DNA from: a virus | Direction: 5' to 3' (one strand) | DNA: 33,580 bases | Virus record (IMG/VR): IMGVR_UViG_3300019776_000311 | Span: 1-33,580 of that record | Part shown: positions 1 to 33,580 of the stretch, piece after piece | How positions within the stretch are numbered: position 1 is the stretch's first letter | How the letters are laid out: the number at the start of each line of letters is the position of its first letter | Notes under the pieces: generated by a model | Seen by the model: only the letters and a program-made list of their open reading frames with translations | Database searches by the model: none | What the model was told of the DNA's origin: nothing | Made by a program: the position numbers and the translations under genes

Positions 1-99
1 ACCGTTTTATTGTGAATAATAACACACCACAAAACGGCTTGCTATTTTTTACGACCAGCCAGCCCCTACAAATTCAATAGATGGTATTGGCTTCTTTGC
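1..99. repeat. Left copy of 99-bp terminal identity (circle junction)
   Basis: Bases 1 to 99 are identical to bases 33482 to 33580. The coat-terminase-portal order only makes sense across this junction, because the large terminase ends at 49 and the portal begins at 33474. The simplest reading is an assembler overlap on a circular map, giving a unique length of 33,481 bp. The length 99 equals a common assembly k-mer, so a true packaged terminal repeat is less likely. Headful packaging with circular permutation would be in keeping with the P22-like virion genes. Confidence 0.95.
2..37. other. Imperfect hairpin between large terminase and portal
   Basis: CCGTTTT (2-8) and AAAACGG (31-37) are a perfect 7-bp inverted repeat, and a GTG/CAC pair can extend the stem across a bulge. 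It sits in the 55-bp gap between the end of the large terminase (49) and the portal start (33474, on the circle). There is no clear T-run after it on the minus strand. It could be a weak terminator, an mRNA processing site or nothing. Confidence 0.3.
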
Positions 100-1314
100 T
101 ACAGTGCCAGATTTAGCCAGTGGGGCTGCTATAGCGGCATATCGCGCTGCGTCGCTACCGTGTGAAGTCCAGTCTTTTTTTGGCTTATCTTTAAACACGC
201 CCCGGTTTTCGTCCCATTCATAAGCGTGGTTTTCCAAACAACGCAACCCTTCCGCGCACCGTGATGCGTCAAAAACGCTAAATCCAATGGTCTGACGCAG
301 CGTTTCAATACCCGGCTGTACGCTCATTTCACGTTCTAAAACTGTATTTTTAACACCCATCTGGCGAAGCTGTATGCTAACCGATTTTCCCCTTATATTA
401 CCGTGGCCTCCATCATGCGGTAGAAACGACATTCCAAGGTTATAAGGTTTGCTTTTGAGTATTTTTACATAAAATTCCAGTTCTTCACCGCTGTTTTCAT
501 AGTAATCAATCCAACGCAGCTCCCTGCCAACCCATTGAAGCCACCAGATGGCTGTTGAGTCACCATAACCCAAATCCCATACGGTAAAGACTTCACACCC
601 GCTGTCATATGGAACCGATGCAATCCGGCCTTCCTCACGGGCTTTATTGAGCTGTTTGGCATATACCGCGCCAGAACGGCGGGTATCTGGTTCGCCTTCC
701 CAAATGTGAGCATGCGCTTCAGGGTCGGTTACCCTCAGCCGCTCCATTTCCTTCCTTAGCACTTCAGGGAAAAATGGGTTATCGCGCCAGCTTACTTTAC
801 GCACCAAAGCATCGGGTGGAGCCTCAGCAACAAATCTACGATAGGTGGGGTCGGTGACGTTCTTGGTGTTAAACGCCACGTCAATGCTGGAGCCATCTTT
901 GCGGATTGTGGGTATCAGAACTTCCCAAGAGGCATCCGAGATGTTTTCAGCTTCTTCAGCAAATACTTCGTCAATGTGTGCCATTGACTTAATCTCTTTG
1001 CTGTTGTGGCGAAGTCCCTTGAATAGAAACTCAGAGCCATTCTTTCCACGGATGGCGGTTTGCGTAACCGTCCAGAAGTCATCTAGGCCGTGTTGCTCGA
1101 TGATAAGCGCTAATAGTTTGTGGACTGATTCGGCTATGCTGGTTTGCAATTCACGGCAGCAAAGAACGCGCCGGGTTTCCATCATGCCTTTGATTAGCAG
1201 CGCCCTGCAAATAGCCTCGGATTTGCCACCGCCGCGCCCGCCATAATAAACCCGATAGCGATAAGGTTCAAACAGCCCTTTAAACGCTTCCGGTATCTGA
1301 ATCCTGCTTTGCAT
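49..1314 (-). CDS. terL: Terminase large subunit (packaging ATPase-nuclease)
   Basis: This is the motor that pumps DNA into the prohead through the portal and cuts the concatemer. The 421-aa product has a Walker A motif GGRGGGKS at about residues 25-32 and a Walker B-like VFAEEAE at about 117-123. An RNase H-fold nuclease region begins around VWDLGYGD, with the likely metal-binding Asp near 247. Length and motifs fit the PBSX/Terminase_3-type large subunits. ATG at 1314 is preferred to an in-frame TTG two codons upstream. The start lies inside the small terminase gene (35-bp overlap), which suggests coupled translation. The portal follows directly across the circle junction. Confidence 0.95.
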   Translation of the reverse strand: MQSRIQIPEAFKGLFEPYRYRVYYGGRGGGKSEAICRALLIKGMMETRRVLCCRELQTSIAESVHKLLALIIEQHGLDDFWTVTQTAIRGKNGSEFLFKGLRHNSKEIKSMAHIDEVFAEEAENISDASWEVLIPTIRKDGSSIDVAFNTKNVTDPTYRRFVAEAPPDALVRKVSWRDNPFFPEVLRKEMERLRVTDPEAHAHIWEGEPDTRRSGAVYAKQLNKAREEGRIASVPYDSGCEVFTVWDLGYGDSTAIWWLQWVGRELRWIDYYENSGEELEFYVKILKSKPYNLGMSFLPHDGGHGNIRGKSVSIQLRQMGVKNTVLEREMSVQPGIETLRQTIGFSVFDASRCAEGLRCLENHAYEWDENRGVFKDKPKKDWTSHGSDAARYAAIAAPLAKSGTVAKKPIPSIEFVGAGWS

Positions 1315-1744
1315 TGACAAATTCCACGGTGACGCTGGTTTTGATAGGAGGCGCTCCCTCTTGCCCTGCGTGGTTCAGGTCTATTTTTTCGCCATATTTC
1401 TTTGGCTTCAGCTTAGCCGCAATCCATTTACGGGTATCAATCATTACCTTAGCGCGTTGAGCCGCAAACCCATCTATAACATGCTTTCCTTCAGAATCTA
1501 CCGTAATGTCACGGCTGATATCATCGGCAATATCAATCATTTCGTCCGCAAATGCTTCTGCCTGTTCTTCACGAGCGCGTGCGTATTGTACAGCGAACTC
1601 TGGATAATCCCTTAACCACTTTAAAATGGTAATAGGTTTTGGCATGCCTTCGATTGCTGCTATTTTGCGAAGCGATAACCCTTCAATAAGCAATTCGCAA
1701 ATTTCATCACCCTTTTCTTGAGTGTATGTTGATGGCCTACCCAT
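1280..1744 (-). CDS. terS: Terminase small subunit
   Basis: The 154-aa protein should recognise the packaging site and feed DNA to the large subunit. The N-terminus (GRPSTYTQEKGDEICELL, then LSLRKIAAIEGMPKPITILKWL, about residues 20-50) is a classic DNA-binding helix-turn-helix of small terminases. It is followed by a helical, acidic oligomerisation stretch and a C-terminal KPKKYGEK segment common in this family. It overlaps the 59-aa gene upstream by 8 bases and the large subunit downstream by 35 bases. A packaging (pac) site is likely to lie in or near this gene by analogy with P22, but I cannot see it. Confidence 0.9.
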   Translation of the reverse strand: MGRPSTYTQEKGDEICELLIEGLSLRKIAAIEGMPKPITILKWLRDYPEFAVQYARAREEQAEAFADEMIDIADDISRDITVDSEGKHVIDGFAAQRAKVMIDTRKWIAAKLKPKKYGEKIDLNHAGQEGAPPIKTSVTVEFVNAKQDSDTGSV

Positions 1745-1916
1745 TTGCTTCTTCCACTTGCGGTTTTTCTCCGCCTCTTACCTGAATTAATGCCTCTTGC
1801 ACTGCCGCGCGTCCGTGTTCTTTCATGAGCTTATCGATAGCAAGCGTTTCTTTTGGCGTCCATTCACGCGCTGGCTTGGCAAGTATCGCGTCTATGTGTT
1901 CGCCGTAAATGCTCAC
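1737..1916 (-). CDS. Small 59-aa protein before the terminase genes, GTG start
   Basis: The frame begins at GTG 1916, sharing GTGA with the stop of the upstream gene, and ends in TAG overlapping the small terminase ATG by 8 bases. The predicted product starts MSIYGEHIDAILAKPAREWT and is charged and helical, with no recognised domain. Both flanking overlaps match the phage's habit of coupling genes, which is the main evidence that it is translated. Function unknown; position suggests a packaging or head role, but this is inference. Confidence 0.7.
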   Translation of the reverse strand: MSIYGEHIDAILAKPAREWTPKETLAIDKLMKEHGRAAVQEALIQVRGGEKPQVEEANG

Positions 1917-2254
1917 GCACGATAACCAAGAATATCAATCAAACGTTCTGCGCCTTGTGCTGAACCAGCGGTTAAGCGCCAAAAGCGCCCCGGAACATAG
2001 TTTTGTGGGTTAAGTGTTATGATTGCGCCAGTTGCATCAACAGTGATTGAGCTGTAATTCGTAGCAAGGTCTGCGCTTTTTAGGCTACGGAAGGTTAAGC
2101 CATCCACTGAGCTTTCCAGTGTTACCGTGGTTCCTGTCATGGCTGGCATATCAAGGCCGCATACAAAATAGTCTTGCATGTCAATGACATTGCTTACTGT
2201 TTCACCATTTGGAATGGTAAACACCTCAACTTTGCGGAATTCCGTATTAGCCAT
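1913..2254 (-). CDS. Beta-rich small protein, first gene of terminase/late cluster
   Basis: The 113-aa product is rich in Thr, Val and Gly with alternating hydrophobic residues (for example TGTTVTLESSVDGLTFRSL). It looks like a compact beta-sandwich, of the sort seen in virion decoration or neck proteins. It has no recognisable catalytic motif. It is the first gene after the sigma70-like promoter at 2286-2315, and its TGA overlaps the GTG start of the next gene. The Shine-Dalgarno is weak (GGTAATTT before ATG). A structural role is an inference from composition and position. Confidence 0.7.
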   Translation of the reverse strand: MANTEFRKVEVFTIPNGETVSNVIDMQDYFVCGLDMPAMTGTTVTLESSVDGLTFRSLKSADLATNYSSITVDATGAIITLNPQNYVPGRFWRLTAGSAQGAERLIDILGYRA

Positions 2255-2285
2255 AAATTACCGTTTGATTACTAAGGTTTCCCCC

Positions 2286-2315
2286 ATAATGCCATAGCTT
2301 AGCGGTGGGTGTCAA
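2286..2315 (-). promoter_or_regulatory. Sigma70-like promoter for terminase/virion genes
   Basis: Read on the minus strand: a perfect -35 TTGACA (2310-2315), an 18-base spacer, and a -10 CATTAT (2286-2291, 4 of 6 matches). Transcription would start near 2280, about 25 bases upstream of the ATG at 2254. It is the best leftward promoter in this part of the map and is well placed to drive terminase and, around the circle, virion genes. Confidence 0.6.
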
Positions 2316-2369
2316 GAGTGGAAAGGTATGCAATCGCGTCCGGTTTCCCGTTCCTGCGGCTCATTGCGT

Positions 2370-2621
2370 TTAGGCAATAACGCTTGCAATTTTATGGCCA
2401 CCTTTCCAGATAACTGCAATGGGGCATGACTCCCATTGGCCTGTTGTCAGGTCTTGAAAAGCGAATGTTTCCAAACGCTCCACAAAAAAAACCACAATGC
2501 GCTTTGTTGTCAACACCGATTTGGAAATTGTGCTGTTTACATAAATACCGATTACAGCATATCTGCAACCCCGCCCACTACAAGGCCACACCCAAATACC
2601 TTCCCGCGCTATAAATGCCAT
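2370..2621 (-). CDS. Doubtful 83-aa open frame in the 2255-2643 gap
   Basis: This is the only minus-strand frame of any size in a gap of about 390 bases. It encodes 83 residues with several Val/Ile/Phe strands and ends WKGGHKIASVIA. There is no convincing Shine-Dalgarno before the ATG and no overlap with a neighbour, unlike nearly every other gene here. It lies in the same direction as its neighbours. It may be a real small gene or chance. Apart from it and the promoter at 2286-2315, I see nothing definite in this gap. Confidence 0.35.
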   Translation of the reverse strand: MAFIAREGIWVWPCSGRGCRYAVIGIYVNSTISKSVLTTKRIVVFFVERLETFAFQDLTTGQWESCPIAVIWKGGHKIASVIA

Positions 2622-2643
2622 TTGCGTGCCATTTTAGCCTATT

Positions 2644-2961
2644 CTAACTTTTTACCCACATAGCCAGATATTTTAAAGCCTGCGCTTCCCACCAATCCTT
2701 GCTGGCGAAGTATTCCTCGCCATGCTGGTGCTGTAGTCGGTGTTCTTCCCTCGTCAAGGGTACTGCGCTATAATCGGCTTTCTTTCCCCTGCCGCTGCCC
2801 CACTTGATGCGGTTGACATGGGCTCCTTCGCAATAACCTATCCCATCGTGCCATTCGCTGTACTTCCCAGAGATGCAGCTTGGCTGAAGGTTTACCCACC
2901 GACGATAGGCTTTGTCGGTTCCTTTGGCCTTGGCAAGTTCGATTAGTTCTTCGCGGGTCAT
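2644..2961 (-). CDS. Putative HNH-type nuclease (DUF968-like)
   Basis: The 105-aa protein carries C29 and C44, then H48, GSGRGKKAD (56-63), VPL (67-69), EH (73-74) and LQH (76-78). This is the pattern C...C...AH...G.G.K.D..PL...EH...H seen in the DUF968/putative HNHc nuclease proteins of lambdoid phages. The expected activity is metal-dependent DNA cleavage, possibly of recombination intermediates or packaging substrates. It overlaps the DUF1376 gene upstream by 4 bases (ATGA), so the two are probably co-translated. Family placement is from motif spacing only. Confidence 0.7.
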   Translation of the reverse strand: MTREELIELAKAKGTDKAYRRWVNLQPSCISGKYSEWHDGIGYCEGAHVNRIKWGSGRGKKADYSAVPLTREEHRLQHQHGEEYFASKDWWEAQALKYLAMWVKS

Positions 2962-3779
2962 TGTATTGTCAAGTCGCTGTGTTTTCTCATAAAAGCCTCA
3001 TCATCATCCGTGACCGCAATGCCTGTGCGTTGTTTTATCCTTATCACCCCTAGCCTTGTTTTGATTTTTTCCTCCTCAGTGGCGGTTGATACTGGTCGTT
3101 CTGGGAGCTGGTAGGCTGTTTGCTTGTATGCTTTGGTTTCCTTGCGCTCATTCCTAACCCAGTTCCTCCAAGTGGCAAACCAGTCGCGTTTAGTGGCTGC
3201 CTTACCTGTTACTGAAATCCAGTAATCCCTAAACCGCTTAAAAACTTCATCTGGCACTAAGTCTGAACGCTCTGCCTTGCAAAAATTAATCCATTCCGGT
3301 GGTGGCGCTTCAAGGGTGAAGCGCGTGCCTTTGGCGGTGTCTTTGGGCTTGGTATCCTTACCTACTATATTGGATTCTGGATTATGGATTATGGATAGCA
3401 TAGGTTCGGCACTGCCGCTGCATTGCTGTTGCATTGCCGCAGCATTGTGTGCGTTGTGTCTTTTCAATGCCTTATTGCGGTTCTGTTCCGACACAGCCGC
3501 CATTCCAAGTAAGGTCTTCTGTACCCTAGCATGTACCCACCTTCTGTCCCCATTTAGCTCAAAATAGCTAAGTATGGTTTCCTTGGATGCGTTCCATGTT
3601 TTATTGTCTAATCCGGTAATGCGCCTAAGTTGATTTTCATCATTGGGAAGGCCAGCATACCCTATGCTATAATGCCTTAAAAGCAATCGCATATATGCCC
3701 CAAATTCGGCTGGACTTAAATGCACCGTATCGGTGATCAAATCCCCTATATGCAGAGGAATTGTGTGAACATTTTTCAT
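2958..3779 (-). CDS. DUF1376 replication-initiation/helicase-loader-like protein
   Basis: Residues 1 to about 95 match the DUF1376 (YdaU-like) domain of phage replication proteins: the start HTIPLHIGDLITDTVHLSPA, then a helical winged-type region ending in RRWVHARVQ. The C-terminal third (PPPEWINFCKAE ... VFKRFRDYWISVTGKAATKRDWFATWRNWV) is the module often found in DnaT/DnaB-loader-like proteins. It should recruit the host replicative helicase to phage DNA. I chose the Met at 3779 (273 aa) because GGGGAGG lies four bases before it; an upstream ATG at 3797 has no such site. The middle region is a Gln/Ala-rich linker. Confidence 0.8.
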   Translation of the reverse strand: MKNVHTIPLHIGDLITDTVHLSPAEFGAYMRLLLRHYSIGYAGLPNDENQLRRITGLDNKTWNASKETILSYFELNGDRRWVHARVQKTLLGMAAVSEQNRNKALKRHNAHNAAAMQQQCSGSAEPMLSIIHNPESNIVGKDTKPKDTAKGTRFTLEAPPPEWINFCKAERSDLVPDEVFKRFRDYWISVTGKAATKRDWFATWRNWVRNERKETKAYKQTAYQLPERPVSTATEEEKIKTRLGVIRIKQRTGIAVTDDDEAFMRKHSDLTIQ

Positions 3780-3865
3780 AGACCTCCCCAAGGCCATCCC
3801 GAAATGTGAAATAGGGAAACAGTCGGGTAACTGCTTATCGCGCTATAGACGCTATCCCCATCTCC

Positions 3866-3879
3866 ATACCTTGCGGTAT
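3866..3879 (-). other. GCAA tetraloop hairpin in DUF1376 leader
   Basis: On the minus strand ATACC-GCAA-GGTAT forms a 5-bp stem closed by a GNRA tetraloop. It would lie at the very start of a transcript from the candidate promoter at 3881-3909, in the 126-base gap before the DUF1376 gene. There is no T-run, so it is not a terminator. It might stabilise the leader or be chance. Confidence 0.25.
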
Positions 3880-3880
3880 T

Positions 3881-3909
3881 CTTAAAATACTATCAGATGG
3901 TTATCTCAA
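3881..3909 (-). promoter_or_regulatory. Candidate promoter for the DUF1376/HNH genes
   Basis: Minus strand: TTGAGA (3904-3909, 5 of 6 to the -35 consensus), 17-base spacer, TTTAAG (3881-3886, 4 of 6). It lies just downstream of the small secreted-peptide gene and about 95 bases before the DUF1376 start. It would allow replication genes to be expressed apart from the nuclease pair upstream. Confidence 0.4.
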
Positions 3910-4064
3910 CGGCAAGCAAAAACCCACTCACAATAGCCAGCAGCATCACACATGCAAATGGCGTTGGCGTTTGAGCATCCGAGCGGCGGAATTGGCTTTA
4001 TCAGGCATTGTCCAGCATGGGCTGGAGTGGCAAAAAACACGGCAAGCAAAATAAGTTTTTTCAT
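3906..4064 (-). CDS. Small secreted Cys-rich peptide with signal sequence
   Basis: The 52-aa frame starts at ATG 4064 with AAGGGA six bases upstream. Residues 1-18 (MKKLILLAVFFATPAHA-G) form a textbook Sec signal peptide with an A-H-A cleavage site. The remaining ~34 residues hold six cysteines (C20, C30, C37, C39, C45, C51), enough for three disulfides in the periplasm. It sits one base after the nuclease gene. I do not recognise a family. A periplasmic role such as superinfection exclusion or envelope modification is a guess. Confidence 0.75.
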   Translation of the reverse strand: MKKLILLAVFFATPAHAGQCLIKPIPPLGCSNANAICMCDAAGYCEWVFACR

Positions 4065-4065
4065 A

Positions 4066-4377
4066 TTAATCCCTTAATGCGTTAATGATTTGATCAATCG
4101 CGGTTCCGTTCATTACTTGTTCTGTGGTAAACCGCAATACCACAAATCCCATCAAGGCGGCTTGGTTATATTTTTCGAGGTCTTTGATATAGCCTGAACC
4201 CCTTGTGTGTCTGCCTCCGCTCCATGTGGCTCCTTCCACCTCTATTGCTATGTTGCGCTCTAACATGAAGTCAAAGCGCCATTTGCGTTTGGGGTGGAAT
4301 TTGTACTCACGGGTGAAAGGTATTTTAAACACAGTTAAATGCTGTGCTAGTATTTCTTCACCCTTGCTTTTTTTCAT
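4066..4377 (-). CDS. Putative PD-(D/E)XK / DUF559-like endonuclease
   Basis: The 103-aa product has an early acidic residue (GEE, 6-8), RFDF with D36, and IAIEVEG with E46/E48. This follows the E...D...ExE pattern of small restriction-endonuclease-fold proteins (Vsr/DUF559-like). GFVVLRFTTEQV near the C-terminus is also typical of that fold. It could act as a Holliday-junction or repair nuclease beside the replication genes. I place the start at ATG 4377, inside the end of the RHH gene. A longer frame back to 4461 exists, but its extra residues lie in the real coding frame of the RHH protein. Catalysis is inferred from motifs only. Confidence 0.65.
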   Translation of the reverse strand: MKKSKGEEILAQHLTVFKIPFTREYKFHPKRKWRFDFMLERNIAIEVEGATWSGGRHTRGSGYIKDLEKYNQAALMGFVVLRFTTEQVMNGTAIDQIINALRD

Positions 4378-4498
4378 CGTCACGCACCAAGTCGCTAATG
4401 TATTCGCTCTGTGACTTCTGCGCCTTTTTTGCCAGCTTTTTAATAAGCTTAATGACATCAAAACGCAGATAAAACTGCTTTCTTTTTCCCCTCAGCAT
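4358..4498 (-). CDS. Small ribbon-helix-helix-like DNA-binding protein
   Basis: The 46-aa frame begins at ATG 4498 with AAGGGGAAAT upstream. It reads KRKQFYLRFDVIKLIKKLAK then KAQKSQSEYISDLVRDD: a short basic beta strand followed by two helices, the layout of Arc/MetJ-type repressors that act as dimers. It is the first leftward gene after the divergent control region at 4511-4569 and overlaps the nuclease gene by 20 bases. The natural guess is that it regulates its own promoter and the recombination operon. The fold is inferred from sequence pattern. Confidence 0.7.
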   Translation of the reverse strand: MLRGKRKQFYLRFDVIKLIKKLAKKAQKSQSEYISDLVRDDEKKQG

Positions 4499-4510
4499 AT
4501 TTCCCCTTTT

Positions 4511-4551
4511 GTGTGTTGACATTGGTGTGTAGTGTTGATATGTTTACACAC
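4511..4551. promoter_or_regulatory. Operator-like repeats in the 4.5 kb switch
   Basis: GTGTGTTGACAT (4511-4522) and ATGTTTACACAC (4540-4551) form a 10/12 inverted repeat that brackets the rightward promoter. GTGTTGACAT (4513-4522) and GTGTTGATAT (4532-4541) are a direct repeat (9/10) 19 bases apart, covering the -35 and the bases up to the -10. Such placement would let a dimeric repressor block both divergent promoters. The adjacent RHH protein is an obvious candidate binder. Confidence 0.5.
4516..4544 (+). promoter_or_regulatory. Rightward promoter of recombination operon
   Basis: TTGACA (4516-4521), a 17-base spacer and TATGTT (4539-4544, 4 of 6), with transcription expected near 4551, just upstream of the ERF gene (AAGGA Shine-Dalgarno, ATG 4578). 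The -35 is perfect and the spacing ideal. Its -10 overlaps that of the leftward promoter. Confidence 0.65.
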
Positions 4552-4569
4552 ACTAACGCAACTAGTCAA
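4541..4569 (-). promoter_or_regulatory. Leftward promoter overlapping the rightward one
   Basis: Minus strand: TTGACT (4564-4569, 5 of 6), 17-base spacer, TAAACA (4541-4546, 3 of 6). Transcription would begin near 4534 and run into the RHH and nuclease genes. The two -10 boxes overlap on opposite strands, so polymerase cannot occupy both at once. Confidence 0.45.
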
Positions 4570-4577
4570 GGATATAT

Positions 4578-5171
4578 ATGCAAAGCGAATCAATCAACGA
4601 ATTAGCCACTGCACTTGCTAAGGCTCAGGCCAAATTTACCCACGCGCAGAAGGCTGTTAAAAACGAGTTTTTCAAATCCAACTATGCAGACCTTCCGGCT
4701 GTAATGGACGCAAGCCGCGCCGCACTGGCGGAAAATGGCCTTTGTGTGATTCAGTCCACCACCGTCAAGGACAATGGGGACATTCTATTGATCACCACGT
4801 TGGCACATTCCAGCGGCCAGTGGGTAAGGGGTGAATACCTTGTTAAGCCAGTCAAAGCAGACCCACAGAGCTGTGGCAGTGCCATTACCTACGCCCGCCG
4901 TTATGCGTACTGCGCTATGGTAGGGGTGGCCGCCATTGACGAAGATGATGATGGTAACGCAGCCAGCCAATCCAAGAATAAGTCAGCAGATACCGCCGAG
5001 CAGCCAATAGATACCGAAAAAGCTGTAGAAATTGATTTGCTTATTACTGAAGTTAAGGCCGATAAAGCTGCATTCCTTGGTTATTTTAAGATTGATGACG
5101 TGAGAAAACTTAAGGCAAAAGACTACGCCGTTGCCAAGTCTATGCTACAACGCAAAGCGGGGACGGCATGA
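4578..5171 (+). CDS. erf: ERF-family single-strand annealing protein
   Basis: This 197-aa protein belongs to the P22 Erf family of recombinases, which anneal complementary single strands and may circularise incoming DNA. The diagnostic block GSAITYARRYA lies at about residues 100-110, followed by DEDDDGN at 121-127. The N-terminus (LATALAKAQAKFTHAQKAVK) is also typical. The C-terminal third is a variable linker and a small helical domain. It is the first gene of the rightward operon, with an AAGGA site before ATG, and its stop overlaps the exonuclease start (ATGA). Confidence 0.93.
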   Translation: MQSESINELATALAKAQAKFTHAQKAVKNEFFKSNYADLPAVMDASRAALAENGLCVIQSTTVKDNGDILLITTLAHSSGQWVRGEYLVKPVKADPQSCGSAITYARRYAYCAMVGVAAIDEDDDGNAASQSKNKSADTAEQPIDTEKAVEIDLLITEVKADKAAFLGYFKIDDVRKLKAKDYAVAKSMLQRKAGTA

Positions 5172-5776
5172 TTCAGGGGTCACAAGATTGGTTTGCTCAA
5201 CGAGCTGGAAAAGTAACCGCCTCGCGTATTGCCGATGTAGTGGCAAAAACCAAATCCGGCTGGTCTGCTAGCCGTGATAATTACGCTGCCCAGCTAATAG
5301 CAGAGCGTTTAACGGGTGTAGTAGCTGATACATTTACCAATGCGGCAATGCAATGGGGTACTGAAACAGAGCCGCAAGCGAAAGCAGCTTATACGCTGTT
5401 TACGGGCAGAGTCATACAAGACGTTGGGTTTGTGCCACACCCCTCTATTCCAATGTCAGGCGCATCGCCAGACGGACTAGTAGAAGACAATGGCCTTGTG
5501 GAAATTAAATGCCCAAACACTGCTACTCACCTTGAAACTCTTTTGGGTTCCGCAATAGACGGAAAGTACATTAAGCAAATGCAGTGGCAAATGGCCTGCA
5601 CAAATAAAGCATGGTGTGATTTTGTATCATTTGACCCACGACTTCCGGTTAATATGCAGTGCAAAATAATCCGTGTAGACCGTGATGCCGAATTGATTGC
5701 ATTACTTGAAAAAGAGGTGGGTGAATTCCTCGCTGAGATCGAAGCCAAAATCAAACAACTAAATGAAAGGTATTAA
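5168..5776 (+). CDS. YqaJ/lambda-exonuclease-family recombinase nuclease
   Basis: The 202-aa protein should resect double-stranded ends 5' to 3' to give ssDNA for the ERF protein. Motifs of the YqaJ family are in place: QDWFAQRAGKVTAS near the N-terminus, WGTETEP (63-69), SPDG with D102, and VEIKCP with E112 and K114 forming the PD-(D/E)XK centre, then KQMQWQMA (136-143). Length is normal. It overlaps ERF by 4 bases; its end overlaps an alternative ATG of the next gene, so the cassette is probably translated as a unit. Confidence 0.93.
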   Translation: MIQGSQDWFAQRAGKVTASRIADVVAKTKSGWSASRDNYAAQLIAERLTGVVADTFTNAAMQWGTETEPQAKAAYTLFTGRVIQDVGFVPHPSIPMSGASPDGLVEDNGLVEIKCPNTATHLETLLGSAIDGKYIKQMQWQMACTNKAWCDFVSFDPRLPVNMQCKIIRVDRDAELIALLEKEVGEFLAEIEAKIKQLNERY

Positions 5777-5777
5777 A

Positions 5778-6014
5778 ATGAATTTTAAGGTTAGCATGAA
5801 AATCAACGGGAAATGGCAAACCGTAGGAAACATAAAAAAGAACAAATACGGCAATATGTCGCTTGGCTTAATGAAAAAACCCGAAGTGCTTGAAGCCCTA
5901 AAGGGCGATGGATGGGCAAACTTTGCGCTATTTGAAGATCAAAAGAAAGACGACACTAAACAAGAATCATTGATAGCAGATGCGACTATATTAGATGACG
6001 ATCTGCCATTTTGA
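5778..6014 (+). CDS. 78-aa protein with SSB-like acidic C-terminal tail
   Basis: The product starts MNFKVSMKINGKWQTVGNIK, contains strand-like segments (YGNMSLGLM, WANFALFED), and ends ILDDDLPF. The last six residues match the conserved C-terminal tip of bacterial SSB (DDDIPF), which docks RecQ, RecO, PriA, Exo I and others. It follows the annealing protein and exonuclease directly. I infer either a minimal OB-fold ssDNA-binding protein or a mimic that recruits host SSB partners. The start at 5778 is chosen for the GAAAGG eight bases upstream; ATG 5763 lies inside the exonuclease end. Confidence 0.75.
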   Translation: MNFKVSMKINGKWQTVGNIKKNKYGNMSLGLMKKPEVLEALKGDGWANFALFEDQKKDDTKQESLIADATILDDDLPF

Positions 6015-6016
6015 CC

Positions 6017-6337
6017 ATGATTGACGTAAACCAACTATACGAAAAACTTGTAAAATCTGGCGAGGACTGGGCGCATAAAAACGCCGCCGCCGACATACTG
6101 GAGGAGTCTAAAAAACCCATTCTCAGCCAGATTATGCAGGACTATCAGGGAAGCCACGCCGCCAAGGAATCATTGGCACTGGCAGACCCCAGATATACCG
6201 ATCACCTCAAGACCATGGTGGAATCCCGCAAGGAGGCCAACATTGCAAGGGTGAAATGGGAAGCGCAGAAAATGTACGTTGAGTTAACCAGAACCAAAGC
6301 CGCATCCGAAAGAGCGGCAAATAAGGAGGCAATGTGA
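6017..6337 (+). CDS. Conserved helical protein of the recombination operon
   Basis: The product (106 aa from ATG 6017) is charged and largely helical: SGEDWAHKNAAADILEESKK near the N-terminus, VESRKEANIARVKWEAQKMY in the second half, and ERAANKE at the end. It resembles an uncharacterised family commonly found beside ERF/Exo genes in prophages of proteobacteria. No catalytic motif is visible. A TTG at 6011 overlaps the previous stop and is an alternative start. It may be a helical accessory to recombination, but no function is established. Confidence 0.7.
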   Translation: MIDVNQLYEKLVKSGEDWAHKNAAADILEESKKPILSQIMQDYQGSHAAKESLALADPRYTDHLKTMVESRKEANIARVKWEAQKMYVELTRTKAASERAANKEAM

Positions 6338-6507
6338 CCGCGCTAGAACAAGGCAATCGCCGCGCTGAGATCAACGGCCAACGTGTAGCGTTCTATCGTA
6401 TGTCAGGCAGGATAAGGCGTACCAAATGCCCGATATGGTGGGTTGATACCGAATCGCCAGAGCTACTAGCAGCCGATTGGGTATTCAGGGCTAAATTGCC
6501 TAACTAA
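6334..6507 (+). CDS. 57-aa basic protein, GTG start
   Basis: A perfect Shine-Dalgarno AAGGAGG (6323-6329) lies four bases before GTG 6334, and GTGA overlaps the previous stop. The product is basic and aromatic (QRVAFYRMSGRIRRT, then CPIWWVDTESPELL) and looks like a small beta-barrel-like domain. No family recognised. It ends the recombination operon and overlaps the end of the convergent HTH gene by 8 bases. Confidence 0.75.
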   Translation: MTALEQGNRRAEINGQRVAFYRMSGRIRRTKCPIWWVDTESPELLAADWVFRAKLPN

Positions 6508-6871
6508 GTGGTAAGTTTTGATCGTGGAAATCCCATTTAATCACCTTTGGGGCTTTCACGATCTTGACTTGCTTTTTGTACTGGTTGACCGCTTTGTATA
6601 CCCACGATTCCGACACATTCAGGCGCTTGGCAATCTGGGGGATGGTCTTGCCCTTGTTAAATAGCTTGTTGGCTTCTTTGGTCTTGTCATTAAATTCCTT
6701 CAGGGCTTTTTCGCGTTTGCTCAGCTCTGCCTTGATGTTATAGCGCAATATTGCCCTACTTATGGCTCCTTCTGGCACGCCAAACTTTTCCACCATATCC
6801 ATGATTTTATAGCCCTTGTTGAGCATGTCCTGTATCTGCGGAATGAGGGCTTGCCAATCGTATTTAGCCAT
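6500..6871 (-). CDS. Double helix-turn-helix regulator
   Basis: The 123-aa protein has two HTH-like segments: residues about 12-42 (MLNKGYKIMDMVEKFGVPEGA) and about 70-96 (FNKGKTIPQIAKRLNVSESW). They are joined by a Lys-rich helix, and a basic tail (KKQVKIVKAPKVIKWD) follows. This suggests a sequence-specific DNA binder, such as an antirepressor, activator or small terminase-like protein. It overlaps the end of the Cro-like gene by 8 bases and shares its transcript. AGGGTGA lies about ten bases before the ATG. Confidence 0.7.
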   Translation of the reverse strand: MAKYDWQALIPQIQDMLNKGYKIMDMVEKFGVPEGAISRAILRYNIKAELSKREKALKEFNDKTKEANKLFNKGKTIPQIAKRLNVSESWVYKAVNQYKKQVKIVKAPKVIKWDFHDQNLPLS

Positions 6872-7046
6872 TTGAGTTGATCACCCTAAGCAGTCGAGCA
6901 ATGGTTTCACCTTGCGTGCGGAAAGTTTTTCCCTTCATGATTCGCCACAAGGTGCTTTTTGTTAGCTTGGTGCGTCTGCATAATTCTGCCTGACTTCCGG
7001 CTTTTTCGATAGCAAGCTCCAGTATTTCAATGATATTGTGCGTCAT
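6864..7046 (-). CDS. Cro/YdaS-like small HTH repressor
   Basis: The 60-aa protein starts MTHNIIEILELAIEKAGSQA. It holds an HTH of the Cro/YdaS type: AELCRRTKLTKSTLWRIMKG (20-39). It is the right size for a Cro-like dimer. I place the start at ATG 7046. A frame back to 7133 runs through the divergent promoter region and is unlikely to be protein, although no strong Shine-Dalgarno precedes 7046. It is transcribed away from the accessory operon and should bind the 7.07-7.12 kb control region, perhaps also the sister region at 4.5 kb. Confidence 0.75.
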   Translation of the reverse strand: MTHNIIEILELAIEKAGSQAELCRRTKLTKSTLWRIMKGKTFRTQGETIARLLRVINSNG

Positions 7047-7052
7047 ATAAAA

Positions 7053-7061
7053 GGTTGCATT
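7053..7061 (+). promoter_or_regulatory. GGTTGCATT element upstream of accessory promoter
   Basis: GGTTGCATT occurs just upstream of the TTGACA promoter at 7068 and just ahead of the Cro-like gene start. The same nonamer recurs twice at 12114-12134, and GGTTGCATA occurs at 9627-9635, each upstream of another gene. It may be a shared regulator site. Confidence 0.35.
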
Positions 7062-7067
7062 TTGTTG

Positions 7068-7096
7068 TTGACAATAGGCTGCGTATGCTTTAGATT
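7068..7096 (+). promoter_or_regulatory. Rightward promoter of accessory operon
   Basis: TTGACA (7068-7073), a 17-base spacer and TAGATT (7091-7096, 4 of 6), with initiation near 7103 and the first gene at GTG 7135. An 8-bp inverted repeat, TTGTTGAC (7065-7072) and GTCAACAA (7116-7123), flanks it and could be a repressor operator. The layout copies that of the 4.5 kb promoter. Confidence 0.65.
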
Positions 7097-7120
7097 TACA
7101 CATAGTTAAAACAAAGTCAA
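7093..7120 (-). promoter_or_regulatory. Leftward promoter for HTH regulators
   Basis: Minus strand: TTGACT (7115-7120), 16-base spacer, TAAATC (7093-7098, 3 of 6). It would drive the Cro-like and double-HTH genes. Its -10 overlaps the rightward -10 at 7091-7096, as in the 4.5 kb region. The -10 match is poor, so the call rests partly on the likeness between the two regions. Confidence 0.4.
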
Positions 7121-7134
7121 CAAAGGAGTGCAAA

Positions 7135-7491
7135 GTGGTAGATATAGACTTAGAAAAACCTTATCAGGACACGCTGGAAGAGGGCGAACTGTTTGACCAC
7201 TACGCCAACATCGAAACCAAGGAGCTATGGTACAGCTTCCAGACAGAAAGCAAAGCCAGCGAGTTTGTTGATGACTATATCAGCGACCCCAACGGCATGT
7301 TGGCAAAGGTTATACAGATTGTGGCGGAGGCGCAAGACGGGATAGCGTACAACCCGGGCGAGGCTGGCATGTTCAGGCGGTTGGCATACAACAAGATAAG
7401 CTTTCTTTTGGATGGCATCATTAGGCCGCGCGCCGAAAGCATTGCAGAAATGCGCATGGAATCCGGAGCATATGAGGAGGACGGAAGATGA
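7135..7491 (+). CDS. Acidic 118-aa protein, first gene of accessory operon
   Basis: AAAGGAG (7122-7128) precedes GTG 7135 by six bases. The product is acidic (DIDLEKPYQDTLEEGELFDHY at the N-terminus; ESGAYEEDGR at the end) and mostly helical, with no known motif. As first gene of an early operon, a small acidic protein could be a DNA mimic or host-takeover factor, but that is a guess. Its stop overlaps the next start (ATGA). Confidence 0.75.
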   Translation: MVDIDLEKPYQDTLEEGELFDHYANIETKELWYSFQTESKASEFVDDYISDPNGMLAKVIQIVAEAQDGIAYNPGEAGMFRRLAYNKISFLLDGIIRPRAESIAEMRMESGAYEEDGR

Positions 7492-7709
7492 CAACTATAC
7501 CAGTTAAATGCGGTGATGCAGTGCAGTTTGTTGAGGTGGCAAGCTGTCGGATTATCCCAGACCGCTGCACCCGCGCATCAATCGGTGTTCATCGTGGCTT
7601 TGTGCGTGTGTTTGATTTTCACATGGGAAAAGTCTACGAAGCGCCACCAAAGCAGGGATGGGAATTGCATGACAAACTTAACAACGAAGGGAGTAAAGAT
7701 AATGCGTAA
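7488..7709 (+). CDS. 73-aa hypothetical protein
   Basis: ATGA overlap with the previous gene sets the start. The sequence (TIPVKCGDAVQFVEVASCRI near the start, then VHRGFVRVFDFHMGKVYEAP) looks beta-rich with three Cys. It does not match a family I know. The gene ends eight bases inside the next gene, in keeping with the overlapping operon. Confidence 0.7.
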   Translation: MTTIPVKCGDAVQFVEVASCRIIPDRCTRASIGVHRGFVRVFDFHMGKVYEAPPKQGWELHDKLNNEGSKDNA

Positions 7710-7959
7710 TATCCGAATCACCGACAAACAAGACCAGCAGTTACAACAAGGCGAAAGCTGCCTTTTCTGGATGTGTGCTATTGTGTTCTTTGTGCTGATT
7801 TGCGCATGGCTCAGGCAGGATGGCATTGCATCAATGTCTGAAATGGAAACCAGCAACCCGCGCATTGTTCCGGCAACGTATGTCAATCCGTATGCCAGTG
7901 GCAAGGACTTTGGCTGTGGCGCTGCTACGCTGTGCGTTATGGGGTGGAGGGTGTTGTGA
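7702..7959 (+). CDS. 85-aa single-pass membrane protein
   Basis: The frame starts at ATG 7702 with GAAGGGAG upstream. After a polar N-terminus rich in Gln/Asp, residues about 20-37 (CLFWMCAIVFFVLICAWL) make one transmembrane helix. The C-terminal half is soluble (Asn/Pro/Tyr-rich with two Cys). Orientation is uncertain. It could be an inner-membrane exclusion or signalling protein; no family is recognised. A longer open frame begins at 7513 but lies within the preceding gene's coding sequence. Confidence 0.7.
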   Translation: MRNIRITDKQDQQLQQGESCLFWMCAIVFFVLICAWLRQDGIASMSEMETSNPRIVPATYVNPYASGKDFGCGAATLCVMGWRVL

Positions 7960-8297
7960 GCAACGAACAGAAATATAAACCTAACGAGCTTCCAAGCACA
8001 ATCACCAAAAGGCTATATGTTAGCTATGTCGTTGGCGGGTATCTCGCTGGTGAAATTAGTGTGTTGGATTTTAGCAGCGTAGGCATAAATACCGAAAAAG
8101 TAGAAATACACCAGTTAGACGTAACCATAGATTTGCCAGAAATCAGCACTAACACGCTAAAAAGCAAAGCGCTGGATATGCTGGAGGCTGAAAAGCAGAA
8201 AGTGCTTGCCGAAAACCATAAGCGGTTGAAAGTGGTGCAAGACAAGATCGATAATTTATTGGCTATTGAATACAAGCCAGAAAGCGAAACAGTATGA
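7956..8297 (+). CDS. 113-aa hypothetical protein with coiled coil
   Basis: GGAGG (7946-7950) precedes GTG 7956 by five bases and GTGA overlaps the previous stop, so I prefer this start to the ATG at 7932. The C-terminal half (SKALDMLEAEKQKVLAENHK then LKVVQDKIDNLL) is a clear coiled coil. The N-terminal half is mixed, with a possible strand LYVSYVVGGYLAG. Likely a dimer. Function unknown. Confidence 0.7.
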   Translation: MSNEQKYKPNELPSTITKRLYVSYVVGGYLAGEISVLDFSSVGINTEKVEIHQLDVTIDLPEISTNTLKSKALDMLEAEKQKVLAENHKRLKVVQDKIDNLLAIEYKPESETV

Positions 8298-8752
8298 TCA
8301 AGCGTTACTTCTACACTGACCCGCTGGCTGCCGCATGGATGGCGAAGCATTTTGGCGTCAAGGTTCATTGCCCTGTGTGGAAGGGCGACGGCGTGCGGGA
8401 GCAAAGCAATCTACCCGTACCTCTTTGGGTTTTTGGCCGCATTATCGATGCAACAAGCCGGAAAAGTCTGGGCGTAGACCGATTCACCGTTGCGGAAGAG
8501 AGTGTTCCGGTATTCGTGCCACAGGTTGGCGACTTCGTTGTCTGCCGCTGGCCACTGCACAAAGACCACTTCCGGCGACAGGTTCATGGTTGGGTAACGA
8601 CTATAGAGGAGAATATAGACGAGAGGACGGTCTGGGTTCGCTCTGACAATTACTGCAGCGCGGATGAGGACGCTCAGTTCGACGTTAGCGAGGTGCAGAT
8701 CATCCAGCGCAACGGCCTCGCCTTCCACTGGCCTGAGGAGGAAACGGTATGA
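8294..8752 (+). CDS. 152-aa hypothetical soluble protein
   Basis: ATGA overlap defines the start. The product begins MIKRYFYTDPLAAAWMAKHF and is rich in Trp, Val and charged residues, with alternating strands (VPVFVPQVGDFVVCRWPL, WVTTIEENIDERTVWVR). It may be a small beta-barrel domain protein. The N-terminal phrase recurs in uncharacterised phage proteins of similar accessory operons as I remember them. I assign no function. Confidence 0.7.
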   Translation: MIKRYFYTDPLAAAWMAKHFGVKVHCPVWKGDGVREQSNLPVPLWVFGRIIDATSRKSLGVDRFTVAEESVPVFVPQVGDFVVCRWPLHKDHFRRQVHGWVTTIEENIDERTVWVRSDNYCSADEDAQFDVSEVQIIQRNGLAFHWPEEETV

Positions 8753-8976
8753 CCAGTAAACCAGAAAACCCACCAGCTTTTCCTCATTCTTGTAACCAAG
8801 ACTATGCGGCAAACCAGCAAATATCGCTTGGCATGACCCTTCGCGATTACTTTGCAGCGGCTGCGTTGCAGGGATTTATAGCTCAGGGGGCAGTCGATGA
8901 GATGAACTTTGAAGAAATTGCACTAATTTGTGGCGGTATGGCCGATGCTATGCTCAAAGAAAGGAATGAATCATGA
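8749..8976 (+). CDS. 75-aa conserved phage protein (GMTLRDYFAAAALQG type)
   Basis: The core GMTLRDYFAAAALQGFIAQG (about 28-47) is a well-known block in small phage and prophage proteins of proteobacteria. It is usually preceded by a Pro/Asn-rich stretch (PENPPAFPHS) as here. The family has no established role. The gene overlaps both neighbours by 4 bases. Confidence 0.8.
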   Translation: MTSKPENPPAFPHSCNQDYAANQQISLGMTLRDYFAAAALQGFIAQGAVDEMNFEEIALICGGMADAMLKERNES

Positions 8977-9176
8977 AATCCCTATTATTCATCATTCCAC
9001 TAGGCTGCTATTGCGTGCTGGCTGCTTATTCGTATGGCAAATACGCCCGAAGCGCTAAGCCGCATGTTAAGCCTGTGGTAATCACCCGCGCTGTTATGCG
9101 CTGCGAACAAACGGACTGGCTCTGCCTTACAGCGTGGGCATCCGAAGAACACCCAACAAAGAGGAGGGGGAAGTGA
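8973..9176 (+). CDS. 67-aa small membrane protein
   Basis: Residues about 3-20 (SLLFIIPLGCYCVLAAYS) form one hydrophobic helix at the N-terminus, followed by a basic tail ending TKRRGK. This suggests a signal anchor with a small cytoplasmic or periplasmic domain. Start set by ATGA overlap. Its 3' end GAGGAGGGGG doubles as the Shine-Dalgarno of the next gene. Confidence 0.7.
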   Translation: MKSLLFIIPLGCYCVLAAYSYGKYARSAKPHVKPVVITRAVMRCEQTDWLCLTAWASEEHPTKRRGK

Positions 9177-9400
9177 CCGACGATATTGGATGGCAGCCGA
9201 TTGAAACCGCGCCGAAAGACGGCACCGCCATCTTGGGCTTATGCAAAGGCGAGGTTGGTTCGTTAATAATGGTAGTCTGGTGGCAAGAAAGCGTTTGGTT
9301 TACGGGCTGGGTATCGGGCGGCCATCGCTCAGATTACGAAGATCGATTTGTTACCCACTGGGTGCCATTACCAACCCCACCAGAAGGAATTGAGCCATGA
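9173..9400 (+). CDS. DUF551-like protein, copy 1
   Basis: GTG 9173 follows GAGGAGGGGG and overlaps the previous stop (GTGA). The 75-aa product has the family signature WQPIETAPKDGTAIL at the start and THWVPLPTPPE at the end, with Trp-rich middle strands. DUF551-like proteins are abundant in phage accessory regions and have no known activity. Two related copies lie at 14257-14622 and 14774-15274. Confidence 0.85.
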   Translation: MTDDIGWQPIETAPKDGTAILGLCKGEVGSLIMVVWWQESVWFTGWVSGGHRSDYEDRFVTHWVPLPTPPEGIEP

Positions 9401-9636
9401 CCGATATCATACCGTTTCCATTACAGCCCAAAAGCCCGCTTGATACGCCGGATATCACAATCATCCCAACCACGCTTATGTTCAAGGAAAAGCGCGTTGG
9501 CATGTATTGCGACTACGAGGCGATCAACCCCAAGGCAAGGGACGTACTTAAGTTCGCACGCCGCCGCTATGCGCGTTACGAGGATTTGATACTGCTGGAG
9601 GAAATTGGGTTTGCAATAGAAATTGTGGTTGCATAA
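9397..9636 (+). CDS. 79-aa hypothetical protein
   Basis: ATGA overlap fixes the start. The product has a Pro-rich N-terminus (DIIPFPLQPKSPLDTPDI) and a basic helical middle (DVLKFARRRYARYEDLILLE). No family is recognised. It ends the first run of tightly overlapping accessory genes; a 47-base gap with a possible promoter follows. Confidence 0.65.
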   Translation: MTDIIPFPLQPKSPLDTPDITIIPTTLMFKEKRVGMYCDYEAINPKARDVLKFARRRYARYEDLILLEEIGFAIEIVVA

Positions 9637-9656
9637 TAAAAACGCACTGCCATAAT
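9629..9656 (+). promoter_or_regulatory. Weak promoter candidate for the helicase-methylase gene
   Basis: TTGCAT (9629-9634) with a 16-base spacer and CATAAT (9651-9656, 5 of 6). The -35 is poor (3 of 6) but lies within TTGTGGTTGCAT (9623-9634), a 12-mer repeated exactly at 12110-12121 before another gene. A transcription factor binding that motif could compensate for the weak -35. Confidence 0.4.
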
Positions 9657-9683
9657 ACGAAAAAACCAAACGGAGTGATGCGA

Positions 9684-11870
9684 ATGACAAACACCGCAAT
9701 AAACATTCAAGAATACAATGATTTTCTAGCAAAGAAAAATTCCCGCTACGAGTGGCAAGGAATAGAGTCAGCTAGTTTAGCTGGTTGCTTATTTGACTAC
9801 CAAAAAGCAATAGTAAACTGGGCGCTACGCCGTGGCCGCGCAGCAATATTTGCTGATTGCGGATTGGGAAAGACCCTAATGCAATTAGAATGGGCGCGGG
9901 CGGTTCATGCACATACAGGTCAAAGGGTTTTGATTGTCGCGCCTCTAGCAATTTGCGAACAAACCAAACGCGAAGCATCTAAATTTAATTTGGATACTTC
10001 ATTTTTTGATATCATCAATTATGAGCGACTTCACACAGTAACCCCATCTGATTATTCTGGCGTTGTGCTGGACGAATCAAGCATCATTAAGTCGTTCTCT
10101 GGTAAAATACGCAATCAGATCATTGAATTGTTTTCTGACACTCAATTTAAATTGGCTTGTACTGCAACGCCATCACCAAACGACTACATGGAGCTTGGCA
10201 ACCACGCTGAGTTTCTTGGTGTTACATCATACACCGAAATGCTTGCCATGTACTTCATCCATGACGGAGGCGAAACATCCAAATGGCGACTTAAAGGCCA
10301 CGGAGCGGTTAAGTTTTGGGAATGGCTCTGCACTTGGGCAGTATTTGTGCGCCAGCCCAGCGATATTGGATTCGCTGGCGATAATTTCGAGCTTCCGCCA
10401 TTAAATCAATACAAGCACTGCATCGATGATTATGCCGTGGCTTCCACCGATACATTAATCCCATTGGCCGTTGCGGGTTTGTCTGAGCGTATTTCGCTTC
10501 GCAAGGATACGGTGGCTATTCGCATGCAGAAAGTGGCAGAACTTGCCAGATCAATGGACAGCCCTGTTATCATATGGTGTGACCTTAATGCTGAAGCTGA
10601 CGAATTAAAGCGATTACTACCAGAAGCGGTAGAAATTCGCGGCAACGATAAAGACACCATAAAAGCAGATCGCATATTAGATTTTGCAGACGGTAAAATT
10701 GACATTCTGATTACTAAGGGGGAAATAGCCGGATTTGGCTGCAATTTCCAATCATCGCACAATATGATTTTTGCCAGCGTCAACGATAGCTATGAGTCGT
10801 TTTACCAATGCGTAAGAAGGCAATGGCGATATGGTCAAAAGCATCCCGTAAATGTGCATTTGGTTTACACAGAGCGCCAGCAGACAATTATTGAAAACCT
10901 TGAAAGAAAGCATGATCAAATGGAAGAAATGGCAGCACAGATGACCGCAACCACCAACAAGCTAACCCAAGCTGAATTAGCTGGCGGCAAAACAGATAGC
11001 TATGTAATCGACGCGCAAGACATTGTAACGCCGGATTACCATATCACGCTAGGCGATTGTGTTACGGGTGTTGCGGGTCTGCCGGATGAATCCATTGACT
11101 ATACCATATTCAGCCCTCCATTTGCTTCGCTTTACACTTATAGCAACAGCCCAAATGATATGGGGAACTGCACCAGCGAGGATGATTTTGCGCGTCACTT
11201 TGGATACCTTGTCAAAGACCTTTTTCGCGTCATCCGCAACGGTAGGCTGGTGTCGTTTCATTGCATGAATTTACCGTCATCTATACAAAACGATGGTTTT
11301 ATAGGCATTAAAGACTTCAGGGGCGACCTTATACGCATGTTTCAGGCGGCGGGTTTTATCTACCACAGCGAAGTGGTCATATGGAAAGACCCTGTAACCG
11401 CCATGCAGCGCACTAAGGCTCTAGGGTTATTGCACAAGCAGATTAAAAAAGATTCGTGCATGTCAAGGCAGGGCATCCCGGATTACTTGGTAACCATGCG
11501 TAAGCCCGGAACAAATACAAAGCCTAACAGTCACACAGCAGAGGAGTTTCCAGTAGATTTGTGGCAGCAATACGCTAGTCCCGTTTGGATGGATATTAAC
11601 CCCTCCGATACTTTGCAATTCCGCGAGGCACGTGAATCTGATGACGAGCGCCACATTTGCCCGTTGCAGCTTCAGGTTATTGAGCGGGCCATTAATTTAT
11701 GGTCTGCCAAAGGCGATACAGTGCTTTCGCCGTTTATGGGAATTGGCAGCGAAGGTTATGTGTCAATCAAGATGGATCGCAAGTTTCGTGGTTTTGAGCT
11801 TAAAAAAAGTTATTTTGAATTGGCCGCTAGGAATCTTGAGTCGGCAAAGAAGCAGCTGACGCTTCTTTAG
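9684..11870 (+). CDS. Helicase-DNA methyltransferase fusion
   Basis: The 728-aa protein joins two enzymes. The N-terminal ~420 residues are an SF2 (SNF2/DEAD-like) ATPase: Walker A DCGLGKT (58-64), LDES (129-132), TATPSPND (160-167) and QCVRRQWRYGQ (375-385). Residues ~440-728 are a beta-class (permuted) amino-methyltransferase: catalytic SPPF (477-480) comes before the AdoMet motif SPFMGIGSEG (682-691) and FELKKSYFELAARN near the end. SPPF fits N4-cytosine or N6-adenine methylation. Likely role: modifying phage DNA against host restriction, with the ATPase tracking DNA, as with other helicase-methylase phage proteins such as P1 DarB. GGAG lies eight bases before ATG 9684. Confidence 0.92.
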   Translation: MTNTAINIQEYNDFLAKKNSRYEWQGIESASLAGCLFDYQKAIVNWALRRGRAAIFADCGLGKTLMQLEWARAVHAHTGQRVLIVAPLAICEQTKREASKFNLDTSFFDIINYERLHTVTPSDYSGVVLDESSIIKSFSGKIRNQIIELFSDTQFKLACTATPSPNDYMELGNHAEFLGVTSYTEMLAMYFIHDGGETSKWRLKGHGAVKFWEWLCTWAVFVRQPSDIGFAGDNFELPPLNQYKHCIDDYAVASTDTLIPLAVAGLSERISLRKDTVAIRMQKVAELARSMDSPVIIWCDLNAEADELKRLLPEAVEIRGNDKDTIKADRILDFADGKIDILITKGEIAGFGCNFQSSHNMIFASVNDSYESFYQCVRRQWRYGQKHPVNVHLVYTERQQTIIENLERKHDQMEEMAAQMTATTNKLTQAELAGGKTDSYVIDAQDIVTPDYHITLGDCVTGVAGLPDESIDYTIFSPPFASLYTYSNSPNDMGNCTSEDDFARHFGYLVKDLFRVIRNGRLVSFHCMNLPSSIQNDGFIGIKDFRGDLIRMFQAAGFIYHSEVVIWKDPVTAMQRTKALGLLHKQIKKDSCMSRQGIPDYLVTMRKPGTNTKPNSHTAEEFPVDLWQQYASPVWMDINPSDTLQFREARESDDERHICPLQLQVIERAINLWSAKGDTVLSPFMGIGSEGYVSIKMDRKFRGFELKKSYFELAARNLESAKKQLTLL

Positions 11871-12006
11871 CCTGTTTCCCTCGTTCAAATTCCCGATAAG
11901 CTCTCTGGCGCACTTTCTCGGAATCCGGCCAGCTTTGAGCTGCGCGTGCTTCAGTGATAAACGCATCAAATGCAATCATGTGGAATGGGTCGTCCCAGAA
12001 ATCCAT
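11827..12006 (-). CDS. 59-aa protein convergent with the helicase-methylase gene
   Basis: The frame from ATG 12006 encodes MDFWDDPFHMIAFDAFITEA, then a charged helix (SEKVRQRAYREFERGKQAKE) and a short polar tail. The composition is protein-like and resembles small conserved phage proteins with a WDDPFH-type start. It is the only leftward gene inside the accessory operon and overlaps the last 44 bases of the helicase-methylase gene. GGGG lies about seven bases before the ATG inside a potential RNA switch (12013-12048). It might be a locally acting regulator. Confidence 0.55.
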   Translation of the reverse strand: MDFWDDPFHMIAFDAFITEARAAQSWPDSEKVRQRAYREFERGKQAKEASAASLPTQDS

Positions 12007-12012
12007 TTGCAA

Positions 12013-12048
12013 CCCCAAAAAGACGGGGATAGATTTGACTCTATCCCC
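12013..12048 (-). promoter_or_regulatory. Terminator/attenuator-like alternative hairpins in a leader
   Basis: On the minus strand GGGGATAGA (12048-12040) pairs perfectly with TCTATCCCC (12033-12025) across a 6-base loop, followed by GTCTTTTTG: a terminator-like shape. The same CCCC can instead pair with GGGG (12016-12013), which is the only Shine-Dalgarno-like run before ATG 12006. The two structures are mutually exclusive. On the plus strand no T-run follows, so it is not a good terminator for the upstream gene. Confidence 0.5.
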
Positions 12049-12109
12049 AAGTTTATGTCGGGAGTGACGTTTTGAGTGTGCCAGAAATAAAATAAAAAGC
12101 AACTGCATT

Positions 12110-12134
12110 TTGTGGTTGCATTTATGGTTGCATT
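12110..12134 (+). promoter_or_regulatory. Tandem TGGTTGCATT repeats upstream of zinc-ribbon gene
   Basis: TGGTTGCATT occurs at 12113-12122 and again at 12125-12134, a 12-base period, with a further TGCATT at 12104. The 12-mer TTGTGGTTGCAT (12110-12121) is identical to 9623-9634. TTGCAT (12116-12121) with 16-base spacing to TAAGGT (12138-12143) mimics the helicase-gene promoter, though the -10 is poor. Helical-phase repeats before a gene fit cooperative binding of a regulator. Confidence 0.5.
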
Positions 12135-12165
12135 GTGTAAGGTGGTGAGAACGAAAGGAACGATT

Positions 12166-12276
12166 ATGGACGACACGGTTTTAGTTTACTGCCACACATG
12201 CGACGAGGAATATCATCTGCCAGAGGATAGCGTACAGTGTCCGGTGTGCAGCAATAGTGAGATAGAGGAGGTATAA
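12166..12276 (+). CDS. 36-aa zinc-ribbon miniprotein
   Basis: The frame reads MDDTVLVYCHTCDEEYHLPE and then SVQCPVCSNSEIEEV. It has two CxxC knuckles (C9/C12 and C25/C28) separated by 12 residues, the shape of a small rubredoxin-like zinc ribbon. GAAAGGA lies upstream, and GAGGAGG at its 3' end serves the next gene. Such tiny zinc ribbons often bind nucleic acid or polymerase, but the target here is unknown. Confidence 0.75.
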   Translation: MDDTVLVYCHTCDEEYHLPEDSVQCPVCSNSEIEEV

Positions 12277-12277
12277 T

Positions 12278-12502
12278 ATGGTTATTACGATAAACGAATT
12301 AGACATCACCAACCTTTTAAGGGCTAAAATTGATGCCCACATAAAGCAAATTATAGAGAACGAAATTAAAGCAGCTAAAGAAAACCTAGTTAAGCAAATA
12401 AGCCAAGAAGCCGATAAGATGGCGCTGGATGTTTTGAGCTATTACTCAATTGAGCGAGATAATCAAAATATTATTATCACCGTTAAAAAACCGCAACTAT
12501 GA
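12278..12502 (+). CDS. 74-aa helical hypothetical protein
   Basis: ATG 12278 follows GAGGAGG by seven bases and the previous stop by one base. The product is mostly one long charged helix (LLRAKIDAHIKQIIENEIKA then KENLVKQISQEADKM) capped by a short strand (NIIITVKKPQL). Probably an oligomer through a coiled coil. No family recognised. Confidence 0.7.
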   Translation: MVITINELDITNLLRAKIDAHIKQIIENEIKAAKENLVKQISQEADKMALDVLSYYSIERDNQNIIITVKKPQL

Positions 12503-12538
12503 GATAGGGGAGGTTTAGGTGGAGAGGGATAGGAAAGG

Positions 12539-12754
12539 ATGGGAGAGATGAGTAGAGAATTGATAAGCCAGCTGGCAAAAGCAAAAGCCCTTTTCCAGCA
12601 ACGCGCCATTTGCGCGGCAATAAGAATCGAATACCCCGCAAGCCTCTGCCAAGCTCCATGCGAGGCACACGCCAACCAGTGGTTGGATGCTCAAACTGTC
12701 AGCATGAATCAACATGCTGCGCCTGTGGACGCACAGGATGGGGGTGCAAAATGA
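12539..12754 (+). CDS. 71-aa hypothetical protein
   Basis: The frame from ATG 12539 (or 12548) encodes MSRELISQLAKAKALFQQRA, then a Cys/Ala-rich middle and an acidic end. Its stop overlaps the ATG of the PP-loop gene (ATGA), which supports translation. The N-terminal phrase SxxLIxxLAxAKA is echoed by the broken gene at 13551-13706. Both starts have a purine-rich site, so the exact N-terminus is uncertain. Confidence 0.6.
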   Translation: MGEMSRELISQLAKAKALFQQRAICAAIRIEYPASLCQAPCEAHANQWLDAQTVSMNQHAAPVDAQDGGAK

Positions 12755-13554
12755 CCTCAACCATCACGAACATCAGCGCACCGCGCATCATATGTTGGTT
12801 TTCGTGCGGTGCCGCCAGTGCCGTGGCCGCAAAGCTGGTGCTGCAGAGCAATGACGAGCGCATGGCCGGACGAGAGATCGTTATAGCACGTAACTGGATA
12901 GCGGAGGAACACCCCGACAATGACCGCTTTGAACGCGAGGTATCGGAATGGCTTGGCTATCCCATAATCCATGTGACCAATGAAAAATATAATGGCTCAG
13001 TTTTTCAGGTGCAGGATGATGTTAAATTTATCAAGCACCCCAAAAGCGGGGGCGCTCCCTGCACCCGTTTGCTCAAAAAAGAGATGAGAAAGGCATACCA
13101 GCGCCCAGGCGATATTCATGTATTTGGTCTGCATGTAGGCGAGGAAGATAGGGTTGACCAATTCCTAGATGACGAACCAGGGGTGAAGGTGTGGTTTCCT
13201 CTTATAGAGGCCGGACTCACAAAAATGGATTGCCACCAGATAATTTCAAAGGCCGGTATAGCAATGGCTGCGATGTACCGCCTTGGTTACGACAACAACA
13301 ACTGTATCGGCTGTGTTAAGGGCGGTATGGGTTATTGGAACAAGATAAGGAGGGATTTTCCGGATGCTTTTGAAAAAATGGCGAAGCAAGAAAGAAAGCT
13401 GGGCCACAGTATTTGCAAGAAAGAAATTTGCGTTGGTGGTCGGCGTATATCATGCCCTGTATTCCTTGACGAATTATCAGTAACAGACGGTCGCCCCTAC
13501 AGCGATGAGCCGCCGATCAAATGCGGAATAATTTGTGAAAGGCCAAACGCATGA
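12751..13554 (+). CDS. PAPS-reductase-like PP-loop family protein
   Basis: The 267-aa protein belongs to the phage branch of the phosphoadenosine-phosphosulfate reductase family (N-type ATP pyrophosphatase fold). The PP-loop is WFSCGAASAV (16-25), a variant of SGGxDS. EHPDN (53-57), GAPCTR (101-106), NNNCIGCVKGGMGYW (182-196) and a later Cys cluster (C222, C227, C235, C258) follow. Relatives activate a substrate with ATP and move sulfur; the phage branch has no proven reaction. Candidate roles are thiolation of nucleic acid or sulfur scavenging. The ATG at 12751 overlaps the previous stop; a longer frame to 12610 lies in the preceding gene. Confidence 0.85.
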   Translation: MTSTITNISAPRIICWFSCGAASAVAAKLVLQSNDERMAGREIVIARNWIAEEHPDNDRFEREVSEWLGYPIIHVTNEKYNGSVFQVQDDVKFIKHPKSGGAPCTRLLKKEMRKAYQRPGDIHVFGLHVGEEDRVDQFLDDEPGVKVWFPLIEAGLTKMDCHQIISKAGIAMAAMYRLGYDNNNCIGCVKGGMGYWNKIRRDFPDAFEKMAKQERKLGHSICKKEICVGGRRISCPVFLDELSVTDGRPYSDEPPIKCGIICERPNA

Positions 13555-13706
13555 GCAACGGTTCGCTGATAGAGTCACTTGCGCTTGCCAAAGCCAAGGA
13601 ATTTGTGCGCGAACAATGCGGCGGAGAATGAAATGAGAAAACCATTAACGAGGATGCTGCAAAGCTTGTGCCGTTGTTGCTAGAATTTTACAGGATGAAC
13701 GCATGA
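13551..13706 (+). pseudogene. Small gene broken by an in-frame TGA
   Basis: ATG 13551 overlaps the PP-loop gene's stop (ATGA). The frame runs 26 codons (MSNGSLIESLALAKAKEFVR then EQCGGE) to TGA at 13629-13631. It then continues in the same frame for 24 sensible codons (NEKTINEDAAKLVPLLLEFY then RMNA) to a TGA that overlaps the next gene's ATG at 13703. Both outer junctions follow the ATGA rule, so the ancestral gene was probably 51 aa. Either a point mutation truncated it, or the TGA is read through. No start codon is available for the second half alone. Confidence 0.6.
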
Positions 13707-14260
13707 CCAATACCGTACCGCCAATCGAGTTGTTAGACCGCATCATCCGCAAGCATCATCCTGAACTAGAGGGTAAGCGGGCGTATGCTGGTGAGATTTA
13801 CAATGAGTTTATGGGGGATGCCTCAAACCGTAAGGATGAGGCGTGGCTGCTTAACGGCAATCGGTTTTGCTGCGAGCCTAAAGACATTTTTACTGCTGGC
13901 TACCAAGCCGCATGGAACACCCGCGCCCAGCCCGATGCGGTGGAGAAGATTCGGGAGGCGTTGGCAATTGCGTTTTACAACGTGCATGTGCCATGTTCAC
14001 ACACAGATTCACACGGTTGGCACACATATTGTCACACACTGGCTGATATAGCCATCGACACCATCATTGCCAAGCAAAAAGCCACCGAGGAGGCGCTGCG
14101 TGTGGCTGTGGAGGGGTTGCAATGGTTACGCAAGTACATACATGAATACTGCATCATCATTCACCCCAAAAAGACGCTTTCGGTATTTACACCAGAGGAA
14201 CAAATAATGGCAAAAATTGAAGAAACTATAAACACCATACTAAAGGAACCCACTGAATGA
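13703..14260 (+). CDS. 185-aa accessory hypothetical protein
   Basis: Start set by ATGA overlap. The N-terminus (PPIELLDRIIRKHHPELEGK) is helical. A central GYQAAWNTRAQPDAVEKIRE is a module commonly mixed among Ea22/DUF551-type phage proteins. A His/Cys-rich segment (VPCSHTDSHGWHTYCHT, about 96-112) may bind a metal and is followed by helices. The modular build suggests shuffling among phage accessory genes; function unknown. Confidence 0.7.
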   Translation: MTNTVPPIELLDRIIRKHHPELEGKRAYAGEIYNEFMGDASNRKDEAWLLNGNRFCCEPKDIFTAGYQAAWNTRAQPDAVEKIREALAIAFYNVHVPCSHTDSHGWHTYCHTLADIAIDTIIAKQKATEEALRVAVEGLQWLRKYIHEYCIIIHPKKTLSVFTPEEQIMAKIEETINTILKEPTE

Positions 14261-14622
14261 CTAACCTAACCAACGAACAACTGGCGAAGTGCAGAGAGGC
14301 GTTTGATAAATGGGCGGTAAGCCCACAGATAGACGCATGTGTTAGCAATCAAGACTGGCTCACATGGCAAGCCGCATGGTCAGCCGCACAGCCTCAGTGG
14401 TTGCCGATTGATACGGCTCCGAAGGATGGGACGCCAATACTTATTGGAATTGAAGGCGCCGAGTATCATGCTAGCAAGGCGTGGTGGGATGACGAGAAAG
14501 CTCTGTGGCTGATTAACGAACGGCCATGTGTGTATATACCACTTCAGCCCACCCATTGGATGCCCCTCCCCACCCCACCAGAACAGCCAGCACTCGAAAA
14601 GCTAGTGGAAGGGAGGGAGTGA
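14257..14622 (+). CDS. DUF551-like protein, copy 2
   Basis: The 121-aa product has an N-terminal helical module (EQLAKCREAFDKWA ... WLTWQAAWSAAQ), then the DUF551-like signature WLPIDTAPKDGTPIL and THWMPLPTPPE. The N-terminal piece is the 'xxAWxAA' segment frequent in phage proteins that carry DUF551. It is paralogous to 9173-9400 and 14774-15274. Overlaps both neighbours. Confidence 0.82.
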   Translation: MTNLTNEQLAKCREAFDKWAVSPQIDACVSNQDWLTWQAAWSAAQPQWLPIDTAPKDGTPILIGIEGAEYHASKAWWDDEKALWLINERPCVYIPLQPTHWMPLPTPPEQPALEKLVEGRE

Positions 14623-14777
14623 TGGAATACGGAGCGTTACTGTTGTTTATAGGGTTTTTGGTCGTGATGACAAATGCTATTTTGCTAATGCAGGGGGAGA
14701 ACAAAAGGCATGCCGTTTTTACCTCTTTCTGCGCTGGTTCGCTGTTCACTTCTTGGATTAATGAGGTGCTGAAATGA
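14622..14777 (+). CDS. 51-aa membrane miniprotein
   Basis: TGATG links it to the previous gene, and GGGAGGGAG is the Shine-Dalgarno. Residues about 4-23 (GALLLFIGFLVVMTNAILLM) form a transmembrane helix. A second, weaker hydrophobic stretch (AVFTSFCAGSLFTSWI) follows a basic loop, so it may be a two-pass hairpin with both ends on one side. It could be an exclusion or holin-like factor, but it lies far from the lysis genes. Confidence 0.7.
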   Translation: MEYGALLLFIGFLVVMTNAILLMQGENKRHAVFTSFCAGSLFTSWINEVLK

Positions 14778-15274
14778 CCCACCACCCCACACCCACCGAA
14801 GCGCTGAAACTGATACGTGAGGCGCTTGAAGTTGCCACTACGCCATTGCCAGAAGATAGGCAAAAGGTAGTTAAAGCCCTCGCCGCCCTCCCCGCACTGG
14901 AAGCGGGGCAGATGGGGGTGGATGGCAGAAGACCGATAGAAACAGCGCCAAAGGGCGTCCCTGTTATTGTGGCTGGCGGTATAGCCATGCACAAAACAGG
15001 CGGCGAATGGTTCACTGGCATGGAAACACCTATGTATCAGCGCCCGTTACAATGGCAGCCGAAATGGTGGATGCCGATACCAACTGATAACGATTTCCCC
15101 AACCCCACCCCAGACCGCGAAACGCTGGTGGAGGAGATGGCGCTTGCGCTTTACGAAAAATTCCACGGCGAGGACACGCGAAAAAACTGGAGCTTGGAAA
15201 CGTATTTCACCCAAAGGAATTGGCACGACATGGCAGAAGCCGCCCTCGCTGTATGTGAGAAGTGGGGAAAATAA
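14774..15274 (+). CDS. DUF551-like protein, divergent copy 3 with extra domains
   Basis: The 166-aa protein begins with a helical module (EALKLIREALEVATTPLPED), followed by a degenerate DUF551-like core (RRPIETAPKGVPVIV ... WWMPIPTD). A C-terminal helical domain (LVEEMALALYEKFHGEDTRK ... HDMAEAALAVCEKW) is of a kind found in small phage proteins. The usual TAPKDGT is changed to TAPKGVP. No catalytic role known. Confidence 0.75.
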   Translation: MTHHPTPTEALKLIREALEVATTPLPEDRQKVVKALAALPALEAGQMGVDGRRPIETAPKGVPVIVAGGIAMHKTGGEWFTGMETPMYQRPLQWQPKWWMPIPTDNDFPNPTPDRETLVEEMALALYEKFHGEDTRKNWSLETYFTQRNWHDMAEAALAVCEKWGK

Positions 15275-15891
15275 TGCACCATTGCCTTAACGCTTCTGTC
15301 CCGCAACATTTGTATGGTTATGTTTGCAGGGAAATCCTTTATGGGCTTGATAGCTCGATGATTGGCCAGCATGAGCCATGCGTTGTGTTTGGCGTTACCA
15401 GTATTCCATCCAGAGCGCTGCATTTTTCTATTCTATGCGAATCAGGCGCACAATGGGCTAGGATCCCGCTTCACATGCTTAGGTGGCAAAAGCCTGTTGC
15501 TGAAAGCCATCCATTAACTGACTTGCAATGCTGGGACTGCCATGGATGGGATTTTAGCGTTATACAATACGAATACTTGCGAGAAATGGGGTGCGCTTAC
15601 CGCACACCAGCGGGTAAAATGATTGATGCGTCCTATTGGTTTACGTTAGACCATACCGATAATGGATTTAGTCAATATCCACCAGAACATAAATGTTACC
15701 ACTTGCTACTACTAGAAGATGGCAGCGGGCAAATTGCAGCCATGCCAAACAACCGCATTTTGTGGAAAGACAAAAGTTTTGTTAGACAAGGACATCCGTT
15801 AGATTATAAAGTTATGGCAGCGCAGACATGGCACGCCGAAGAAGGAAAGCGCAACCCGCAAGACACAGCAATAACGCAGGATGTAGTATGA
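15274..15891 (+). CDS. 205-aa hypothetical soluble protein
   Basis: TAATG junction with the previous gene and GTGGGG upstream support ATG 15274. The product is rich in Cys, His and Trp (LQCWDCHGWDFSVIQYEYLR in the middle) and beta-rich, with repeated aromatic strands. A CxxC (C91/C94 region) might bind metal, but I see no paired second knuckle. No family recognised. It is the largest unassigned gene of this operon. Confidence 0.7.
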   Translation: MHHCLNASVPQHLYGYVCREILYGLDSSMIGQHEPCVVFGVTSIPSRALHFSILCESGAQWARIPLHMLRWQKPVAESHPLTDLQCWDCHGWDFSVIQYEYLREMGCAYRTPAGKMIDASYWFTLDHTDNGFSQYPPEHKCYHLLLLEDGSGQIAAMPNNRILWKDKSFVRQGHPLDYKVMAAQTWHAEEGKRNPQDTAITQDVV

Positions 15892-15989
15892 CAGACCGCC
15901 CAATCAATCAATGGGATTTAGCTTGCTGGATATTAGTTGTTGCTCTATTGGCTTCTGGTCGCAACAAAACAACCGGACATAGCCTTTAA
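15888..15989 (+). CDS. 33-aa membrane peptide
   Basis: ATGA overlap with the previous gene and a predicted product MTDRPINQWDLACWILVVAL LASGRNKTTGHSL: a short polar head, one hydrophobic helix (about 11-23) and a basic tail. It ends the rightward operon exactly one base before the leftward lysis region begins. It is too short for a family call; a small membrane regulator or an antiholin-like role is possible. Confidence 0.55.
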   Translation: MTDRPINQWDLACWILVVALLASGRNKTTGHSL

Positions 15990-16118
15990 CTACTTCCTCG
16001 GCGCACTCGTCGGGAACACCGGGCATTGCTGGTTAGGGCAATAAGCGCAGCCGCATAACAGCAGGACGGTGAACAGCGCAATGGCAATTGCTATAATATG
16101 AAAGGGTGCGGGAATCAT
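15990..16118 (-). CDS. Second lipoprotein-like peptide after the spanins
   Basis: The 42-aa frame overlaps the i-spanin stop (ATGA at 16115-16118). It has a hydrophobic stretch (HIIAIAIALFTVLLLCGCAY, 7-26) with a lipobox-like L-C-G-C, and a short Cys/Pro-rich tail (CPNQQCPVFPTSAPRK). The size and Pro-rich tail recall o-spanins, yet a better o-spanin is already embedded in the i-spanin gene. It could be an extra lipoprotein or a membrane regulator. Its stop abuts the end of the rightward operon. Confidence 0.6.
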   Translation of the reverse strand: MIPAPFHIIAIAIALFTVLLLCGCAYCPNQQCPVFPTSAPRK

Positions 16119-16495
16119 TTCAGCAGCCCCTCTAGCGTGATTCTTTGCTGCCTGTATTGTTCGCACTCGGCTGCGTAATCAAGTAATTCATGCGCTCCAA
16201 CATATCCTGACCCACTGGCGGCATCGACGGAGCCTTTGGACACTGTGACACAGGCGCTTGGCTGCATGCGCTTATACTTAGCAAGCCTGCCAGCAATATT
16301 AGCCTGAGAGCGTTGGAGTTCATCGTTTGCCTCTTTTAGTGTTTTTGCGGTTTCGTTGCACTGGCTCTGAATCGTCTGCGCTTGGCTCTCCAGCTTGCTC
16401 TGGCAGTTCCCCGCCATGATCTCCGCTGTAATCCATACCCCCGCTGCCAATGCCGCGAGGTGCGTAGATAGATTTAATAAGTTGAACGGCCACAT
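16115..16495 (-). CDS. Rz: Inner-membrane spanin (Rz-like)
   Basis: The 126-aa protein has an N-terminal membrane helix (NLSTHLAALAAGVWITAEIM, about 8-27) followed by a periplasmic coiled coil (CQSKLESQAQTIQSQCNETA then KTLKEANDELQRSQANIAGR), as in Rz-type i-spanins. It would pair with the embedded o-spanin to fuse inner and outer membranes at the last step of lysis. AGGGGG lies upstream of the ATG. Its first 176 bases overlap the end of the membrane protein upstream, and the o-spanin lies wholly inside it. Confidence 0.85.
   Translation of the reverse strand: MWPFNLLNLSTHLAALAAGVWITAEIMAGNCQSKLESQAQTIQSQCNETAKTLKEANDELQRSQANIAGRLAKYKRMQPSACVTVSKGSVDAASGSGYVGAHELLDYAAECEQYRQQRITLEGLLK
16132..16323 (-). 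CDS. Rz1: Outer-membrane spanin lipoprotein (Rz1-like), embedded in Rz
   Basis: The 63-aa frame lies entirely within the i-spanin gene in another frame, the lambda-like arrangement. Residues 1-20 (MNSNALRLILLAGLLSISAC) are a lipoprotein signal with lipobox I-S-A-C20. The mature part is short and Pro-rich (APVSQCPKAPSMPPVGQ). GAGG lies seven bases before the ATG, and the ATG shares ATGA with the stop of the holin-like gene. All expected o-spanin traits are present. Confidence 0.88.
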   Translation of the reverse strand: MNSNALRLILLAGLLSISACSQAPVSQCPKAPSMPPVGQDMLERMNYLITQPSANNTGSKESR

Positions 16496-16682
16496 AAGAA
16501 CCCCCTACTATACCGCCAAACGCAGTCATTAATATCCAATCAACGGATTCAGATTTTAGCATAATATATGACATAATGCTATTGGCAATGTGCAACCACA
16601 GCTTACTTGCGGATAATCGACCCGTCCGGCTGTCGGTAACTAAATCCAAAACACAAACTGAATATTTGCCTATCTTTATCAT
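16320..16682 (-). CDS. Holin-like membrane protein
   Basis: The 120-aa protein contains DLVTDSRTGRLSASKLWLHI followed by two hydrophobic segments (ANSIMSYIML and WILMTAFGGIVGGSYVAVQL) and a long hydrophilic tail ending NRKNTKRGKR. The 'VTDSRTGRLSxSK' start is common in small phage membrane proteins next to spanins, which are annotated as holins. The C-terminal 59 codons overlap the i-spanin gene in another frame; the stop overlaps the o-spanin start (ATGA). The true start may be the ATG at 16682 or a later TTG near DLVTD. Confidence 0.65.
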   Translation of the reverse strand: MIKIGKYSVCVLDLVTDSRTGRLSASKLWLHIANSIMSYIMLKSESVDWILMTAFGGIVGGSYVAVQLIKSIYAPRGIGSGGMDYSGDHGGELPEQAGEPSADDSEPVQRNRKNTKRGKR

Positions 16683-16806
16683 TTTGTTTTTCCAATTTCT
16701 CTAATATCTGCGTTGTTAATACCTCTATATCGTAACCCTGAAACCGCGCCTCACGCTCTAGTAACAAAGCCAATCTCACCAAATAGCCATTCTTGTCATT
16801 CCGCAT
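16603..16806 (-). CDS. 67-aa hypothetical protein in lysis region
   Basis: The product (GYLVRLALLLEREARFQGYD, then VLTTQILEKLEKQNDKDRQI and a strand-like end) is helical with a short beta tail. It overlaps both the upstream gene (11 bases) and the holin-like gene (80 bases). The large downstream overlap hints that the holin-like gene may start later. No family known. Confidence 0.6.
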   Translation of the reverse strand: MRNDKNGYLVRLALLLEREARFQGYDIEVLTTQILEKLEKQNDKDRQIFSLCFGFSYRQPDGSIIRK

Positions 16807-17050
16807 GATCTCCCCCTACGCACAATGCCATGGCCAGCCGTGTGATGGCTAGGTTTAGGTGCTTTTCACCGTCATCGCGCACTACTTTAAGCAATATCAT
16901 CAAAGCAGTAGTTGCGTGCCGTATGCCTTTTGTGATATGATAGTGTTTCGGCCTGTCGCGCCAATCTTCCCCGTTCCCGTCTTTGTTACTGCCCATAGTC
17001 AGGGCTTCCACAATAGCCTTACAGGCTTCTACGCTTGGGTCTGGTTTCAT
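16796..17050 (-). CDS. 84-aa protein resembling DUF5664 (dATP/dGTP diphosphohydrolase-like)
   Basis: ATG 17050 follows AAGGGG by seven bases and overlaps the exonuclease stop (ATGA). A helical core reads DWRDRPKHYHITKGIRHATT, then ALMILLKVVRDDGEKHLNLA and ITRLAMALC. The spacing of W..R..H...RH...H is reminiscent of DUF5664 proteins, some of which are called dATP/dGTP diphosphohydrolases, but the acidic metal-binding residues are not obvious. The assignment is tentative. Confidence 0.6.
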   Translation of the reverse strand: MKPDPSVEACKAIVEALTMGSNKDGNGEDWRDRPKHYHITKGIRHATTALMILLKVVRDDGEKHLNLAITRLAMALCVGGDHAE

Positions 17051-17973
17051 TGCTTGCCCCTTGGAAAAGTTGACCAACTGCCACAATCCTTACACAAATA
17101 ACGGTGGCGCATACTGGAGGCGACATACTCAAATCCCCTATGCTCGATATGGGAACTGCCACACGCCTTGCATCTTTGCAGCGGGTCGTCGGTCAATAGG
17201 TTAAGGTTCAGCTTGCTCTTGACGTAGGGGAGCATGGCCTTGAACACCTGAGCCAGCAGTTCAACGTCCTGCACGTTGTACTCGGCCATTTTGCGTAGGG
17301 CTTCCTTGTCGCCGGACGCGCACCCCACCCACAGATCCGCGCTGGTTTTGATCTTACTGCCCACGCCAAGGATAGTGCCGAGGTGGTCGAGCTTGTTGCC
17401 ATTTAGAGAGCGCCCAAAGTGCAGCTTGGCCAGCTTATAGGTGCAGATGTCGTTGACAGGCGGCAGGGAGGGCAACCCATTGGCCATAAGCCTTGCGGCG
17501 ATAAATGGCTTATCAAAACGCGAATAATGCGCCACTACATAATCCGCCTTGCTCCATTCCAGCAGGAAGTCGCGCAACACCTTTTTGTCATCGTATGGCG
17601 CATCAACAACCAATACATAGGTTTCTGGCTCGCCAAGCCATTTGTAGGCTATGGTGCAGACAGATTTAGGCTTAAGGATGAAGTCCAGCGGTATAGACCT
17701 GTCGGATATGGTATCCCAGAAGTATCCAAGGTTAGGCAAAGTTTCGATGTCATAAACCAATATCTTAGGCCGCTTTTCTGACTGCGTATCATCGGGTATT
17801 TTAAAGCGCGGTACGTTTGCTGGTACGGTGTGCTTTTGGAGCGTTTGCGCCAGCTCCCAATTCCTTATCGTGTCGCGCTTAATTCCGGTTTCTCTGGATA
17901 TGCTGCGCCGTGATTCACCAGCTAGGATACGGGCAAGGATAGCGGCTTTGACTTCTGGGGTGTAGGGTGTCAT
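17047..17973 (-). CDS. HTH - DEDD 3'-5' exonuclease - zinc ribbon fusion
   Basis: The 308-aa protein has three parts. Residues ~8-45 (AAILARILAGESRRSISRET then IKRDTIRNW) are a transposase-like HTH. Residues ~68-258 are an RNase H-fold exonuclease of the YprB/RNase_H_2 type: YDIETLP (D75, E77), AHYSRFDKPFI (D154), NDICTYKLA (D175) and YNVQDVELL (D236). Residues ~265-300 hold C268xxC271 ... C294xxC297, a zinc ribbon. The core family is frequent in phages, where it lacks a proven role; proofreading or nucleic-acid degradation is expected. GGAG lies seven bases before the ATG. It sits unexpectedly between lysozyme and spanins. Confidence 0.88.
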   Translation of the reverse strand: MTPYTPEVKAAILARILAGESRRSISRETGIKRDTIRNWELAQTLQKHTVPANVPRFKIPDDTQSEKRPKILVYDIETLPNLGYFWDTISDRSIPLDFILKPKSVCTIAYKWLGEPETYVLVVDAPYDDKKVLRDFLLEWSKADYVVAHYSRFDKPFIAARLMANGLPSLPPVNDICTYKLAKLHFGRSLNGNKLDHLGTILGVGSKIKTSADLWVGCASGDKEALRKMAEYNVQDVELLAQVFKAMLPYVKSKLNLNLLTDDPLQRCKACGSSHIEHRGFEYVASSMRHRYLCKDCGSWSTFPRGKQ

Positions 17974-18131
17974 TTGCGATTCTCCAAAAGCTGTTTATGA
18001 GCTTCCCGTAGCAGTGCAAGTATGACTTTTCTTGTAGGCTTCTCTCCATCAGGCGTGTAAACTTTGACAATTCCATGCTTGCTTTCGTAGGTATGCCCAC
18101 GCAGCTTGATGAAATTGATTACATCGCCCAT
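17970..18131 (-). CDS. 53-aa basic protein between lysozyme and exonuclease
   Basis: The frame starts at ATG 18131 after GGGGGATAAC and its stop shares ATGA with the exonuclease start. The product is MGDVINFIKLRGHTYESKHG, then VKVYTPDGEKPTRKVILALL and REAHKQLLENRK: a short beta hairpin and a basic helix. It may be a small nucleic-acid binder working with the exonuclease. A different frame (17915-18100) is open here but is not the coding one. Confidence 0.7.
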   Translation of the reverse strand: MGDVINFIKLRGHTYESKHGIVKVYTPDGEKPTRKVILALLREAHKQLLENRK

Positions 18132-18132
18132 G

Positions 18133-18549
18133 TTATCCCCCGTTACGCATTAGCTCCGCTAGTGTTTTGCAGCGGCGCGGTGTCTGCCTAGCCCATCGGC
18201 TGTTTAGCATTTCATCGGCTGCACGCTCGTAGTCATGTTCCCTTATGGCGTTAATCATGCGCTGGAATTTCGACACGCCACCAATCCCAAGCTGAAACAC
18301 CATTTCGATAATCACCCCCTGCCGGATTTCATCGAGGCCAACCAGCCATGGAAACGTTGTGTAGGCTTGCTTGCGTGCTGTGGCGATGTCGTCCATAAGC
18401 ATGTTCTTTGCCTGCTCAGTGGTGATGCGGTCAAATGTTTTATGGGGTAATATCTTATGGCCGTAGCCAATCGTCCAGTGGCCTAGCGTGTCCTGATATG
18501 GCTTTAAGACCAAGCCCTCATGTAGCATTATGCGCTGAATTAGGTTCAT
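18133..18549 (-). CDS. Endolysin, GH24 (T4-type) lysozyme
   Basis: The 138-aa enzyme hydrolyses peptidoglycan between MurNAc and GlcNAc. The GH24 triad E11-8aa-D20-5aa-T26 is present in LHEGLVLKPYQDTLGHWTIGYGH, counted as HE(11)G, QD(20)T and WT(26)IGYG. The C-terminal FQRMINAIREHDYERAADEM and LNSRW blocks are also typical. No signal peptide or SAR helix is visible, so it needs a holin to reach the wall. Slightly shorter than T4 lysozyme but complete. ATGA links it to the membrane gene upstream. Confidence 0.95.
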   Translation of the reverse strand: MNLIQRIMLHEGLVLKPYQDTLGHWTIGYGHKILPHKTFDRITTEQAKNMLMDDIATARKQAYTTFPWLVGLDEIRQGVIIEMVFQLGIGGVSKFQRMINAIREHDYERAADEMLNSRWARQTPRRCKTLAELMRNGG

Positions 18550-18797
18550 CTGCCATCCTTGCTAACTAAAAGCGTCTTAATATCCTGCCGCACCTCAGTA
18601 AGCGTTGCTTTGATTTCGTCAAGGTCACTTTTTTTGACATAATACTCAGCAACGGTTAATTTATGGTTAGCGATATCACGCTCATTTTCCCTTACACGGG
18701 CAAATAGCAAAAACCACAGCCTAGCGCCAATGGCAAACAACCCGCCGACTGCACTTTTAAACACCCATTCTATAAAAGCCATGTCGTCGGGAACCAT
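18546..18797 (-). CDS. Membrane-anchored coiled-coil protein, possible holin
   Basis: The 83-aa product (from ATG 18797, with GAGG five bases upstream) has one hydrophobic helix near the N-terminus (FIEWVFKSAVGGLFAIGARL then WFLLFA). A coiled coil follows (ENERDIANHKLTVAEYYVKK then LDEIKATLTEVRQDIKTLL). This one-helix-plus-coil plan is common directly upstream of phage lysozymes, where it is annotated as putative holin or XhlA-like. With the two-helix protein at 16320-16682, the phage has two holin candidates. The ATG at 18818 is less likely. Confidence 0.7.
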   Translation of the reverse strand: MVPDDMAFIEWVFKSAVGGLFAIGARLWFLLFARVRENERDIANHKLTVAEYYVKKSDLDEIKATLTEVRQDIKTLLVSKDGR

Positions 18798-18807
18798 AAA
18801 AACCTCG

Positions 18808-19275
18808 CTAGCTACCATAGTAATTCTGGATGGGATTAATCGCCGCTACCATCGGGCATAATTCGCCGGGTGCTTTGCCGACGATTTTCCAACCAAGCCG
18901 GATGCGTACACAGTGCTTTTTGTTTGGATATGGGATAATACAGTAAAACTCCCAATACTTGCTCATGCGTGCAAAATACCAGCCACCCGCTACCTTGTCG
19001 CCTATGTTTGGGTTGCCGACGATGTTAATAGGCCAATACTGATATACGCCGTAGTTATTCATCAGGTTGTTAATCGGATTGCGATAGGTCAGCCAAACGA
19101 ATTCCTGCCAAAAGCCTTTGGTGGCGTGTTCAAAATGGTCAGTACCCCGCCCCCATTTGCTATTTCCCCACCATGTCGTGCGACCATCCCATTTGGTAAG
19201 CAGCAGAATAGGAACCGCTATATACTGAGTAGGCAAAAACAGCGCAGCAATGAGGAGGTTGCGGAGGTAGATCAT
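18808..19275 (-). CDS. Membrane-associated phage protein (DUF7338-like)
   Basis: The 155-aa protein opens with hydrophobic segments (MIYLRNLLIAALFLPTQYIA then VPILLLTKW). It continues with a Trp/Tyr/Asn-rich domain containing GGWYFARMSKYWEFYCIIPY and RIRLGWKIV, ending in NPIQNYYGS. This pattern matches an uncharacterised phage family usually found beside fibre or lysis genes. Possible roles include virion accessory or lysis regulation. Family name from memory. Confidence 0.65.
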   Translation of the reverse strand: MIYLRNLLIAALFLPTQYIAVPILLLTKWDGRTTWWGNSKWGRGTDHFEHATKGFWQEFVWLTYRNPINNLMNNYGVYQYWPINIVGNPNIGDKVAGGWYFARMSKYWEFYCIIPYPNKKHCVRIRLGWKIVGKAPGELCPMVAAINPIQNYYGS

Positions 19276-20504
19276 CGTGTAAGCTCAATCATTCTGCCAT
19301 CGTCTATTGCGTAAGGAAAATAAACAATGCGGCGGATATATCCGTTGATAGGTTGCAGGCCAGAACCGTTATTTCCTGTGCCGTTATGCGTATCTGTATC
19401 AGGCGGACGAAAATCTACTACATAGTTACCAGTAGCAATTGCACCACCATTTAAACAAATGGCATTTCCTGCACCTGTAAGCCTAGTTGTTATTTTATTG
19501 ATGTTTCCACGCCCATAGGTTCCGCTATTCGCAGTTGTTGCTGATACCGTACCAACGAGAGTATTAGAGCGATGACTTGCAGTGCCGCCAGAAAGAGCGC
19601 CAGATATTTGATTCGTGGTTGTGTTGCCGCCACCGAACAAGAAGCATCCCGATTTGCCGTTACCGCTTGCCTCTATATAAACGCTTATTTCACGGCGAAA
19701 ATGGTAATCGTTGACAATGCGGTTTCCGTCATTATACGCCGTTCCTACCGTGCCAAACATTTGCAAGTTAATACCGCCCGAGCCACGGGTTTGTGTTGAT
19801 GCCACAGTAACAATCGGGGTAGTTGCTGCTAGTACGCTGTCAATGACGTTTTCAAGCTGAGTAAAATCCACGATAATAGCATCGCCGCTAGTGGCCAAAC
19901 GAAACCCAAACACAGGGTTAGTGACAGTTTGATTTGGCATCTCTACCCAAGTAAAACGATTGCTGTTAATTTGACTGGTGATGTTTACCCATGTCGTGCC
20001 GTTATCCATGGTCATTTCCACCGTGCCAGTCCCTACTGAGCGCCGAACATGGGCAGAACCAATTAATTGCGTAGAAGCAAGCGTGATAGATTGCAGGCAA
20101 GTTCCATTGCCAGCGGTGGCCGTAAGCAAGCAAGCGCCGTTAGTCAGGTTATCCGCACCCGTTTGGTTGCGAGTGGCGGTCATGTTAGTTTTTACCCAAG
20201 TGGCGTTGTCTAGTGTACGCGATTGCAGGGCATAATTAGTAGCGTTGTTCTCGCACCAAAGCCCCATGCCCCTTGTAACCATAAGCTGGTTACCAGCAAA
20301 TGTTTGTAAAATGCCATCAACATCTGGCGCAGCAAGTGTAAGCGATGATGTTCTATTTACAGAAAAAAGGTTGCCGTTTCGTAGGTTGCCTGTCGAACTC
20401 GGCCCTAAATTAAGAAAACCTCCGTAGCAACGCAGGTTTGCAAAGTCTATGTCTAAGCCAGCACCGGGCATTACCCAAGCTGGTGCTCTTGGCCTGTTAA
20501 ACAT
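19272..20504 (-). CDS. Tail fibre / receptor-binding candidate with CBM-like domain
   Basis: The 410-aa protein is Thr/Asn/Gly-rich. A motif cluster typical of phage carbohydrate-binding-like domains is visible: NYALQSRTLDNATWVKTNMT (about 90-110), TATAGNGTCLQSI, then SAHVRRSVGTGTVEMTMDNG and VDFTQLEN. The second half contains a lectin-like (LamG-like) region ending in GYIRRIVYFPYAIDDGRM. I infer a distal adhesin that binds host surface glycans. Overlaps neighbours by 1 and 4 bases. Confidence 0.75.
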   Translation of the reverse strand: MFNRPRAPAWVMPGAGLDIDFANLRCYGGFLNLGPSSTGNLRNGNLFSVNRTSSLTLAAPDVDGILQTFAGNQLMVTRGMGLWCENNATNYALQSRTLDNATWVKTNMTATRNQTGADNLTNGACLLTATAGNGTCLQSITLASTQLIGSAHVRRSVGTGTVEMTMDNGTTWVNITSQINSNRFTWVEMPNQTVTNPVFGFRLATSGDAIIVDFTQLENVIDSVLAATTPIVTVASTQTRGSGGINLQMFGTVGTAYNDGNRIVNDYHFRREISVYIEASGNGKSGCFLFGGGNTTTNQISGALSGGTASHRSNTLVGTVSATTANSGTYGRGNINKITTRLTGAGNAICLNGGAIATGNYVVDFRPPDTDTHNGTGNNGSGLQPINGYIRRIVYFPYAIDDGRMIELTR

Positions 20505-21127
20505 TAGTCCACCTCAATGGTCGGGGTAAATACTTCGCTGTTTACCGGAGTATAAGCGGCACGCGCTTCAATCAAATAAAACAGATAATTTTGGCCACTA
20601 ACGGGTGGAGTCACAATTGCATTTCCATCTGTTGGCGCTCCTATGCCCATAGAACCATCGGTAAAAGCGCGACTCATAGTCACATCAAATGAACCGACAT
20701 AATTCGCTACGCCAGATGTTGACCATACGCCATTGTCACCATTGGCCGCTGTTGGCTGACTGCGGTAAAGATGAATACGGAAAATACCGTTAGTAAACGT
20801 GGTTCCCGTTTTACGCAGACGCATGCGAGTCAGCTTCATAACTTGGTCTGTTACGTTGGTAATTTGGATTTGAGGATAAAGAACCGAGCCAGCAGTAGCG
20901 CTGTTTGACACTAAATCGCCAGCAGCATAAACTGATGCTGGGTTAGGTAGAGTTACCGTCTGGCCAGTAAACACCTTACCACTAGGGTCGAACTGGTTGC
21001 CCAGCCCGTCGATGATGCCATGTGATGGCGAGGTGGTGCTGTCAGCAGAATCAACCACGGTTTTAACCGTGATATTCGCTCCTGCTGCGTCTTTAACTTG
21101 TTTTGTGCCTGCGGTGGTAAGTGACAT
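20504..21127 (-). CDS. 207-aa tail/fibre-associated structural protein
   Basis: The product is beta-rich with the start MSLTTAGTKQVKDAAGANIT, a middle LYPQIQITNVTDQVMKLTRM and a Pro/Thr-rich end. Similar proteins appear in podophage fibre regions and in baseplate decoration genes, but I cannot name a family. GGAGTTATAA precedes the ATG. Position between two fibre genes supports a virion role. Confidence 0.7.
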   Translation of the reverse strand: MSLTTAGTKQVKDAAGANITVKTVVDSADSTTSPSHGIIDGLGNQFDPSGKVFTGQTVTLPNPASVYAAGDLVSNSATAGSVLYPQIQITNVTDQVMKLTRMRLRKTGTTFTNGIFRIHLYRSQPTAANGDNGVWSTSGVANYVGSFDVTMSRAFTDGSMGIGAPTDGNAIVTPPVSGQNYLFYLIEARAAYTPVNSEVFTPTIEVD

Positions 21128-21136
21128 TTATAACTC

Positions 21137-21250
21137 CTAAATAAAAAACATCCAATATTGCGAATTGCGTGCGTCTGAAAAGTCTAGCGATGGGGTGTAA
21201 GAAGGCGGCGTTAGTGAGGTTGTGCCACTAAGTAAAAGCAAAATGCTCAT
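21137..21250 (-). CDS. 37-aa peptide between fibre genes
   Basis: GGAGGG lies four bases before ATG 21250, and TAATG joins it to the fibre gene's stop. The product is MSILLLLSGTTSLTPPSYTP then SLDFSDARNSQYWMFFI. The hydrophobic start is too short and lacks a charged head, so it is not a clear signal peptide. Its 3' end carries GGAGT for the next gene, so it may mainly couple translation. Small peptides of this sort occur in other phage tail regions. Confidence 0.6.
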   Translation of the reverse strand: MSILLLLSGTTSLTPPSYTPSLDFSDARNSQYWMFFI

Positions 21251-22428
21251 TACGCCCTCCTAAAATCTATCCAGCCGGATGTCGTGATATCCAGCGAGGT
21301 GCTTGCACCCGATGCCCTAGCGCCGATCTGTGCGCTGGTGTTGGTGGTAAGTACGGTTTTGGGAACCAGCGTATTGGCAACGGAAACGGTGTTTTGTAGG
21401 TCGAACTGAGGCGCGGCAGTGTAAGCCGTGGCAGGCGCAACGTCCGTTTCATCGCCGCTGGTAAGTATCACATACGCACCCGATGTGCTGGAAGCGCGGA
21501 TTAAAGGCTGCACTTTTACGCCACCCGGCACGTTAAGCGTATAAAGCGTGCGGCTGGTGCTGAGATTTACAACGCTTACGTCTTGCGTTTGAGTAGCAAG
21601 CCAGTTGATAGTGCCGCCGCCGTTGATTTCCACCGTAGTGTAAGCAATGGGGGCGCCAGAGCCGTTGGTCTTAAAGCTGCTAATGCGCCTTGATGACGTG
21701 GTGTAGCCCGTGGGAAAAGTAGGGGTCAGGGATGAGCTTACAAACGAGCCAGTGCCAGACGTGCCAGAGCATAAAAACACATGATACGTTGTGGAATTGG
21801 CCAGCGTCGAAGCAACTGCATCCGTACCGTTGATTGCGTTGCCCTTAGAAGCTGCCCAAGTGTAGCCAGCCGATACGATATAGGCGGTATTAGCGCTATT
21901 GGCGCACTGCCCAGCCGCTACGGTGAAAGTAGCCGTTGTGCTGCTGCCCGTGATGCCGGATATAGTGCAGCCCGCAATGTGGCTGTAGATAATCGGTATA
22001 TCGCTGGTCATGGCAACCGTGCCGTTTTTATCCGGCCATGTGTAAACGCGGGTCGTTGCCGTGGTCAGGGAAGCGGCGGAGAACCGAATCTTTTTAGTGG
22101 CGTCTGCATTGTTGGCAACCTCAAACGTGTTATCTGTAAACGTGGTGGTTGCCGTTACATCCTGATTAACATCATCAACGTCATACAAAAGCACATCATT
22201 AGCATCCGTAATACGAATACGATAAGCGCCTGTCAGCCAGATTTCAGCTGCGCCGCTGCTGTCTAGCACTACCGGATTGGCAAGCGGAACCGTGCCGCTG
22301 CTGTCGGTATAGGAAGCCTTAGGCGTAAGACTTGCGCCTGTAACGTAGGTGTAAACCTTACCATTAGCTAAGGGCGCACCAGTTGAGCCTACAATCTGTG
22401 TGATGGGTGCTGTGAGTAGGTCGGCCAT
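21250..22428 (-). CDS. Tail fibre protein with P22-tailspike-like head-binding N-terminus
   Basis: The N-terminal ~100 residues (APLANGKVYTYVTG, YTDSSGTVPLANPVVLDSSG, AYRIRITDANDVLLYDVDDV) match the head/tail-attachment module seen at the N-terminus of podophage tailspikes and fibres. The rest is a Thr/Ser-rich repetitive beta region ending in ISTSGWIDFRRA-like strands. No chaperone or hydrolase domain is obvious. It should form the trimeric fibre that attaches to the tail tip. It follows the ejection protein genes without a gap. Confidence 0.8.
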   Translation of the reverse strand: MADLLTAPITQIVGSTGAPLANGKVYTYVTGASLTPKASYTDSSGTVPLANPVVLDSSGAAEIWLTGAYRIRITDANDVLLYDVDDVNQDVTATTTFTDNTFEVANNADATKKIRFSAASLTTATTRVYTWPDKNGTVAMTSDIPIIYSHIAGCTISGITGSSTTATFTVAAGQCANSANTAYIVSAGYTWAASKGNAINGTDAVASTLANSTTYHVFLCSGTSGTGSFVSSSLTPTFPTGYTTSSRRISSFKTNGSGAPIAYTTVEINGGGTINWLATQTQDVSVVNLSTSRTLYTLNVPGGVKVQPLIRASSTSGAYVILTSGDETDVAPATAYTAAPQFDLQNTVSVANTLVPKTVLTTNTSAQIGARASGASTSLDITTSGWIDFRRA

Positions 22429-23901
22429 TTATTGAACTCCTGCTTGCCGTAGCAATTCGGCTTCTTCTGGTGTTGGCTGGTATCCTTGACGCATTGCCGC
22501 TATAATCTGCGGTATGCCCAATGATACATAATCCACAAATTCTTTGTTGGCTGCGCCTAGTGCTGCTGGCTCAGGCGGCAATCCCTTAACGTTGCGGCCT
22601 ATGGACTGTAAAACTTTTTCGCCACGGCCTTGCTGCATAGAGCCAGCTAGCCCACGACTTGCGCGGCTTCCAAGCATATTCATGGCAACTTCTGGCGCAC
22701 CCAAGCCCGTTGCAATGCTCATGCCGCCAACTAAACGACTACCGATAGTGCGCAAAACGTCCGCAGTTTCGCTTATCGTTGCTGCTTTTTTAATTAGCTC
22801 CTGCTGGTCTTTATCAAACCTGCCAAGGCGCTTTGGATTCATTGCAATCTGCCTGAATCCGGTCTGAATAGCTTTAGCTGAACCGTCAAACATATCCGCA
22901 CGCTCAAAGACGCGTTCAACTTCACGGGCATTAAGATAGTTTTTCCATTGGCGCTGTGCATCGCGCCAAACTTTGATTGCTTCAGGATTGCCTATAATAT
23001 CGGCAGGCGTAGCGGTGTTAATGGTGTCTCGGAAAGTGTCTTGCAGCTCGCCTAACTTCTGGCCAACTGGAGTCATGCGGCCTTCCTTAAATTGGCCAGC
23101 AATTTTTTGGCTCAGTATTTCGTCAACTTCTTTGGCAACGCTTAAATTCATAGGCTGGCTTTTGTATTGTTTCAGCACATTCACAGCGTCCGTAAACTCA
23201 TCAACGCCAGCTAACTCTTGGCCGATGGCAGAGCGAGGCTTCAGCAATTCAGCTTTTTGTACAAACTTATCATAAGTAGTTGGCTTTAGTGCGCCGCCCA
23301 TTTTGTCAAATTGCTCAAATCCAGCTTGTGAAATGCCCTTAATTTCCTGACTTGGAATGGCTTGGCTTGTGGGGTTTCCGCTTTGCGTGGAGCCTGCAAA
23401 ATCGGCAATTTTAGGGGATGTAATAGCTTTAGATGCCATCACACTGCCAGCAACCTGAGCAGGGAAATCCACAATCTTTCCGGCAGTAGTGCGAGGCTGA
23501 TAATCCACACCAATCTTTTGTGCAATGTCTTGTGAGCCATAAAAAGGCCGCCACATTTCACCGCGTGGCTGCGGGTCTGCACCTAATAACGGGCTTACGT
23601 TCTCTGCAATGCCACGGCCAAAAAGCTGCACACCCTCAGCTGCTGCATTACCCAAATCAGCAAGCACCATAGGCGCTGCAATAGCTCCTTTAGCCAATCC
23701 GCTGCCCACGGTTGCCGCCACATCGCCAAGGGTGGAAACCGCCTGCTTTGTTGCGCCAAATTGCTCTTGCTGCGGTTTAAAATTCCGCACATCGTCAACG
23801 GTAACGCCTTCGGTGGCAATATAGCCATCAATTTCAGATTCAGGCGCGTTTTGGCTTACCATTTTAGCCACGTTGCGCTTTATGCGTGCCAAGTCAGCCA
23901 T
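22429..23901 (-). CDS. DNA ejection protein (gp16-like position)
   Basis: The 490-aa protein starts MADLARIKRNVAKMVSQNAP and contains a hydrophobic Gly/Ala helix (VGSGLAKGAIAAPMVLADLG), a long helical middle and a Pro-rich C-terminus (PTPEEAELLRQAGVQ). This matches large inner virion proteins that form the trans-envelope channel in P22-like phages. I see no lysozyme motif. The order of three consecutive ejection genes resembles P22 7-20-16. The last base is shared with the next gene. Confidence 0.75.
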   Translation of the reverse strand: MADLARIKRNVAKMVSQNAPESEIDGYIATEGVTVDDVRNFKPQQEQFGATKQAVSTLGDVAATVGSGLAKGAIAAPMVLADLGNAAAEGVQLFGRGIAENVSPLLGADPQPRGEMWRPFYGSQDIAQKIGVDYQPRTTAGKIVDFPAQVAGSVMASKAITSPKIADFAGSTQSGNPTSQAIPSQEIKGISQAGFEQFDKMGGALKPTTYDKFVQKAELLKPRSAIGQELAGVDEFTDAVNVLKQYKSQPMNLSVAKEVDEILSQKIAGQFKEGRMTPVGQKLGELQDTFRDTINTATPADIIGNPEAIKVWRDAQRQWKNYLNAREVERVFERADMFDGSAKAIQTGFRQIAMNPKRLGRFDKDQQELIKKAATISETADVLRTIGSRLVGGMSIATGLGAPEVAMNMLGSRASRGLAGSMQQGRGEKVLQSIGRNVKGLPPEPAALGAANKEFVDYVSLGIPQIIAAMRQGYQPTPEEAELLRQAGVQ

Positions 23902-24845
23902 TATTCAAGCCCGTATTTGCTTTTGTAATTAGGCGTGCCAGTTTGCGGTGTAGCGGGAATAATCTGGCGTGTTAATTCTACGGGTTTTGCTACGCCTCTG
24001 ATGCTGCGCCCCATTGTATCAAGTGTTAGTTTTTTCTGTTCAATGAACGACTGCAAAACGGCATCTTTTTCTTCAGGAGCTAAGTCTGGATTGCCAAGCG
24101 TAGCCTTGAGCGATTCGCCTTCTTTTTGCGTAAATTGAGCACCAAAAGTTTGCCTTAGAAGTGGCAGAATCTGGTTGTCAACAAGTGATATGTACTGCGC
24201 CCGCGCCACGGCAGGGTCGCCTACTGGCTGTCCGGTTTCACGGCGCAAGGTATCCATGCCACGGCCAGCCATCGTATAAGTGGCTTTTTTGCCAAGTGCA
24301 GATAGCTGTTTAACGCTTTGCTCTAGCTGCGGCAATGTAGCGCCCGCCTCCTCATAAGCACCCATGCGCTCTTGTATGCGCTTTTCTTCCGATTCCATCT
24401 TAGTAGATTCGCGTTTAATGGCTGGCTCATAAGCAAGGTTTACTTGCTGTTCCGCCTGCCTGCCTGCGCCGCGTGTCAGCGCCTGACGCTGTGCAAGCTG
24501 TTCGTTATAGCCGGGACGTGTGGCAAAACTAACTTCAGGCTGCTGGCCATAAAGCTCGTTTAGCTGCTGCACTTGTTCCGGAGCCATACCACCGCGCTCA
24601 GGAACAACACCCGGCTGGCCAAACTGCGGCACAATCCCCTTGTCGTAAATCTTGGCGGTTTCTGTAAGGAGCCTAGCCCCTTCCACATCACCCGCATCAA
24701 CACGGCGCTGGATTTCACGGGCAATCTGAATAGCTGCCGGAGTGTTACCCATAGCCATTTGGCGCTGTTTCATGGCAAGCGCGTTTTTCTGCCTCTGTAA
24801 ATCGCTCAAGCTCTGAATCTTACCAAATACGGATAAATCAGCCAT
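23901..24845 (-). CDS. DNA ejection protein (gp20-like position)
   Basis: The 314-aa product is almost wholly helical and Gln/Ala/Glu-rich (SLSDLQRQKNALAMKQRQMA near the start; EEKRIQERMGAYEEAGATLP in the middle). Such coiled, Met- and Gln-rich proteins are typical of ejected inner virion proteins. It lies between two other ejection genes and overlaps them by 1 and 8 bases. The call rests on context and composition. Confidence 0.7.
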   Translation of the reverse strand: MADLSVFGKIQSLSDLQRQKNALAMKQRQMAMGNTPAAIQIAREIQRRVDAGDVEGARLLTETAKIYDKGIVPQFGQPGVVPERGGMAPEQVQQLNELYGQQPEVSFATRPGYNEQLAQRQALTRGAGRQAEQQVNLAYEPAIKRESTKMESEEKRIQERMGAYEEAGATLPQLEQSVKQLSALGKKATYTMAGRGMDTLRRETGQPVGDPAVARAQYISLVDNQILPLLRQTFGAQFTQKEGESLKATLGNPDLAPEEKDAVLQSFIEQKKLTLDTMGRSIRGVAKPVELTRQIIPATPQTGTPNYKSKYGLE

Positions 24846-25962
24846 TGAACAACCCCGCTAAAGAGGAACGGCGCAAAATAGGCGTGCCATCCGAGCGATA
24901 ACCGATAATGTCACCACCAAGCAATTCAGAGCCAAAACCCGTCAGCGCATTGGCTTGGGCAAGGCGTGCGTTGCCTCTTACATCGCCCATGGTGTTATAC
25001 ACGTCACCAAGCTGCGCGGCGGCGTTCTGGCCACGTCCTGCGGTTCCTGACAATACGCCGTAAAGATTCTGCTGGCGAGCAATATCGCGGTTAAATGCGT
25101 CTTGATAAGCCTGATTGGCAAGCCCTTGGTTTAGGTCAATCGCCTCACGCAATGCCTGACCGCTAAACACGCCGCCACGGGCAGATTGTGCGCGGGCAAG
25201 CGCTTCCTCGCCCTGCTGTTTGCGGAACTGATAGCCGGGGTCGGCTTCAAAGTTAAACTGCCCGCCAAGCTCACCAGAGCCAAGCGCACCAGACAATTGC
25301 TCGTTAGCCTGCAACCCGGTTTCCTGATAGGGCTGGAATCCAGCCAAAGCAGCTTGCTGTTGACGCAGCATGTCGTCTTTAATCTTTCCGGCAGTGCCGT
25401 ATTGATTCAGTGCCGACAAGCCAGAGAGGAACATATTGCCGTTGCCACCAGTAAGCGAAGCAAGGCCGCCAAAGCCGCCCGTACCAGCTCCAACGCCGCC
25501 AATGCCGGACGCTTTTTGTGCAGCTTGTAAAAATGCCGCATCGCCCGGAGTGCCGCTGTATAATTTGCCTACTTCTAATCCAGATGAAGTTACACCCGGC
25601 GATGAGCCAAACAAATTACCCACGCCTAAGCTGTCGCCAATTTCTCCAAACCCACCTCCTGATAAATAGCCGCCAAGGCCGCCAGATAAAGCACCAGTAA
25701 GCGGATCATTGCCAGATATTTTTGCGCCTAAAGCCCCTGCGCCTGCGCCAGCCAGTGCGCTCCCCGCTGTTGCGCCAATCCCTAATGCACCGCCTATAGG
25801 AGCGCCAAGCATAGTACCAGCAGCCCTTACGCCGCCCTCAAGGCCGCCCCTTAGTGCGCCCTTGAGACCCTGCCCCTGAATTAGCGCATTGGTTGCGCCG
25901 CCGACTACGCCCAAGTTAGGGAGTACAAAATTAGAAGCGGTTCGTAAAAGTTTTTTACTCAT
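24838..25962 (-). CDS. DNA ejection/internal virion protein (gp7-like)
   Basis: The 374-aa protein has a Gly/Ala/Leu-rich N-terminal half with potential membrane-inserting segments (GGALGIGATAGSALAGAGAG). The C-terminal half contains FEADPGYQFRKQQGEEALAR then GGVFSGQALREAI, a block highly characteristic of podophage ejection/tail assembly proteins. It probably lines the channel through which DNA enters the cell. Overlaps the GNAT-like gene by 8 bases. Confidence 0.82.
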   Translation of the reverse strand: MSKKLLRTASNFVLPNLGVVGGATNALIQGQGLKGALRGGLEGGVRAAGTMLGAPIGGALGIGATAGSALAGAGAGALGAKISGNDPLTGALSGGLGGYLSGGGFGEIGDSLGVGNLFGSSPGVTSSGLEVGKLYSGTPGDAAFLQAAQKASGIGGVGAGTGGFGGLASLTGGNGNMFLSGLSALNQYGTAGKIKDDMLRQQQAALAGFQPYQETGLQANEQLSGALGSGELGGQFNFEADPGYQFRKQQGEEALARAQSARGGVFSGQALREAIDLNQGLANQAYQDAFNRDIARQQNLYGVLSGTAGRGQNAAAQLGDVYNTMGDVRGNARLAQANALTGFGSELLGGDIIGYRSDGTPILRRSSLAGLFNG

Positions 25963-26395
25963 GGAATGAATACACCGTATAAGTTTTGCTAGGCTTCATG
26001 CGTTTGAGGATTTTTGCTGAGCGAACATCCCCTAACGTGTAGTTGATCTCGTTAATGCCCAGCTTGAGCAGAAGCTCGTGCGCGGATTTAAGTAACTTAA
26101 GCCCTACGCCCGGATAATCTGGCAGGACAAAAAACGCGGTGTTATCTGCCGTTGTTTTGCCCTTTTGGTTAATGTCGTTGCCTGTGAGGTAAACGGAATA
26201 CCCTATTAGCTTACCGTCATTAACCGCGATAGCAGCCCAGCATTGCCCTAAATCACTTGCAGCCATGTATTGCATCCAGTCCGGCTTAGGCGGTTCTTCC
26301 ACGCTGCGGCGATGCAAGGGCAGTAATTCAGCAATCTTTTCTGCTACCTCGTTAAATTGTACAAGAAAGTATTGTGGTTGTATATTTTTTTTCAC
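25955..26395 (-). CDS. GNAT-fold acetyltransferase-like protein among virion genes
   Basis: GTG 26395 shares GTGA with the stop of the upstream gene, giving 146 aa. The sequence follows the GNAT layout: CWAAIAVNDGKLIGYSVYLT (strands 2-4) then NTAFFVLPDYPGVGLKLLKS with PGVGLKLL in place of the acetyl-CoA P-loop, and INYTLGDVRSAKILKRM near the end. Such proteins recur in podophage virion modules; their target is unknown. They may be structural adaptors or modify host or virion proteins. An upstream ATG at 26446 lies inside the previous gene. Confidence 0.75.
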   Translation of the reverse strand: MKKNIQPQYFLVQFNEVAEKIAELLPLHRRSVEEPPKPDWMQYMAASDLGQCWAAIAVNDGKLIGYSVYLTGNDINQKGKTTADNTAFFVLPDYPGVGLKLLKSAHELLLKLGINEINYTLGDVRSAKILKRMKPSKTYTVYSFHE

Positions 26396-26823
26396 GATAA
26401 AAACACCAATCCTACAATTTGCACTGGATTCGTTAACGCAGTCCATGTCGGCGTGAATATACGGCGGTTAGTAGCCACCACATGCCCGGAACTTGAACCC
26501 ACACCATTACTCACTGCCACGCAAAACCCATCGGCAGCCATATTAAGCGGAAAGTTATCAATATAGGTTGTCCCAGCCACGCTTGATGTATCGGTTGCAG
26601 GGGTAATGCGCACCCAAAACACCCCGATAAACCGTGATAGCTTAAAATAGCGCCCTGTTATCGTAGGCGTCCCTGTTACCGTTAGATTAGTAAACGTAGG
26701 TGTCCATTGCACCCCTGCGTCACCAGCGAACGTCTGGTTAAAAAACAAAAGCCACGGCAAAGTGGCAAATCCGGTTTCTTGTTCTACTAATACCTCTTGA
26801 GTTGGCGGCGGCTGGAGGCTCAT
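26392..26823 (-). CDS. 143-aa virion-region protein
   Basis: The N-terminus SLQPPPTQEVLVEQETGFAT then LPWLLFFNQTF resembles a motif in small podophage neck/tail-tip proteins in which a TxxWxxFF helix precedes a beta domain. The rest is Thr/Val-rich beta (FTNLTVTGTPTITGRYFKLS). Likely a fibre or needle accessory. Overlaps gp10-like and GNAT-like genes by 4 bases each. Confidence 0.68.
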   Translation of the reverse strand: MSLQPPPTQEVLVEQETGFATLPWLLFFNQTFAGDAGVQWTPTFTNLTVTGTPTITGRYFKLSRFIGVFWVRITPATDTSSVAGTTYIDNFPLNMAADGFCVAVSNGVGSSSGHVVATNRRIFTPTWTALTNPVQIVGLVFLS

Positions 26824-28232
26824 TCTAAATAACCCCCAATCAACGCGACTTTGGTGCGGGTTGCTATTTTAACCCTAAATGTGAATATTTCTGACACGCC
26901 AAGCCTACGGAACGCAACACGGCGGGTGTAATCACCAATTTTCCCCATTGAGGCCGTAAAAGCCCCCAGCCACGTCTGCGCCCCGTCTTTGCTTATATAA
27001 AGCTGGCAAACGGGGTCAGTGTCTACCGTTGAACCAGTAACTAATGCGGTTCCGGTTTCCATAGCAATTTCCAGCTCTTTTAGCCTAAAACGTTTACCTT
27101 CATTGCTCAGGTGGTTGAAGGTGCGCTCTCTGGTTATGGTTTCACCGTTATCTGCGTAAATATCCAGCGCCATACGATAGATGTTGCCATTGCGCCTATC
27201 TCCCACCAGATTAAGCCCAAACGCAAACATATGGCAATTCGCCAGCCATTGCTCGTATCCGCTAGAACCTTCATAAGCGCGCTCATGCCATAACTGAGTG
27301 GTGAGATCATAAACAAGTGAGGTTTCTAGCCCGCCACCCGTAAGTATGTAATATACATGCCCGTCTTGTTGATAGCTAAATGACTTCATGCTCGCGGGGT
27401 CGGTTGCGGCCTGAATCATCATTTCAATGGATTCATTGCTAACCCGTTGCGGTGAAAATCCCCTTGCGGAATACACCACCCCACGCCCTTGACGGTCTTG
27501 GCCTACCCATAACAAAGTATTGCCAATGGTCGCAGCCGTGTAAGGGTAAGCTGATCCTACTTGTAACACACCGCCCGCAATACGCTGGAATGGGAACGGC
27601 GAAGCCCCTGTATTAGTCCATACTTCGCTGGTAAATGTGCCAATCAGCCAAAGCTGTCCAAGGCTGTTGATTACTCTTTGCAATCCGTCCGGCGAGCTTT
27701 CTGCCGTGGCGAAATCAAGCGCTGCCCAGCTCAAGCCGTTATTTAGCGCAGAAATATTAAACTGCCCCGTTCCCTTGCGGTTGACAATAAAATACCCGTC
27801 AATGTAATCCAGCGTAGCAGCCTCAGGAAAATCCACATCAGTAATCTGTGTAAATACGTTTGTGGCGTAGGTGAGAATATAACCATAAGTCCCATCACAC
27901 ACTGCTAATTGAGTGGGGTTTTCTGCCATTGTGACGTTGCCAGTGGCAGTAAGCAGTGTTCCCAACAGCGTAGTTGTTCCGCTTTCAAGCACTTCGTAGA
28001 TGCCATTAAGTGATACGACAAACGCACGCCCGTTGGCTGAAAAGAACGCCTCACGAATCGCACCCGCCCCCGCTACGGCAAATGGCGCTAGGCCGGGTGT
28101 GCCTAATTGCATGGTAGGCTCACGCGCACCTTGTTGGATAATGGGGATAAGGTTGATCGTCCGTTCATCGTTGTACGGCCTTGATCTTGCTCTCCCTGTG
28201 CCTCCAAATAGCCCTATTTTCACCGTGGCCAC
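26820..28232 (-). CDS. Packaged-DNA stabilisation protein (P22 gp10-like)
   Basis: The 470-aa protein is a beta-propeller-like neck component that plugs the portal after packaging. NDERTINLIP (about 21-30) near the N-terminus, LGTPGLAPFA, SSPDGLQRVINSLGQLWLIG, SEVWTNTG, and LVYDLTTQLWHERAYE are blocks that I associate with P22 gp10 and relatives. Length matches (P22 gp10 is 472 aa). It follows the gp4-like gene, as in P22, with a 13-base overlap. Confidence 0.88.
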   Translation of the reverse strand: MATVKIGLFGGTGRARSRPYNDERTINLIPIIQQGAREPTMQLGTPGLAPFAVAGAGAIREAFFSANGRAFVVSLNGIYEVLESGTTTLLGTLLTATGNVTMAENPTQLAVCDGTYGYILTYATNVFTQITDVDFPEAATLDYIDGYFIVNRKGTGQFNISALNNGLSWAALDFATAESSPDGLQRVINSLGQLWLIGTFTSEVWTNTGASPFPFQRIAGGVLQVGSAYPYTAATIGNTLLWVGQDRQGRGVVYSARGFSPQRVSNESIEMMIQAATDPASMKSFSYQQDGHVYYILTGGGLETSLVYDLTTQLWHERAYEGSSGYEQWLANCHMFAFGLNLVGDRRNGNIYRMALDIYADNGETITRERTFNHLSNEGKRFRLKELEIAMETGTALVTGSTVDTDPVCQLYISKDGAQTWLGAFTASMGKIGDYTRRVAFRRLGVSEIFTFRVKIATRTKVALIGGYLE

Positions 28233-28918
28233 CAGCCTGTGTAAATGTTTTGTGCGCCATTACCACGAGTGTCATAATCAAGCGAACGGCGACGAAGCGC
28301 GGCATTTTTAATGCTTATCAGCGAAATATTAGAATCCCTTTCCACTTGCGCTGGGACTTCCTGCCCGTATTCACCGCAAAGCGTTTTGGCCAGATTCTTG
28401 CGTATGGCAAAATCCCAGCCCGGTGGCAGTGACACATCGGTTGTCAAATCAGGGAATGAAGTAAACGGCTTTTCGCTCTGGATATGCAGTGTGTAGGACG
28501 TATTAGGAACAAAAAACAGCCTGATTTTTCCAATGGGAACCGCGCCATCATAGCTTAGCACTTCCGGCCGCCCGCTAAATGTCTTATCGGGAATATCGTT
28601 ATAATTGGCATCCGAGATGATAATAAGGTCGGTATCAAACCCGCCAGTTTGACGAATAAACGCGCTAGTGATGATATTAGGGCGAACCGTGTTAAATGTA
28701 CCGCCAGAGCCAATTGTATATTCACCAACGCCGCCGCTGATGGGGAAGTTTTCCCATATCAATGCATTAACAAGACCCGTAAAGTTAGACCACATGCCTA
28801 ACATTTGATTCATGAGCAAAAGCGCGTCATTGGTTTCGTCTGCGGTGGGGGATTCCGTTTTGGTCAGAATCCCCGCATCACGCATAGCGCCTTTAATGAG
28901 TGTAATGGCGCTGGTCAT
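28220..28918 (-). CDS. Head-tail connector / tail accessory factor (P22 gp4-like)
   Basis: The 232-aa protein opens with TSAITLIKGAMRDAGILTKT, then TADETNDALLLMNQMLGMWS. This is the helical N-terminus of gp4-type connector proteins that assemble beneath the portal. LPPGWDFAIRKNLAKTLCGE in the C-terminal half is also typical. It is longer than P22 gp4 (166 aa) because of a beta insertion (about 60-140), as in many gp4 relatives. I see no muramidase residues I can name. Confidence 0.87.
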   Translation of the reverse strand: MTSAITLIKGAMRDAGILTKTESPTADETNDALLLMNQMLGMWSNFTGLVNALIWENFPISGGVGEYTIGSGGTFNTVRPNIITSAFIRQTGGFDTDLIIISDANYNDIPDKTFSGRPEVLSYDGAVPIGKIRLFFVPNTSYTLHIQSEKPFTSFPDLTTDVSLPPGWDFAIRKNLAKTLCGEYGQEVPAQVERDSNISLISIKNAALRRRSLDYDTRGNGAQNIYTGWWPR

Positions 28919-28920
28919 GG

Positions 28921-29430
28921 TTATACCGTAGCGCTAAACGGTGTGATCGCTACGCCCGAACCTACGCCATGCACCTGAACCTGAAAGAGGTTAGTCTGCA
29001 CATCGCGCACCTCTACATAACTACCAATCAGGCCGCCCTGCGTGCTGCCGTTAAAGGTAATCGTATCAGAGGTTGTCGTAGTTCCAGTAGAAAGCGAAGT
29101 ACCGCCACTAGAGCCAATAGTTGCAACGCCACCCATAACGTCACTAGAGTTTGCAACTTTAATGGTGGTGGTGTTGCTGGTGATGCTGGTTCCAATATAA
29201 AAACGGAATACGTTACCAGTGCCAGAAGCAGCCGGAAGCGTAACCGCAATACCAGCAGCGCGGTTAAGGTTAATGATAGAACCCGAATCAGCAGCAGTCA
29301 CGGTATAAGTAGAGGCCGTAACAGCTACAGGCGGGGTCTGGTCTGCGTAAAGCTCAACAAAGTTGCTATTGGCTGCGTCTTTATCGGCTTTGGTAAAGCT
29401 GCCTTCATCGGGCAGTACTGTCCTTGCCAT
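28921..29430 (-). CDS. Head decoration or minor structural protein
   Basis: The 169-aa protein starts MARTVLPDEGSFTKADKDAA and is otherwise a Thr/Ser/Gly-rich beta domain (TYTVTAADSGSIINLNRAAG, then VTLPAASGTGNVFRFYIGT). This 'VTAADSGxxI...TLPAA' pattern is common in phage decoration, spike and fibre proteins. It lies just after the coat gene, separated by a hairpin, so a head surface protein is a fair inference. Confidence 0.7.
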   Translation of the reverse strand: MARTVLPDEGSFTKADKDAANSNFVELYADQTPPVAVTASTYTVTAADSGSIINLNRAAGIAVTLPAASGTGNVFRFYIGTSITSNTTTIKVANSSDVMGGVATIGSSGGTSLSTGTTTTSDTITFNGSTQGGLIGSYVEVRDVQTNLFQVQVHGVGSGVAITPFSATV

Positions 29431-29448
29431 AGTTTACTCCATAAATGC

Positions 29449-29470
29449 GGGGGTGGTGTTACCCACCCCC
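29449..29470. terminator. Strong GC hairpin between coat gene and next gene
   Basis: GGGGGTGG (29449-29456) and CCACCCCC (29463-29470) form a perfect 8-bp stem with a 6-base loop in the 46-base gap after the coat gene. On the minus strand (direction of transcription) it is followed by GCATTTATGG, not a proper U-run. It could be a leaky terminator or an mRNA-stabilising end that boosts coat over distal genes. Confidence 0.6.
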
Positions 29471-29476
29471 TATTGG

Positions 29477-30712
29477 TTAGCCGTTCAGAATCGCAGCGTG
29501 TTCAGCACGAGCCGCAACGATACCGCCAAGGAAGTCAAGGCGGTTAACAACGCGGTCTTGCAGTACGTCATACTGCTGAATGAAGCGCATGGTGATGCCT
29601 TTGTAGGTGCGCTGTTCAGCAATAATGGTATCGCTGGGGGTTACGAGCGGCAGGGAAACCATACGGAAAGCCGAGCTTGCATAAGCAAGGTTTTTCGTGA
29701 AGGTCTGCGAAGCCGAACCAGTGAACGTAATGGCCGAAGTTGAGGTCGGGAACGCGGTGATGTTCTGCTGAGCACCAGAAGCGGCAGCAGTGTACATCGC
29801 CGGGGAAACCGTCAGCGTAACGTCCGTGGAACCGTCACCAGCGCCACCAGTTACAACCACAAACTGCTGGAGATAGCCAAGATCCGCCTTGGTTACCGGA
29901 TGAACAGCGTTCACGCCAGCAATAGTAAAGGTCGTGCCAGCAGTAATCGTGCCAGTCGTAGTCGTTACACCGGTTACAACCAGAGTCGTGGAACCCTGAG
30001 TGGAAACGGTGGTTTTAACGGTTACGCCAGATACGTCAGTACCGTTGGTTTGCGAAGGCAGCAGGGTTGACTGCATCCAAGTAAAGCCATCAGCTTCTTT
30101 ATAGCGGCCTTTCTTAAATGCGCTGGAAACTTCGCCAGAGTCATTGAAATAACCTTTGCGAGAGTTAACAGCAGCACGCATTGCTTTCGGGCTGAGGGCG
30201 ATATATTTGTCCTCAGAGCCAAGCTGGTTTGCGATATATTCGCCAGCCTGCAATACGGTGTCGGTGCTGAAATCGTTGCTACCCGGAGTACCTACGTTCT
30301 GATAGGTAGCAAGGCAGGCGCGGCTGAGCAGTTCTTTTTCCACCTGCTGAGCCAGTACGGAAACGGCTGGCTTAACGGTGTTTTTGAACCAATCCTTGAA
30401 CTGCGACTCAGTGGCAAATTCCAGCGAGTTAGCAGCAAAAGGAATAACGCGACGAAACAGGGTCATCGGCACTTTCTGGATTACCACGTCCTGAATGGTC
30501 GAGGTGATGTCAGCAGTGGATGATTCGCTGTAAAGCGGCGGTTTAGCAACGTAGATGGTGTCGCCAGCCGAATAGCCGTTCATGCCCTGAAAATCAGAGG
30601 CGGGAACTTTTTCCAGCGTTTTGGCGAAGGGCATTGCGTCCTCGAGCATCGTCGCCGCCATTTCGGTGACAACGCCGGGGGCGTTTTTGAGAGTTAGAAA
30701 TGAGTTAGCCAT
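29477..30712 (-). CDS. Major capsid protein (P22 coat-like)
   Basis: The 411-aa product has the P22-type coat start MANSFLTLKNAPGVVTEMAA. LYSESSTADITSTIQDVVIQ and VPMTLFRRVIPFAANSLEFA follow in the HK97 core, with the terminal block TMRFIQQYDVLQDRVVNRLD. The Thr/Val-rich region (about 225-345) fits an inserted domain. Length is close to P22 coat (430 aa). AGGAG precedes the ATG. It follows the scaffold gene directly. Confidence 0.92.
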   Translation of the reverse strand: MANSFLTLKNAPGVVTEMAATMLEDAMPFAKTLEKVPASDFQGMNGYSAGDTIYVAKPPLYSESSTADITSTIQDVVIQKVPMTLFRRVIPFAANSLEFATESQFKDWFKNTVKPAVSVLAQQVEKELLSRACLATYQNVGTPGSNDFSTDTVLQAGEYIANQLGSEDKYIALSPKAMRAAVNSRKGYFNDSGEVSSAFKKGRYKEADGFTWMQSTLLPSQTNGTDVSGVTVKTTVSTQGSTTLVVTGVTTTTGTITAGTTFTIAGVNAVHPVTKADLGYLQQFVVVTGGAGDGSTDVTLTVSPAMYTAAASGAQQNITAFPTSTSAITFTGSASQTFTKNLAYASSAFRMVSLPLVTPSDTIIAEQRTYKGITMRFIQQYDVLQDRVVNRLDFLGGIVAARAEHAAILNG

Positions 30713-30738
30713 TGTAGTCTCCTATGGGTTTGAAATTG

Positions 30739-31503
30739 TTAAGAATCTAACCACTTCAGCAAATCCGAACCATGGAGGCTTTCCACGCCGCGAACCGATG
30801 AAGTGCCTTTACTTGGTGCAATAGGAGGTTGTGCTTTGGTTACTGGTTTCTGCATAGCCATTTTTCCGCGCTGTTCTGCCATTGCGATACGAACAGCAGC
30901 TTGTGCGGGTGTCATGTAGTAAATGTTTTCCAGATCGCCGGATTTAAGCACTTCGTAAAGCGCAGCCTCCGGGTTTTCCAAAGCGGAAAAGGCTTCATAA
31001 ACATGATCTGGTGCTTGATCGATAACTTGTGCGTGCGAGTCAACCAGCGTGCGGAATTCAGGGTTAGCGGCTTTAGCCTTGGCGATTTTTTCGCTTGTGG
31101 CATGAACCGCTTGAAGAAATTCCGGCGCATATTGTTTTTCAGCTTGCGGCGCTTGCTGCGGGGGCTGTTGCAATGCTTTCAGTTTATCGTCATAGATTTT
31201 CTGCTGCTGGCTGTATTCCAGCTTGGCGGCAATTAAATCTGCAACATCAGTATATGATTCCTCTTTCGGAGCCTTAGGGGCATTGGTGTGAAGTTCATAC
31301 AGCTCTTTAAAGCGGCGCAGTTCTTCTTTTTCTGCCCGTTCCCTTGCAAGCTGTTTGTCTTTACGGTTTGCGATTTCCTGTAAAGTCTGCGCCTTTTTCT
31401 GCCAATCGACCACTGGCTCTGCCTGTGGCGTAGGTTCTGCCGGGGATTCTGCCTCAACAGGCGCAACTTCTGGGATTTCTACGGTAATGCCATCTAATTC
31501 CAT
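30739..31503 (-). CDS. Scaffolding protein
   Basis: The 254-aa protein is acidic, Pro/Glu-rich at the N-terminus (VEIPEVAPVEAESPAEPTPQ). It then forms long charged coiled coils (QKKAQTLQEIANRKDKQLAR) and ends with a basic Ser/Pro tail. It lies between portal and coat, the scaffold position in P22-like phages, and has no enzymatic motif. AAAGGAGG lies seven bases before ATG. It directs procapsid assembly and is then released. Confidence 0.85.
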   Translation of the reverse strand: MELDGITVEIPEVAPVEAESPAEPTPQAEPVVDWQKKAQTLQEIANRKDKQLARERAEKEELRRFKELYELHTNAPKAPKEESYTDVADLIAAKLEYSQQQKIYDDKLKALQQPPQQAPQAEKQYAPEFLQAVHATSEKIAKAKAANPEFRTLVDSHAQVIDQAPDHVYEAFSALENPEAALYEVLKSGDLENIYYMTPAQAAVRIAMAEQRGKMAMQKPVTKAQPPIAPSKGTSSVRGVESLHGSDLLKWLDS

Positions 31504-31515
31504 AATAACCTCCTT

Positions 31516-33474
31516 TTACTCGCCGCCACTTGGCAACGGAACAGTGCTTAATTGCACTGCATTAATCTGAAGCTCCGCCCTGCGTAGCTCCAATTCCTGC
31601 TGTTTAATCTGAAGCTCGGCCATCTTGACCTGAGCGTCGATTTCAGCAATTCGCTCTTGTGACTGAGCCTGCGCCAGCGTTACCTGAGCTTTCATGCGCT
31701 CGGTTTCCTGCTTGGCGGCTTCAGTCTGTATTTTTACTTGATCGGCCTCTTGGGCTTGCGCCATGGCTTGCTTAAGCTGCGCATTTTCCTGCGCCAGTGC
31801 TACCATTTGTGCGTTTTCGCCTTCTTCCTGAAGATTTGCAGGCATCAGCTTTTTCATGCGCTCTGCCAGCACTTCAGCACCCGCCATGTCCATGGACTCA
31901 AAAAGTTTGTCGCCAATAATAGGCATCAGATCAGGGCTTGAGCGCGCCACATCACCAAGGAAAGCAGCAGTTTCTGCGCGGCGGGTGGTATAAGGCAGCG
32001 AAGTAGTTACCTTCATATCAAACTGCCCTTTGTTAAGATAATAATCGCGCTCTTGGCCTTCAACACGAGCGCCATTAATGCCAACTTCCTGCGTTTCGTC
32101 CTCAGTGTTTACAATGCGAATAATTTGCGGGGTATCGTAAGTGTCCCCCACAGCATACTGAAGCACACGGCCAACTTGACGCACAGATTTAGATAGGTTG
32201 TCGTTGAAGTGGAATGTTAAAACATCCGTCTGTTGAGAGCGCTGGGCAATGGCCACCCCAGAGGTTTCATTGCTTTTTGCGCCTAATGACGTATCGTAAA
32301 CGCCAGCCGTGGCTTTGATGTCCATCAGTGCGTTCTGGGAAGCCTGAAATAACCCCGGCGAAGTGGTTGGCGGCTGTTGGCGCTGCGGAGCTGGAAGCGG
32401 GTTCCCATTTTCGTCAAACGCATTATAGCGAATTACAGGGGTTTTACCCGGACGTTTGTAATCATTTTCCAGCCCTTCGGTTGCGCCAAGCGCGGCGATG
32501 AACGGCGCTTGCGGCTGGTTATCCAACACGTCACATTCAATGGATTTCCAGTAGTTGTAAAGCATCTGCGGGTCGCGTGCGCGGCGGGTAAGACTTACCA
32601 GATGGCGCTTGCCTTCATTCCAAAATTCTTCGCCATATACAGGAACAATGGGAATGTATTTACCCGGAAACACTCGTGGCTCCTCAAGATAGCCAGCACC
32701 ACTCATTTTGCTATGAATAACCTTGCGCTTAGTAATTGGACGGGTCTGGAGGTATTCATTGCCATCTTGCGCCATTTCAATAACGCCATCAGGACGCAAG
32801 CCAATCATGGCTTTTTCTTCTTTGATCTTAAACTGCTCAGCAATAATAATGCGGTCGTTTTCGTTTTTAATCATTGGCTGGCCAGCGTCAAAGCTAACCG
32901 GAGCCTCACCCGGATAAAGCCTTGCAAACGACTCTTTAGTCATCACATCCAGAATAGTGCAGTGCATTGCGTCTGAGCCATCAAGGTCTACGCTGTTAGC
33001 ATCCAGATACACCGCTAATGGGTTAATTACGCGCTTGATGCACAACCGCTGGTTAAAATCGAGGTCGGAGGCATATTCACGGTCTACACGAATAAACCCT
33101 ATAGACATCCTGACCGCGCACTGCGCTGCGAGGTCGTAAGCATCATCGGCATTTGAGGCGTATTGAATCCCGCGAATGAAATATTCAAATATCTCAGCGG
33201 TTTCCTTATCCGCCCCATCGCCAGCAATCATTTTAATCGCCGGGGTTTTCATGCGGATTTGATTCACCACGGAATTGATTAATTGCGCCGTGTGGTCAAT
33301 CTGGAGGGTTGCCTTGCCTGATTTGCGCCTGTCGTTGTAAAGCTGCTGAATCCACTGGCAACCCGGCTCCGCTGAAAGGAATTCACTATCTTCCTTGGCG
33401 TAACGGTAAATATCCCGCCAGTGCTGCTGGTCGGTTTGGCATAATTCAATAGCTTGCTTGATTTCGTTGGCCAC
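31516..33474 (-). CDS. Portal protein (P22 gp1-like)
   Basis: The 652-aa protein forms the ring at one capsid vertex through which DNA enters and leaves. Characteristic blocks are DQQHWRDIYRYAKEDSEFLS near the N-terminus, WIQQLYNDRRKSGKATLQID, NPLAVYLDANSVDLDGSDAM and SLTRRARDPQMLYNYWKSIE. The C-terminal ~100 residues are a Gln/Glu-rich coiled coil like the P22 barrel. I choose GTG 33474 (giving MANEIKQAIEL) over an ATG at 33513; GGTG lies seven bases upstream. The terminase gene precedes it across the circle junction. Confidence 0.92.
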   Translation of the reverse strand: MANEIKQAIELCQTDQQHWRDIYRYAKEDSEFLSAEPGCQWIQQLYNDRRKSGKATLQIDHTAQLINSVVNQIRMKTPAIKMIAGDGADKETAEIFEYFIRGIQYASNADDAYDLAAQCAVRMSIGFIRVDREYASDLDFNQRLCIKRVINPLAVYLDANSVDLDGSDAMHCTILDVMTKESFARLYPGEAPVSFDAGQPMIKNENDRIIIAEQFKIKEEKAMIGLRPDGVIEMAQDGNEYLQTRPITKRKVIHSKMSGAGYLEEPRVFPGKYIPIVPVYGEEFWNEGKRHLVSLTRRARDPQMLYNYWKSIECDVLDNQPQAPFIAALGATEGLENDYKRPGKTPVIRYNAFDENGNPLPAPQRQQPPTTSPGLFQASQNALMDIKATAGVYDTSLGAKSNETSGVAIAQRSQQTDVLTFHFNDNLSKSVRQVGRVLQYAVGDTYDTPQIIRIVNTEDETQEVGINGARVEGQERDYYLNKGQFDMKVTTSLPYTTRRAETAAFLGDVARSSPDLMPIIGDKLFESMDMAGAEVLAERMKKLMPANLQEEGENAQMVALAQENAQLKQAMAQAQEADQVKIQTEAAKQETERMKAQVTLAQAQSQERIAEIDAQVKMAELQIKQQELELRRAELQINAVQLSTVPLPSGGE

Positions 33475-33481
33475 TATAAAC

Positions 33482-33580
33482 ACCGTTTTATTGTGAATAA
33501 TAACACACCACAAAACGGCTTGCTATTTTTTACGACCAGCCAGCCCCTACAAATTCAATAGATGGTATTGGCTTCTTTGC
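33482..33580. repeat. Right copy of 99-bp terminal identity
   Basis: Identical to bases 1 to 99. It carries the leader of the portal gene and the last codons of the large terminase (33530-33580), showing that the two genes are adjacent on a closed circle. Confidence 0.95.

Follow-up and report, generated by a model that had tools for sequence, protein, structure and literature searches.

The window analysed here is the whole of IMG/VR viral record IMGVR_UViG_3300019776_000311 (positions 1 to 33,580; 33,580 bases), and its ends carry an exact direct repeat of 99 bases. Because bases 1-99 recur at 33482-33580, the record probably represents a complete genome, with 33,481 unique bases, and this same end repeat indicates that the long leftward gene block continues through the record ends. 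This is a P22-like phage, with matches to P22/Sf6-type podoviruses among its portal, head, and terminase genes. There are two clear divergent gene junctions in the window, 4498/4578 and 7046/7135, and the two sequences considered here, site 1 and site 2, lie exactly at these junctions (Table 1).

Table 1. Gene blocks, predicted promoter elements, and neighbouring genes at the two divergent junctions.
Feature	Coordinates	Strand	Support
Leftward gene block	4498 to ~49, then across the repeat 33513 to ~16115	-	
Rightward gene block	4578-6507	+	
Leftward gene block	7046-6500	-	
Rightward gene block	7135 to ~15891	+	
46-residue ribbon-helix-helix (RHH; Arc/CopG-like) regulator, nearest gene to the left of site 1	4358..4498	-	
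Site 1, putative bidirectional promoter, TTGACA-N17-TATGTTTA-N17-AGTCAA	4516..4569	.	sequence, scan, L132 47/54
Site 1 predicted rightward promoter: -35 TTGACA, 17-bp spacer, extended -10 TGA-TATGTT	4516..4544	+	
Site 1 predicted leftward promoter: -35 TTGACT (4569-4564)	4540..4569	-	sequence, L132
Operator candidate, perfect inverted repeat GTGTGTA-N13-TACACAC	4525..4551	.	sequence, L132
ERF single-strand annealing recombinase, nearest gene to the right of site 1	4578..5171	+	Pfam ERF E 1.8e-26; phrog_2324 E 4.6e-44
YqaJ-type exonuclease, next after ERF in the rightward recombination unit	5168..5776	+	Pfam YqaJ E 7.7e-27
123-residue HTH protein (resolvase/homeodomain-like), second gene of the site 2 leftward unit	6500..6871	-	Pfam HTH_23 E 2.2e-10
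60-residue Cro/C1-type helix-turn-helix protein, nearest gene to the left of site 2	6864..7046	-	
Site 2, putative bidirectional promoter, TTGACA-N17-TAGATTTA-N16-AGTCAA	7068..7120	.	sequence, scan
Inverted repeat TTGTTGAC / GTCAACAA with its centre at the shared -10 of site 2, made up largely of the opposed -35 boxes	7065..7123	.	
118-residue protein, first gene of the site 2 rightward accessory unit	7135..7491	+	

Site 1 is bordered by the RHH gene on its left and the ERF gene on its right, and site 2 by the Cro-like gene and gene 7135, respectively. The assignment of the 46-residue protein as Arc/CopG-like draws on several modest matches: phrog_3887, a transcriptional regulator family (E 8e-5); RHH_1 (E 0.012; 16 bits, below the Pfam cut-off of 20.5); and Arc itself in a PDB profile search (E 0.63). 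Arc and CopG were also the top Foldseek matches to its model (TM ~0.7, but E 0.5-0.8), superposing with an rmsd of 0.5-0.8 over 33 residues, although no N-terminal strand was seen in the monomer model. The 60-residue protein scores above the cut-off of 22 for Pfam HTH_26 (23.6 bits; E 6.3e-5), and its model (pLDDT 87) is an all-helical, four-helix HTH, so that profile and fold agree on the Cro/C1 type; the closest folds were HipB and the DNA-binding domain of P22 c2 (TM ~0.65, E above 0.3). Profile matches and models thus bear out the original prediction that small DNA-binding genes adjoin both sites. A search for family matches to the 118-residue protein found none.

Several other genes of the window were also assigned. 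For example, the end of the RHH gene is overlapped by the start of a gene for a small endonuclease-like protein (4066-4376, minus strand; phrog_503, weak DUF559). Farther along, a helicase and a DNA methyltransferase are fused in a single protein of 731 residues (9675-11870; phrog_16 and phrog_67), and a phosphoadenosine phosphosulfate reductase-like protein (12610-13554; phrog_424) is a candidate accessory metabolic gene. Finally, an exonuclease of the DNA polymerase exonuclease subunit type (17047-17973, minus strand; phrog_403) has an N-terminus resembling the HTH of a terminase small subunit family (phrog_1482, E 6e-4).

The two junctions share a distinctive geometry. As had been predicted, TTGACA begins at 4516 and at 7068, in each case with a 17-base spacer; TTTACACA follows at 4543 and 7095, 27 bases past the start of TTGACA; and AGTCAA is found at 4564 and 7115, 21 and 20 bases past the start of TTTACACA. 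The 35-base pattern TTGACA-N17-TA(TG/GA)TTTACACA occurs within the 33.6 kb record at these two sites only. When both strands are read, the layout common to the sites is that of two overlapping sigma70-type promoters that have the octamer TANNTTTA in common, giving the composite form TTGACA-N17-TANNTTTA-N17/16-AGTCAA. The TTTA within this octamer belongs to both opposed -10 boxes, with TANNTTTA read as TANNTT rightward and as TAAANN leftward. The rightward hexamers are TATGTT at 4539 (site 1) and TAGATT at 7091 (site 2). At site 1, the rightward promoter matches the consensus at 10/12 positions and has a TG before its second hexamer, with a predicted start near 4551; its leftward counterpart would use TAAACA (17-bp spacer) or AAACAT (18-bp spacer) as its -10, with a predicted start near 4533. 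For site 2, the corresponding predictions are near 7103 (rightward) and 7085 (leftward). The TGTG ahead of the leftward -10 was considered as an extended -10 and dropped, as it is one base off register for the TAAANN reading. Usable -35 boxes thus lie at 16-18 bp to the left and right at both sites, and the opposed, overlapping -10 boxes of the original prediction are present at each, flanked by good -35 boxes.

This arrangement closely recalls the bacterial bidirectional promoters described by Warman, Grainger, Wade and colleagues, in which a -10 is shared, divergent starts are commonly 18 bp apart, and simultaneous polymerase binding is sterically prevented (PMC12825309, PMC10268837). Like those promoters, the phage sites have a near-symmetric shared -10 and reciprocal A/T at -11/-7 (TATGTT/AAACAT at site 1 and TAGATT/AAATCT at site 2), although the latter is weak on its own because any TANNNT has this property. 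Their divergent starts are predicted to be 17-18 bp apart, within the 7-25 bp that defines the bidirectional sigma70 class. Judging from the overlap of the -10 boxes and from the precedent (PMC12825309), two polymerases probably could not sit together at either site. Unlike the bacterial examples, the putative phage promoters have a near-consensus -35 in both directions (TTGACA/TTGACT), which strengthens the assignment and is not required by the published class, and the genes driven would be those of a phage rather than of the host. Sites 1 and 2 are probably further members of this known promoter class.

An alternative is that only the rightward promoters are real, with AGTCAA and the leftward -10 boxes being chance or other signals and the genes to the left being transcribed from elsewhere. 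The window's leftward -10 boxes are indeed weak, with consensus matches at just 3/6 positions. The window was scanned on both strands with a plain sigma70 consensus, which may not be that of the host, a shared octamer, and spacers of 16-18; sites 1 and 2 ranked first and second with 18/24 matches each, the next best reaching 16/24. Dinucleotide shuffles gave 0.015 expected hits at 18/24 or better per shuffle, a significance inflated perhaps ~3-fold because the octamer (-10) offset was derived from the sites themselves. Two such cases in one genome argue against the rightward-only reading.

Further evidence on this point comes from L132 (IMGVR_UViG_3300017785_003076), the sole true relative recovered from a collection scan of viral contigs. 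It keeps the RHH gene (76% identical), the leftward endonuclease-like gene, and the ERF gene (82% identical over the N-terminal 130 residues). Its site 1 reads TTGACA-N17-TAAATTTA-N17-AGTCAA, retaining both -35 boxes, both spacings, and the shared -10, here a perfect palindrome that gives TAAATT in either direction (TAAATT/AAATTT for the reciprocal -11A/-7T). Site 1 is identical to that of the window at 47/54 bases (87%), as compared with 18/54 (33%, near saturation) at the fourfold-degenerate sites of the adjoining ERF gene, a difference that shows site 1 to be under selection. The original expectation that the pattern would be conserved in relatives is thus borne out for site 1 in L132, the only relative identified; the L132 contig ends ~1 kb past site 1, before site 2, and the comparison covers site 1 only. 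AGTCAA and its 17-bp spacing have been kept where unconstrained positions are nearly saturated, and the leftward -10 of L132, TAAATT, improves to 4/6. Together with the scan, these observations make it unlikely that the rightward promoters alone are functional, and both sites probably fire in both directions.

Near this junction, the endonuclease-like protein is 58% identical in L132. Comparison of L132 14601-14831 with 5168-6014 of the window places a relative of gene 5778 directly after ERF, the YqaJ exonuclease gene being missing, and the C-terminus of the L132 ERF is not clearly alignable to that of the window.

Conservation at site 1 extends beyond the promoter boxes. The bases kept in L132 include GGTGTGTAGTGTTGA and CACACAC-N-AACGCAA, which hold the perfect GTGTGTA...TACACAC repeat, and both direct copies of GTGTTGA that accompany the candidate operator (at 4513 and 4532) are likewise intact. 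Of the 21 occurrences of the half-site GTGTKKA across the window, site 1 contains four and site 2 none. This tally is descriptive, as the motif itself was derived from site 1, but L132 retains the site 1 copies.

The sites were originally proposed to be flipped together by a single regulator, which would read the TTTACACA and AGTCAA composite at both and switch both units at once. This part of the prediction did not hold up. Outside the promoter boxes, the two sites match at 12/33 positions (P ~0.12), the longest matching run being four bases (CACA, P ~0.10), and the rightward spacers agree at 4/17. This likeness is no more than chance, and the sites therefore resemble two promoters of one class; no common operator was found outside the boxes. 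The inverted repeat conserved in L132 and the GTGTTGA copies were sought at site 2 and are absent, and the genes to the left of the two sites encode unrelated small regulators (RHH versus Cro-type HTH). Common regulation could find some encouragement in the CACA that follows the octamer at both sites and in three 6/7 matches to GTGTKKA within site 2, of which two overlie -35 boxes. Nevertheless, a single protein reading both sites appears quite improbable. A linked circuit, in which the Arc/CopG-like protein would set polymerase direction at both by acting on a strong site 1 and on degenerate half-sites at site 2, is a longer shot still; if true, recombination would be coupled to the accessory genes through one small repressor.

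Several searches went beyond the window. When viral contigs were scanned for TTGACA-N17-TANNTTTACACA, 62 stretches were returned, of which L132 was the one true relative; the others were set aside, as they have neither the RHH/ERF context nor AGTCAA at 20-21 bases, and many apparently lie in coding sequence. A search for composites carrying the two -35 boxes gave 13 stretches, with the divergent RHH/ERF pair in L132 only. The combination of TTTACACA with AGTCAA at 20-21 bases was found outside the window only at site 1 of L132, which also speaks against a regulator that reads this composite. Other ERF relatives (33-60% identical) have ERF mostly inside operons, lacking the junction seen here, and are therefore uninformative on site 1. 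Relatives of the Cro-like protein, the RHH protein, and gene 7135 were also sought, yielding only L132 and L086, the latter with a partial match to the Cro-like protein and without the site. A megablast against phage records gave no match.

The descent of both sites from the duplication of one promoter region would account for their identical order of elements and similar spacing. However, there is no similarity beyond the boxes, and the neighbouring regulators are unrelated; for want of similarity outside the boxes, this explanation was rejected, and it is hardly credible.

Taken as a whole, the evidence favours a reading in which the sites are two bidirectional promoters of the sigma70 type, each with its own regulator, and look alike because both belong to this promoter class and not because one protein reads both (probability of roughly 0.7). 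At each site, two consensus-like -35 boxes would face a single, nearly symmetric -10 region, TANNTTTA, on which polymerase could load either way, one at a time. Transcription to the right of site 1 would serve the ERF-YqaJ recombination genes, and that to the left the Arc/CopG-like gene, the first of a long leftward block; site 2 would serve the accessory genes rightward and the Cro-like/HTH pair leftward. Control is most likely separate, with the Arc/CopG-like protein acting at site 1 and the Cro-like protein at site 2. The former would bind GTGTGTA/TACACAC over both site 1 promoters and repress both, its own gene included, and the latter would do likewise at site 2 with a different operator.

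Such an arrangement has familiar counterparts among phages. The pR/pRM region of lambda, with Cro and CI, is a divergent switch governed by small autoregulated repressors, and the present phage resembles it in having closely spaced divergent promoters with a small repressor gene first on one side; unlike lambda, neither a CI-like repressor nor a three-operator array was recognised in this phage. The site 1 protein resembles Arc of phage P22 and CopG in size and in the palindromic DNA that lies over a promoter, and, going by its model, may do so in fold as well. Arc belongs to the immI region of P22, whereas the gene of the site 1 protein faces the ERF recombination unit.

The two sites leave the picture of phage regulation unchanged. 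They do provide a compact natural example of phage divergent junctions that appear to be built as two-way promoters, each direction having a good -35 box, and they add a conserved operator candidate that an Arc/CopG-like protein might use. On short pieces of this DNA, it would be easy to test how opposed polymerases compete and how a small repressor controls that competition.
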